From: Tubulanus polymorphus
Lineage: Eukaryota > Nemertea > Palaeonemertea > Tubulaniformes > Tubulanidae
NCBI RefSeq assembly: GCF_964204645.1
Contig: NC_134030.1
Span: 10,662,278-10,726,277 of the forward strand
Length of the DNA stretch: 64,000 nucleotides
Reading direction: 5' to 3'
Shown: positions 1-64,000 of the stretch, piece by piece
Layout: each line of letters starts with the position of its first letter
Position numbering within the stretch: the first letter of the stretch is position 1
Notes under the pieces: model-generated
What the model was told of the DNA's origin: nothing
Databases searched by the model: none
The model's input: only the letters and a program-made list of their open reading frames with translations
Program-made: the position numbers and the translations under genes

Positions 1-60
1 CGCCTACGCGGCAGGGATTCGAACCTGATGGCATCGCAAGACTCGGCCACGAAACCCATG
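1..60 (-). repeat. tRNA-derived (Ser/Leu-like) remnant at window edge
   Basis: On the minus strand positions 25-15 read GGTTCGAATCC, a B-box/T-loop, and 49-41 read TGGCCGAGT, an A-box like that of tRNA-Ser or tRNA-Leu. The two boxes are too close for a full type II tRNA and the flanks do not pair as an acceptor stem, so I read it as a SINE head or tRNA pseudogene. The sequence may continue outside the window. Confidence 0.4.
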
Positions 61-509
61 TGCATAACTAAATATCATCTCACTACGCGTGTTATCTCAC
101 TTAGTTTGCGCAGAATTTTCACACACTTTGACTTTACACACCTTTCGACAATCCAAACCGTTTTGCGTTTAAGATAAGTAACGGAAATGATATATAACTG
201 CGCGAGTAAACAAGTTGTCTAGAAATACGCTGAGATGCGAGTCTCCTGGAATCAGTACTACAGACCGGGGACTTGTTATCTGCATTTCGGGCTTAGTACC
301 CAGTCCGATTATTGTAAAATTTCTGACGCTTATTCGCTGAGATGTTATATCTTATTGTTTTATAAGAAATATGGTCCAAATCAAGGTTTCAGGGCATACA
401 CACCTCTAGCTTTTTCTGAAACCTTGCCGATTTATTACAGTTATTATGAATGTAACCATTATGTACTTTATGTAACCTTTAAAGCGCATTATTATTTTAT
501 GATTAACTG

Positions 510-925
510 TACGGAAGCGATAAAGGGCCTCGAGATGTCGCGTTCCAACTCGACAAGTCGTCATATTTATGTCCATATATCGCGATATATCGCGTCAAGT
601 CGACATGAATATGTCGACATATCGTGACGTTTTGACGACATATTTCGGTTTTGCGACCATTTTCCTCGCGACAAGTCGACATATTCATGACGACTTGAAA
701 CCCAGTCGTCATATTAGTGGCGTCCTCATCTTACATTTAGACGTGTCTTCAAATGACGGTTTGTCCCGTGGAAAATGGGCAAAAAAGCAAAATTTGTCGT
801 GAAAACGTCACGATATGGCGACATATTCATGTCGACTTGATGCGATATATCGCGATATGTCGACATAAATATGACGACTTGTCGAGTTGGAACGCGACAA
901 CTCGAGGCCCCTTATCGCTTCCGTA
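510..925. mobile_element. Foldback element with 6-bp target duplication (TAACTG)
   Basis: The two halves are near-perfect inverted repeats of about 130 bp: the left end starts TACGGAAGCG and the right end finishes CGCTTCCGTA. The direct repeat TAACTG flanks it at 504-509 and 926-931, as expected for a 6-bp target-site duplication. Inside are many short palindromic sub-repeats built on TCGACATAT and ATATCGCGATAT. Open frames here are by-products of the palindrome. Termini and target length resemble the elements at 53580 and 57193. A degraded partial relative is visible near 10735-10800. Confidence 0.85.
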
Positions 926-931
926 TAACTG

Positions 932-3900
932 TTATCTATTCAGGAATAAAGATGATAATAATAACGATCTATAAAAACCTCTCCTGAGTCATTAAAATCT
1001 GAATCACTTACGGCAGAACCATGGCACTACTACACCGGGTAGAATTCTTAAACTTTTTGACTCTGTAAAAACCGTTACAATAATGTTAATATACATTTTT
1101 TCAATTTAGAGTTTATTACTCAACAGACGACATTTTTGCACAGAGCAGATATTACGAGAAAAAAAAGAAAACAATTCAAGAAAATGACAGGCTTAAGTGA
1201 ACATAATTAAATTCGACAGTGAAAAAACATCATGATTATGTTACTTCAATTTTATTCAATAAAAGGCCATGCCTTTTCTTATGTAGTTAACTAGAGACAA
1301 ACGCGTCTTACCAGAGGAATTCAATAGTCTTTGAAATTTTACTACGCTAACTTTAAAGGGTTCTGTGTTAGTCGATGTGCGCTTCGTCATCAATATTGGC
1401 GTTTTTTTAAAATAGCAATAATAATTATAAATTTGGCGTTTATTTCACGCCATCAATATATTGTAGCTAAACTGGTTGCCGGTCAATTCAATTCAATTAT
1501 CGATCAAATTGATCTTTTAATATGATATAGTCTATATGATATTATTTATTGACAATATTAAGCAATTTACGTGTTAACTCACGAGGCATCAATAGAAATT
1601 CAAGCTAGTTTTCTTGTCGATGCAACATTTAATAATGCACATGTATGTAACGGCTATCAATTGCCAATGATTCAAATGCCAACCCGAAGTTACGCACTTA
1701 CAAATCGTTCCCAATTCACTTTATTTGAACTCAAAAATCATTTACTCTCGCCAAGACTGATACCCGTCGTGACTTTTCCAAAAAACGAATTTAGTGCCCA
1801 CTCACCTCGTATCGAAACAGGTACGCCCTGAAGGCAGAACGTGCCAAATCTGCAATTGCAGGAAGATGAAATCCGAAATCTGTGAGGTCTAAAATAGATA
1901 AGAGATCCATAGTGCGCCAAAACGGGTTGTCGTTTTTGGCGCCCACATCCAGAAGTTCGCTGGTTAGCTTTCTCGTGCAAGGCGATTTACACTAAAAATT
2001 TAATCAATTCGTGTAAAGAATTTTAACCGAATCAACGGCTTACACCAAACAATTCAGTTTGTTCACCTTTTCGTTAAAACCAGGCCCCGGACTCTGTAAA
2101 TTACGTGATTAAATTCTCGATTTAAAAAAGCCAATAAATGCATGCCAAATAAGGCGTCAAAGTAAATCGTAAATGTGACAATTGAATGTTTCTTTCGTGT
2201 GTTTCTACGAATGTTTCTACGTGTGTTGACAATAACGACAACATCTGCAGAAAGCAACACAGCAACGCCGTGCAAACTAAATAAACTAATTGCAATATTA
2301 AAAAATGTACTTTGTAATCAGCTGGCAACGGGCTAACTCGAAGGAATAATAACTCCTAGATTCGTTACAACATTTGTAGAATAATCAAATTTGATCACAT
2401 GGAACTGACTAAACAGGACATATATATTAATTGTCGGGGAGATTATTCTTCCCTGGGAAACAAATAACCACAAAACGTATAAAATCTGGCTCATATGATC
2501 CATTTTCAAAAAACTGCGATGATGAATATTGTTGCATTTGTTCTAACAATCGGCGGGTGAGATTTTTCAAAATTCATGTTTAATTTTCATTACATCGATT
2601 TCTGACTCTGCAATGGGAATCGCGCACATAACCCATCATTAAGGGTAAACAATGATTGTCTTGATGTAAATACAAAACTGCGCATTCACTTTGTGGTTTT
2701 TCACAATCTACGTAGCTAAGCTAAGCTATAAATTCACCGTATTGAATCTCAAAGTATGGCATCTAGATGTAAAAAACAAGAACATTTTCATATGTTATTC
2801 ACATGATCACTTAATTTTCTGCATATTCTTCCTGGCATATTATTACCGGAACTTGTTCTACCCGCACGCCGTATCCTCGATATGAAATATTTTTAAGCCA
2901 TCACTAGCACATTTCAGTCTTTCATCAAGAATTACCTTCGGAATCTTGAACGCAGTGAAATACAAGAACCAGTAGACCATAGATAAGAAGGTTTCTTGGG
3001 TTTAAACATTTCGTCAGAGAGGTATTTCCATCCGTAACAGAGTTGTTCTGATATGGAATATGTTAAACGAAACAGAGAGAACTTAAATTTATTTTTAGTT
3101 CGGTTCACTGTCAGTAACGTATATATAATTCACACGAAAATGATTATTAACACTCGCTGATCTTCATCCCTATGGACGATGCGACGCCAACCAATGTCCA
3201 TTTCGCTGTGATTCGGATTTTCTGCCCGTTATCGCTGCTTTGCAGCTATATTTAGTTGGTCAGACACCCCAGTAGTGTCCCAGAATTTTGCGGTATAAGT
3301 GTCCTTATTATTCCGGCACTTTTAAGTTGCAACGCATCAGGCGCCTATGTCTCCGGTGCCGGTTTATAGAAAATATGTCGTGTCGCGTTGCGCATTTTGC
3401 GGTAGGTATATTAACCGAATCCCGCACTCTCTTGTGCTTGTAGTTCGAAATAACGAAACTGTGGTCAACACGATAATGTGGATAGCTTAGATTAATTACG
3501 ATTGATGTAAAATGTAAAATAACATGTTATTAATTGGAAGTTAGCATAGCGTACGTACCTATGATTTGTTGAGCTAGAGAGCCTTTTGTGTGTCGCCGTA
3601 TTTGGCGGCTGTCGACTATAAGGGCCTGGTAAGTGGCGTATTGTCCTTGGAATGCGATCTCTTAAAAGACTTAATTGGTGGGGTTTATCATGTATTTGGT
3701 CACGTGATGTGTTTGGTGAATGGGGTTGATAGATCGATAATACTTGATTTGTGTGTGTGTGTTGAGACACGTCGACACGTTGACAAATGGAATGTTAATG
3801 GCTCGCGATGTGAATGTGTCGACATGTCAACTTTCTTTGGGATACACACAAACCGAATAACGCAGTAAGCATACGCGAAGGAACTATACTGTGCAATACC

Positions 3901-4150
3901 CTACTTGAGCCCAGAGTTCTTTTGTATAAGTTGTGACGTTGTTTTCTTTACAAGATCGAGGATTTTTTTCACGGTGGCAAGTTCATTAGGTGACGAACGA
4001 ACAATAAGACAATATCCTGAGAATTATTTGAGAATTGAGTATAAAATCTTATTGTATATTTATAAAGCCTTGCATGACAGTGCACGGAGTATATAAAATC
4101 ATGCAATGATTTCTGTCTATACTCCAGCACGTAATCTACGGTAATGTAAA
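932..4150. other. Intergenic; no gene recognised
   Basis: About 3.2 kb of AT-rich sequence. Only short open frames occur, none with a family signature, compelling splice sites or supportive composition. A segment near 1370-1510 shares short stretches with 5600-5700, suggesting old dispersed repeat. I see nothing else I can support. Confidence 0.5.
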
Positions 4151-4169
4151 CAACTTTTACTTGATGTTT

Positions 4170-4460
4170 CGCATAAAATTAAGCGCTATGGTTTAATACG
4201 TACTTTTACTTGCTCTGCATCAGTTTTATGGGATGCTCTACCCAATGCTATAAAATCTGCTGAATCACTACAGCATTTTAAAACTCTTCTTAAAACTGAA
4301 ATTTTCACCAGATATTTTAACTAAATTTTCTATGTGGATGTTTTAAATGTTTTGTAGGATTTAAGTTACCGCGTATGTTTTTATATATCGTTGTGCAAAG
4401 CGCTTTAGAGCCTCTTTTGGAAAAGGGCGCTATAAAATTTTGTATAATAATGATAATATT
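4170..4460 (+). mobile_element. 3' end of a CR1/L2-type LINE
   Basis: Positions about 4205-4323 translate to a typical end of LINE ORF2: LWDALPNAIKSAESLQHFKT, then LLKTEIFTRYFN and stop. It is followed by a short hairpin tail (GCGCTTTAGAG ... GGGCGC) and an AT-rich TATAATAATGATAATA microsatellite end. These are established hallmarks of L2/CR1-like retrotransposon 3' ends. The rest of the element is missing (5' truncation). Confidence 0.75.
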
Positions 4461-5008
4461 CATATCCTAAATTGCATTTTGATGGAATGCGTTCAGTCAC
4501 TAAAACATGAAAACCACCCCAGCGTGGGATTGATACATTTTTGTTGTCACATTTCAATAGATCTACATCATGAAGCTTCATCAGGCAAACTCTAGCCATT
4601 ATCCAAATATGATCATATATAGATTCATATGCGATGGATGTTTTGAACAATTCTAACTTGGGTCTTCGAATCGTAGGTATTCTGGTATTTGTTCATCGTC
4701 AAAAAATGGTTTCTTTCTTAATTTTTTTGTTTTCTTTGTCGTTAGGTTGTTTATAGCATTTTCCAGAATTAAAGTAGCTTCATACAGAAGCTCCACTTGA
4801 TAGGGTAGCAGCTTCAGCATGTTTGAATTTCTGATGCACTTATTCGGAAACTTCTGTGAAATTTTTGCAGATGTCTCCTTTTATGAATCTTTCTTTTTTC
4901 TCTTCTTTTTCTGAGCTCAGAATTATCTGGGGTTTGTTTTTTTAAGGTAGTCATTAAGAAACTGCATTTTGTCGCCATAAACAGACATCAATCGGTTTTC
5001 CAAGTTCT

Positions 5009-5201
5009 GGACCAAGTTCCTCAGTTGTGAGTTAAGATTTGACTCATTGATAAATTAACTAATTTTAACTCAGAGTTACATGTGGAACTGGACCCAGTTC
5101 CACAGTTCTGAGTTAAAATTTAACTCCGAGTTAACTAATTGAAGATGAACTAATTTTAACTCAGAGTTAACTCTAACTCACAACTGTGGAACTGGGTCCT
5201 G
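5009..5201. repeat. Palindromic MITE-like repeat (CAGTTGTGAGTTA motif)
   Basis: The left end (GGACCAAGTTCC, then CAGTTGTGAGTTA) is the inverse of the right end (TAACTCACAACTG, then GGAACTGGGTCC). The interior repeats the AACTCAGAGTTA palindrome. It is non-coding. A short relative (AACTGTGGAACTGG) occurs near 23105. Confidence 0.65.
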
Positions 5202-6290
5202 GATCTTGGGCAGTATTGTTATTAGTATCGCCTGCAGCAGCATAACAGTTAAGTCACCAAGCAAGCATTATTCATATCTTTCGAACAATTTATTCATTTC
5301 AAGAATATAACCGTTTGTAATGATCCATCGATTTCACCCTTTAATCTGTCGAATGCAATGTCTCTTGGATTTGCCGATATCTCTACAATAAAACTATATT
5401 TCTGACTCCAGTATCTATCTGCATCGACAGTCTGTGTGATACTGGGCTTTTGGCAATTAATTAAATCGTGACATTCAATAAGTGAAATTAGTGCGTAGTC
5501 CTTTGTTTTGCAATGCTGATTCTGTTTCGCTGGTACACATTTTCTTTACCCTCTTGCAGCTCTGACTGATTAAACATATAACTCTTTTCTATTATGATAA
5601 ATTTTCAAAACGGATTTTGCGTGGATTTGCCCTACGTCATCAATAAGGGTTAGCCTGGATCGACTGGTTGCCGGTAAATTCAATTGTCCTTACGTTCAAA
5701 TTCATAATAACTTAATTTATCTAATACCATACGCATTGTCCATCGTAGTTGATAATATTAGACATTATGTTTGTGTTATTTTTCCATCAAGCCACCAATA
5801 AACTTTGAAGTTGGGTTTTCCTTAATTTATTGTTAGTTTTTAAGGTCCTTTTACTGGTTAGATTGCTTACGTAGGCCTATCTTTGTTAAATCTATAGTGT
5901 TGATACAGACAATTTGGAAAATCACTAAGTTTTTACTTTTTAGTCAATATTCTTGAGTGTGTATGAATCGCTGAATCGCTGTTGTTAACCTGAGACTGTA
6001 TATCGATCACGACGAGAGCCGAAACGAACGAATAATACGTACGTGCCGTTGAGAGATCGTTGTTTGAAAGTTTTTGTTTTCGTGGGCATTACAGGGGTCA
6101 TAGATCACCCTGTTTAGATCTGGTAACAAAAAAAGAAACCACGAAGATATCTTGACTGAGTTTCACAAGTCCACCTGTAATATTGTGCGTGGCGCGTTTT
6201 AAAGTCGCCACAGTAGTTTCCAGTAGGTCACATGACTTTTGCATAAGAAAATGCGCCACAATGAAGTTAGTCTGATATTTCGTTGTAAGT
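5202..6290. other. Intergenic; no gene recognised
   Basis: No open frame or splice pattern supports a gene. The stretch is AT-rich and ends at the long-TIR element that starts at 6297. Confidence 0.5.
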
Positions 6291-6296
6291 GATGGT

Positions 6297-8046
6297 GAAG
6301 TTTCCAGTTCTTAGGCGCCATTTTGTGGCGGTCCCTCGAGGTCCCTATTGTTGCGATAATTTGCGCTCATTTTTAAAACATAAGTTTAGATTGAATATCA
6401 TATAGTTCTGCAGTCCCTTGCTCGACGAAATCAATTTATACACCATTTTAAAGGAAATTAAATGCAGATATTTGCTGGCGATTCTTGGAATTTCTGAACG
6501 CAACAATTGAGAACAGTGAAGATGTGAAACCAAGGACCGCATATCTTAACCGTGCGTAAAAGAAATCGCAATATTTATTAGTTTTAAAATATCTAAGTAT
6601 CTCTTAAAGCTATATTTCCAATTTTCACAGAGGTTAAAAAGGGTTATTTGCAGTTTAAGCCTGCGTTGAATTTTTTTGAATATCTTTCCTGACGACTGAT
6701 CTGTACCCGCTTGAGTTTGAGATTACGCGCAAAAGGGGTCTCCCACTGCGCACCGCCATTTCACTGAACATTGAGATTTGTGAAAAGAAATCGCAAAAAT
6801 AAGATTTTATACTGGTTTGTAATTATCAATATTGCTTCTGATGGTTATTATATTACCTTTATTTTCGTATGGTTGAAAATGGACTTTGAGTGCTTTGATG
6901 AATTCGAGTTTTGTAGCGTTGGGAAATTAAAGGATTTCTTGTAAGAGTGGGGACTTTCTGTGTTGGTTGCAAATGTGGCCTAGTTGAGAACCTAATTTGC
7001 GTTTCAATCGAATGTACCACTCATGGTTGGACACTAGAAAAAAAATCTAAGTTTTTATATATTTTTGAATATGCGGCGCAGCTGAAAGTTGCCAAACTGG
7101 ACGTTGACCCCCTAAAACAGAATATCAAATTGGGGACAGATATGAACCCCTTTAAATATCATATTGGAATTTTATATCAGTAAGGTTTTCTGGTCGATGT
7201 TTTCCAGCAAGAAGGTTGAGATTCATTAAATAAATTCATCGTATGATCCCAGAATGAGGGATTACCAGAGAGAGATATGTGTTAAATATGTCCTAAGCGT
7301 TTAAATTGACTGGCACATTTCACCATCGACTCTAAAACGTTTGATTTCACCGAACACAAAATCGGCGCTAGGCTGGACGGGCTGTATACGACAATTCCTC
7401 ACTTGGGCCGTTCACACTTCAATAGCGGGACAACCCGGATCCCGAAACCAGATTAACGAATTGCCCCCGCCAAAATACGGTACAAACAAGATATGGATTA
7501 TCATCTCAAAATATCCCCATGGAAAATGTGAAGAAATCAAATTGCATTTAAAAATTTCTTGTCGCAAATCTCAATGTTCAGTGAAATTGCAATGCGCAGT
7601 GGGAGACCCCTTTTGCGCGTAATCTCAAACTCAAGCGGGTACAGTTCAGTCGTCAGGTAAGATATTCAAAAGATTTTAACGCAGGCTTAAACTGCAAATA
7701 ACCCTCTTTAAACTCAGTGAAAATAGGAAATATAGCTTGAAGAGATACTTAGATATTTCAAAATTAATAAATATTGCGATTTCTTTTACGCGCGGTTAAG
7801 ATGTGGTCCTTGGTTTCATATCGTTACTGTTCTCAATTGTTGCGTTCAAAAAATCCAAGAATTACCAACAAATATCTGCATTTCATTTCCTTTAAAATGG
7901 TGTATAAATTAAGTTAATCGAGCAAGGGACTGCAGAACTATATGATATTCAATCTAAACTTATGTTTTAAAAATGAGCGCAAATTATCGCAACAATGGGG
8001 ACCTCGCGCGACCGCCACAAAATGGCGCCTAGAAACTGGAAACTTC
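6297..8046. mobile_element. 1.75-kb element with about 500-bp terminal inverted repeats
   Basis: The left arm (6297 to about 6795) and right arm (about 7545-8046) are inverted copies along their whole length. The outer end reads GAAGTTTCCAGTT on the left and AACTGGAAACTTC on the right. The central about 750 bp holds only short frames with no recognisable transposase, so it looks non-autonomous or foldback-like. I see no clean target duplication. The subterminal motif ATGG(C/T)GCCTAGAAACT recurs at 21588-21640 and 45878-45940, so it belongs to a dispersed family. Confidence 0.8.
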
Positions 8047-8049
8047 TTT

Positions 8050-8680
8050 ATTGGTTCGCGTTTCTAGTTGGCGCCTATGACGAGTCGCGTTCGTCGATAG
8101 ATCAACCAACAAAATAGCGGCTTTTTCAACCGTAGAAAATTCGGGGTTGCGGTTCAGTCATGAGGCGATTCGATTTGTACCACGGGATCGTACGCGGCTG
8201 TCGAACGCGAGTTTACGGAATTGCTTAAATAAAAATGCCTTTTGAAATGTCCCCAGAATATTATGTACTAAGTTGTGATAAATTTCCGGGGAACCTATGA
8301 GCAATTATCTAACTTAGATAATTATCTTAGTTCGATAATGGCTCGTAGGGGGTACCGTCGTGGGGTTCGAAGGGAACCATAGGCCCGCATAATATCTACC
8401 TACTATGTATTGGATATTATGCGTACATTTTGCTTACATCGCCTGTATCCTTAAACGAAATTGGATAAATGTAATACTGAAAGACTATCTTGATACACAA
8501 GTTTTTAACAACAGTAGGAATGGGTCTCTCTACCCCACTCCCACTCCTCTCTCAAAATTAGAGATATTGCCATATCTGTTGTATAGATTATTACTGCTCT
8601 ATACTGTGGGGTCGATGTACGTATATTCAATCCATGCACGTCTGTTTGAAATAAACACTAAAATATAAACTGTTTTTCAG
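8050..8680. other. Intergenic; no gene recognised
   Basis: No supported gene. A small imperfect palindrome (ATTATCTAACTTAGATAAT) lies near 8304-8322. The 3' flank of the secreted-peptide gene begins at the right-hand end. Confidence 0.45.
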
Positions 8681-8683
8681 AAT

Positions 8684-8689
8684 TTTATT
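8684..8689 (-). terminator. Polyadenylation signal AATAAA
   Basis: TTTATT on the plus strand is AATAAA on the minus strand, about 185 bp downstream of the stop codon of the secreted-peptide gene that ends at 8872. Confidence 0.5.
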
Positions 8690-8871
8690 TCATTTCAATC
8701 TTCAATAGAATTGTACAAGCAAAGAAATTCATCGTTTTTATTTGGAGGCATCGCAACCGGCTGTAAAAGATGATCGTAATTTGTACATGTTAACTACCAG
8801 TTACATTAAATGAAAAGTCGTTCATCCCGGTCAGAGAAATTATTCCAAATACATAAACTATATACGTACTT

Positions 8872-9669
8872 TTAGTTTTTCTTCTCCTTCTTATCTTTCT
8901 TCGGCTTCTTACTTTTTTCTTTCTTCGGCTTCTTGTCTTTGCTGCTGCCGCTGCTGCTTGATGGAGCTGAACATCTACTACATCCGCCGCATTGGCGACG
9001 GTGCAGGGCGAGCGCCAAATCGTCGCGGCCGTAGGCAACATCAGAATTGGCATCACTTCGAGAATCAGCGATCGTGACCACGACAGCTGGAAAAGAGAAC
9101 AAGAAAAACCAATGAAAATGAATTGATCTTGTGAAAAAATAGTAGAGTAGACTCCAAAAAAATGTATTACAATGTCTTACAAATTTCCTCGCTCGAATTC
9201 GTAATACCGATAACGACTCGACTGCCCGATCATTCACGTACCTCGGAGGGAATTTATTATTGGTCCCCGAGACCCGAGGCAAGCGGAGAAAAATAAAAAC
9301 AGGTCTTATAATAAAGCTGATAATATCCCATAAGATAAGAAAAACACACAAATACTTGATTTATTTTTTGTTTGTTGATTAGATCGATAACACGAATATT
9401 CAACATTAAACTAACTAAACCGCCTGTCCAATCTACCTTCTATATACTGCACCTACTACTACATTTGCCTTTTATACCTTAAAGATGAGCTAACAAAATA
9501 TGAAAAAAACTTGGAATTTGAATTCAGGCTAGTAGATTACCAATAAATGAGATTACTGATAATCTTATGATTACAAAGTTCGGCTGCACCAGGTAACTAC
9601 ATTGTATATGTTCAAGTTGTACATACCCATTAAGACACAGAGCAGCGTTCCGATTACGAATCTATTCAT
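8872..9669 (-). CDS. Small secreted peptide precursor, Cys-rich with Lys-rich tail (two exons)
   Basis: Two coding exons join in phase: 9669-9627 (ATG ... ATGG, donor GTATGT) and 9086-8872 (acceptor after a CT-rich tract, stop TAA). The product is 85 residues. Residues 1-22 are a clear signal peptide (MNRFVIGTLLCVLMAVVVTI). A short acidic stretch follows, ending ALHRR, a dibasic processing site. The putative mature part starts QCGGCSRCSAPSSSSG and ends in a highly basic tail of KKPKK and KKEKK blocks. Known: signal peptide, dibasic cleavage and N-terminal Gln (able to form pyroglutamate) are typical of secreted peptide precursors. I recognise no family; neuropeptide-like, antimicrobial or matrix roles are all open. 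It stands alone between repeats, with a TATA-like box upstream and an AATAAA downstream. Confidence 0.7.
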
Positions 9670-9740
9670 CGTCTTTCAAGTCGTTTGTCAGCAACGGTGA
9701 GGAGCAAAACTTTGAATGAATTTTGTGAAATATCTGAGTT

Positions 9741-9750
9741 TAATATATAC
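9741..9750 (-). promoter_or_regulatory. TATA-like box of the secreted-peptide gene
   Basis: The minus strand reads GTATATATTA about 72-80 bp upstream of the ATG at 9669, which would put the start of transcription near 9715 and leave a short 5' leader. The call rests only on sequence and position. Confidence 0.4.
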
Positions 9751-9759
9751 GAATTTTCG

Positions 9760-10790
9760 CCGATTTCCAAAGAAACACATTTCCACTTAAACTTCATTTC
9801 TAAACAAAAGTAAACTAGAAACGCGCCGTTTGACATGAAAATGAGAACAGAATTCTGTTAGAAAATACAATGTTAACTACTTAATCAATTGTTATCATAA
9901 TTCACACAACGGTTCATCGGGTTCTTAAATATCAGTGCGCCTCGACCGATTTTTGTTGCAAACACCTTTTCAACCTATAATATACTTTATTTTGAAAGCA
10001 GAAATAAATAAACCGTTCAAGATCAAACGCGAACAAAGTCTTTTAAGGAATGTATATCGTATTTACTCCATTCGTCGACGAGGCGACAGACGTTTAGTTG
10101 GTTCACTGGTCGATCTCCACCACCTGCCGCCGAGGGACGTTCTCAACCGATTTCATTCTGATTTGATTGTTAGTAGGGAAAACTGAATCAGGTGGCCGAG
10201 TGTTAACTGTTGTCGCAGTGACCAACCCGACGATTCGTACTGTAGAATGTTCATTGAAAACCCTGTCCATTTATTCTCGTGAATTTCATGATGAATTCGC
10301 GTAACAGACACTCAACGATATTCTGAACGAAACCTGTGAATATATGGGGAAACTCTGATTTACTATATGGGCTAACTCAAACTACTATATTTTTTCGAAT
10401 AGTCGCATTGCTGGGCTCTAAAAACGAATTCGATTCTGTGGTTTTAACATTGACGTCTTAATTGACGTTCTAGGTCGAGGGGACGGGGTTTGTGAAGCTT
10501 GGACTTTCTGGACAAGGGGAAGGGATTGTTTGGATGTGGACGTGTATGCCGAACAAATCATTTAGTGCATTTTTGATTACTTCTCCTTCGAATCAGGGGA
10601 GTGATAGTTCACAAGTTTTCAAGATAATGTATGGAATAACAAACCGAAGTCCAGAATGAATAATAAATGATTAAGTGAATGAACATATTTTATGCCAGGA
10701 CTACGAAAGCTTATGTACGTAAGCAATAGGGGCTTCTAGTTGTTGTATTCCAACTCAACAGGTCGCCATCATCATGTCAACATATTGCGA
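9760..10790. other. Intergenic; no gene recognised
   Basis: No supported gene. Near 10735-10800 there is a decayed piece resembling the foldback element at 510-925 (ATTCCAACTCAACAGGTCG, GCGATATATCGC). From about 10797 the sequence is paralogous to 21710 onward, the flank of the GPCR copy in the separase intron. Confidence 0.45.
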
Positions 10791-10923
10791 TATATCGCAG
10801 ATTTACAGCTATGTATAACGAATTGAATGTTTGTTTTGATATATTTTTTCCCTGGATCAGCAGCCTCCGAATATCGTCTTTTTTCATTTGGGATTCATTA
10901 ACTACATATATGATGATCAAGGA

Positions 10924-12258
10924 GACAAGGAGAAAATCTATCCCCGGTGCTCTTCTCCATATTTGCCGATGATCTTGAGCCTTTTTAAGTGAACGACGTT
11001 GCCAACCGCTGTCATTCCCACTTAATCAAGATATTCACGTATGGTTTAATCTCATGATATTACTTTATGTTGACGATACATTTTTACTTGCCGATAGTGT
11101 CTCTAATTTACAGATTATGTTAAACCAAGTAGTTGAGTAATGTGACAGATGGAAATTAATTATCAACGTCGATAAAACGAAGGCAATCGTCTTTGAGAGG
11201 GGAAAGTCCACTAGGCTACCCACTTTTCATATCCGAGGTAAACCTAATTATTGGTCAAAATTTAAATATCTCGGCATTCTTTTTAACTATACTGAAAACT
11301 TTGCTAAATGTAAAAAGGCATTATTTTTGTATCAATACAGAGGCACTATTTGCATATCAATGCCTCGTTCCAGATTTTTGACGCATGAGTTGATTCAATG
11401 CTTCCTTTTGGTAGCGAAATGGGGTTTTATAAATCAAGAAGGCGTTGAAATGCATTGAATGTTTTGTATTGTTTCCAACGAAGCTGAAACGCGCCACACC
11501 AAGTGCAATGGTATGGTGAGCTAGGGCGATTCCCTATTGAAAATTAAAGAAGAGTAAAAATGGTTAAATTTTGGTGTCATCTCATCATACAGGGGTCGTC
11601 TCATTCTTGTAAATTGTACAGAATTTTGCTAAATTATCAGATAAATGGCAATAGTAGTAACTGGATATCATCGGTAAGATCGACGATAGACAATTGTGAC
11701 TTCGGTTGCATTTTGGTGCGAGCAGTCCTTTCCAAACATTCAAAATTTACTGAAACAACGACTAGAGGATGGCTTTAAAAAGATTGGCATCAATCTCTTG
11801 AATTTTGCTCGAAGTAAGACACTTATCTTATCATTGCATTGAATTAGAATGGGGAACAGAGCAATATTTAGTTAACCTACCAACGGATTTACGTTCGGCC
11901 TTTATCCGATTTAGATGCTCTTATCACCCACTTCCTATTGAAACTGTTAGATACCATAACATACCAAGGGATGATCATTTACGTACCTAATATAACATAA
12001 ACAAAACTATTGACAAATTGCATTTGGAATGAAATTACTTTTCGAATTTTGTATAGACCCCAGTTTGTCACCCATCTTTTTCACCAAATTCGGTAAATCA
12101 TTAATTCAAATGATAGAAAACAGTTAAGAAAACTTGCAGTGAATGTTAGGTATTGTGCGGGAGTATGTAAACTTATATTTCCATGTATTCACTTTTGTTT
12201 TTGTGCTCGAAAAATTATGCATAATGAGGAGCAATAAAGAATTATCTAATCTAATCTA
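10924..12258 (+). mobile_element. 5'-truncated LINE with decayed reverse transcriptase
   Basis: Starting at 10924 the plus strand encodes RQGENLSPVLFSIFADDLE, then, in another frame, LLYVDDTFLLADSVSNLQ (the YxDD catalytic motif with Val) and CDRWKLIINVDKTKAIVF. Pieces further on fit the C-terminal region of such ORFs (MVKFWCHLI; RFRCSYHPLPIETVRYHNIP). Several frameshifts and stops show it is dead. It ends with AATAAAG and an ATCTAATCTAATCTAAA tail. The paralogous locus at 21757-21835 lacks this block, so it is an insertion after duplication of the flanking GPCR. Confidence 0.85.
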
Positions 12259-12269
12259 AAGAACAGCAC

Positions 12270-13256
12270 TTATCCAAGCCACCTATATACTATGCGGACC
12301 AGTTCTTCACGAAATGTCTTCAAATTCGCGATATATATGAAAAAATTTATAGCGCTGTTAGTGATCATTAAGACACTCCCGATAAGGATGATCAAATACT
12401 CTATTTGGCTTGGTAAATGCCTCACCGTGTTGCTTGAATAGTTAACCAATTCGAATAGAGTATTCGGTGCGTTCAATACAAAAAATGCTATGATTATGCA
12501 AATTAGATTGCGTACGCATCTGCGTTCCTGTTCTGAGGTATTCGTGTTTTTAAACTGGACGTTTCGTCTGGCGAACTGCGTCCCGATCACAACCGTCGAA
12601 AATACCAAACCGATCCACGGAATTATGGTCATCGTCGTGTAAGAATAGATTATGATTATTTGTGCTATGATTTTTGAGTCGGTGTTCATTTGGCAGTTTT
12701 TTAAGCCGGGTCCGATGGTTTTAACGTGGAAAATGAAACCATGAGCGCTTTCCGCAACGGCGTAGTAAAGAAAAACCGATATGACAAGATTCCGGCGTCG
12801 TACCCGAGTCACCAGTCTCCCGATGTGCAAAGGTACCAGCACCGCCATACTGCGCTCGACGGCAAAACATAACAGAATCCACGAAGAGCATTTGATTCCG
12901 AAATTTATGAGTGTCATGCCCAGTTTGCACGCGAATTCATTCACCGCGTAGAACACGTACCGACCATGCGCGCTGCCGGCCACGATTTGAATTCGTTCGA
13001 GAGACTTCAACGAAAAAGTGACGACGAAAATCGAATCTGAAAAAGCTAGCGGTATAAGATACTGGAACGAACACGCGTCTAACGTGCGACGCAGACGGAA
13101 CAGGACGACTATAGACAGAATACCACCCGTAGCACCGGTCACCATCCAGAAATAAATGTAAATATTGAACGTGTACCAAACACCGTTCTGCCACGTAAGA
13201 TATGATAGAAACCTATAACGCATGACGCTCGTCGAGTTTGTACCAGTAACCGTCAT
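12270..13256 (-). CDS. Class A (rhodopsin-like) GPCR, orphan, intronless
   Basis: A single exon of 328 codons; I take the ATG at 13256 because the reading frame upstream of it has no ATG. Seven hydrophobic segments are visible. TM2 has LAFSD (about residues 70-74), TM3 ends in ERS (about 134-136) instead of DRY, and TM7 has NSAINFFIY in place of NPxxY. An N-glycosylation site (NST) lies in the short N-terminus. These are established marks of invertebrate class A peptide or orphan receptors; the ligand cannot be told. A damaged paralogue sits at 21890-22832. Upstream sequence is shared with that copy, so both arose by a DNA-level duplication. It acts in the plasma membrane through G proteins (family knowledge). 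Confidence 0.88.
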   Translation of the reverse strand: MTVTGTNSTSVMRYRFLSYLTWQNGVWYTFNIYIYFWMVTGATGGILSIVVLFRLRRTLDACSFQYLIPLAFSDSIFVVTFSLKSLERIQIVAGSAHGRYVFYAVNEFACKLGMTLINFGIKCSSWILLCFAVERSMAVLVPLHIGRLVTRVRRRNLVISVFLYYAVAESAHGFIFHVKTIGPGLKNCQMNTDSKIIAQIIIIYSYTTMTIIPWIGLVFSTVVIGTQFARRNVQFKNTNTSEQERRCVRNLICIIIAFFVLNAPNTLFELVNYSSNTVRHLPSQIEYLIILIGSVLMITNSAINFFIYIANLKTFREELVRIVYRWLG

Positions 13257-13499
13257 CTTCCCGAGGCTACTGCTATTCCAGTAATATGCAATTATGAATG
13301 TTTTGACATTGCAAGCACTTTTTAAATGCCAATCCAATTAGTAACCAAACCAGTTACCGTTTAAAGCAGAGTCCAGTAATATATGCCCGATTCATTAACG
13401 AATTTAAAAATATCGATGCATGTCTTAGCAAAATCAGTCATTTTCACTGTTTCAATCAGTTCATTATCACTGTTTCTATCATAGAGTCTAAACAAATCT

Positions 13500-14370
13500 A
13501 AACATTGTGAGTCGAGGAGAAGACACAATATCCGTATATGATGAATAAACGCGAGAAATCCCACAATAGTCTTTAGCCGAAACATTGCGCAAATATGTTT
13601 ACTCTTATTCAAGTTTCTCGTTTTGGCTTTATCTATTGCGGGATTTCTCGCATTGAAATCTAAACATTGTATATGAAATTTAACTGTTGGACCGCGTACG
13701 AGTGCTTACTGGTGTTAGTCCGTCGCTGGTACGGCTACTTCTCTTGACAGGATTTTCCATTTATCTAAGCTCAACCGACAAGCGTTATCTGCCACTTTGC
13801 AAAAAACAACCTCCAAATGGCTATTTCACACACCAACTGCAATTTTCCAGGGGAAGATTATTAAGTTTACAGGTTTTAACGACACCTTTCTCGCGAAAAG
13901 GGCTATCTCAGTGGGAAGGCAGGGGTCCGGATCCCCAAGACCTCTTTGAAAAAGTAAAATACACAAACTATCGATTCCAAATGATTTCAAGCCGCTTTTT
14001 CGATGAAAGTAAAATAATCAGTTCAGAAAACGTGCCAATGAAAATTGAAGTGCGATTCACAAATCCTTCAATGAAGATCACAAAAGTCTTTTCTTTAAAT
14101 TAGACACACAAATTTTATTTCCATCAAATAAATGTATACAACATCATATAATATTAAAATCCCCACAGTATGCAAACACTTAAATTTCACAATTTTTTAA
14201 TCATTCATTTTTACACATCAACAGCAGGTACTCATGGACAAGTGACAGCTGAACAAACCAGGGTGACCACAATACATCCACTTTCAAATTTCCTAAGAAC
14301 TTTCCCAGTGTTTTGATGAACGTCCCAGTCGGAAAAGACGAGAGAGTCCTCATCTCGACAGATACAAGTA
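13500..14370. other. Intergenic; no gene recognised
   Basis: An open frame at 13687-14100 lacks an in-frame ATG near its start and shows no domain. A short piece (GGTACGGCTACTTCTC) recurs in similar form near 23820, arguing for repeat DNA. I do not annotate a gene. Confidence 0.45.
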
Positions 14371-14552
14371 CAGTTGGACCTCATTAATACAATACTGTTT
14401 AAGACGAAACCCGTTTATTATGATGATTTCCAACACTCGCAGCCGAGATATTCATATCAATCGAGATTTGGATAATAAGAAACCTGCTTAATACAACAAT
14501 GTACGACAATTTCACTTTTGGCCACCAGATTGGTATTAACTAGGTTCCACTG
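14371..14552. mobile_element. pogo/Tigger-like MITE
   Basis: The ends are inverted: CAGTTGGACCTCATTAATAC on the left and GTATTAACTAGGTTCCACTG on the right. The left flank is TA as in Tc1/mariner-pogo elements; the right flank is TTA. About 180 bp, non-coding. Confidence 0.65.
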
Positions 14553-14573
14553 TTATAGTCAGCTAGCCTGTTA

Positions 14574-15213
14574 AGGCTGGCTTATGTCGACAAGCAACGC
14601 GATGCCTACCGACGAAACTGGGTTTATCGCCGATTAGCGGCAACTAGCGGCCAACAAGAGGCCGCCAGTTGCTCCTCAATCATTTGAGCGCAGGAGTTCC
14701 AGCCAATGAGAGATCGCATATACATAGTACAAATTATCACCGCTAGTTAGCGTCATTCGTAATTAGTCATAAACTTTCAAATTCAAGTAGTTCAAAACGT
14801 AAACCAAACCTTCAGCACGGCAGAGGAGTGGACCGAAGATCTAGAAACGAAATTGGTAGAATTATGGTGTGAGCGGCCATCTTTATAGATGTCGCGAGCA
14901 CGTTGTATTCAATACAGAATCAGAAAGATCAAAGTCTTAAAGAAATAGCTTTTCTAATAGAAGTATATTTCCTATGAATTCAAATTTATTCTCAAAATGC
15001 TTATCACGTGACCATTTGAGCCGTTGCAGTTGCCAGCAATCGCAACCGACATAAGCAGGGAAGCAACTGGGAGGATCTCATATCTCGCTAGTCGGCCTCA
15101 GTTGCTGCGAATCGGAGCGCAGTCGACATAAGCTGGGCTGCGATCGCGGTTGCTCTCAGTTGCGTCGGTAGGAGTCGGTAGGCGTCGCGTTGCTTGTCGA
15201 CATAAGCCAGCCT
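14574..15213. mobile_element. Harbinger-like MITE with TTA target duplication
   Basis: Terminal inverted repeats of about 30 bp or more: AGGCTGGCTTATGTCGACAA at the left and its inverse at the right. TTA flanks both ends (14571-14573, 15214-15216), the 3-bp target typical of PIF/Harbinger. Inside, about 14817-14885 translates as EEWTEDLETKLVELWCERPS followed by a stop, resembling the start of the MADF/Myb-SANT-like accessory protein of Harbinger transposons. It appears to be an internal-deletion derivative of a full element. Confidence 0.75.
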
Positions 15214-15945
15214 TTAATATTCCAACTTTCAGTTAATACATTTCTATAGGAATTTAAGCTTAAAGCTACATGAAACTAATATTCTTCAAAATCTGTTACG
15301 TTCTGTTGACAGAGATAGAGAACAACACAACATAAACACCATTTCCCAGAGTTTTCCAGAGAGTGATCAGATTCTATCGAATTCCCTGTGCTTTCCCTGT
15401 CTCCCAGAATCGTTGTCGCTATGACACGGATGAGATGCAAGATTCTAAAATTTTCACATTTTTCACACATTTCTCCACACAAAAAAAAAAAAAACAGGAT
15501 TTTCACATATATTTCTATACCAGAAACGTAATCTTAAACAATACATTTTTCAAAAGAGATATATACCTAACGCGATTTCTACATTTTCGACGAGGTTTTA
15601 TGCAAGAATTGCGTAGTTAAAGGTGTTTAAGACAATGTAACTATTTTGACACGTAATAATTAGGGTATACAATCAATGACTAACACTAGAGTATGAACAC
15701 GTACAAGTACTATGAACTACCTCATGTCAAAGCAGAGCCCAGACAGATAGAACAACATATACAGCCTATAAGGTAAACTACACAAAATTTCTGACAACCA
15801 GAATTTTCAACAATATTTTCACATCTTTATCACACAAATTTACTCTCCAGAAATTTTCACTTTTTTTACATGCATCTCATCCTTGCTGGTATTGTATCTC
15901 GTGACATGACCGCCCGTAATTAAATAACTACATGTATAAACCATA

Positions 15946-16100
15946 CAACCTGTAGACCCTGCTTTAAATGACAATTTTGATCGATCCACCTATATAGTGT
16001 ATAGACGTAGGTAAAAAAACTTGAATTTTTAAATCTGGATATTGTAAACTGGATTGATCTCGTTTGGTCCCAAATGATCCGTTTAAAGCAGGGTTTACCG
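15946..16100. mobile_element. pogo-like MITE, TA-flanked
   Basis: Imperfect inverted ends share ACCCTGCTTTAAA (left: GTAGACCCTGCTTTAAA; right inverse: GGTAAACCCTGCTTTAAA). TA dinucleotides flank both sides (15944-15945, 16101-16102). Non-coding. Confidence 0.55.
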
Positions 16101-16455
16101 TAGATGGCATGTTTTTTTCAGCATAAACTTTAACCTGTAACCGAAGTGCGCAAACACATTCGTTTATTTATTAGTCTAGATAAATATATGTATACAGTTA
16201 ACCAAGCAGTAGGATTGGATGAAGTTGGATGAATGCTGAAGTCAGAGGAAAATATTGTCAAAATAACGTTTTCCCTTCTCGATTTCAAATGCACGGGTAC
16301 AAGTATTTCTGTCATAGCCAATATCCAAAATGGGTATGAGAAAATTGCGATTGGAGCACGTAGCACGCGTGCTCCCGTGTGGATCTGCCCCTGGTGTAGG
16401 CCTCGCTTCTCGCATTGTTATAAATGTAAGATTAGTCGATATATTCAATTACATA

Positions 16456-16603
16456 CAGCAGTCAACCCGCTTAAGTCAGATTTCCATAAAACGTTTCGGA
16501 CCATCTTCTATACTAGCAATGCTAAATTCGTTCCCGATTTTGACTGATGTCGGACAAAAATCTCCCTGTTCCCCAAAAGATCCGACTTAAACAGGCTTCC
16601 CTG
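16456..16603. mobile_element. pogo-like MITE, TA-flanked
   Basis: The left end includes CAACCCGCTTAAGTCAGAT; the inverse of the right end includes AAGCCTGTTTAAGTCGGAT. The element starts CAG, ends CTG and is flanked by TA on both sides. Non-coding; it lies just downstream of the separase stop codon. Confidence 0.55.
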
Positions 16604-16823
16604 TACATGTACATGTACTAAGATTGCGCTCAATTTCTTATTTAGTCAAACTCTTTGCCCGAAAGCTCGAAAATCCGACTTTTTCGTATAATCAGAGTCG
16701 TAGAAAATCTTCCAGGCCCAAATCATCCGAATTAGCGCATGGTCTGCTGTACTACGCCGTAAATATAAATCGGTATGACCGGACTGAATATTCGAAAGAT
16801 GCCGTGCGCTTCGCGGTGAAATC

Positions 16824-17043
16824 TCAACTTTTGAGTTCGGCGAATTTCAAACCGACCGGCAGACCGTAGATAGCAGGCGCGGCGCCGTTGAGAAACTGCA
16901 TGCGACAAATCGAACGCGCTTGACACATCAGTTCGTTGATCGTCGTTCCCTCCGCCGAACGGAACCAGGCGGTGATCAGTTGCTCGAAAAATCTGTCGAT
17001 ATCTCGGTCGGTGATATCCCAAAGATTACCGATCGCGACCGGA
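16824..17043 (-). CDS. ESPL1: Separase last coding exon
   Basis: It encodes PVAIGNLWDITDRDIDRFFE ... LNGAAPAIYGLPVGLKF and the stop TGA. This matches the conserved separase C-terminus (GNLWDVTDRDIDR ... GAAPIAYGLPV in vertebrates). It begins in phase 2 after a TTTCAG acceptor and completes the Gly codon left open by the catalytic exon. Confidence 0.95.
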
Positions 17044-20000
17044 CTGAAAGTAAATCATGTTAACATGTACTTGCGTGTGCATAGATAGATCAGGTTAATA
17101 AAACGACAACAAAAATAAGTTTTTCCATGTTATAACACACAATTTCCTGCGTGAATCGGCAGGTGAATGGCTAGATTCTTTTGGTTAAAAGTGTTACAAC
17201 TTATTAATTTTTCACAAATCACGTATTGATGAAGAAACTCGTGGACAATAGCATCCAGATTCCGCAAGATATCCCTGATTTTTTCTAGATCATCTATTTT
17301 ACTCTGTGGTTACAAAAGTTGATTGTATCGAAATTCCTCTTCCAAGTTGGTAACCATTTTCAAAAGTTTACTTTTCGCCATCAAACAATTACTCACCCTC
17401 CGCTAAAAAGATAGTTCAGCATTGTGCCGGTGACTTCGAGGTCGCCCTGAACTTGCAACAGTCCGCTGCTGCAACCCATGATAAACGATACGACTCGCGA
17501 CTGTATGCTCTGCAATATTTCTCCTTTAACGTAACGAGTACCACTTCCGTGACCCAAATACCTGTAAAATGTGCACATGTTACGACCTTAGAAATTAATT
17601 CCCCATGACAAGACATTAATGGCGCACGAAAGCGAACTCCACCGGGCTCTGAGCATGAATGACTTGGTCACAGCGGAGCTAAAACTTAAGTGATAATGGT
17701 GGTGACTACTGGTAGGTAAGATGAGATGTCACGTTATGTACCCTGGGTGACTAGGTTGAAGTTTAGTTAATAATAGTAATGATTTATTTTTATATAGCGC
17801 TTAACTAAAACCATAATCTAAAAACATATATGCAGGGTTCTTCAAAAATCTTACAATTATAAATAAGATAACAAGATAGTTGAAATAATAAGAATAAGAA
17901 TAAGATCATTTCAAACGTGAAAAGGAAACAGGATATCGAACTGAATGGAATGAACTGATGTAATTACTATCGTGATAAAACTGCCCGCTCATTTGAGAAT
18001 TTTTCTTCTTACTTACATGAACAAATCATTGTTAGTCAACGCGTCTTTGTAGTCATCTGCCGAAGGCAACGATCCACAGATACCGGGCCATCCTTGTTTT
18101 CTAAAAAACGTGAATATGGTAACTTTTCGCAAATTTAGTGGTGGCATTACAATAACAATCTGTAAATTTACATAGCGCCTGATCATTCCAGAAATGTTTG
18201 TCGGCGCTTACAACCATCAAGTGCTACTAGAAGAGAGCTTAACGCTTTACAAGATGTTTCAGGCTGTGCATGCAGGGGAGGATCTAGGAAAAAAGGAAGG
18301 CCAGGGTCTAGAAGAAAATAAAAGGCATTTCTCGGATAAAGCAGCCGTACCAAACGCCGCTTACAGGGTCCCAATCCTCTGTATATAGATATTTTTGAAG
18401 AATTACATCCTGGATTATGCAAATTCCCATAAAACGAGTGTCAAATTTGGCTTAGCCCTTGATTTGAATGTGTTCAGATTGTCAATAAATCCTAACATTA
18501 CACTGGCGTGAAGAACGTAGAACATGTGTTTATGCATTGATGCATGCATTACTGTGTGTATGCGTGTGTGGTGCATATATTGGCTATTATTCTTCATCGA
18601 TTGGTCCACAAATTTTGTCACAAATAAGTTTTATGTTACATCTGACAATTTTCTTCACGGCCTTACACGAATTATCTTCAGCCGTACGGATTCGGATAAA
18701 GGAAATAAAAAATTCGAGATCATCTTACTTGAACCACTTGGAGAACGTTTGCTTGGTGTGTGGGAGGTTATTGTCAGGATCGAGTATGTAGTACGCTTTC
18801 CTCGCGTCTACTCCGACGTTGTAGACGGATGTGTCGTCTTCACCGTGCAGTCGGAGTTCAGCACTGATCGCGTAAATCGACAACATTCTCGACACGGGAT
18901 GATTGATCAACATCGGGATCGAATCCCACGGCATCATCTGCAATAACTGTAATGTAAAAGCTATTGTTAGTATATGGAAGGTTTCTTTTTGCTTACCATA
19001 TTGATCAGAGTGGCCAGGTGGATGATTTAATGCGTGATCAAGCTGTCTCAACAATATTCCCCGAAATTTCCTGTTTTTTTTTTACAGTTAAGAATATTCT
19101 TTCCCTGATTTCCAGGTCAGGGCCACTATGATTGATGGATGGGTGGCCAGAGGTCACCCTTCGACCGATGAACTTTGCTGCGGCACACCTGAAGACTGAC
19201 TATGTAGTTTTTACCCCAAATGAATTCCATATTGAAAATGGTCATTAAATTGAAAATAAACGAAAAATTATACCGATTTGAGATTATCTTTATATTGTTG
19301 GGAGTTGTCGCTCTAAAAAGAGTTGAAACTATTCTCAAATAGGAGTGGTATTGAGTCTGATCTAGAGCCCCCAGCAATCTAACCCATGAATCCTGGATCG
19401 ACTTGAATGGTATGCCAATGATGCCTTTACACCTTGAGCGACCACCTATACACATGTACTACAATTTCCTGCCGATGACAAACATAATATTCCATATTAT
19501 GAGCTTTGTTTCTTTGTATCGTCTTCAGTAAACATGTTTTTTTTTTTCAAATTTTCATATGGCATGCAAATGTTGCTCTACATGGTTTGACGCCTAAGGT
19601 ATTTAAGCCCACTCTGAGATAATAATTACAGTAGAATAACATTACAATAAACTTCAGCAGAGCAGAAATAATCAAATCTTCATCAGTATCAGCGTATAAG
19701 TGAGTGACCGCTCTGCGATCTTGCACTGGCTAGCTGTACATATTCCCTTATCTGTGTTGTAGAGGTTAGTAAAAGGGGGTAAACTAGTTTCAGATCATTT
19801 TCATTCATATAAAGATTTTCAGCTCTTTTATCAGTAGACGAAGGCATATTCTAGTTCTATTGTACATACTTGGGAATTCTGAAAATAACTCCAAAAAAAA
19901 AAATTTGACCATATCTACAACAAATACTGATATATTTCACAATAAAAATTTACCCGATCAAGTACAAGAATGAGAGGACTTCGTTTCAAGGCGGCGCTCT

Positions 20001-23000
20001 CGAGTTTATTTGAATATTTCCGGATAGCTGCAGCAATTTGTCGCGCATTTGCTTCCGATACAGCTGGGAAGCTTTCTTTGACAGCCTGGTAGAGCGGCTG
20101 GATATCATCGTATAAATGGGCAGAATTCAACAATATCTACAAAACCAAAAATTACTTAAAAAAATTACTGTGACAATATACGCTTTTACACGGTCAACCT
20201 AACATTATACCCGTAAGAGGACCTCATATCATAGAACGGGGAAACCTGGGATGACAGGGCAACTCGAGACAAAACCTTTCCCATCGATGCTAGCGAAAAA
20301 AAGGTAAGTTTATCTACAGTTTCTTGAACGAGTTCAATCGCTAGAATGCTGGATAAAGATGAAAATGATCAAGAAAATGCAGATGAACTCACCATTGCCG
20401 CTCACGTCAACAAAAAAGGTCTCACCTCAAGTTACTCTGTTGTCTCCTAAGTATCCCCATCCTACAGTACCTAATGCAAATGGTCATGGTCGTTGGTTCA
20501 AGATTATTTCATCTCATTTTGCGTATTCTGTACGTAAAGTGTACTAATTGCAAATAAGGGAAAATGAGGGGGAAGAGGTGAGAGGGAAGGATGAGAGGAG
20601 AGAGGGAGTTATTAGAATCATATGTCTTCAACATGAATGCAAAGTTTCAAAGGGATACGAAACACTAGAGTCGACTCAATTTCGGAGACGTACGCGTAAC
20701 ATTTGTTGGCATTCAGCGTCGAGAGAGCAGCCGAGTTTCTCACAAATTCTAGACACCGCCGAAGCTGCTTGTTGTAAACGCTGTCGGTTCGATTCATCGG
20801 CCGGTTCACTCAATAACAATCCTTTCCACGGTCGAAGCAGTTTCTCTTCCATATCTTTGATGAGTATCTAAAATTCAGAATCGATCATTTATACATATTT
20901 ATTGCACTTTGTTTTTCTGGACATCTATACCGAAAAACTGGACTTTCTGCTTTAGTTGATGGTTGTTACATCGGCGAAAATTCAAACTTGAAACTGTGCT
21001 CCGGATCTAAAGAGTCTAATAATTGAAAAGAATTCATGGTTTGCGGAGTACGTGGCACCACAATCATGTGGATTAGTATTTTAGACCTTCCAAAAGTAAT
21101 GCGCGGCAACGTTTTTCATTTCTTACATTTCACGTCAATGGCAAAATTGTAGCCAATAACCTGTAATCTATTTTCTTCAATGGTGGAACTTTTCTAGGAC
21201 CAACTGTTTGGGCCCTGGTGTGCTATGTAAATTATTTTCATTCAACAATACCTCCTTAATCGTAACTGAGACAACTACGTTCACTGTAAGATGTATACCA
21301 ATAGAAAAACTTTTATTACTGAAGTTATTTCATTCGTGGATAACTGAGCCACTATAACAGTCACTATGCTTCATGATGATGAAATTTTTAATATCACAAT
21401 TTATTTTTTATACATTTCCTATTTCATGGCAAATTTGTATGAGTCCACACGTTCATGTAAAAAGAAAGTCAAGAAAACAGTAGTTATTCAAATTCATGAA
21501 TTTATTGACGTGTGGTTAAAACATGCAGTCCCTGGTTTCATTATTGTAAACTGCTCTAAAAAATCGCCCGCAAATACCTACATTTCATCTCGAGGGGCCG
21601 CGACAACATGGTGCCTAGAAACTTGGAAATTTCTTAAATTAGTTCATGCAAGTGACACCCGGGGACTGAACCCTGAAAAAAACTACAACGCAGAAAACCT
21701 GTTATCGCTCATTTACAGCTAGCTACCGAGTATATATAATGGATAAAATTTTTGTTTCAATATTTTTTTCCCAGAGAGCAGCAGCCTCAGAATACGGTCT
21801 TTTTCACTTTGAATTCACTAATTACATGCATGAAGAACAGCACGTATCCAAGTTGGTGACCTACAGTCTAATCTTCGGGTCATTGGTTCTCATAATTGTG
21901 CTATGCGGACCAGTTCTTCGCGAAACGACTTCAAATTCGCGATATATATGAAAAAATTTATAGCGCTGTTTGTGGTCATTAAAACACTCCCGATAAGGAC
22001 GATCAAATACTTAATTTGGGTTGGTAAATGCTCCAGCTTGACGCCGGAATAGTAAACCATTTCGAAGAGAGTATTCGGTGCATTCAATACGAAAAATGCT
22101 ATGATTATGCTAATTAGATTACGTACGCATCTGCGTTCTTGTTCGGAGGTATTCGTGTTTTTAAACTGGACGTCTCGTCTGGCGAACTGCGTCCCAATCA
22201 CAACCGTCGAAAATACCAAACCGATCCACGGAATTATGGTAATGGTCGTGTAAGTATAGACAATGATTATCTGCGCTACGATTTCAGGGTCAGCTTTCAT
22301 TTGGCAGTTTTTCAAGCCGGGTCCAATGGTTTTAACGTGGAAAATGACACTGAGCGCTTTCCGCCACAGCCTGGTAAACGATAACCGATATGACAAGATT
22401 CCGGCGTCGTTCCGCCACCGCCATACTGCGCTCGACGGCAAAACATAACAGAATCCACGAAGAGCACTTGATTCCAAAATTGATAAGTACCATGCCCAGT
22501 TTGCACGCGATTTCGTTCACCGCGTAGAACACGTACCGACCATGCGCGTTGCCGGCCACGATAGGAATTCGTTCGAGAGACTTCAACGAAAAAGTGACGA
22601 CGAAAATCGAATCGGAAAAAGCTAGCGGTATAAGATACTGGAACGAACACGCGTCCAGTGTGCGACGCAGACAGAACAGGACAACTGTAGACATTAAACC
22701 ACCCGTAACACCGATCACCATCCAGAAATAGATGTAAATATTGAACGTGTACCAAACACCGTTCTGCCACGTAAGAGATGATAGAAACACATAACTCATG
22801 ACGCCCGTCGAGTTCGTACCAGAAACCGTCATCTTCCAGAGGCTACTGCCATTCGTGTAATACATAATTATCACTGACTGGAATACATTAATAAACCTAC
22901 TTCGGTTACCGATAGTTAGCACTTTTTAAATGTCAATCCAATTAGTAACCAAACCAGTTTCCATTTTAAGCAGAGTACAGGTATGCATTAAAATCACTGC

Positions 23001-25424
23001 TGCATCAACTGATTTAAAAACATCAACATACATGTATATACGAATCTCATCACAAAATCAGTTCATTTTCACAGTTTCAACTATAGCGTCAAATTCTAAC
23101 CAAGAACTGTGGAACTGGTAGCTGTGGTTTCATCATATATGAAATTCAACTGTTATCTTAGGTTCCACTGTAGTATACTGGGGTGTCTTATCTTAGATGA
23201 TTACTCCAACGACCAAGAGTATCTTTAGCTGCGTTCACACGATTTTAGTACGTTACTAAGCATTCACACTTGGAAATTATTCGAGGCCTATTCGCGGCTT
23301 ATTCAGGTCGGTACTGAAATACGCGGCTTATTCAGCGCGGAATGCGATTCCGCGCCGAAAACCCGATCTCAGTACAGAACTGAGCTGGCCGCGTATTTTC
23401 TGTAGTGTGAAAGCAGATGCGGTGTTTAGCTAGCCGCGTATTTACATCCGCGTAGTACATTACACTCAATACTAATTACACTCCCCTCTATCGGCACAGC
23501 GGGTGGCTACTATACTGGGTTAACTAAGTGCCAAATTGCCGACTCGTAGTGTGAACATAACTGACTGTGTAAGCGCCGTATTTTGGTGAATTTGGCATCA
23601 GCGAAGTACGGTACTTTATAAGCCAAAGCGACGAATCTAGTGTGAACGCAGCTTTTGACGCAGGGAGTGTGCTATTTCAGCCTGTGTACAACTGTTCCAA
23701 TCAATTACAGTTTTAGGGGAAAAAAGAGTTCATGAACTAATCGGTTCTTGTTTTCGGATCGCCTGAAATTTCTTGGAGTTGTTGGACCTCGTGCAAGTGC
23801 TTCCTTGTGCGATATGGTGGGTATGGCTACTTCTCCTAATATGGTCAGAAATATAAAGTTCAAATTTTAATAAAGGACCATCTGTCCAGTAGGAACTACT
23901 GAATACATTTTAGTCTTGAGCACAAATCGATTTGCTCCTGGATTTGCAAAAACGTATAAACAGCTGATAAAGATCAAATCATGGTAGACTGTGTAGTAAG
24001 CATGTTCAACTTTCTACGGAAGCCCATTGGTGACATACAAGATTATCTTTAAACAATTTCAACTTATTAAGCCGAAATTTGACAGAATCAGTCGAAATTC
24101 GTCGTAATAAGTCAAAATTCGACTCAACAAGTCGAATTTCGAGTTTTTAAACTGCATATTTGACCTCGGCTTATACACTGGCAAATTCGGTTAATATAAA
24201 AATATGCATATATGCATAGGTACAAATATGAATTTAAACATTTGATTCATTTCAATATCTAACTCCTCTGGTGGGGAGAACAATAACACACCATACTCCT
24301 AATAGGGCACGAGAACTGATGAAACTAAGATGGCCATATGGTCACAAGGACACAATATCAAAAGCGTGATCCTATATGAAAATAGGAAATACAGAAGGGC
24401 TGAGCTGCCTGTACTGGGCATAATTAGTTCATGCAACTGCATAGTGCTACTGCAAAAAATCTGTTATTGCTGCTTTGCAACTATATTTTCGACATCAAGA
24501 TTCAAGTTAACTGCGACTTGGACACAGTTCTAGAGCCCAGAAATGTGGATTCCGGGAAACTGGCTACGGTAGCTTCAAATTTAGCCTTGACTTGACCCGC
24601 GTCAACTGTTTAGACTAAGAAGCATTTGGGACAGCAATAACGTCTATGGGAAAGCATTGACGATACTATTAGATGAATTTGATCGGAGACAGTTACATAG
24701 ATGTCTCTTCTCATTCCTTACAGGGGAACTGCCAATCTGCTGACGTAATAATTTTCTATGACAACACCGGACGCCCTCAAGAATATCTCACCTCAAGTTT
24801 TGTGTTTGCTTCAATGCGGTATTTCCACCATCTTGTCTGCTCGGTTACTTCGGTGGAATTTAACCGGTTCTGCGATAATATATCGCGAAAAGTTGCAATA
24901 ATATCCTTGCCCTATAAAAATAAGCGATAAAAGTACATCTCCATAATCATTATTTATGAGCATATATGAACGAGAAAATTTTTTGTTTACCATATATACC
25001 GTTAGTTGTCGAATTTCTAGACCTAAAATCATTGAATTTAGTCAATGTCAATTTTTGGGTCGACATTCACAGAAATACTTTACGGCATAAGAAGTTTTTT
25101 GAGTAACAGGGTCCAGAAAATTACTAAACGAATATCAATGCCATATGGGAAATAATAAGCCCAAATAAGGGTGTGCAAGTACTATAGTTTATACTGGGCT
25201 GTAGGGCTGTGACCATAGATATTTTGCTTATGATTTCGATAAAAATCAATAATAATTTCATTTTTCATTTAACTATAAGGGAATACATGTACAAGATATA
25301 ATAATGACAATAGTGATTATGTATAGTAAATGAAGGAAGCAGTGAAAGCCTAGAAGCTGTACAGGTCACTGCACCTAAAAAGAAATATATCAAAATAATT
25401 ATAGTAGTTATAGCGTAAATAATG

Positions 25425-25466
<42 letters not shown>

Positions 25467-28400
25467 GTATGATTTGTTTAGGGGCGAATCAAGGGGTCTC
25501 ATGAGACTTACACAACAGTCTCTCCAAATTCTGATAAGCATATAATCTTACTGAAAATTACAAAAAAGGTGAAAATGGTTCTCGGGCTAAAACTCTGAAA
25601 TTATGATGTGTTAATGGTTCCCATTGCATTTCGGATATGTCGTATCTGAGGCCAAAAGCAAAATTTTGTCAAGACAAGTTTCGACCCTGTTCCTCAGTTA
25701 TGAGGTCATCTTCAAGGTTTGTTGCTGAAAAACAAGAATTTTTAGTTTCTAGTTCTGCCACTACGTGGCGCTGGGTCTGTTCTTTGCACTGCACAACTTG
25801 ACCCCCATACTAACATTGTACCCAAGTTTCAGCAAGATCGACCTATTGTTAACAAAGCCAAGTGGTTGAAAGACAGACATACAGATAGGCTCTAGTACAA
25901 GAATAAGGGTGTCATGGAAGCCTGAGAACCAATAGGGGCCCCATTTGTTGATCTTAGTATATTGATAATAGATTTCGACGCTCGAAGTTGACACTTACAT
26001 TTTCAGTGAAGCCTTCGACTCGGCGAATGATCACCGGCGTCCGGCTGGAAAATCGACTTATAAACAACTGATCCTGTCCCGCTACGCTTATCACAGTTAG
26101 CTGGCAAACAATCCAATCCTCCGGAAAATTCTACAAACAGAACAGTCAGCACCGTGAAAAATAGATAATAATGATAATGATAAATGATTCTAGACGATTT
26201 CCACGATGCTCAGTAGGTCAAGGAGTCCGCCATACCTGAATGGACTTCTCGAAAGACGTTCTTGTCTGTAAGAATTGCACATCTGTTTGGTAAGTTTTAA
26301 GATTAGGAAGCAGTTTAGCTGATTGGTGGTTACCGTTATCCCTGATGCATTTCCTGAATATAAAAAGAAAGAAACTAACTGTTATGGTGTTCTCAACGAC
26401 AGATTTACAGGGGTGGCCACCCCTTTCATTTAAACAGCCACCCCTTACAAAAATATCTACTGCCCCTATTCAGAAATAGAAGATCACACCAAAACCAAGC
26501 TTAAGTTTCTGTATTTTTGAGGGGCTGAAAGCCTTGCTACTTCAGCAGCCACGATGTCATACACTAAACAATGAATACTAGCATATGGAGAACGCGCTGC
26601 ATACAGGGCGACCGCTTTTATTTGACTTGCTTTTTCCCCTGACTGTTCCTCGACATGAATGTGGTTTTCCCTGACTTGATCTTCTGAGAATTCAATCAAT
26701 TGACGCAGTCAAATTTGTATGACATTGACAAAAACTACGCACAATCTAGCAATATCAACAGATTTCCCAAATCTTTTAGCTTTTTGTCAACAAAATTCCT
26801 TGTCTGTTCCCTTTTTTATAGAATAAAAATTTCCCTGAATTTTCCCTCATTTCCAGCTAAGCGGCTACCTCGCGCATAATATAGGGAACGCCATGCAATC
26901 TGCAAATTCGGCAATTCCGCCGTACGATCCTATACCGTACCTCCTTTTCATGTATGTATTGACGATGAGTTGATGCCTGAAGGTGACAGCCATGCTCTCC
27001 GTTAGGTAGAAAGCTGCGTCGATCGCATTTCTCAGACGGTAGTGAACGAGCGCCAACGCGTGACAGATACATCGATAGAGAACGGCTTGTGGGAAATGTT
27101 TCACGAGTTCCAACGTGGATTCGAGTTCTGCGATCAACGCGTCGTCGTCTAATTCCGCGGCTGAAATTGATTTCAAACATAACATCGTTAAAACGAGATC
27201 GCTTATCAGAGCCCAGTGCACGCGTCCATCCAATTTTCATGGGAACTTGATTCATTTTTCACATAACTATACAAATTCAATCGAGCGCCGACACCGGCAC
27301 AACTACTGCTACAAGCAAGCATCTGTCGGGTCTGCTAGCACTAACTCAGTTTTGCTGATTTGAGACTGACGAAATGAGAATCCGGGTGATAACCCTTTCA
27401 GTACCGACTTATACGTAGTTATCCTGAAGTGTCGGAGATAATTTGAAAACTTCAATCCCTGTGCATTGTAAAATGGGCATACCGCTAAAGGCCTAGTGCG
27501 TCTACAATGTGCTACGATGTATTGCTAATTGCTAATTTCCTGACATTTGACAAGTGCTGACATCTTTGAATAGAGATTATAACTGATAACTAATGGGGTA
27601 CTAGCAAAACCAGCTATCCCGTCAGATGGCGTGATGAGCAGTAGTTCTTCCGTTCTCAAAATTAGTTCATTTTCGATGAACTTTGAACCAGATTTTTAGT
27701 CTCCCCAATCATATATCACAGCACAAACCAAATATAAATACTTTCATTCTTCTGCTCGGATATCGGTATAGTTTCTTAATTGACTCATTTAAGAGAAAAG
27801 TTTATTGCCTGCCAAACACGTATTGGTACGGTTGACCTGTTTCTTAACTCTAATCATAGATGGCAAATTCATCGCGCAACACCAGTTAGTTTAATGCTTT
27901 TTACTACTAAAACAGATTGTTATCAGTCATTCTATGCAGAGTGTCACTGTCAGTGACGTCATCTATTGAAATGGGGGCTGAACACGCATGGAGGGCATAT
28001 TTACTGCAAAAGACCCCCCTCTGGACTGGTGATTGCTACAATTTGTATCGCTCTTAGAAGAAATGCTGCTGTTTTAACATGAAAAAGCAAGACCAGATGA
28101 ACAAAAAAAAAACAAATTTAATGAAAATTTCATTTCTAGTTTTTGTTTAATGAATCTGTGAAAAACACGGTTATCCTGGCAAAGCGCAGCATAATCGTGG
28201 CAGGCAAAGAGTTGAGAAAAGTTCATTCAGATTTAATTGAAATGAAGATGAAATCGAACGCAGACGACCAACTATCTACTGGCAAACCTAGCAGATCATC
28301 GCCTGCCATAGAATCCTTGATTGCCACAGTAGCACTGCGGGTACCCCATTAGACGGATACACTACGATGCAGGGTACTGTAATGTTCAGAACCAATTTAG

Positions 28401-31400
28401 ACATCGCACTGCAGTGAAGATGCACTGAAAGCGTTAAGATTTTAGAAGCAATTATATCTGAATAAAATCAAAATTTGATTGACCTGAATCAGGCGGATCA
28501 AGTCTACCGTATTTGAAACTTACACAACTTTTCTCCAGGGCTTTCCTCGTAAATCTGTACTTTGCGTTGTTGAACCTTTTTCGCCCGACCATTCCTGGCC
28601 GGAGCGAGCCTTCCACATAGTTGACTTCTTCTCGTCAACTCTTTCTCATCGTAGGACGATTTCTTATTACTATGCCCTCTAGTGGCAGGTCGAAGCGCGG
28701 GTTCGTCATTTTCTTCATCGCTACAAGCGCGCATAATTTCGATATCCGACGGAGAAACGTCGACATTCTCCTCCGCGAACACCGGCGGTAAATCTTCGCA
28801 GCAGCACAAAGCGATATCGCAGCTTTCGTGATACGACGAATCGGATTCGGACTTCGGCGCGGACGAGATCGATAATTTCTCGTAGACGAACGCGCCATCG
28901 GTTTCGTCTTCGAACGCGTGATTGCCGTTCGCGACGCCGACGACAGCTCGTTGCTTTTCAGCGGCGCTCGACGCTAACGCCGCCGTCCGTCTGCTACGAG
29001 ATCTCCGCGTAACTATGTTCGATTGCTGCGCATTGCTCGACGATCGGCGAGTTTTCCCAGCACCGACCGAACTATTTGTATCCGGTTCGTGTCCGTCGTC
29101 GCGACAGATCTCGACGTAGTTGCTATCGAAGTCTTTTTCGCGGCGTACTCGTCGTTTCATCGCCGTCGGTTTTCGTTTCGCTATCGCCGTCGAATCTTCG
29201 CCATCGGATTCCGCGTCGATGTCGTAGATGCTCATGTCTACGTCGTTTCCGTTTTTCAGATGATTGCTCGCGGATGACTTCGAACCCTTCGGCTTTTCGT
29301 CGTCCGGGAATTTGTTACTCGGTTTCAAAACCGATTTCAGTAAACTTTTCTCGCCGTTGCTCGCGCGAACTCGCCGATTATTCTTGCGCGTTTTCTTCGC
29401 TGATTTGACGATATTTTGACTGCTGTCCTCTTCGTTTTCGTCGCTTTCCATCAGCCAGTCAAGAACGGCGCGTCGAGATACATCCACCGGCCGGGGCGTC
29501 GTCGGCAATTTCTTCAACTGGCTCAAATCGGATGCCTCGCGTTCGTCGACATTTTTTTTCGTCAACTTCGAAACATTCCGACCGCTTTTCAATACTCTCG
29601 ACGCCGGCGTTTGCAAGTCATTCACGACTAGGTTTTGATCGTCGCTACATTTTGGAGGTTTTGTTTTTCGAAGCGGCGTCTCGCAGCCGGAGCCTTTGAC
29701 TAGAGAATGAATCGATTTCGACGACGACGCCGACGCACGCTCGCCAGCGGTCGGACGATTTTCTATGGAATGCCTGTTTTCTGTCGGCGTCAACGTCTCC
29801 GAAAAATCTACGCGCGCGATTCCGTCGATCAAACGGTCTAGTTGCGAACTGACGCGAATTTTAAAACGCTTCAGCGCGTTCGCGATCTTCAGATAATTCA
29901 CGCGCGCGAGCCTCGTCGAATCTTCCAAGCCGTCGGCGGATAGGATCCGCGAGCAATCGTCGACGTGTTTGGCGACACCAGCCGCGTCGTTTTCGTCGAG
30001 CGAAACGCTCGTCATTTCGACGTACAAATCCAAAACCGCCGCTTTCATCGGCGTCACGATATTTTGACGCGGCGCTTTCGTCCTCGCGGTTCGCGCGACG
30101 ACCAGCGATTTCAATAACGGCGCGAGCGCATCTTCGAACCAGGCCTTACGACGTTTGTTCAATCGTAACGCCGCGCGAATGGCTTTACGCGCGGCCGTAT
30201 ACTGTTCCTGACGGCGAAGACACGCGGCTTGTATGCCGTACCACGTCAGATACAGCCAATGCAACGCGAAATCGGCGCATCTCTCGCACAAGCAGTCATC
30301 GGCGTGTTCAGAATCGGCGAACACCGTTTTAACGCTCATGCGTTTCATACTCGGCGAACTGGCCAAATTCTGCGCGCGCTTCGGCCAGTAATCGCCATCC
30401 AACGGTTTCGTTTTGATGAAGGCATCGAACCCGAAGCAATCTGCGGTTTCGTCTTTGTCGGATTCATCGATCAGTTTCGAAGACGGTTTGTTTTCTTCCT
30501 CTTCGCCCGATGACCGGACCCGGCTTATGACGCCGTCCGTCGGTTGTTGCCGCGTCGATTGGATAACGTGTTGACATTGATCCAAGTGCGTCTCGCATTC
30601 ACTCAGACAACCGGTCAAATTATTCAGCTCGCCGATCGCAAGGAAAAACTGCAAGACCCTGTATAGGAGAAAGGGTACATTTTTCGGTCATTACAAAAAA
30701 TAATAGAAGACCCGAGTCTTACATAGTAAAATCGACTGAAAGAAATAATTTCGAGAATCATGAGACATGTTCTCTTAGTTCTGAGGCAGATAGTGATGCC
30801 AATGCAGAAAACATACATGCACTATGGCGCATTGTTTGAGAGATGTTGCATTGCATTGCCTTTTTAGAAGTGAGTTCACCTCACTGATTTTGATAAGATG
30901 TTTGATTTGACTACTATATGTTATCATACCAGGTCCAACAATTTACAACAACTATAATATGGAGAATATGTCGATTGTGTAAAAGCAGATCTTTTTGCTC
31001 ATAATGATAAAATGGCTGAATGGATGACGGCAATTCATGTGATACGTCACATCCGCCCTTGCCAGGGTCCAGTAACTCGCTTCCACCAGTGCCCTGGCCT
31101 CACAACGCGTGATTTCATTACTGGTGCACATGACGCCAATAACATAATGTTATGAGATTTGTCAAACTTGCCAAAATACTTCCTTGTACGCTAAAATGTT
31201 TACTGATTGGACTATTTAACTGGAAATTCAACAGAAGCACAATGTGGTTTACTATAATTAGCAGATTTTTAAGTTATTTTGAAACGAAATGAAATTACAC
31301 AACCTTTTGAATTCAAGACATACATAAGTGGATTTTAAGACGCTAGGTCCACGTATCATAGGATGAATTAATAGCTTTTTGTATGTAGAATATTAGCCCG

Positions 31401-34400
31401 GAATCTTACACGCATATAAGACGTCATTGGAATCAAACTACCGTATTTTCTGGCCAATAAGCAGAGGGCAGTTTTTTAGCCTAAAATACATGGATTTCAT
31501 AAAGCTTCGCCCAATAAGCCGAGGCCCTTCATCAGAGATTTTAATTCACTGATTTGTCAATTAGTTCGTCTTAATTGATGATTTAAGAGGCTGACTGATT
31601 ACTATACACACAGCCATACACGCAGTATGCGGCTCACTGCTGATTTGCATATATACTAATGTATGAACTGACACGTGGTAGTACCATGAACTCGCGCGTT
31701 ATATAAATGTATACCATTGCCGCTGTGCGGTGATGGAACAATCAAAGTAAAAATAAAATAGTTCAAAATAGATTATAATTGGTAGTAAATAATGACCTCA
31801 AATAAATATCGACCACTTTTCTTGATTTTGACGATCATTGAGAGCATTAGAGTGGCATAGATCAGGAAGTGATTTTTTATGTCAGATCGTATCCGCCCAA
31901 TAAGCCGATCACGATATTTTGGGTAAAAATCTGAGGCTAGAAAATCGGCTTATTGGCCGGAAAATACGGTACTAAATAAATTGTTTCGTTGCATTCTGCT
32001 ACTGACCTTCTGGGAAGATTGAATCCTTGAGCGATGTGTAATCCTTCGAGTAAATAACATTTCGCTTCGCGACAAGCACCGGCATGTCGATAATATTCTG
32101 CGCTTAGTAACAAAGTCGTGAGCACTTCGTTCAACACACCCCACTGATCTGTACTACACGTATCTGTGAAATGAAAATATCAGAGAATGCTAAACATTTT
32201 ATGAACTGCAAGGTTACCAACCTCTGAGAAGTTCTATTAGTACGTAAAAACGTCAATTTTGGAAATACGAAAGTATTTTATAAATAGCGCTAAATCCAGC
32301 TCATAAAAAAACCACTCAGAGCACTTCACATAAAAGCCTCAATTAAAGAGGAAATGTTTAAGTTGCCTCCTGAAGATCTCCAAAGATGTTATAGACCGGA
32401 GGTCTCCAGGAAGCCGATTCCACAGGGTCGGGCCATTGATGGAAAAGGCTCAAGACCCGAAACACTTTCAATTGTATCTAGGGACTGTCAGTGAGATAAA
32501 GGCAGAAGAACGGAGAGGATGGCAAGGGACATGAATATGAATGAGGTCACAGAGATATTTAGGAGCCAAATTATGTATTCACCGGAAGATGAAAATGAGA
32601 ACTTTGTACTTGATTCTTTGTTCTTATGAACAGCATCAGGAAATACTGAAGAGTTGTTATCTTGACAGGCCCAAGTAATAGGCTAGCGTACTAGTAGTAA
32701 ATATTCCGTGTATTAGCTAGCATAACTTGATAGGAATTTTAGAATTTATCGTATTAAATGAAGAGTACAAAGTTATAAAGCCCTGATGACAGGTATGGAC
32801 ACATTTCGCGGGGAAAACATGTTAACGAAATAATTCCATTTCCCAGTGTATTATTTCCGAGTTTTGCCCGAGAGAAATTAATTCCCTGCGTTTTTCCGGA
32901 ATTGCGGTCATCCTGAACTTACGTACGCACTTACCCCGTTTCAAAGGATTGTCAGTGTTCTTCACCGGAAATAGGTTCATCTTGTTGCCGATCAACGAAT
33001 GAATAACCCCCGTATTCAGTCGTATTTCGTCGTAGACAAGCGCGAGAACGCCGTCGAGATCGTCGGTCGCATACACGACCGTCGTCGCGTTCGGCAAATA
33101 CCGATGCAGCGGAACGAAGTAGAATTTCGCCAATGACCGGCGGACGAACGCTTCCAGTTTGATATTGCGCAGGGTATTTACGGAGCAATGTTGCTCTCTC
33201 AGCGTATTAGCATTCATTATCAACTTGTACGCTTCTGCTACCTGAAAATATTTACCAGAATTTCAAAATTTTACAGTTTTAAGGGTATCCTTCAATATGT
33301 CCTGATGACCACAGTCACCACCAGTGCCAATTATTGGAATTTCAGAGCTTATCTTTGTATTTCCTTGTTTTTCATCACAATTTAATCAGAGTAATTTGAT
33401 ATAGTAGTTTCATTGAAAATGAACTAAAAACTAATTCTGATTTTGAGAGCATTTTGATATTTTTGGGATAGCATCGGTAGTCGGTAATATGCTTAATGGC
33501 AACAAAAAATTGATCATCATCAGCACCCAAAACCTTTCTGTGGGATTACACTTTCGAGAGAAGTCATCAGAATGGTTACAAACCAACAAAATAGATTGAT
33601 CATCGGTTAGTGAGATACAATATTCATTGAGTGTAAGCCGTTGGTCAAGTTCATCCAGGTTCATGGGTTCAAATCCTGGTGTAGGCAGAGTTGCCGTGTC
33701 GAAGGTTGGCCTCTTGATCAGGAAAACGAAACCTTGAGCCAGCTACATTAAACCTTGTCTAACTAGGAAGTCAGATAATGATTGAGTTTTTTGTGCGAGT
33801 TTGTCAAAAGTCATGCCATGTCTTATTTTTAGGCGAGGTCAACTCTAGAAATGCCCAGAGTGGCAATAATGAGTTGAGGGATGAAAAAAGAATTCACCTT
33901 TCCGGATAATCGAAGATATTCAGCCCGGACAGTCTGCGCCGTTATTCTCAGATTCCAATCGTTGTCATTGTCATCGGCGAGCGCTTGGTTCAACTGCTCG
34001 ACGATGATCGAAGCGTGCTCCAATTGTCCGAGATTGCACAGTAAAATTATCAATCGTATCAAATTCTCGATGTATACCCTCACGACCGCGACGGACGACA
34101 GTCTCTGCTCCTCCTTACACAGCTCGTTCACTAACCGAAGACAACGCAATTCATGAAGAGGCTGAAAATGTAGAAATACGGTATGTCGAATGTGGTATTG
34201 AACGGGGTGGCCACTTTTATTTGACTAGCTTTCCCCCGACTTTTCCCGGAGCACTCCCTGACATGTATGTTGTTTTCACAGACTGGATCTGCTTGGAATC
34301 CGATCAATTAACAGTCAAATACGTAAGACATAGATGGAAACTGTCAGACTTAACAAACGATGTAGCAATCTCAACAAATGTCCATGACTTTTCCCCAAGT

Positions 34401-37400
34401 TGAAGCTTTTTTTACAAAATTCCCCAACTATTCCCTGACTATTTTCAAGAAAAGAAATTTCCCTGACTGGTTCCTGATACCCAAGGAAAGTGGCCACCAT
34501 GTTGAATTGTAAAACAACCAGAGTAGGTGGCCTATTTGAATGAATGAAATTATAAAGAACCTTAAATGCTGCAGCAAGTGAGGATCTGCCTAGTTTTCGA
34601 GTATTCACTAGTATTAACAGTCTTCTGCATTCAATATCTTCCACTAAATTATTTCTTTCCAGTAGATTAACTTTCAATGAAAAATGTATTGATATAATAT
34701 ACTGTTATAGAAACACTATTTTGTGAAACGACACAAGAAACATGTTTCAATTGCTGTATGCGATGTCTGGATAGCCAAACATGTACTAACATACAATACT
34801 GCTTTACTCATTGCTAATGTAGTTTTGATTTGTGTATGCTTCTTGTTTCAATATGAAGTACTGGCTGATAACAGATGAACTTCAAACACATAAAACACAA
34901 AATTTTTTTCTGGTTTTTAGGTTTCTCTCGCATATGTGCAGCATGCCACTAGGCTTTGCAAACCGTCATGCGGAAAAATAAATACGTTCCAAACCTTATA
35001 TTGAGCCTTACCTTGCCGAATAAAGCATAGAGCGAAGCCATCGATTTCACGCATGGTAAAATAGTCATTTCCATAACTTCGTTCAACTCTCCGAAGGAAG
35101 TATCCTTTTTGCCACATCGGGGGACATAATCCTCCCACAGTTGGAGCGATTCATCTAAAATGACGATCATCTGATATTCAGCGTCTAAAGTCGTCAAATC
35201 GGAGAATATATCGTCTTCATTTTCATCGATGTCATTGTCTTCATCATTCACTTTAGTTTCTTTCTTCTTCGGCTTCGGTAATGGTTTCATCTATGAATGC
35301 AAAGCCAAGCCGTTAGCACCAAGAATGGACTCAATATAAGATAGTAGACAGGCCTGTGTCGAGCTTTGTTTGAGAGGCAGTTCTATTTCGGGAAAAAAGG
35401 GCAATTTTTACCTTGAAAAGGACCATTTCCCTATTGAAAAAGGACATATCTATAGTAATAAGTGCCAGGGTACCTGAATAAATCATTTGAGTATGGATTG
35501 CTTTTCATTTCGAAAAATAAAAAAAACATGAAAATAGTATCCAAATTTCCCAATATCTTCTGATATTATCAGGGGGTTTGTTCGGACACCCCTGGACCCC
35601 CGCTCGACACGGGCCTGGTATATGCAAGAAAATGCTATAAATTATTGATATTATATTTATCTAAGTCAGTTGTCAATCGAAGTGAAAGAAGTGGCAATAT
35701 ACCTCTTTGATTGTTTCAGAGTACGTAGCGATGAAGAGCCAATGCTTTGCCAGCGCCAATTCATACGATAACTCGTTGCGATTCACTCCTTCCAGAAGTC
35801 GAACCGATTCAACGAAACATTCCAAAGCCGATCTGCGGATAGAAGGTACAGTGGTAGGAATTATTCAGATATTGATATTTTCTTTTGGAGTAGATGAGCC
35901 CTTTAAAAAGAGTAGAAACTACTTCTAAATAGAAGTCATAGTCGGGTTTAGTGGTTACTAAGTATCATACGTAGCAGGGAAGTATGTCAACAAACATCTT
36001 TGTGGTATAAATCTGTATTCAAACCTGTTTTGCGTGCTTTCTGTCCAGAGAGCTTGGCCTTTTTCGATGAGAACAACAGCTTTCTTCAACGGATTGCCAT
36101 TTATACTCGACAACGACAGCAGAGCTTCGATAACTGAATTCTGTTCCGACGACAAAGAAGTCGATCTAATTGAAATCAAACGAAAAATATTTCTCATCAA
36201 TAACTGGTGGACAGGATAACAGGATAAATCCCAAGATTTATAAGGTACATTATGTATAGGCCTATGTTTACCGTTTCTTGTATGCGTTAAGTTCTGCAAT
36301 TAACAGTTTTTCAATGTCGACATGGCCATATTCTTTTGCGCTTGAATCAAGAGCATCCTTTAAATTTCTATGAAAGAAAAAAAAAACAGTTGACACTTCC
36401 ACAACAGGCCTTGTCCATGTAGCTTGGATTGAAAAATTTCTACCGGAGGTTGTTAAAACTTTGAGTTTTGACACTTAACCCCTAAGAAATAGGATCTTCC
36501 TGCATGTATTTCTTCAAAAATATCCAACTCAGAGGATGAAACCTAGCGTGTGACCTTCAGCGTGGCTCCTTGATCCAAGAAATGTATTTTATTTACTCCT
36601 GAACCCTGGCCTACAGATTCTCCTAGATCCACCTGAGATGTTATGAGCTACAACTCAGCAATCGACGGAGATAGACAAGTTGAGAGGCTATGAAGGAAAC
36701 GTGAGCTAAATTCAAGAAGAGGCTAGGATATTGGAAATCAGCCATATGTAAGCCCCTGTGCTGCAAAGAAATTGTGACTCGGAAATGCCTTAAAAATGAA
36801 TATTGACACTTGTGTTGAAAAGAGGTCAAGTACCTATTTGTATCCAAATCCGGCGCATCGCGTTTGATTTTCATCCAAACCTCAGCAGCGGCCGATAAAT
36901 TGCTGTCATCTTCGAGAATACCCTGCACGACAACTTGCTGAGCTTTTGCCCACTGATTGGACTTCCGATACGCATCTGCACAACATTCGAACCAATACCA
37001 TAATTTGACCTGAAATTAGGAATAATACATTTTGCGAGAAATGCAAAATCTTGGTATACAGGTATAAGCAACGGGAACAGTAAATATTCGAAAAGAAGTA
37101 CCATTACAACGAGAAACTCATCGCAACAAACTTTAGGGAGCAGTTTTATTCAGTTTTTTCCCCATTATGTAGGTATCATTATATCCAGAATCGAACCATT
37201 TCATTTCGGGGTAACAATTTTTATCTATCGCGCTGGACAAATTGTAGCAATCGAATAATCATTTCCATTTTTTTTGTGTCATATGAATCACCTCTAGAAT
37301 CCTTGATTTCGTGCAAGTCTTATCCATACGGCACCAGTCACCGAGATATCTAGCTCCGATTTCATAAAACTGCGTACTCTTAGCGTACAAGCCGGCATTG

Positions 37401-40400
37401 AAAAGACACGCTCCACAGTTGTTCGCCATTACACCTGAATGATAATATATTATATATAGCTGCAAGCCAGCGATATCAGATTTTCTGCAGCCCAGGGCAT
37501 TTTTTATGCACCCACTAGACGGCCTCCGGTAGGGAGTACTGAGCCTGCTACATTTAACTTTTCATAAGCCGTAATCACACAAGCATATTGGCGCATGCCA
37601 AATTAGGCCAGGAAAACCGTACACATGGCTGCTAAATGGGCCAATTTCAGCGCGAGCAAAAACATCCGATTTTAATGTTTCAATCTGTTCACGTCAAATT
37701 GTAAGATAGGATTGTTGTAAAGCGATTATTTGTGAAGGAAATGAGTGAATGCTAGTAGCCCTAGTGAAAGTGAATGCAAACAAGCCATAAGGCAAGTTCT
37801 CAGACTCGGGCTCAAACTCAGAAATTACCATGCATTTGTTTGAGTTGCATTTTAGATATATTGTACCCAGGGTCAATAGCTAGATTTTGATATGACAACT
37901 TTGACCCCGTTCATCAGTTATGAGGTCATCTTCGAGGCCATGTTGCTGAAAAATTTATTAGTGTTTTAGAGTTTTTAGTGCCTAGTTCTGCTGCTAGGTG
38001 GTACACTGGGCCTATTGTTTGCACTGCACAACTAGACCCCCCATACTAACATTTGACCCAAGTTTCATCAAGATCAACCCACTATCTATTAACAAAGCTG
38101 AAAGACAAACACAGACACACATACACACAATCGCATACAGACAGACATTACAAAAATAAGGGTCTCACGGAAGCCGGAGAACCAAAATGATAGCCCCATC
38201 AGGCATCACCATGAGTCGGCTAAAAAAAGTACATTAGATTGGTTGATAGTTTATGACTCACCAATAGCATGACTTTCTGCGCAGTATTTCTTTATCAAGT
38301 CAATTATATCAACGTTGAATGCATCTAACACCTCTTCAATAGCTTCGTCACGTGATTCCTCTAAAAGAAGACAATTGAATGAATTTTATATCAGCACACC
38401 TTCTTTTCATACTCGTATTCTAGGCGTATAGGATAAACCAAATACTGTATAGCTGAAAATGATTTCAATATTCCACAAATATTGAAACAAATGATCATCA
38501 TTGATCGTGGTTATAAATGCATGTACCCAATGACAAATTGCGAATAATGAAATATTTTACTCCCCTGGTGGGAGAAAAAACAAGCAACTTGTCAGCTGGT
38601 ATCTATTCCTTACATGACCAAACTGAACATCTTGTAGCTTCAAAAATACCACCCTCAAGGATAAGTCTTAAACTAAGGGTCCACGGACTTCATGCCAACT
38701 TGGAAAGCGGTGCGACGTGCTCAACAATCTGACAATTTCGATATTCAACGCCCCCTGGTGAACAGATACTAAACCCAATGACCTTAAAAACTAGCCACAA
38801 TCATAGAACATGTCATTTACGCTACAACTTTGCAATTGAATGTGGTGACAATATTTGCCATGAGTCGGTAATCTTGATTCCGATTGAAAGAATCTGAGGG
38901 TTGCAGATGCGACCAAGGTAGATACAGGTAAGAGCGATAAATTAACGCAATCACCCGCTGGGACTTAAGTTCCAAGTAAGCTAAAACGGCTCCATATTTT
39001 TGTAGACCTTGATCCCATAGATGATACGTACATCTAAAAACAAGTTAGTACATGATATGTCTCTCTTTTAAGTCATAACTTTCATTTGAACTTGAAATTC
39101 TTCTAGTCCAAAATAATCCAAATAAGCGTGATTTGGTATATTATTGCACATTATTGCATGTTATGGAGACAACAGGAATAAACATAGGTACCTGAGCATT
39201 TCACCCAGTTCGTAACGACCATCACCAAACTCTGCCAGATCGAAGGCAGACGACATAAACGCGATTGTTGCTTGGACGATTTACGATCAGTATTATCCGC
39301 ACTGCGATGTAGATCGCGGAGCGAGGTCAACGTGAACTTCAGCAAGTCGCGTAGCGCAGCGAACGCGTCGTCCAACAACGGCGCATTCGACTTCGCGTTC
39401 TTCGCGTCCCAGCAAAATTCCAACTGCGCGTGAACGAACAAAAGCGTATCGAGAACCGAGATCGTTCGCCCTTCGCCGTCGAGATCGCGGCGTTTCAATC
39501 GACTAACAGACAGCGCTAGTATCCGAATCAATTCTCGCTGTTTGCCCGGTTCGACCAATAACGACTTTTTCGCCAGCTCTCTCTTGAACGAAACGACGGA
39601 ACGCTGAAGTTCAGAACAAACGCGATAAATTTCCGACGTCGGCGTTTTCGGCAGGCTGTCCGCGCGATTCGCATTTTCACCGATTATGTCGTCGGCCTTG
39701 TTCCATCGACAACTACGAACCAGCGCTCGGTGATAGTAGAGCGAAAAATCTAAATCGGACGACGGCGCATGCTCGACGTCATGCAGCAGAATTTCGCGAA
39801 AACCGTCGGCGAATTTTTCGTACGCGTCGATCGAAAATGTTCGCGCCTTTTTCGCTGACGTTTCGTACCGACTCAAAACGATCGTCGCTTTTTCGACGAG
39901 CGACGACGACTCGCGCTCGAACAACGCCAAATATTTCAACGACAACAACTGCACGTCCAACACGCTCGTCGTCGTTGACGGTCGACACTTTTTCTGCTCC
40001 ATTTTGATCGCGTAGTTCCACAGCGTCGAGAAAACGCCGCGATTGATATCGGATAGCGATTTGTTGCGTAGATCACGTACGTCGAGGTCGATCATGATCA
40101 CGTACAACCGTTCGATCATCGGCAAACATTCGTCGATCAATTCCTGGAAGAAAAACCAAAAAATTCTACTAACATCGCTCGAACACTCACATTTTACTTA
40201 TATAGGGTGGCTACTTTTATTTGACTCAATTTCCCCCCCCCCCCCCGACTATTCCCTAATATGCACATCACTTTCCCTGCTAGGAATCAATCAACAATCG
40301 ATCAGTCGCTTTGTCTTTTTCGTCACTGACACATTTGCTTTTAACTCGACCTCAATTCAATTAGTAAAATTAATAGTTGGTAGGGACTCGACTGAAACAC

Positions 40401-41498
40401 CGGACGAACTTAATGGTACGTAAGGGGACATACATTAAGTATGTACACTTGACTTCAGGGTATTTTTCACTCCCCTCCCCCATGTACGCCCTTTGTACAT
40501 TCTTTTATAACCCCCCTTGTGTACATACTTTAATGAATGACCACCCCTCCCCCCAAATTTTTCAGGATCCACTGTTTAAAGAAGGTAAAATTTACCAGCA
40601 GTTATTAGAGCTCTGCAACGATGTATCGTATCAACGAAGTGAAACGCCGAGAGTGGGGGATTCCTGGGAAATCCCAACAAATAGCCTATTGGGGATATTT
40701 GTAAAAATCAACGTGTTTCGTGCACAAAGTATGTACTATAAACATTAAACCTCCCCCTAAGAAAATTATGCACGCTTTGAGCTCACCACTCCCCTTCCCC
40801 AGTACGTTTTTGTTCAGATTTCTAAATGTCCCCCCTCCCCCCCCCTATGGGTGTACAAACTTTATGCACGGCCCCCCAATATAACTACGACACAAACCTT
40901 TGAGACTAGTTTGGTGAGAACGTGATAGTGAAGTTTATGAGGCATATATGGAGACGAAAATTCTGCGTGCAATTTTACACGCGCGTAACACAACGAACAA
41001 ACATCGACGCTCGCCATCAACTGATCCAGATCAGCTCCCGTCGCCGTATCCAGACTCGATTGTGTCACCACTACGTGCATGAACGTACACGAGAATTTCC
41101 CATATTGTGCGGCGGCATCGGGAGCAACGTCGTCGCCATCTTTTATCGGTTTCAGGTACTCCTAAAATAAACAATCGACAAAATTATCAAGATTACAATA
41201 CACGATAATGAACGATAATACATGATTTATTAACAGAAGCGACTGCAGCAGTGAAAGCCGCAGCAATAATTGATTGAATGGCATTTTCAAAAAATGTTTC
41301 TCATTAAAAAACAGAAAAAATGAACATTTCATTAAAATACCCTCTATTTCATGGTTAGCGGTAAAAATCCCCTATTTTACCTAGGGGATTTTTACCTACA
41401 AACCTATTTGATGCCCTCTAATTTTATACCTGTACTTTTTCGTGAAGTCCCGGAGCTGATGGACTCCTCTTCAATAGCTGCAATATTTCAGCATCCAT
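16824..41498 (-). CDS. ESPL1: Separase (separin), cohesin-cleaving cysteine protease, 25 coding exons
   Basis: Cysteine endopeptidase (family C50) that cuts the kleisin subunit of cohesin at anaphase onset, after release from securin and Cdk1-cyclin B (established). Exons, minus strand: 41498-41430, 41161-40898, 40143-39192, 39007-38955 (acceptor uncertain), 38358-38262, 37434-37292, 37009-36834, 36367-36272, 36165-36025, 35832-35703, 35290-35012, 34161-33898, 33241-32935, 32163-32007, 30658-28524, 27160-26941, 26353-26236, 26130-25999, 24911-24792, 20867-20694, 20136-19954, 18946-18729, 18100-18017, 17561-17397, 17043-16824. All have GT-AG borders and matching phases, giving 2298 residues (human 2120). 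An N-terminal helical repeat region is followed by an acidic disordered part, an EIMR site near residue 1683, and the protease domain with His about 2175 and Cys about 2201. The first ATG is at 41498. Confidence 0.93.
17397..17561 (-). CDS. ESPL1: Separase catalytic exon (His/Cys dyad)
   Basis: It encodes YLGHGSGTRY (catalytic His, codon 17551-17549) and FIMGCSSGLL (catalytic Cys, codon 17473-17471). The 26-residue spacing equals that of human separase (H2003, C2029). All residues of the active-site signature are intact, so the enzyme should be functional. Confidence 0.96.
17765..17830 (-). repeat. LINE/SINE tail in a separase intron
   Basis: On the minus strand the block reads like the 3' tail of an L2/CR1-type element (AGCGCTATATAAAAATAAATC, then an ATTACTATTATT end). 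It lies in the intron between exons 23 and 24. Confidence 0.4.
19954..20136 (-). CDS. ESPL1: Separase exon 21
   Basis: It encodes ILLNSAHLYDDIQPLYQAV ... SPLILVLDR, matching the vertebrate stretch that ends [20 protein letters not shown]. The next exon (18946-18729) continues LLQMMPWDSIPML. Phase 0 at both ends. Confidence 0.9.
21588..21640. repeat. Isolated copy of the long-TIR element end
   Basis: The motif ACATGGTGCCTAGAAACTTG matches the ends of the 6297-8046 element and the copy at 45878-45940. It lies in separase intron 19. Only this end is recognisable. Confidence 0.5.
21890..22832 (-). pseudogene. Broken class A GPCR copy inside a separase intron
   Basis: Closely similar along its length to the receptor at 12270-13256, and on the same strand as separase, in the intron between exons 19 and 20. 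From the ATG at 22832 the frame is shared to AVERSMAV in TM3. Then 33 bases (11 codons after the ERS motif, in the second intracellular loop) are missing. Near 22345 a 2-base deletion shifts the frame, and the remainder (IFHVKTIGPG to the TM7 NSAINFFIY and stop) continues in another frame. Flanks on both sides also match the 12-13 kb locus, so this is a DNA duplication, not a retrocopy. It is most likely non-functional. I describe the breaks only. Confidence 0.85.
23227..23653. mobile_element. MITE with AGCTGCGTTCACAC termini
   Basis: The left end reads AGCTGCGTTCACAC and the right end GTGTGAACGCAGCT, about 427 bp apart, flanked by TTT on both sides. The interior has GC-rich CGCGGCTTATTCAG repeats. 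Non-coding, in separase intron 19. Confidence 0.7.
24792..24911 (-). CDS. ESPL1: Separase exon 19 (short, easily missed)
   Basis: A 120-bp exon coding GKDIIATFRDILSQNRL ... QTRWWKYRIEANTKLE. It fills the gap between the VEGFTEN and ILIKDMEEKLL exons and matches the vertebrate EWWTGRLALDHRME region by the WW pair. Borders are ATAG/GGC and GAG/GTGAGA, phase 0. No long open frame marks it, so it is easily overlooked. Confidence 0.85.
25425..25462. repeat. (TAA)n microsatellite
   Basis: About 12 tandem ATA/TAA units in separase intron 18. Confidence 0.9.
25655..25945. repeat. Interspersed repeat, copy 1 (intronic)
   Basis: Shares order and sequence with 37860-38200 (CAGTTATGAGGTCATCTTC, GCACTGCACAACT, then CCAAGTTTCAGCAAGATC). 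Both copies lie in separase introns on the same strand. No coding signature is left; it could be the 3' end of an unrecognised retroelement. Confidence 0.65.
26404..26855. repeat. Decayed GTGGCCAC-type repeat in separase intron 16
   Basis: Contains GGGGTGGCCACC, CTTTTATTTGACTTGC and repeated TTTCCCTGA strings, all shared with 34205-34498 and 40203-40390. These look like decayed copies of one MITE family. Confidence 0.5.
28524..30658 (-). CDS. ESPL1: Separase exon 15, large central disordered exon with EIMR site
   Basis: A 2.1-kb exon of about 711 codons. It starts with the conserved GELNNLTGCLSECETHLDQC helix (compare GELELARNDIDLCQSDL in human). A CERCADFALHWL stretch matches vertebrate CSLCASPVLTAVCLRW. 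The rest is Ser/Lys/Asp-rich and probably disordered. At 28740-28729 it encodes EIMR followed by ACSDEEND, corresponding in place and sequence to the vertebrate autocleavage site EIMR. The exon is richer in GC and CpG than its flanks. It ends AAGTTGT/GTAAGT in phase 1. Confidence 0.93.
31440..31970. mobile_element. MITE with ACCGTATTTTC termini, ACT duplication
   Basis: Inverted ends ACCGTATTTTCTGGCCAATA and TATTGGCCGGAAAATACGGT are flanked by ACT on both sides (31437-31439, 31971-31973). A CCCAATAAGCC motif is repeated inside. Non-coding, in separase intron 14. A 3-bp target fits Harbinger-, CACTA- or Zator-like families; I cannot choose. Confidence 0.75.
32285..32655 (-). mobile_element. 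CR1/L2-type LINE ORF2 C-terminus (antisense to window)
   Basis: The minus strand encodes RIKYKVLIFIF, IHNLAPKYLCDLIHIHVP and AFSINGPTLWNRLPGDLRS, then LEIFRRQLKHFLFN and stop. This is the classical end of LINE ORF2. Stops within (for example after KCFGS) show decay. It lies in separase intron 13. Confidence 0.8.
33640..33800 (+). repeat. tRNA-derived SINE-like segment
   Basis: GGTTCAAATCC at about 33667 is a perfect B box. It is followed by a non-coding body (AGAAAACGAAACCTTGAGCC-like). No clear A box. It lies in separase intron 12. Confidence 0.4.
34205..34498. mobile_element. MITE with GTGGCCACTTT termini
   Basis: The left end GGTGGCCACTTT is the inverse of the right end AAAGTGGCCACC. The interior has TTCCCTGACT repeats. 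Non-coding; separase intron 11. Related remnants at 26404-26855 and 40203-40390. Confidence 0.65.
37860..38200. repeat. Interspersed repeat, copy 2 (intronic)
   Basis: The second copy of the repeat at 25655-25945, in separase intron 5. It has an extra CA-rich stretch (ACACACATACACACAATCGC) near its end. Confidence 0.65.
39192..40143 (-). CDS. ESPL1: Separase exon 3 (N-terminal helical region)
   Basis: A 952-bp exon beginning ELIDECLPMIERLYV and ending SIWQSLVMVVTNWVKCS in phase 1. It is helix-rich, as expected for the TPR/HEAT-like N-terminal solenoid. Similarity to vertebrate separase is weak here; placement rests on phase continuity and position. Confidence 0.85.
40203..40390. repeat. GTGGCTACTTTTATTTGACT repeat remnant
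   Basis: Shares GGTGGCTACTTTTATTTGAC and TTCCCTGC/TTCCC strings with 34205-34498; carries a run of C residues. Separase intron 2. Confidence 0.45.
41357..41397. repeat. Small palindrome of the GGTAAAAATCCCC family
   Basis: GGTAAAAATCCCC and its inverse GGGGATTTTTACC face each other across a few bases. The same motif recurs in clusters at 42660-42720, 42805-42855 and about 43455-43470. Confidence 0.6.
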
Positions 41499-41913
41499 CT
41501 CGTATCAAATCTGCAAAATAAGGTTACAATAAAAAGAATTAGATAATTAAGTTAATTCTTACAATAACACTGCACTAGGTCTAATCATAATGTCTAGATT
41601 GTCCTTTAAAACAAGCAGCCTTAGATTTTAACACTTGATAACTGCAGCTTGGCCTTATCTTAATTGCACTAATTGGAATAATCAATCCCTAATTGATAAA
41701 CAAAAAGCCAATTGTGTTTCAATTTGAAGAGGGCCTGAAAGTATCAACTCAGGCTATGACTGAATCAGTGCATTGGAGGTATTATAGAGCGAAATTGATT
41801 AGTGGACAGCACATCCATGAATTTCCTGTAGCAATTTCAAAGAGCAGAATACATGTGGGAATCGGCTGATCATCTCTTCCACAATCTTGGGAAAACTACT
41901 CGCGTTTAGGAGA

Positions 41914-44367
41914 ATGAATGCTTTCTTATTTGTACACGCCGCCGAACCCGATGATGATACCATAGAAGCGGCAATCAACTTTTTGCTACTGAATTTCCGA
42001 ATTTCTACTTCGATACTCGCTAAGACGGCGGAATTACTCTTTAAACACAACATGGCCGGGAATCAACTCCACATTTTATGTAAGTTAACGCAATGTTTCT
42101 TTAAATTCACAAAACTTAATCGTCAAACAGGTAAAGGCATAATAACCTCAATAGTCAAGACACAAACGACCAAACTTTGTGGTGAAGTTTGGGCCGGTCA
42201 TCCTTATTACCGAGATGACATATTTTACCGAGATGAACCGAGATCAACCAAGATGAAATTAGATATGACATATTTATTTATTCCTTATCGATTTTTACCA
42301 TTGAAATCATATTATATCAGTAATAAATGCCTGCTGGAGTCATATTTTACATATTTTGTCGGATATTTTTGTAGAAAAATAACTTAACTTTACCGAGATA
42401 AGATCGTCGATCAATCAAATTCAATGAAATTTTATTGCTAACCGAGTTTACGTATTTGAAGTCAAAATTTTTTTAAATAAAAAAAATATGTAAAATATGA
42501 CTCTAGTAGGTATTCATTACTGATATAACATGATTTCAAGTGTTAAAATCGATAAGAAATAAATAAATATGCTATATTTCATTTCATCTCGGTTCATCTC
42601 AGTAAAATACGTCATCTCGGTAATAAGGATGACCCGTCGGGCTAGTTGATAGAAAGGGTTAGCGGTAAAAATCCCCGGGTTAAAATCCCCTTGGTCAAAA
42701 TCCCCTCGGTAAAAATCCCCAATTACTGATATAATATGATTTCAAGTATTAAAATCGATAAGGAATAAATAAGGAGGATAAATATGTTATATTTCGAATG
42801 TAGGTAAAAATCCCACAAGGTAAAAATCCCCCCTAGGTTACAATCCCCCCATATCCACTTTTCTATAAAACTAGTGTAGAAAAAATTAACTTTTTACCAA
42901 ATTATTTAGGAATACTTAAGTACATTAGATAAAATCAAAGAAGTTAATAACTGTAAACTAGATAATTCCGCGACTAGATAATTCTTAAGTAATAATTATT
43001 CATTTTCAACAGTGACCACTCCTTATTAGCCACTTTAGTTTAAATGACCAATTTCAATCAACTGTACCCTTAGAATAAGTATTTTGTCTCTACAGTAAAT
43101 TATCTTAGGGGTAATCACTCCAGTGCCCAAAAAATCAAAGAAGTTAATAACTGTAAATCAAATGGGTTGGCTCTGTGACTAAATAACTCTTAAGTGATAA
43201 TTATTCATTTTCAACAGTGGCCACTCTTTAATTAGCAAGTAGGCTAGTTTAAATGACCGAATTCAATCAACTGACTCGCACCCCTAGAATAAGTATTTTG
43301 TCTCTACACTTATTATTCTTTATTAAACGTTTGGTAACCGTATTTAATGGATGGAATTACTATACTAGAGTTAAATAAAGCAATAAAGTGCAATAAAATT
43401 TCGAATCTTTATTTTTTTAAACATAATAGCTGTTCAAAATCTTAGTGAAATCAATTATGGGGGGATTTTTACAAGTCATCTCCGTTCATCTTGGTAAATC
43501 GGTCATCCTTATTACCGAGATGACGTATTTTACCCGAGATCAACCGAGATGAAATGAAATATAACATATTTATTTAGGCCTATTCCTTATCGATTTTAAC
43601 AATTGAAATCATATTATATCAGTAATAAATGCCTGTAACAAATGATACCTTGTTTCTCCGCTGCGGCCGGGTCATTTTTGTAAAATATAATAAAATTCGT
43701 AATCAGTTCATTTCTATAGCTGCCGGGTCCGTTATGGTAAAATCAATCACGATTCTTAAAAAAGTAATGTACAGGGTAGATAGGCGACCGGCCGGGTCAA
43801 ATTCTAAGGTCAGCAGAGCGGAGAAACAATTATATAAATTTTAGCCATATCATCGAAATTCTAAACTGATAAATTTTCGCAAATCGACTAACTCGCTCCC
43901 GGAGGAATTTGACACCTAAGGTGGCTACGCCCAGAAGTTCTCCAAGTTGCCGTGTTCATGTCGTAAGAGAACCCAAAAACCATTTTCGTTTAAACGAACG
44001 ATTTATCGAACACGAACAATCATATTCTCTCGATATATTTACAGTTTCGTATCGCGAGAAATTTCAGAACGAAATCGACACGATCGCCACCCACCAGACG
44101 GCGAAGAATACGACTCGACGAAAAATCGTGCAGCTCTACACGAAGCGATCGGTCGTCGACACGGTCGCATCGCGTATCGTTGACTACATGCTGCGGTTGC
44201 GGCGATCGCTACGAGAACTCGAGGCAACGCTACCGCACGAAATGCGACTCGGGCCGGAGCCGCCGAACGACGAAGATCTGGCCGAATTCGATGACTTGGA
44301 GGAAGCGGACGTCGAAGAACACCACGCTATGGCGCTCGACAATTTGAACATCCGTAGACGAGAATAG
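41914..44367 (+). CDS. Putative two-exon gene head-to-head with separase, unknown function
   Basis: Model: exon 1 41914-42079 (ATG, ends TTTTAT/GTAAGT) and exon 2 44045-44367 (after ATATATTTACAG, stop TAG). Phases match (1 then 2 bases) and give 162 residues. Exon 2 is the stronger part: VSYREKFQNEIDTIATHQTAKN, a basic helical segment (VDYMLRLRRSLRELEATLP) and an acidic C-terminus (DEDLAEFDDLEEADVEEHH). Predicted helical, no membrane segment, no family recognised. The intron would carry several MITEs. An 84-codon frame with an ATG at 42053 (GGCC before it) runs antisense to exon 1 (42053-41799) and is the main alternative. The separase ATG is 416 bp away in the opposite direction, so a shared promoter is possible (inference). 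Confidence 0.4.
42196..42634. mobile_element. Near-complete palindromic MITE (GGTCATCC termini)
   Basis: The left half (GGTCATCCTTATTACCGAGA onward) is the inverse of the right half (TCTCGGTAATAAGGATGACC), about 180 bp per arm including the inner ATTGAAATCATATTATATCA motif. A half copy occurs at about 43490-43640, and the inner part again at 42722-42800. Confidence 0.8.
42660..42855. repeat. GGTAAAAATCCCC direct-repeat cluster
   Basis: Several variants of GGTAAAAATCCCC occur head-to-tail at 42668-42720 and 42808-42855, separated by a copy of the inner segment of the 42196 MITE. An inverse copy GGGGGGATTTTTAC lies at about 43455. It may be a composite of two MITE families. Confidence 0.5.
42932..43325. 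repeat. Tandem duplication, two units of about 195 bp
   Basis: Both units contain AATCAAAGAAGTTAATAACT, TAATTATTCATTTTCAACAG and TAGAATAAGTATTTTGTCTC in the same order. They are diverged, so the duplication is not recent. Non-coding. Confidence 0.75.
43490..43640. mobile_element. Half copy of the GGTCATCC MITE
   Basis: Repeats the left arm of 42196-42634 (GGTCATCCTTATTACCGAGA ... ATCATATTATATCAGTAATA) in the same orientation. Confidence 0.7.
43650..43829. mobile_element. 180-bp MITE, TTGTTTCTCCGCT termini
   Basis: Ends TTGTTTCTCCGCT and AGCGGAGAAACAA are inverted. Inside, GGCCGGGTCA and CCGGCCGGGTC are also symmetric. A related copy lies at 50552-50740, and a fragment at 44749-44815 (AGACCCGGCAGCTC). 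Confidence 0.7.
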
Positions 44368-44369
44368 AC

Positions 44370-45580
44370 CGACAACCGTTGATAAATTTTACAGAGAGCT
44401 CGTTGTTATTTGTTTTATTTTCAAGCGATGTGAAAATAAGAAAGATACTTGTTACGCTGAAATGAAAATCGATTCGTTTGCATTGAAATCTTTTTGAAGT
44501 GCGATGACAGCTTAAAATCTTAGTCTAGTATCTAGCCGTTGTTCCCTTTGTAGGAACCGTAACAACGACTGGTATTCAGACTATAGGTATGTCTATGCCA
44601 TGTATGACCTCAAAACTGCGGAGAAAAGAATATCTTCTCGTGGAAAAAGAATAACGTTAATTTTGTAAGGAATTGATGCCTCATTTCTGCTTAATAAGTT
44701 GACACCGCCAGCAACTGGCCTAGCCTACCCTATACCAGATTTTTTAATAATTGTGACCAAGTTCACTATAACAGACCCGGCAGCTCAAAAAATGAACTGA
44801 TAGCAAATTCTAATGCAGTTTACAAAATGACCATGTCGATTCATCAGGAGAAACAAACACAAGGCTTCGAAGGTATCATAATTCTATTTCAAATGGCCTA
44901 AATTAGAACCAGCGGCTATAACATAGCTTCTTTCCTTCATTTGTGCTGATACGTTACAATGGGAAAATTTACCATTACCCAAACTCTATATACGCCCTTA
45001 ATTTTCTGCCTTTGAAAAAAGCAGTTGAATCACACGGGCTTGTGGTTAAGTAATCAGGTAGGCCCTAATTAACAGATTAATAGGTAGCTGGTCGGTCAAA
45101 AAAAAGTCGTCAGAATAAATCTGATGAGGCCTAGGCCTAGCCTATCGACCTATCGGTGTATGAAAACTGAATCCAATTCAAACCAACCATTTATCTTCCA
45201 TAGAATGATCGGGTTCGTGTTATTTTCATCAAGAAGTGGCCACTGCCTTTCTTATTCCAAAAACAGATGTTTTTACTACACTTCCTTCATAAAAACCGCC
45301 GATTCGTTGTTTACAATTGACGTGTGATGGCAGCACCGCCTTTTAAATTCAATACAAATTTTTTGTAGATTCCTCACTTGCCAGGGTTCGTTGCCTCCCG
45401 CCGCCGAGTACACTGGTTGCCGGTCCACTTTTGCGCCACGGCCTGCGTTCAGTCAGGATAGTTAACGTTTATAACGTTTAAGAAACGATAAAAAGTCCTG
45501 CCACGTTAAAATGAATAATAGCGTTCCGTTTTACCGCGATTTTTCCGTAACAAAATCGAAAAATTTCGTTTAATATGCCT
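44370..45580. other. Intergenic; no gene recognised
   Basis: Contains the fragment 44749-44815 related to the 43650 MITE. No supported gene otherwise. Confidence 0.45.
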
Positions 45581-45581
45581 C

Positions 45582-46490
45582 TCGTATCAACCGGGTTGAG
45601 TGCGTTTTCGTTTAATCGGGCTATCTTTTCGTTTTAACGTGGCAGGAAAAAGTTCCGTTTTATTGCGCGATAAAACGATTTTTAGCCGGGCGTTTTTAAA
45701 ATCAAAATTTGCAACGCCTTTTTTATTCTTTACATCGCCCGTTCAACCACAAATCGTAATACGTTGAAACAAACATCAATTATTTAAAAAAAACAGCATT
45801 AATTTGAAATCCATTGTCATAAAAGAATTTTTAAGATGGCAGTGCACTGTGGGAAATTCGTCAGCGAAGATTATCGTAACGTGAGGACCGCCAAGATCCA
45901 CTGCAACATGGCGCCTAGAAACTGTGGAAACTTCATTCTTGCAAATATCACCTTACTTCACCTTACTTTGGGATTATCATATCATAACACGATCGACTTT
46001 AAAAAGTAACCTTTCCTTGATTTTTTCTTTTTTTTCTTTATGTACTGAACCCAGTTATTATTTTCGTTATAAATGACATTTTTAAATATTAGAATCGAAC
46101 AAACTGACATATCCACATGTGGATACATGTATATATCCACATGCATCGTTCATTTATAAACTACAACACAATATGAAACGAAGAATGCGACTGTAATCGA
46201 TATGAACATAGTTCAGTTGGTCACTGACAGTAAATTAGTGAAATAAATTTGAACTTGAACTTATACTTGACAATGGCAAAATTATCGGCTAGTCTTCAGC
46301 AAATATACAGCGACTTGCTCAGTTTGCTGCGGAAACATCGGCTTACTGAAAAATACACGATGAAGTCTGTGGCAGAATTGAAGGCATTTGAGCATCATTG
46401 GTCGAATAAATATCCGTCCAGAAAACTCGCAAACTGACGCCATTTACTGGTTTAGCGGCCCCAAGAATTTTCGGAAATCTATTGTTGAGA
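45582..46490. repeat. Local segmental duplication, copy A (pairs with 53099-54540)
   Basis: Starts CTCGTATCAACCGGG in both copies, continues through TTTTAACGTGGCAGGAAAAA and GCGATAAAACGA, and ends within a GPCR remnant. Copy A carries an extra about 260 bp (about 45795-46055) that holds the ATGGCGCCTAGAAACTG motif of the long-TIR family. Copy B carries the 819-bp foldback insertion. Confidence 0.8.
45878..45940. repeat. Copy of the long-TIR element end
   Basis: AACATGGCGCCTAGAAACTG followed by TGGAAACTTC matches the right end of the 6297-8046 element. It lies inside the block that is absent from copy B of the segmental duplication. Confidence 0.5.
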
Positions 46491-46495
46491 TCGAA
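46260..46495 (-). pseudogene. GPCR remnant, TM6-TM7 end
   Basis: On the minus strand one frame reads NRFPKILGAAKPVNG then VFWTDIY. After a frameshift another reads SNAFNSATDFIVYF, a TM7 NSxxxFxxY motif, followed by SRCFRSKL and a stop. Homologous to the remnant at 53483-54880. Sequence related to it stops abruptly at about 46495, where the Penelope-like element begins. It also serves as the empty site for the foldback insertion at 53580. Confidence 0.75.
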
Positions 46496-48895
46496 GGGGA
46501 ATATTCGTAGAGTAGCCGTGTTAACCAGGTTTAAAATAAGTAACATTGAGTAGTACTGTATAGGTTAACTATTTATTTGACGCACGAGCTTTCGCTTCTA
46601 ATGAGAAGCTTCATCAGGTGAATGAGTATAGTCAATGGAAAAACAACAGTATTTATAGGTAGACTGACACTAATTACAGAGAACTGAGTGAGAAGAGTAA
46701 TTACAAATAAATGATGAGTGACATGATAATTAATAAGTAAGTGAGTGAGTAGATAATTAATTAATTAAGGAACGACGAACTAAAACAAATCAAAGAGAAA
46801 TAAATCAAAATGAAACTATATCAAAGTGAAATAAACAGATGGTATCGAATAACAAGTCTCAAGTCTGAGATGAGTCCAGATACACGAATAACAAACGAAA
46901 TTACGTTCTGTAGCGGGACATGAATCCTAGATCGCGATTGAGGCCAAGATTAACAATATCACCGCATTGAATAAGTTTTTGTTCCATGATTTCGCGCGAA
47001 TGCTTATTAGAAGTGTTCATTTTATGTAACGCGGTAACTTAAAGGTTACTGATGGTGTGGTTCGGAAGATTGAAATGTTCGCCGATTGGTTTATCCATTT
47101 TCTTGTGTCTGATATCAAATTTGTGACCGTTCAAGCGTTGACGTAATGTTTGTCCAGTTTCTCCGATTTAGATGGTTCCAGGGTAGATATCGCATGTGAT
47201 GGCATTAACAACGTTGGCGGAGTCGCATGTGTAGGGTCCAGCGACTTTGAGTTGTTGGTTGTTGGCTGCGGTGACGGTCGGTGATGAGTTTATGAGAGGG
47301 CAGAGTTGACATCTAGATTTGTTGCAGGGGCGCGTGTATTTGTTAACTGAGTCTTCTTCGGCGGATAGTTTGCGGTACGCGATGACTGGTCTTGGTGGTA
47401 GTATGTCGCGTAGATGATCATCCTCTTCGATTATGGGTTGGAGATCTGATATGATTCGTTGGATTGTGCGTAGGTGCGGACTGTAGGTGACTGCGATGGG
47501 GATTCTTTCGGTTTCTTCAGACGTGGGCGGGTTGTATTGGAGTGTTCTTTCGCTGGGTATGTAAGTAGCGCGAGTGATTTGTTGGTCGATGGTATCAGGG
47601 TTGTACTGGAGTTGGTGGAACATATTTTTCAGTTGTTGTAGGTGTTGGTCGCGGTCTTGAATGTTGGAGCAGATTCTGTGGTAGCGAATGGCCTGACTAA
47701 AAGATGATGGATCTCGTGGTGTGTGGTGGGTGAAAGCTGGTGCCGTGAAGGTAGCTGTAGGTGGCAGTAGGTTTTCTGTAGAGCGATGTTTCGCCGTTGT
47801 TGATTTTGACTAGAGTGTCTAAAAAGGAATTTGAAGAGGTGAGTGATCGAGGCTGAGTTCGATAGCTGGATGAAAGTTGCTGAAGTTCCTGTGGAATTCA
47901 AGTAGTTTTTCGAGCCCTTGCGTCCAAATGATGAAGACGTCGTCGATGAAGCGATTGTATAAAAGTGGTGAGTGCTGCTGTGTTTGGAGGAAGTGTAGCT
48001 TCGTTCAAGGACAGACATGAATATGTTGGCGTATTGGGGGGGGGGGGGCATTCGGGTGCCCATAGCTGTACCCTCGGTCTGGATGTAGAGCGATCCATTG
48101 AATTTGAAGTAGTTGTGTTTAAGTATGAATTTGGTGAGATCGATGATGGTCTGTGAGTTTTCGTTGCTAGGTAAGGTTCTGGAAATCGCGGTGAGTCCAT
48201 CTTCATGTGATATGCTGGTGTAGAGAGCTGTGATGCCCATAGTGACGAGTAGGGTGTCAGCTGGGAGGTCTTTGATGTTTGCGAGTTTATTGATGAAATG
48301 TGTGGTGTCTTGTACGTAGCTGGGTGTGTTCACTGCGTATGGACGTAGGAGACGATCTATGTAGCCAGATATATTCTCGGTGATGGTCCCGATGCCGGAG
48401 ATGATTGGGCGTCCGGGGTTATTATTCTTGTGTATCTTCGGAAGAATATAGAAGGTGCCCGGTGTCGGATCAGCTGGTATTGTAGCGAGTAGATAGTTCT
48501 TCAATTCGGTGGGTAGAGGTTTGATAAGTTGTTTGAGTTCTTTGGTAAACTGGCTGGCGGGGTCTTGGTCGAGTTTTTTGCAGAAGTCGGTGTTGTGAAG
48601 TTGGCGGTGTGCTTCGTTGATGTAGTCGTTTCGATTCATGATGACAGTGGCGCCTCCTTTGTCGGCAGGTTTGATGATGATGTCTCCGTTGTTTCTGAGT
48701 GTGAGTATGGCTTTTCGTTTTGCTGTAGTGAGATTGTATTGAGTTTTAGGCCTGGTGTTGATGATTTCTGATTGGACTCTGTTTCTGAAGCTGGTGATGG
48801 ACTGGTGATGGCGGGCGTGGGAATGTTCCAGAGGGCCATGCCCCGTTTGTTTCGCCGGGGAGTGGTGGGTGATACTGGCCTCTGATGCATATTTT
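46496..48895 (-). mobile_element. Decayed Penelope-like element (RT + GIY-YIG)
   Basis: On the minus strand IKPADKGGATVIMNRNDY and FYILPKIHKN ... PGRPIISG identify a Penelope-like reverse transcriptase. Motif A reads TMGITALYTSISH, with Gly where the catalytic Asp belongs; the RFIDD motif survives at about 47951-47937 in a second frame. Further on, DIYPGTI-stop-IGETGQTLRQRLNGH and EIMEQKLIQ fit the GIY-YIG endonuclease, with a stop replacing a Tyr. Frameshifts surround a run of C residues (about 48033-48046, read as G on plus). The last stop is at 46901 and a hammerhead-like motif follows. A dead copy, inserted next to a GPCR remnant. Confidence 0.92.
46579..46617 (-). ncRNA. Hammerhead ribozyme core motif of the Penelope-like element
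   Basis: Minus strand: CTGATGA (46617-46611), a 6-bp stem II GCTTCT/AGAAGC with loop CATT, GAAA (46593-46590), a short GC/GC stem III with loop TCGT, and GTC (46581-46579) as cleavage site. Penelope-like elements are known to carry minimal type I hammerheads with very short stem III. Stem I pairing on the outside is not evident, so activity is uncertain. Confidence 0.75.
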
Positions 48896-49051
48896 TATAC
48901 GTATACCTACCCGTAGCAAATCCTTAGCTACGCACTGTCCTTGTCGTTATCTGGTATATCTCTTACTTTAAACAGGCGCAGAAGAAAACTGTTTGCCGAA
49001 TATACGTTCACTTTCGCGATACTACGATATCGTATGACGTTATAGCGTCGT

Positions 49052-50209
49052 TTACGTCCGTGTTTTACTCGTATGATTCCCACATTTCAGTCCAGTGCTC
49101 AGATGATTACGAAAACGATTCCTCGAGGCGCAATAAATGAAAAAATTAGCCGAAGCGATACTCAATCGAACCAAATTCTGAGCGGCATTCAAATATTGAT
49201 AATTCGCTTCCTTGCCAATGTTGCCGTTGAATATGACGATCAGATTTTTTATTGCTGCCCTGACAAAGAAGCCTTTTTTGATTAGGAATAAACAGCAAAT
49301 GAGAACTAACGTCACTGTCAGACTACGATCACTCGAAGTGTTCACTTCGTTCTCCGACGACGACGATAGCTTTTTTCTCTTTGCTCCCGCTGATCTCAAC
49401 GTGAATATCAACCGAACAGTTATGATTGCAACTAATATCGCCGGAGTCAAGTTGAAAACGACCGCATTGAAAAACACCTCATAATATTTCAAATAGATAT
49501 TCTTACCGAATGGGGTATATTTCTGTACCCATTTGGCATGCCCGGTGCACGGGTTGCGATAACGACGACTAGTGTATCTGAAGAACAGTCTCACCTGTGA
49601 GCAAATGGTTAATATTACAAGCACAATTATGTTAATGTAACCCTTCTTTTTAGTAATCAATTTTACAGCTTTAAGAGGCCAACACACTACGATATATCTG
49701 TCAATAGCGATTGATAAAGTCACGAGGTCGACAAAACACGAAGAAAGTAGGCGTACATTTTGCGTGTATGGATGAATCCGTTTCATGGTGTGGTTTATTA
49801 CATCGGTCATGTCTAGTATGAGTGTATGGCTGTAGAGCTCTTTGTGAAATTCAAAAACGATATATGATACGCATAGAAGCATGTCACCAATAGCCAAACA
49901 GCGTAGATATAATATGCTCGTGTTTTTCGAACGCTCTTTGGTAAGGATAACAAATGATATAACGTTTCCGCACACTCCAAAAATCGCAACACCGACCGCA
50001 ACGTAGTTAACCACCTGGTAAAACATATTCAATTCAAACGATTTGTAATCTGAATGATGTATGTATTTGCACCGAGGATGCGGTCGGAATCCACGTGCCT
50101 CGGTCGTAGACGTGTATGAAATATTTCCATAGGGTGAATAAGAAGTGTCGTTGTTCATCGCGGTGCGAGTCGTCGATGTTGGTAATGGCGCGGTGCGGCT
50201 TGCAATCAT
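49052..50209 (-). CDS. Class A GPCR, peptide-receptor-like, intronless
   Basis: 385 codons in one exon, ATG at 50209. The extracellular N-terminus (about 60 residues) has N-glycosylation sites (NNDTS, GNIS). TM1 has GN at 81-82, TM2 LAIGD at 105-109, and TM3 ends IDRY (169-172) with VVCWPLKAV after it. TM7 has SANFFIYC. The third loop is Ser/Lys-rich (KRKKLSSSSENE). These marks fit FMRFamide-receptor-like or related neuropeptide receptors (family knowledge); the ligand is unknown. All key class A residues are present, so it is probably active. Not the same subfamily as the 12270 receptor. Confidence 0.9.
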   Translation of the reverse strand: MIASRTAPLPTSTTRTAMNNDTSYSPYGNISYTSTTEARGFRPHPRCKYIHHSDYKSFELNMFYQVVNYVAVGVAIFGVCGNVISFVILTKERSKNTSILYLRCLAIGDMLLCVSYIVFEFHKELYSHTLILDMTDVINHTMKRIHPYTQNVRLLSSCFVDLVTLSIAIDRYIVVCWPLKAVKLITKKKGYINIIVLVILTICSQVRLFFRYTSRRYRNPCTGHAKWVQKYTPFGKNIYLKYYEVFFNAVVFNLTPAILVAIITVRLIFTLRSAGAKRKKLSSSSENEVNTSSDRSLTVTLVLICCLFLIKKGFFVRAAIKNLIVIFNGNIGKEANYQYLNAAQNLVRLSIASANFFIYCASRNRFRNHLSTGLKCGNHTSKTRT

Positions 50210-50551
50210 CTACTTAATTAATGTTAAGTGATATACATGTGTACACACCGATATCGGAAGGTCTGCTAATTGGGCTTGCAATTTATTGCTATATGAAATC
50301 TTATCCCTATGAAAGGTAATGATCGTATATATGAATACGCGAAGTAACTGAGTCCGAAAGGTAAATTGCGATGTTGCACGCAGTTCAAGAAGAAACTACC
50401 TCAACATCGAAATTTATGTTTGAATGTATCTGCCGAGCAACTCCAGTATTTCTATTTTAAGTCAATAAAAACCGAAGTTAGCGGATCATGACATTTCTGC
50501 TAATGCAAATGTATACAAGCCACCATTTAAGGATTACGCTAAAAAATTTAT

Positions 50552-50740
50552 ACTTTGTGTCTCATTTCCGCTGAGCTTAAAAGTTGACCCGGCCGGCCGC
50601 CTATCTACACTGTAAATAACTTTTTTGGAAATCCTGATCAAGCTTACACAAACAGACCCGGCAGTTGTAGAAACGAACTGATGACGATCCTTATTGGAGA
50701 ACTTCAATTTGCGAAATTGGAAAGCTTTTTGACAATTCAA
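50552..50740. mobile_element. Relative of the TTGTTTCTCCGCT MITE
   Basis: TTTGTGTCTCATTTCCGCTG, GACCCGGCCGGCCGCC and CAGACCCGGCAGTTG correspond to parts of 43650-43829. The right-hand inverted end is poorly preserved and the copy runs into the duplicated block at 50686. Confidence 0.5.
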
Positions 50741-51020
50741 TAATCGTGATGGTAAACGTAGACGCTAGTTGTTACTAAATGCAGTATCTCAGAATCTCTC
50801 GCGACACGGTTAGCAAATTTTATATCGTTCTCTCAAAGGTCATTCTTATGTCATTCTTATATATTCTATTTTCTACTCTGATCCTGTGGTAAGAGGAATA
50901 ATAAGTAAGACCACGTGAATGGAGTAGTAGTACACCATAGATTTCCTATTACGATACCCCTCTCTATTTCCGGTGCATTTCACATTCGCTATATCGATCG
51001 GAAACATCGAAAAATGTTCT
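50686..51020. repeat. Duplicated block, copy 1 (pairs with 56391-56750)
   Basis: Both copies contain GATCCTTATTGGAGAACT, AATTCAATAATCGTGATGGT, ATCGTTCTCTCAAA and ATCGAAAAATGTTCTC in the same order and direction. The duplication resumes at 51742-52012 and 56888-57120. Confidence 0.85.
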
Positions 51021-51029
51021 CAGGATATT

Positions 51030-51445
51030 GCAGGATATCCGCAGGATATTGCTGATACTGATTCAGAGTAGTCCTGATGCTAAATAGAAGAGTTACAGGA
51101 GAGTCCCAGGTTTGGACGCGGGAATTTTTGACTGATTTAGATCAGAGTGGGCCTGATGCTGAACATAGGATGTACGGAGTACTTACCCAGTAATTACTTG
51201 TTCTGATTCAGGAGTGGTCCTGAACTGAATAGTCGATAAACATACAGGATTGTCACGGGTTCTTTCCCAGTTATTACTCGTACTGATTCAAAGAGGTCCT
51301 GATGCTGAATAGAGGATGTACAGGATTGCCCCGGGCTTGAACCGAATTATTAATGATACAGATTGAGAGTGGTCTTACTGCAGCTGAATAGAAGATGTAA
51401 AAGGGTGTCCCGGGGTCGAACACAGTTATTACCAACACTGATGTA
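51030..51445. repeat. Minisatellite, about five units of about 77 bp
   Basis: Units run ACTGATTCAGAGTGGTCCTG, ATGCTGAATAGAGGATGTAC, AGGATTGTCCCGGG and then CAGTTATTAC. The paralogous locus (about 56775-56835) holds only one unit, so the array expanded after the duplication. Units are diverged. Confidence 0.8.
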
Positions 51446-51741
51446 TAATAAACTCCACCTCATGAAAAGAATAAATTGATAGATAACTATAATCTTGTTT
51501 GTCATCATTATATTTATTTCTGAAATATCATTCCGAAATCCATTTCTGTCTATTGTTTTTAGACGGCGGCAGCTGTTTTAGCTCTCACATTTTTCAACTT
51601 TGAATCGACGAGATTCCCCGTACAGCCGACTGCATCATAGTCAATGCAGTTTATCAATACAGTTTGGATATATTACACAATGTCGGAGTTACTTTTTTAA
51701 CAAAATCTATATTTGCCATAATATACATCAGTAAATGAAAC

Positions 51742-52012
51742 TTAATTAACAGATTTAATTGTATTGTATGCAAGTGTAGATGATTAATATTAGGTGTACA
51801 TAGATGGCAGACCAAATGCAAAGGTAAGAAAAAAGAGAAGAAGAAAAGGAAAGTATCTATAGTACCTGCTAATGTGCGTAGTAGTATTGTTGGTGTCATT
51901 GCAGCTCAAAAGGTAAGTATGATTGGCTGTGAAAAATTTTGTCACTGTAATGGTTAGCTCGCTATCTAAATCGAATTTGAGGTTGGGGCTTCCATAAGAA
52001 CTTAGTTTTTTT
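51742..52012. repeat. Duplicated block, copy 1 second part (pairs with 56888-57120)
   Basis: Shared strings: CATAGATGGCAGACCAAATG, CATTGCAGCTC / GATTGCAGCTC, and GATTGGCTGTGA. Same order and direction as the first part. Confidence 0.8.
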
Positions 52013-52878
52013 CGGTCACAGTTCGTATAGAGTTAAAATGGGAATAATGCCCATTTTATCAAGTTGCTGGTGAAGCTCATGGATCTTGCGTCGGCGGTGA
52101 GTTAAAGGATAAGAAAGTGGTTGGGTGTCAAGGTTCACTCGGCAATGATTTCAATGGGGATTTATATTGGCAAAATGCCAAAAGTAGTTGGTGTCTCAGG
52201 AAAAGATTCACTCGTACGATTCAAACATATTTCTTCTTGGCGATTGAGATTTTTTTTTTATGAGGAAGAAACGGAATATGTAGGTTTACGTAGATTTATT
52301 TGTGGTTTTGAAGAGAGGAATACTTTGAGTAAGGCAACATTTAGATAATTCTTGCATATATGATGGTTTGTTATAGTTATCGACGTTGAACATGTGTGAA
52401 TATTTAGCAAAGCTATTTTCTGACCTATTCTCGAAGAATGGTCGACGTCGGAAATCCGGAACAGAGCGAAAGAGTAACGAGCGAACTATCAGTTTGGAAT
52501 ACCAAAACTGGACTGATTTATTTTTACACACAAACTATTTATATACATTGAGATACGACACAGGTGGAGACATGGAAAATGATACAAAAACAAAGGTGAC
52601 GAGTAGTGACATGACAGTGAGACAAACAACAAGTAACACATTCTGACACAGACAAACAGTATCAGAAGACAATGAGTAATAAGATGGAGACATAAAACAA
52701 TATAGAAATACGAAATATAGATGAAATATGTATAACAATTATCAGTGATATTTAGTGTTGTTAAAAATACGTTCTTTACGCCGAGTGGTGGAATTGGCCC
52801 GACAATGTGCAATACCTTTGCTGAGAAGCTTGACCCTTGTACGCAGCCCGACACGAGAAGAGCAGCACTGTATATAGT
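52013..52878. other. Intergenic; no gene recognised
   Basis: Short frames on both strands, none with a known domain. AT-rich towards the right. Confidence 0.45.
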
Positions 52879-52916
52879 CCATGGACGTATAAACTAGATC
52901 TAGTTTACGTCCATGG
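52879..52916. repeat. 38-bp near-perfect palindrome
   Basis: CCATGGACGTATAAACTAG followed by ATCTAGTTTACGTCCATGG. It is symmetric around AGATCT except for one extra T. Confidence 0.85.
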
Positions 52917-53034
52917 TTAGTCTAATAATAGTCTTGAATTGGGGCATTGTAAATGATATCACAGTAATCGGGATGTTGGGGAAAAAATCGCAAAAATAAA
53001 GAACCATGGAGCAAAATGATTCACAGTGCTTTTA

Positions 53035-53098
53035 GGTTTACGTAGCAACATTAAACTGGATTCTTGCAGAAACGGATGGCCAGTGAAGGCGCTGAAGA
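53035..53098 (-). mobile_element. LINE fragment shared with 59490-59570
   Basis: GTGCTTTTAGGTTTACGTAG and GCCAGTGAAGGCGCTGAAGA match the LINE remnant at 59220-59570. It abuts copy B of the segmental duplication. Confidence 0.6.
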
Positions 53099-54540
53099 GC
53101 TCGTATCAACCGGGTATTTCCGTTTTCGTTTGATCGGACTATTTTTTCGTTTTAACGTGGCAGGAAAAAGTTCGTTTTATTGCGCGATAAAACGACTTTT
53201 AGCCGGGCGGTTTTAAAATCAAAATTTGCAACGCCTTTTTTTAGGTTACATCGCCCGTTCAGTCACCAATAGTAATACGTTGAAACGTACATCAATTATA
53301 ACAAAAGTTATATTTTCGTTGTAAATGACATTTTTAAATATTAGAATCGAACAAACTGACACACATCCACATGTATCGTTCATTTATAAACTACAACAAG
53401 TTATGTAACGAAGAATGCGACTGTTATCTATATGAGCATACTTCAGTTGGTCGATGACAGTTGCAAAATTACCGGCTAGTCTTATTGCAGCAAATATATA
53501 GTGACTTCTAGTTTGCAGCGGAAACTTCGGCCTACTATAAAATACACGATGAAGATTGTGGCAGAATTGATGGCATTTGTATGGTGGCTGATAAGGGCCA
53601 TAGCGTAAAATTCCTGGTATGTAAATGAGGGCGCCAGAACGCCAGAACGCCAAAACGAAAAAAAACGTCCAATTTTCTCTAAAAGTTCGTTTTGGCGCGC
53701 CAAAACAAAGAAAATTCCGTTTTGGCGCCCCCGCCAAAACAAAGAAAATTCCGTTTTGGCGCCCCCGCCAAAACGAACTTTCATTTTGGCGCCCCCGCCA
53801 AAACGAACTTTCGTTTTGGCGCCCCCGCCAAAACAACGAAAAACGTCGAAATTTCTCTAAAAGTTCGTTTTGGCGCGCCAAAACAACGAATATTCCGTTT
53901 TGGCGCCCCCGCCAAAACAACGAAAAACGTCCAATTTTCTCTAAAAGTTCGTTTTGGCGCGCCAAAACGGAGAATATTCCGTTTTGGCGCCCCCGCCAAA
54001 ACGAACTTTCATTTTGGCGCCCCCGCCAAAACAACGAAAAACGTCGAAATTTCTCTGAAAGTTCGTTTTGGCGCGCCAAAACAAAGAAAAGTTCGTTTTG
54101 GCGCGTTGATCTTGTGTGTAATTTGCATAAATTTGCATAAATGAAAATATTTTACGTATATATAGAATTATTTTACGTGGTTTAAAGTTCGTATTGGCGG
54201 GGGCGCCAAAACGAAAGTTCGTTTTGGCGGGGGCGCCAAAAACGGAATTTTCTTTGTTTTGGCGCGCCAAAACGAACTTTTAGAGAAAATTGGACGTTTT
54301 TTTTCGTTTTGGCGTTCTGGCGTTCTGGCGCCCTCATTTACATACCAGGAATTTTACGCTATGGCCCTTATCAGCCACCATACTTATCAGCCACCATACA
54401 TTTGAGTATTCATCGGTCATATAAATATCTGTCCAGAAAACTCGCCAACTGTCGTTATTCATTGGTTTAGCGGACCCCAGAATTTTCGGAAATCTATTGA
54501 TGAGATCGATGGCTATTTGACCACAGTTACAACAAATACA
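53099..54540. repeat. Local segmental duplication, copy B (pairs with 45582-46490)
   Basis: Same order as copy A, but with the foldback element 53580-54398 inserted and without the about 260-bp block present in copy A. Confidence 0.8.
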
Positions 54541-54880
54541 CAAAAGGGCGGCTCCAACGATCATGGCAGTGCTTTGTAAATCGATGGATTTCTTTTCGTG
54601 CCCGAGTCCTACAATTTCCTTTCCTTCTGATTTTGTGTAGGTTATCAATTTATAGATCAAAAGACGCAAAAGTCGTAAAATACCAGCTGATGGAATATAA
54701 AGATGGATCATATTGACAATGAATATCAAATCTGCTCTCCTAAATTTTCTATACTTCCTGACCAATACGTGTCTACCATAACACGGACTTGTCACTGGAA
54801 TACGCACGAAAGCGTAAAAGGCGTAGAAAATGTGAAATCCACAAAAAAGAAGAAACGACGTTACGGAATAGACAGTGGTT
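53483..54880 (-). pseudogene. GPCR remnant (TM4-TM7) interrupted by a foldback element
   Basis: From about 54880 the minus strand reads through FLLFCGFHIFYAFYAF (TM4-like), a loop, ADLIFIVNMIHLYIPSA (TM5), STAMIVGAALLCICC (TM6) and VFWTDIYMTDEYSN. There the foldback element breaks the frame. On its other side the frame resumes AINSATIFIVYFIV (TM7, NSxxxFxxY type), GRSFRCKL and a stop at 53483. The N-terminal half (TM1-TM3) is absent; a poly-G run (54892-54906) lies at the break. Clearly non-functional. Paralogue of the remnant at 46260-46495. I describe the break and do not rejoin it. Confidence 0.8.
53580..54398 (+). mobile_element. Foldback element 1 with TTTTGGCGC arrays, 6-bp duplication CATTTG
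   Basis: The termini are TATGGTGGCTGATAAG and its inverse; the inverse is doubled at the right end. CATTTG flanks both sides (53574-53579, 54399-54404), and the locus at 46377-46404 shows the empty site. Subterminal parts are about 80 bp inverted. The body is an array of about 30 half-sites TTTTGGCG/CGCCAAAA arranged as palindromes, separated by short alternating spacers. A unique about 80-bp AT-rich centre holds TTACGTATATATAGAATT. No transposase. Long frames here (including repeats of KRSFWRAKT-like units) are artefacts of the array. Confidence 0.92.
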
Positions 54881-54891
54881 GGTTCCTTATG

Positions 54892-54906
54892 GGGGGGGGG
54901 GGGGGT
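54892..54906. repeat. Poly-G run
   Basis: About 15 G followed by a G/A-rich purine tract (GGAGGGAGGGAGGAGGGGAG), a potential quadruplex-forming sequence on the plus strand. Confidence 0.85.
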
Positions 54907-55119
54907 TGGAGGGAGGGAGGAGGGGAGAGAGAAGAGGTATTTTTGAACGATCCATTTCTTGATTGGGTCCCAGGGCCGGGGCTGCGACTAAGTAACAATT
55001 GGCTTAAGTGGATTCGCCACTGGGAAGAAAGTCGTATATTCTTGTCATATCGGTTTTTGTATCGGTAAATATAATTCATCGACTACAACCTACTCTCGTG
55101 AAGAAATAGTATCCGAATA

Positions 55120-55144
55120 CAGATATATATATATATATATATAT
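55120..55144. repeat. (TA)n microsatellite
   Basis: About 11 TA units, 215 bp upstream of the secreted-protein start at 55357. Confidence 0.85.
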
Positions 55145-55356
55145 TACAAGTCCAGGCAGTAGTAATACCTTGAGGATACTTCATGTGCAGCAAGACTTAC
55201 AGTAAGTTGTGAGTGGTTCCCAGGGTCCAAAGAGACGAGGGCTTGTTCAATAAGCCACATTAGGAGTTCCACAGGCTTACGGAGACGGTGGACGGCACAC
55301 GCGGAGACGGTGCAGACATCACACTCGGAGAATAATAGAAAGCTCGTAAAAGATTG

Positions 55357-56031
55357 ATGAATGAACTAAAAATGACTGCGGACACTAGGTGGCCGCCGCG
55401 ATGTGTGGCGTATCTGATAATTTTGATGACGATACTTGTGAATTGCGGAGCTCATTCTAATGCAACATATTCCCAAACTGATTCTGGTGTTTGGACCTGG
55501 AGCAGCGGAAGCGGTTCACAGCCACCACAACAAAATACACTTGTGACATTAGAACGTAGAGGAGATGAACTGACGTTCGAACCGAAAGTAAAATCCAATT
55601 GGTTTAATTTCAATTTTTCCTGTCTTTACAAACTGGTCTCTTTTGATCGCCAAGGAAGACATATATTCCTGACGTTTCCTACTGGCGGCGTTTACATTCG
55701 ATTCAACGATTTATCGCTGTGTTATTTGGATACGAATAGGAAGTTATCTCAACGTTCCCAAACATTTTGCAGTTCAGAACGAGTAACCTTGAAATCAACA
55801 GCATTGTTCGAATTAATGATAAACAAATCTGAAGAATATTTAAACGTGCAAATTTGTGTGGACGGTAATTGTAATGAGGAAGCGTTTGTAGTAAACTCGC
55901 TGGTCTTCCACAGAAACGATATCAAAAGTAATTCGATGGTTATTGAAGGTGGGAGAAGTTATAGATATGAAATTGGAAATCTGGTGATAAACAGTACTAC
56001 ATTAGCACCGGGTAAATTAGATTTACATTAG
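55357..56031 (+). CDS. Secreted orphan protein, possibly first exon of a longer gene
   Basis: 224 codons, ATG at 55357 (second ATG at 55372). A hydrophobic segment CVAYLIILMTILVNCGA at about residues 16-32 fits a signal peptide or signal anchor. The mature part has six Cys (SCLYK, LCYLD, FCSSE, ICVDGNC), N-glycosylation sites (NATYS, NFSC, NKSE, NSTT) and alternating beta-type pattern (HIFLTFPTGGVYIRFNDLS). No family recognised; the layout suggests an extracellular beta-sandwich domain. Near the end, CACCGG/GTAAAT could be a splice donor, in which case the protein continues, but I find no following exon. It lies between a GPCR remnant and duplicated non-coding blocks. Confidence 0.6.
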   Translation: MNELKMTADTRWPPRCVAYLIILMTILVNCGAHSNATYSQTDSGVWTWSSGSGSQPPQQNTLVTLERRGDELTFEPKVKSNWFNFNFSCLYKLVSFDRQGRHIFLTFPTGGVYIRFNDLSLCYLDTNRKLSQRSQTFCSSERVTLKSTALFELMINKSEEYLNVQICVDGNCNEEAFVVNSLVFHRNDIKSNSMVIEGGRSYRYEIGNLVINSTTLAPGKLDLH

Positions 56032-56390
56032 ATTTACATTAGATTTCTTCAATACTCGTAAATCATAATATACAATGAATATCCCACGCTAAGAATAAAA
56101 AAGAGTCTAAAGTATTTCCATGGGCTAATATTCGATTCAACGTTTCGACTATGTCTCAAGGAACATTTCAGACTCGTTTTTCATAATCGGTGTGGAGGGG
56201 GATTTTATGATATCTTTGTACAACGCTGACATACAGTGTTCAGATCATAGATTATGCCACAACTTCTCTGATTCGCCGGTTTAATGCCAGACGACCAATT
56301 CGAGGAATGGGAAACCGTGCTGGGAAACTTTCCAAAATTCGTTCACTCATTCCGGGCAATGGTTTATTCTTAATATGTGATAAATAATAA

Positions 56391-56750
56391 GATCCTTATT
56401 GGAGAACTAACTTGAATTCGGAAAGCTTTTTACAATTCAATAATCGTGATGGTAAATGTAGACGTCAGTTGTTACTAAATGCAGTATCTAAGAATCTCTC
56501 GCGTCACACGGTAAGCAAATTTTATATCGTTCTCTCAAAAGGTAAGTCATTCTTATATATTCTATTTTCTACTCTTGTCCTGTGGCAAGTAGAATTATAT
56601 GACCACGTAATACAAATGGAGTAGATGTATACCATAGATTGCTTACTACGATACCCCTCCTCTATTTCCAGATAATATAAGATAAGATATTTATTCCAGT
56701 AAATTTCACATCGCGACATCTATCGGAAATATCGAAAAATGTTCTCGGCG
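56391..56750. repeat. Duplicated block, copy 2 (pairs with 50686-51020)
   Basis: Same order and direction as copy 1, with an extra AT-rich insertion (ATAATATAAGATAAGATATT) near 56672. Confidence 0.85.
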
Positions 56751-56887
56751 AGAACAAACAAGGGTGGCCCCCAGTTCGAACCCAGGATATTGCTTATACT
56801 TATTCAGAGTGTCCGGATGCTGAACAGAGGGCGTATGTACATCAGTGCAAATAATCAAACTTACAGAATTAACTTGACCACGTTTGA

Positions 56888-57120
56888 AATGCATTTTATG
56901 CGAGTGTAGATGAAAAATATTAGGCGTTCATAGATGGCAGACCAAATGCAAACGGAAGAGAAAAGATAAGATGAATAGGAATGTATCTAAGGACCTGCTA
57001 TGTACGGTGTGATTGCAGCTCTAAGGTTAGCATGATTGGCTGTGACAAATTGCTACTGTAATGGTTAGTTGGGGCTTCCGCGAACATGTAGTAAGAACTT
57101 AGTTTTATCGACTAATGAAC
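56888..57120. repeat. Duplicated block, copy 2 second part (pairs with 51742-52012)
   Basis: Retains CATAGATGGCAGACCAAATG, ATTGCAGCTC and GATTGGCTGTGA. It is followed directly by the nested MITE at 57133. Confidence 0.8.
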
Positions 57121-57132
57121 TTTGAAATGAAT

Positions 57133-58758
57133 AGGCGCTTTTACGAAACTGAATCTTTGTAAAACGAATTAAGTTTCACGTTTACAGCACACTATGGTGG
57201 CTGATAAGTATGGTGGCTGATAAGGGCCATAGCGTTAAATTCCTGGTATGTAAATGAGGGCGCCAGAACGCCAGAACGCCAAAACGAAAAAAAACGTCCA
57301 ATTTTCTCTAAAAGTTCGTTTTGGCGCGCCAAAACAACGAATATTCCGTTTTGGCGCCCCCGCCAAAACAACGAAAAACGTCCAATTTTCTCTAAAAGTT
57401 CGTTTTGGTGCGCCAAAACAAAGAAAATTCCGTTTTGGCGCCCGCGCCAAAACGAACTTTCATTTTGGCGCCCCCGCCAAAACAACGAAAAACGTCGAAA
57501 TTTCTCTAAAAGTTCGTTTTGGCGCGCCAAAAACGGAGAAAATTCCGTTTTGGCGCCCCCGCCAAAACGAACTTTCATTTTGGCGCCCCCGCCAAAACGA
57601 ACTTTCGTTTTGGCGCCCTCGCCAAAACAACGAAATACGTCCAATTTTCTCTGAAAGTTCGTTTTGGCGCGCCAAAACGGAGAAAATTCCGTTTTGGCGC
57701 CCCCGCCAAAACGAACTTTCATTTTGGCGCCCCCGCCAAAACAACGAAAAACGTCGAAATTTCTCTAAAAGTTCGTTTTGGCGCGCCAAAACGGAGAAAA
57801 TTCCGTTTTGGCACCCCGCCAAAACGAACTTTCATTTTGGCGCCCCCGCCAAAACGAACTTTGGTTTTGGCGCCCCCGCCAAAACAACGAAAAACGTCCA
57901 ATTTTCTCTGAAAGTTCGTTTTGGCGCGCCAAAACAACGAATATTCCGTTTTGGCACCCCCGCCAATACGAACTTTAAACCACGTAAAATAATTCTATAT
58001 ATACGTAAAATATTTTCATTTATGCAAATTTATGCAAATTACACACAAGATCAACGCGCCAATTTGAAAAATAATTTTACTGTGGTTGAATGCTTGTTTT
58101 GGCGGGGGCGCCAAAACGGAAATAACCGCGCCAAAACGGATTATTCGTTGTTTTGGCGCGCCAAAACGAACTTTTAGAGAAATTTCGACGTTTTTCGTTG
58201 TTTTGGCGGGGGCACCAAAACGAAAGTTCGTTTTGGCGGGGGCGCCAAAATGAAAGTTCGTTTTGGCGGGGGCGCCAAAACGGAATTTTCTCCGTTTTGG
58301 CGCGGAAAAACGAACTTTCAGAGAAAATTGGACGTTTTTCGTTGTTTTGGCGTTCTGGCGTTCTGGCGCCCTCATTTACATACCAGGAATTTTACGCTAT
58401 GGTCCTTATCAGCCACCATAGCACACGGTTTAGTGAATCCGATTTTGTAAATCAACGCGTTTATGGAAACGGTTTAGTAAATTGATTCATTTACTCGGCG
58501 AGCAAGTTAGTGGCGATTTAGTCAGCTAAATCCAACATGGCGTCCCCTTCGACCGCGGGCTAAAGACATTTATCGCAAATTGTCGTCTATCAATAATTCG
58601 GTCACCATTGACGCCCATTTTCTTTCGAATCGTGACCTTTGAATTGATCATGATTCGACTCATTTCTGAAAAACGATTCGATTTACTAATCCTGTCGGTT
58701 TCCGACATCGAATCGGACTTAGCTAAACCGAATCAGATTCAATTTCGTAAAAGCGCCT
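57133..58758. mobile_element. Outer MITE (AGGCGCTTTTACGAAA termini), hosts a foldback element
   Basis: The left end AGGCGCTTTTACGAAACTGA is the inverse of the right end TTCAATTTCGTAAAAGCGCCT (with one mismatch). AAT flanks both ends (57130-57132, 58759-58761). Removing the inserted foldback element leaves about 390 bp of MITE. Non-coding. Confidence 0.7.
57193..58420 (-). mobile_element. Foldback element 2 with TTTTGGCGC arrays, 6-bp duplication GCACAC
   Basis: Same termini and body as element 1 but in the opposite orientation: the doubled TATGGTGGCTGATAAG is on the left and the AT-rich centre (about 57965-58050) is the inverse. GCACAC flanks both sides (57187-57192, 58421-58426). It is longer (1228 bp) through a larger left array. 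It sits inside the outer MITE 57133-58758. Non-coding. Confidence 0.92.
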
Positions 58759-58761
58759 AAT

Positions 58762-59219
58762 TTTTAGGCTCCTGAATCAAAACGTTATCACATGACCAAC
58801 CAAATATAGTAAAAGAACAAACAAATAACACAGCTATAAGATGTACGGAAAATACGTAATGGATGGGGAGGAACCCCTTGAAGAAATGTTCGTTTTCCTT
58901 TGAGGTGACGGTACTCATTGGCAACATGCTTAGAAACCACCACGATTCATAAAAATGTGTCTATACAGTACCGAGACAGGTAGAAGAAAAAACATATCAA
59001 AATTATCATGTGATGAGAAGCCAAAAAAGATTCTCTGTTGTTCTTGTAGGGAAAACGTCCAGTTGACATCAAATTTGTCGACTCCAAAACTTTCGCGTCA
59101 TGTTCCGAGACGTCATTATTAAGGTGGGATATATTCCGAGGATTCCACGCGATATGAGAACGAACAACTCTTAAGTACAGAAAAAAAGACGTTTTAATAA
59201 TACTGCATAATGTCATTTC
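58762..59219. other. Intergenic; no gene recognised
   Basis: No supported gene or repeat apart from its borders. Confidence 0.45.
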
Positions 59220-59570
59220 TGAAGCGCAATGCTCCTTATAAAAGTCCAAATGTGCTACTCCTAGAAACTATGTAGCTAGCACGGAATAGAACAGTTTTTA
59301 GTATCGGCTTGAATGTATCGAAAGACATTGGGTCTGGTATGTCCGCAAGAAGGTTATTCGACAGATTGGGAACATATGTGGAGAATGCTCTACTACCATA
59401 CGAAGACTAGCGGAAAATAGGAACAACCAGTCTCTCCTGAATAGCAGAACGTAAGGTCTGTTAGTCCGGTTAAGTATGAAGGAGCCTGATGATTCAGTGC
59501 TTTAAGGTTTACGTTGCAACCTTAAACTGGATTATTGCAAAAACGGTAGCCAGTGAAGGCGCTGAAGAGC
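59220..59570 (-). mobile_element. LINE ORF2 C-terminal remnant
   Basis: Minus strand: NVNLKALNHQAPSYLTGLTD, then after a frameshift AFSTYVPNLSNNLLADIPDP and FDTFKPILKTVLFRA. This is the usual end of a CR1/L2-like ORF2. Decayed. A shorter copy lies at 53035-53098. Confidence 0.7.
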
Positions 59571-59604
59571 TGGAATCTTGTTTTCATCAACAAAAAAAAG
59601 AATA

Positions 59605-62253
59605 TTAGATTTTGGAAATAGTTGATAATCGACTAACAGGCGTGTCGGTAGTTGATGATTTCGATCGTTTTGCGGAACGAAGAATTCCGTACAGTCGTAA
59701 TATCTGTTTACTGCAACAGAAAATGAGAGCGATCAATACACCTTGGGAACTGTTAACAGCTACCACTAAATACAACAACGCCGGTACAGATTTCAAGAAT
59801 TGCGTAAAGAAAAGCAGAATCCACGAAACACCGAATAAAACCGAAAGCTTTGCAACCGGTATGTAAAGATGGCTTCCGATATTTGACGAAACGATCCTTT
59901 TTTGTAGCTTTGTAGTGTTACACAGAGCGTGGCATATCAAAATCATAGCCGCGAAATTGAAAACGCATATCAAAGCGACCGGGACGAAGAACGCGATGAT
60001 TTTGGACTTTTGATCGACAAGCCAACAAGCCGCTCGCTCAGGGGCCATGTACATGCGCCACGGAAATTCCAGGATGGCGAAATCTAGCGCTAGAAACATC
60101 GCCACCAATACAGCTGGAACTCCCCAAGCATAGACGGAATATTTTACCAGTTTAAGCGTATTTTTACCGGGACTATGGGGGGCCAGCCGCACGAAAGTTC
60201 GGGACGTGTCGAAACTTATAGCGTTCATCCAGAAAAACGAAACAAGTTGAAAATAATGAGTGACGATAGCAACAGCAGTACAAACGTGCCCGCTTTCTAC
60301 GACTAATCGTTGAAAGGCTACGAAAGTATAGAGTGTTGTACCGGCGGCCATTGAAGCCATAAGCTGCATTAAACACAAACCTGGTAAATTTCTCAGTACA
60401 CTGTATTGGCAATAGGTAGCGAAGGTTATTGTCAGACCGACAAGCGATAGACTACTTAGAATCGCGTTTATAGTTTCTTCAATCTTAGTTGACGAATCGT
60501 AAAAACAAACGAGTGCCAAATTAGATCCGTTTTCGGTTCCATTGATTATCTTATACTCGCCGATTTGGAAGTCATGTGGTTTGTTGTTAAACAAAGTGTT
60601 GATTGTATTTCTGTTGTTAAATGTGAAATCTGTAACATTGAATCTATTTTGGCATTTGAACCGAGCGCACGTGGTCAATTCAGTGCCCAAAGGCCCGTCC
60701 CTCTTACCCCAGAGCCGTAAGAAGATACCATTTTCAACTATACCCGGAGTCAAATTATCGTTATACAAATTGACGTAATCGGTATCATTGATAACGTCGA
60801 TTGAATATTGATTAGGCTCGTGAGTCACCAATCTTCGTGTAGAACAAACGGTGACGTCAGGAATTTGATGGTTTTGCAAACGGCTTTCGAGAATTTCCAT
60901 ATTTGGACAATCTTCATCCGACTGAAAAACCGACTTGTTGTTCAACATTTCCAAAAGTGATTTCAGCGAAATCGACACTTCAATATCAAACTGAACGGAA
61001 TAGAATCGTCGAAATGAGCAAAATTTGGATGGCATCGAATAATTCGTCATCAAATTCTCAAAATTAGTAAAGCTTTTGACATCACCACCCATAGACAATG
61101 CGATATGCAACACAGTCTTCTCTACGCTCTGCTTTAAACACGCATTTACCACAGAATCTTTTAACTTCACATGCCTACATGTTGTGTCGTTTGGCCAACG
61201 CGTCACCATTATTTGTAAATGTACATATACCAATTGAAACGGTTTTTTGTTAGCCTGGACGCATTTAGACATCAGTCGCTCGTATTTCTGCCCGATAGGA
61301 CAAACATCAAAACTCTGGTCGCCGACATTTATCTGAACATTCCCCGTGCCTGCTGATAAATCAAACATGTAAGATAAGGTTCCGAATTGTAATTTACCAA
61401 CTACCTTAGCAAACGGGGGCTGAGGGCATTGTAAGATTTTTGATTGAAGGAAATATATATTGGTCAAATTCCCATTACAAATCAAACAATGCATGTTACG
61501 ATACTTTCGATTAGTCTGACTTATAGTAACTGGTGATAGGTATTTTGTGCACAGATTCCTGGAGAGCGTATCGAGTCTGATATCTGCCGCACGCCTGTAA
61601 TATTGTGACGATTCACTAGACGGACAACTAGAGACAGTTTTCGGTTTGCATTTTACAAGAAGATTCTTAGCAGAAGTAATCAAAAACAATTTACAGGAAC
61701 TGTTCAGCAAATATTCGAGAAGCCCGTCGCGGAATCTCGGTGCGTTGACGACCGACACGTTTTTCGGACATTTGCTCTTAAATCGAATCGCTTTCGCCGA
61801 ATTAACGTCGAAACCGTGACACATTAAACAAAACACATTCTTAAATACGAATTGGTCTTTGTAATTTACAAATAATCTATCGCGCATATTTTCATCACCT
61901 TTAGATTCGTCAGTTTTCTGGCATCGTTGCACGACTTCACTCGTAACGTTCGAATTAAGTGGGCATCTCGAAACCGTCCAGTAATAGTAGTCTGCGAGTG
62001 CCTTTTTGTGAACGGGATTCGATGTACACGTGATGTAATCATCTAAAAAATGTGTGTTCCCGGACGCAGTGGCTGCAGAAACACAGCAAGTTCCCATCAA
62101 TTTACATAGCGTGTCCTTGGAACAGACGGTATCGGTTTCACGACAAAATCCATAAGGTTCTTTCAGTGACCTGTGTCTTTCCTTTTGAATAAGTTCTATA
62201 ATTGACCGCTGCCCTAAAACCGATAGAATACAACGTATCAACGATATTCTCAT
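59605..62253 (-). CDS. Methuselah-like (family B/adhesion-type) 7TM receptor
   Basis: A single exon of 882 codons, ATG at 62253. About 590 N-terminal residues form a Cys-rich extracellular part with paired motifs such as CLMCHG and CLICNG and many N-glycosylation sites. From about residue 593 the seven-helix region follows: LPGLCLMQLMASMAAG (TM2), HYFQLVSFFWMNAISFDTSR (TM3, the Methuselah/secretin-like signature), YAWGVPAVLVA (TM4), IIAFFVPVALICVFNF (TM5), SVLFGVSWILLFFTQF (TM6). No clear GPS cleavage motif. The tail is short and Ser/Thr-rich. Ligand and role unknown. The N-terminal hydrophobic stretch is weak for a signal peptide, and TTTTAG/GGCAGC at about 62210 could be an acceptor, so a further 5' exon is possible. 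Confidence 0.88.
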   Translation of the reverse strand: MRISLIRCILSVLGQRSIIELIQKERHRSLKEPYGFCRETDTVCSKDTLCKLMGTCCVSAATASGNTHFLDDYITCTSNPVHKKALADYYYWTVSRCPLNSNVTSEVVQRCQKTDESKGDENMRDRLFVNYKDQFVFKNVFCLMCHGFDVNSAKAIRFKSKCPKNVSVVNAPRFRDGLLEYLLNSSCKLFLITSAKNLLVKCKPKTVSSCPSSESSQYYRRAADIRLDTLSRNLCTKYLSPVTISQTNRKYRNMHCLICNGNLTNIYFLQSKILQCPQPPFAKVVGKLQFGTLSYMFDLSAGTGNVQINVGDQSFDVCPIGQKYERLMSKCVQANKKPFQLVYVHLQIMVTRWPNDTTCRHVKLKDSVVNACLKQSVEKTVLHIALSMGGDVKSFTNFENLMTNYSMPSKFCSFRRFYSVQFDIEVSISLKSLLEMLNNKSVFQSDEDCPNMEILESRLQNHQIPDVTVCSTRRLVTHEPNQYSIDVINDTDYVNLYNDNLTPGIVENGIFLRLWGKRDGPLGTELTTCARFKCQNRFNVTDFTFNNRNTINTLFNNKPHDFQIGEYKIINGTENGSNLALVCFYDSSTKIEETINAILSSLSLVGLTITFATYCQYSVLRNLPGLCLMQLMASMAAGTTLYTFVAFQRLVVESGHVCTAVAIVTHYFQLVSFFWMNAISFDTSRTFVRLAPHSPGKNTLKLVKYSVYAWGVPAVLVAMFLALDFAILEFPWRMYMAPERAACWLVDQKSKIIAFFVPVALICVFNFAAMILICHALCNTTKLQKRIVSSNIGSHLYIPVAKLSVLFGVSWILLFFTQFLKSVPALLYLVVAVNSSQGVLIALIFCCSKQILRLYGILRSAKRSKSSTTDTPVSRLSTISKI

Positions 62254-62607
62254 TCAACGCGAAAAGAAACACTTTTTACGAAATAAATTTTTAAAAACAT
62301 CTAGAAAATACTAGCATTATGAAACAAATGGCGGCGAAGAAAATCTTTTGAAAGCAACAATAAATTCCAAATACATATTGAACATTACCTTTGATATGAC
62401 TGCACTCGAAATAAATAAATATCACTAGAAACCGAATTGAATCCATATTTCACAGATTCGGCTCAGACTTCAAACAGATCTGGTGGTTTGAATGAAATAT
62501 ATTTGCGACAGTACTGTAACTGTTAACAACAGAGTTTTGTCCATCAAATACGTACAAAGAACCAGTTCGTAAGAGGAAAATGCTTGACATTTGAAAAGCT
62601 AACAGTT

Positions 62608-62935
62608 TTAAAATGTTCCTATACAGTCGCTTGTTCGATGATTGTACGTGTTCAGAAATTTGGCTTGTCGTGCACAACAGTCAAACTCGAAGTTTCGAAC
62701 AACGGTTGAAATTTGCTGTGGCATCGTTCCCCTTTGCAAGTTGTCAGAGTCGTTTTTGACGAACAAAACTGTGCAACGAATGGTTTCATTTATTACGATC
62801 TCGAGTATTTGTTTTCCATCAGTCGCCCGAATTTGAAATTCAGAAAACCGTTTACTTTTTGCACACGGCACTTCAAATATTGGTTTTGTCATCGTCTGTT
62901 CGTCTGGGTGGGTTTGTGAATTTATGAGCAAATAT
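62608..62935 (-). CDS. Possible terminal exon of an unknown gene
   Basis: Minus strand: a strong acceptor (GTGTCTTTTTTAG) at 62936 opens a 328-bp frame to a TAA at 62608. It encodes TKPIFEVPCAKSKRFSEFQI, IVINETIRCTVLFVKNDSDN and NFEFDCCARQAKFLN, with an N-glycosylation site and several Cys, so extracellular-like. An internal ATG (TMTKP) could also be a start. No family recognised. It is 355 bp upstream of the Methuselah-like receptor on the same strand and could alternatively be part of its 5' region. Confidence 0.35.
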
Positions 62936-63675
62936 CTAAAAAAGACACCGTTTCATCGGAGGAAAGTTTTTAGTAACAAAATAAACATTCTCGAAAGATA
63001 CTCTAAATTCATTCCATAACTATTCCGTCATTCACGGTGGTTTTGTTTTCGAAGTTCTGCAGTGTTTAGTTTTTCAGCGTTTACTCTCTAAAAGCCATAG
63101 AATTAGATGGAGAGGTTAAAACATCATGGATTTTCAGCGCTTTCAACTCTACGTTTCTACATGAGAGGAAGATGAATGTTTGTATTTGAAATATGGGCGG
63201 CTGATTCGAGCCATTGTAAAAAGAAAAACAAAACATATTCCATGTTCAGGTCGACTTGGTCGTTTTTAGTTACAACGTGCTGGTCCTTTTTTCGTTGTTA
63301 ATACTGTGTTAGAAAGAACACTTAGTTTGAACGTGGCGTTAATATGACGGCAGCTCCCCGACATCCAATATGAAAATACGCAACCTCCCTTACTCGGACA
63401 AGTTTGGACCGACAAAAAAAGAAAGTAAGAAGTAAATTTCTGAACATAATATGTCAACTCGACATAAAATCGGCAAAACATTTTCTAAAGTATAACGGTA
63501 CCAGAAAATAGATCTAAAGAACACAACGTACTTTGATACCCTATGGACTATAATATCACCATCATTCTATGGACACAGGGTCACTTACCGAATTACCGAA
63601 TCGGGGATGAATTTAGTAAAGTAACGCATAGCGATCAGAACATTTCTATAGAATTTCATTTAGTCTATCATTATC
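62936..63675. other. Intergenic; no gene recognised
   Basis: No supported coding or repeat signal. Confidence 0.45.
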
Positions 63676-63691
63676 ATTATCATTATCATCA

Positions 63692-63724
<33 letters not shown>
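63676..63724. repeat. (ATT)n/(ATC)n microsatellite
   Basis: TATCATTATCATTATCATCA runs into about 10 ATT units. Confidence 0.9.
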
Positions 63725-63725
<1 letters not shown>

Positions 63726-64000
63726 GCCTCGGTTTAAACGATAGGACGCCACTGTGTTAGGGTCAAGGTTATCGTTTCGATATCGATGTTCGCTGTAGAA
63801 ATTCTGAAGAAGCGTTCATCCATTTTCTCCACCAAATTCATCTCTGCGATCAGTTCGGAGAAATAAACTCACTGAGAAAAAAACAACAAAACGACTCAGA
63901 TTCGAGAAATAGTGGCTCAGAATTATCTTAATTTAGAGGTCGAAACCTTTCACGAATTGATTTTGAGCATTCCTTACAACGTGTTTTGGCAAAAAGTAAA

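Follow-up and report, generated by a model that had tools for sequence, protein, structure and literature searches.

The two palindrome-rich elements found in the 64-kb window, i.e., the whole stretch of DNA that was analysed, are non-autonomous derivatives of a cut-and-paste transposon of the IS3EU type, which is designated family A here. Their ends, the 6-bp duplications of their target sites, the arrays shared with long relatives, the coding regions of these relatives and the sister families with other palindromes were all observed directly. We regard it as rather probable that the elements, called W1 and W2, are short IS3EU-type copies whose palindromes are putative dimer-binding sites for the transposase of their own family. 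The initial annotation had proposed that the same arrays could be binding sites for the cell cycle regulator E2F. Compared with that reading, the existence of sister families in which the palindromes are altered is the more interesting result.

Two fold-back elements in the window

The proposal that W1 and W2 are fold-back elements (Table 1) was borne out by arm identity, folding energy and palindrome content. The arms of W1 are 96% identical across 203 bp, which gives a terminal inverted repeat longer than 30 bp as in IS3EU elements, and the single strand has a folding energy of -368.6 kcal/mol versus a mean of -126.3 for 20 shuffled sequences. Long inverted repeats made of internal tandem repeats represent a foldback-type architecture, a term that refers here to design and not to membership in the FB family. 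With 15 copies each of TTTTGGCG and CGCCAAAA, W1 contains exactly the 30 half-sites that had been estimated; W2 contains 45 (22 and 23, respectively). Most of them are part of inward-facing palindromes, 13 in W1 and 19 in W2, whose length is either 16 or 20 bp and thus close to, if not identical with, the range of 16-22 bp reported before. In the entire window TTTTGGCG occurs 78 times versus 3.15 expected, a number not reached in any of 100 shuffles (maximum 9). The E2F/DP consensus TTTSSCGC is present 53 times versus 8.3 expected (0 of 100 shuffles reached 53), and 49 of these matches are located in the two elements.

Table 1. Features of W1 and W2 (window coordinates) and of two long relatives (genome coordinates)
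Feature	Position	Strand	Length	Remarks
W1	53580..54398	.	819 bp	Non-autonomous fold-back element, IS3EU-type family A, ends TATGG..CCATA
W1 target-site duplication, left copy	53574..53579	.		CATTTG
W1 target-site duplication, right copy	54399..54404	.		CATTTG
W1 left palindrome array	53640..54105	.		TTTTGGCG/CGCCAAAA
W1 right palindrome array	54184..54314	.		Inverted relative to left array
W1 doubled 16-bp terminus	54367..54398	-		Outer copy abutted by target duplication
W2	57193..58420	.	1228 bp	Second non-autonomous element of family A
W2 target-site duplication, left copy	57187..57192	.		GCACAC
W2 target-site duplication, right copy	58421..58426	.		GCACAC
W2 doubled 16-bp terminus	57193..57224	+		Outer copy abutted by target duplication
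W2 left palindrome array	57270..57976	.		Overlapping tandem periods including 84, 115, 145 and 259 bp
W2 right palindrome array	58097..58352	.		
L001	C1:21785906-21794736		8.8 kb	Duplication TAAAAC; W1/W2-type ends and palindrome arrays
L015	C1:4406522-4416409		9.9 kb	Duplication AATATG; W1/W2-type ends and palindrome arrays

Several other features were seen in the window. W1 interrupts an ORF on the minus strand (53000-55400) which extends to 226 amino acids once W1 is removed together with either duplication copy; by eye it resembles the end of a 7TM receptor, and a Pfam scan of the interrupted ORF gave no match. A fragment with G-type half-sites (CGTTTTAACG, GCGATAAAACG; see below for family G) lies directly to the left of W1 at 53140-53195. 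Further single half-sites were seen at positions 1914 and 45667; a stretch at 63193 resembles the terminus, from which it differs by 4 mismatches. ORFs on the minus strand between 47168 and 48894 look by eye like Penelope-type reverse transcriptases; the longer of them had no Pfam match at an E-value of 0.01.

Element ends and target-site duplications

The elements start with TATGGTGG and end with CCACCATA, and thus have the TA..TA and TAYGG..CCRTA ends of IS3EU transposons. The duplications CATTTG and GCACAC, exact on both flanks of W1 and W2, respectively, and the doubling of the 16-bp end on one side of each element had not been noted before. An exact 6-bp duplication, which is likewise an IS3EU property, was found in 18 of the 28 elements in which both ends were recognised by pattern, the remaining 10 being without one. 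These 18 consist of 11 of 17 elements in a first sample of loci (described below), all three of a further set (C8:3177602, C7:10231968, C10:11518010), the long elements of sister families E and F, and two of six elements in a second sample.

A genome search with the 16-bp terminus TATGGTGGCTGATAAG, as recommended in the initial annotation, yielded many copies, namely 657 exact ones in 267.8 Mb (346 forward, 311 reverse) versus none for the reversed control. At seven places the terminus is tandemly doubled, five of them in family A (W1, W2, L003, L013, L087) and two in family C (L008, L088); doubling therefore had at least two origins. In W1, W2 and L013 an exact duplication adjoins the outer copy, which argues that a doubled end is usable for insertion. 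At L003 and L008 an exact duplication was absent. The doubled end of L013 is located on the other side of the central spacer than those of W1, W2 and L087, which means either a third doubling event or an inverted centre.

Other transposon classes were considered as well. hAT, Mutator and Transib were dropped once the 6-bp duplication and the TATGG ends had been established. Polintons, which also have a 6-bp duplication, were rejected on account of the wrong ends and the small size of the elements.

Long relatives code for a transposase and a HECT-domain protein

Looking for an autonomous relative that combines these termini with a transposase gene had been suggested as a further check, and L001 is such a relative of the autonomous type. 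Four successive ORFs of L001 are colinear with the rva_4 profile PF24764 (profile positions 5-32, 62-103, 103-141 and 142-173), one of the four scoring above the family cut-off on its own and three below it. The assignment as transposase is based on the order of the ORFs and on the motifs HLDGYDKLKP, RMDAGTEN and RIERWW, in which we read the DDE triad by eye. The D, D and E motifs of an integrase-like DDE transposase were recognised in the same manner in exons of families E and F and of another transposase locus, L055.

On the strand opposite to the transposase ORFs, L001 contains an ORF of 632 amino acids (L001:4682-6580) with a HECT domain (Pfam HECT, E = 7.9e-9) and no additional Pfam domain; a PDB search gave a weak E3C match (E = 0.005). 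Its C-terminal RTC..LPETY looks by eye like a kept HECT active site. The ORF is present in full length and with 100% identity at six places in the genome, each of which has transposase exon 7 nearby at 99-100% identity, and an alignment of L001 with L015 shows 99.5% identity across 7,228 bp. The near-identity of these long copies indicates that family A has moved recently. Next to the L055 transposase a stretch with 53% identity includes the HECT part of this second ORF. By contrast, the match next to the transposases of E and F is confined to the N-terminal part (35-37%), with the HECT part being unmatched.

The palindrome arrays of W1 and W2 recur in six long relatives. There they are organised in a higher-order unit of 144 bp, and the existence of such a unit had been correctly predicted from the alternating spacers. 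Counted as exact matches to the spacer, the left and right arrays of the six copies contain 8/9, 3/6, 7/8, 6/6, 10/6 and 4/at least 7 of the 144-bp spacers, the last value being a lower bound due to incomplete coverage of the right end of that copy, C4; the range is 3-10 spacers per array.

More remote loci were also inspected. Six other PF24764 loci (L043-L047, L049) are more distant transposases, and no 6-bp-flanked TAYGG pair was found there. At L043, a distant IS3EU-like relative, an HTH_21 domain precedes the rva_4 core in one frame, a PDB search with this transposase gave no match, and the vicinity contains different, CGACATAT-rich palindrome repeats and TACGGAAGCGATAA ends. Neither an array nor an end was present in the stretches examined around the decayed close relatives L050 and L056. 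L066-L069 were inspected in search of the ends that L050 and L055 had lacked; none seen there was convincing, with one 2-mismatch match in L067.

Sister families with other palindromes

The first sample comprised 42 loci (L001-L042) taken among the first 100 terminus places listed, of which 21 belong to family A, 17 to B and one to C, two are other or mosaic types (L002, L035) and one is arrayless (L016). A second sample with the ends TATGGTGGCTGAT-TCG or -TAG added 17 loci, several without a clear array. The sister families agree in their outermost 13 bp and in the way the arrays are built, but have TTTTGTCGC, TTTTTGCGC, TTTTATCGC or TTTTCTCGC as half-sites. The dominant half-site of family A is TTTTGGCGC (palindrome TTTTGGCGCGCCAAAA), that of C and E TTTTTGCGC, that of G TTTTATCGC, and that of the group L078-L080 TTTTCTCGC, whereas family F mixes TTTTTGCGC, TTTCTGCGC, TTTTGGCGC and TTTTAGCGC in one array. 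Family B is dominated by TTTTGTCGC and TTTTATCGC; the latter is often paired with a GT arm, so that arms are not always complementary. The long elements of E and F follow the same plan as A, with 6-bp duplications (GTTCAG and GATTCG, respectively) and different palindromes. Family G is defined by the array next to the L055 transposase, whose terminus was not found there; the G unit is also present in a complete short element, L077.

Because all 17 B loci have a single near-identical flank (GACCTTAAGGCTT-like), they are probably one insertion amplified within a larger tandem repeat (L048, ~5.85 kb) and represent one case, from which the B-type ends in L002 are separate. B-type arrays were seen in large tandem repeats (L048, G000:C2:10635488-10663730, and C2:11621649-11634875; ~5.85 kb and ~4.3 kb spacing), which gives the impression of an IS3EU end incorporated into a macrosatellite.

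A genome-wide count of exact TTTTNNCGCGNNAAAA gave 765 sites versus 51 for the reversed control. Of the 50 sites at the head of the listing, 34 represent the A palindrome, one is TTTTGTCGCGACAAAA and 15 are non-palindromic, which argues for different loops and a looser symmetry in the other families. L016, L035 and the left end of L002 have the same terminus and no such palindromes; the arrays may therefore be dispensable for elements with this terminus.

The initial annotation was right in that the half-sites match the E2F consensus (20 matches in W1, 29 in W2). That E2F is the reason for the arrays is, however, not supported by the sister families. TTTSSCGC amounts to 29.3 per kb in long and 20.1 per kb in short copies of family A and to 12.7 per kb in F, as opposed to 0 in the samples of B, C, E and G, which share the outermost 13 bp (the C and G samples measure merely 394 and 300 bp, and the B value refers to 16 of 17 loci, with L034 omitted as its array is interrupted by other DNA). 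Eleven of the 12 -TCG loci have no match and L072 has one, while four of the five -TAG loci have some. The E2F consensus is thus not kept across related array-bearing families. What is kept is a palindrome-like array with TTTT and CGC, and it is the dinucleotide read by E2F that varies, family F, in which roughly one in four half-sites is of the E2F type, being intermediate.

We therefore consider it improbable that the arrays go back to a capture of E2F/DP sites by the transposon, either for an S-phase response of the transposase and HECT genes or of the copies, or for titration of E2F. The fit of TTTGGCGC to TTTSSCGC, the conservation of the core above the spacers, the matches retained in F and the four PF02319 matches (E2F/DP-type domains) encoded by the host all agree with such a capture, and amplified sites in plant transposons are reported to bind E2Fa (PMC12595863). 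Since both genes of L001 point inwards from the arrays, with transposase exon 1 starting ~190 bp from the left and the HECT ORF ~1.4 kb from the right array, an effect of E2F on transcription of family A is possible. Nevertheless, the unit that persists is the whole palindrome, and relatives that keep their arrays change exactly the dinucleotide that E2F reads.

Conservation of palindrome cores and divergence of transposases

In 20 family A loci (L026 and the long copies left out) none of 64 core positions and 18 of 80 spacer positions were polymorphic, i.e., 15% or more of the aligned copies deviated there from the unit consensus (Fisher p = 1.3e-5). The initial annotation had named a small copy number and an unconserved core as arguments against its own reading; the 657 copies and the constant core are the opposite. 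At the remaining, non-polymorphic positions, cores and spacers diverge equally from the consensus (0.0297 and 0.0294, respectively), which gives no indication that the host selects on sites after their insertion. From these alignments, core constancy may be read as constraint during the activity of the element rather than as selection by the host on copies already in place.

The constancy of the cores next to variable spacers also bears on the idea that the arrays have no role in binding and arose as side effects when long inverted repeats underwent hairpin-prone replication and unequal exchange. We consider this idea unlikely because palindromes recur in several families with their letters changed, although near-identical copies differ widely in array number, W1 folds into strong hairpins, B-type arrays were amplified as tandem ~5.85-kb repeats, and an array of this kind is missing from certain loci that share the terminus.

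Between families, transposase exon 1, which encodes the N-terminal part, is least conserved (28-34% in comparisons of A with E, F and G). By contrast, A and the sister transposases share 61% in exon 2 and 61-79% in the three catalytic exons. The last exon is also strongly divergent (39-54%). For F and G the exon 1 value is 69% despite their differing palindrome cores; transposase and array are therefore loosely matched, which weakens a one-to-one version of this relation.

Discussion

W1 and W2 have retained the long terminal inverted repeats of a relative that measures 8.8-9.9 kb and has genes for a multi-exon, integrase-like DDE transposase and for a protein with a HECT domain. According to the docking model that we favor, every 16-20-bp palindrome would be a candidate dimer-binding site for the transposase of the family, and the outermost TATGGTGGCTGAT the cleavage end common to the families. 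By recruiting several transposase dimers the arrays would increase both specificity and avidity, while sister families would be kept apart by the middle dinucleotide of TTTTnnCGC. The length of the arrays probably changes by unequal exchange, and the match to E2F would simply be the GG state of the variable dinucleotide.

A protein other than the transposase might also occupy the arrays, be it a host factor involved in chromatin, replication or silencing or the product of the second ORF. In A, E and F and at L055 a relative of this ORF lies beside the transposase gene, and the arrays are dense in CpG (72 in the 819 bp of W1). A host protein would, however, not be expected to track family boundaries, and HECT is the sole Pfam domain of the second ORF, which makes such an occupant very improbable.

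Arrays read by the transposase itself have parallels among known transposons, which differ from the present elements in other respects. Galileo and Foldback of Drosophila have long, internally repeated inverted repeats as well, but their ends and duplication lengths are not those of the present elements. PiggyBac and piggyBat share palindromes near the ends; they belong to a different superfamily with few sites instead of arrays of dozens, and the piggyBac-type target duplication is TTAA. The inverted repeats of Galileo are described as holding extra transposase-binding sites (PMC3688188). Its transposase is of the P type with a THAP domain (PMC3688188), whereas the match here is to rva_4, and no THAP domain was detected in 12 scanned L001 translations. 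In piggyBac and piggyBat a dimer of the transposase reportedly binds the end palindromes, the palindromes recognised by the two related enzymes have nothing in common, and subterminal sites can also restrain activity (PMC11707139). The present arrays fit the pattern of Galileo and piggyBac with respect to the near-fixed outer end, the family-specific inner site, the many copies and the symmetry. MITEs of Brassica resemble family A in that transposons multiplied E2F motifs (PMC12595863); the motif there is reported to bind E2Fa, in contrast to a match by sequence alone and sister families devoid of the motif in the present case.

Family A agrees with IS3EU (IS3EU/GingerRoot) in the 6-bp duplication, the TAYGG..CCRTA ends, the terminal inverted repeats of more than 30 bp and the integrase-like DDE transposase, and differs in its long palindrome-array repeats and its HECT-domain gene. 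The same ends, duplications and inverted repeats of more than 30 bp are given for fungal IS3EU families in PMC12730594, and TA..TA ends (always) and 6-bp duplications (usually) for complete families in PMC10045372. Fungal TET-bearing families are described as carrying alpha-kinase and TET/JBP genes (PMC12730594). The word HECT is absent from PMC10045372, and a search combining HECT with transposon terms found no paper in the library used, which leaves papers outside it and Repbase uncovered. Among the 10 of 85 matches listed for IS3EU with tandem or palindromic repeats, one, PMC8268682, contains the word IS3EU.

It is tempting to speculate, albeit with considerable doubt, that an IS3EU radiation within one genome combined the near-fixed end TATGGTGGCTGAT with a family-specific dinucleotide code in TTTTnnCGC (GG, GT/AT, TG, AT, CT), which was exchanged in dozens of copies on either side of an element and co-evolved with the fast-changing N-terminal domain of the transposase. 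If true, rewriting of arrays would split a transposon lineage into families that do not cross-mobilise one another. The elements also hold a warning, as a dense array of perfect transcription factor consensus sites in a repeat may be a coincidence that only sister families expose. With sister families that have a common end, differing arrays and, for several of them, short copies, the function of long, internally repeated inverted repeats becomes testable in this genome, and so does the question of how transposon families stop mobilising one another's copies.
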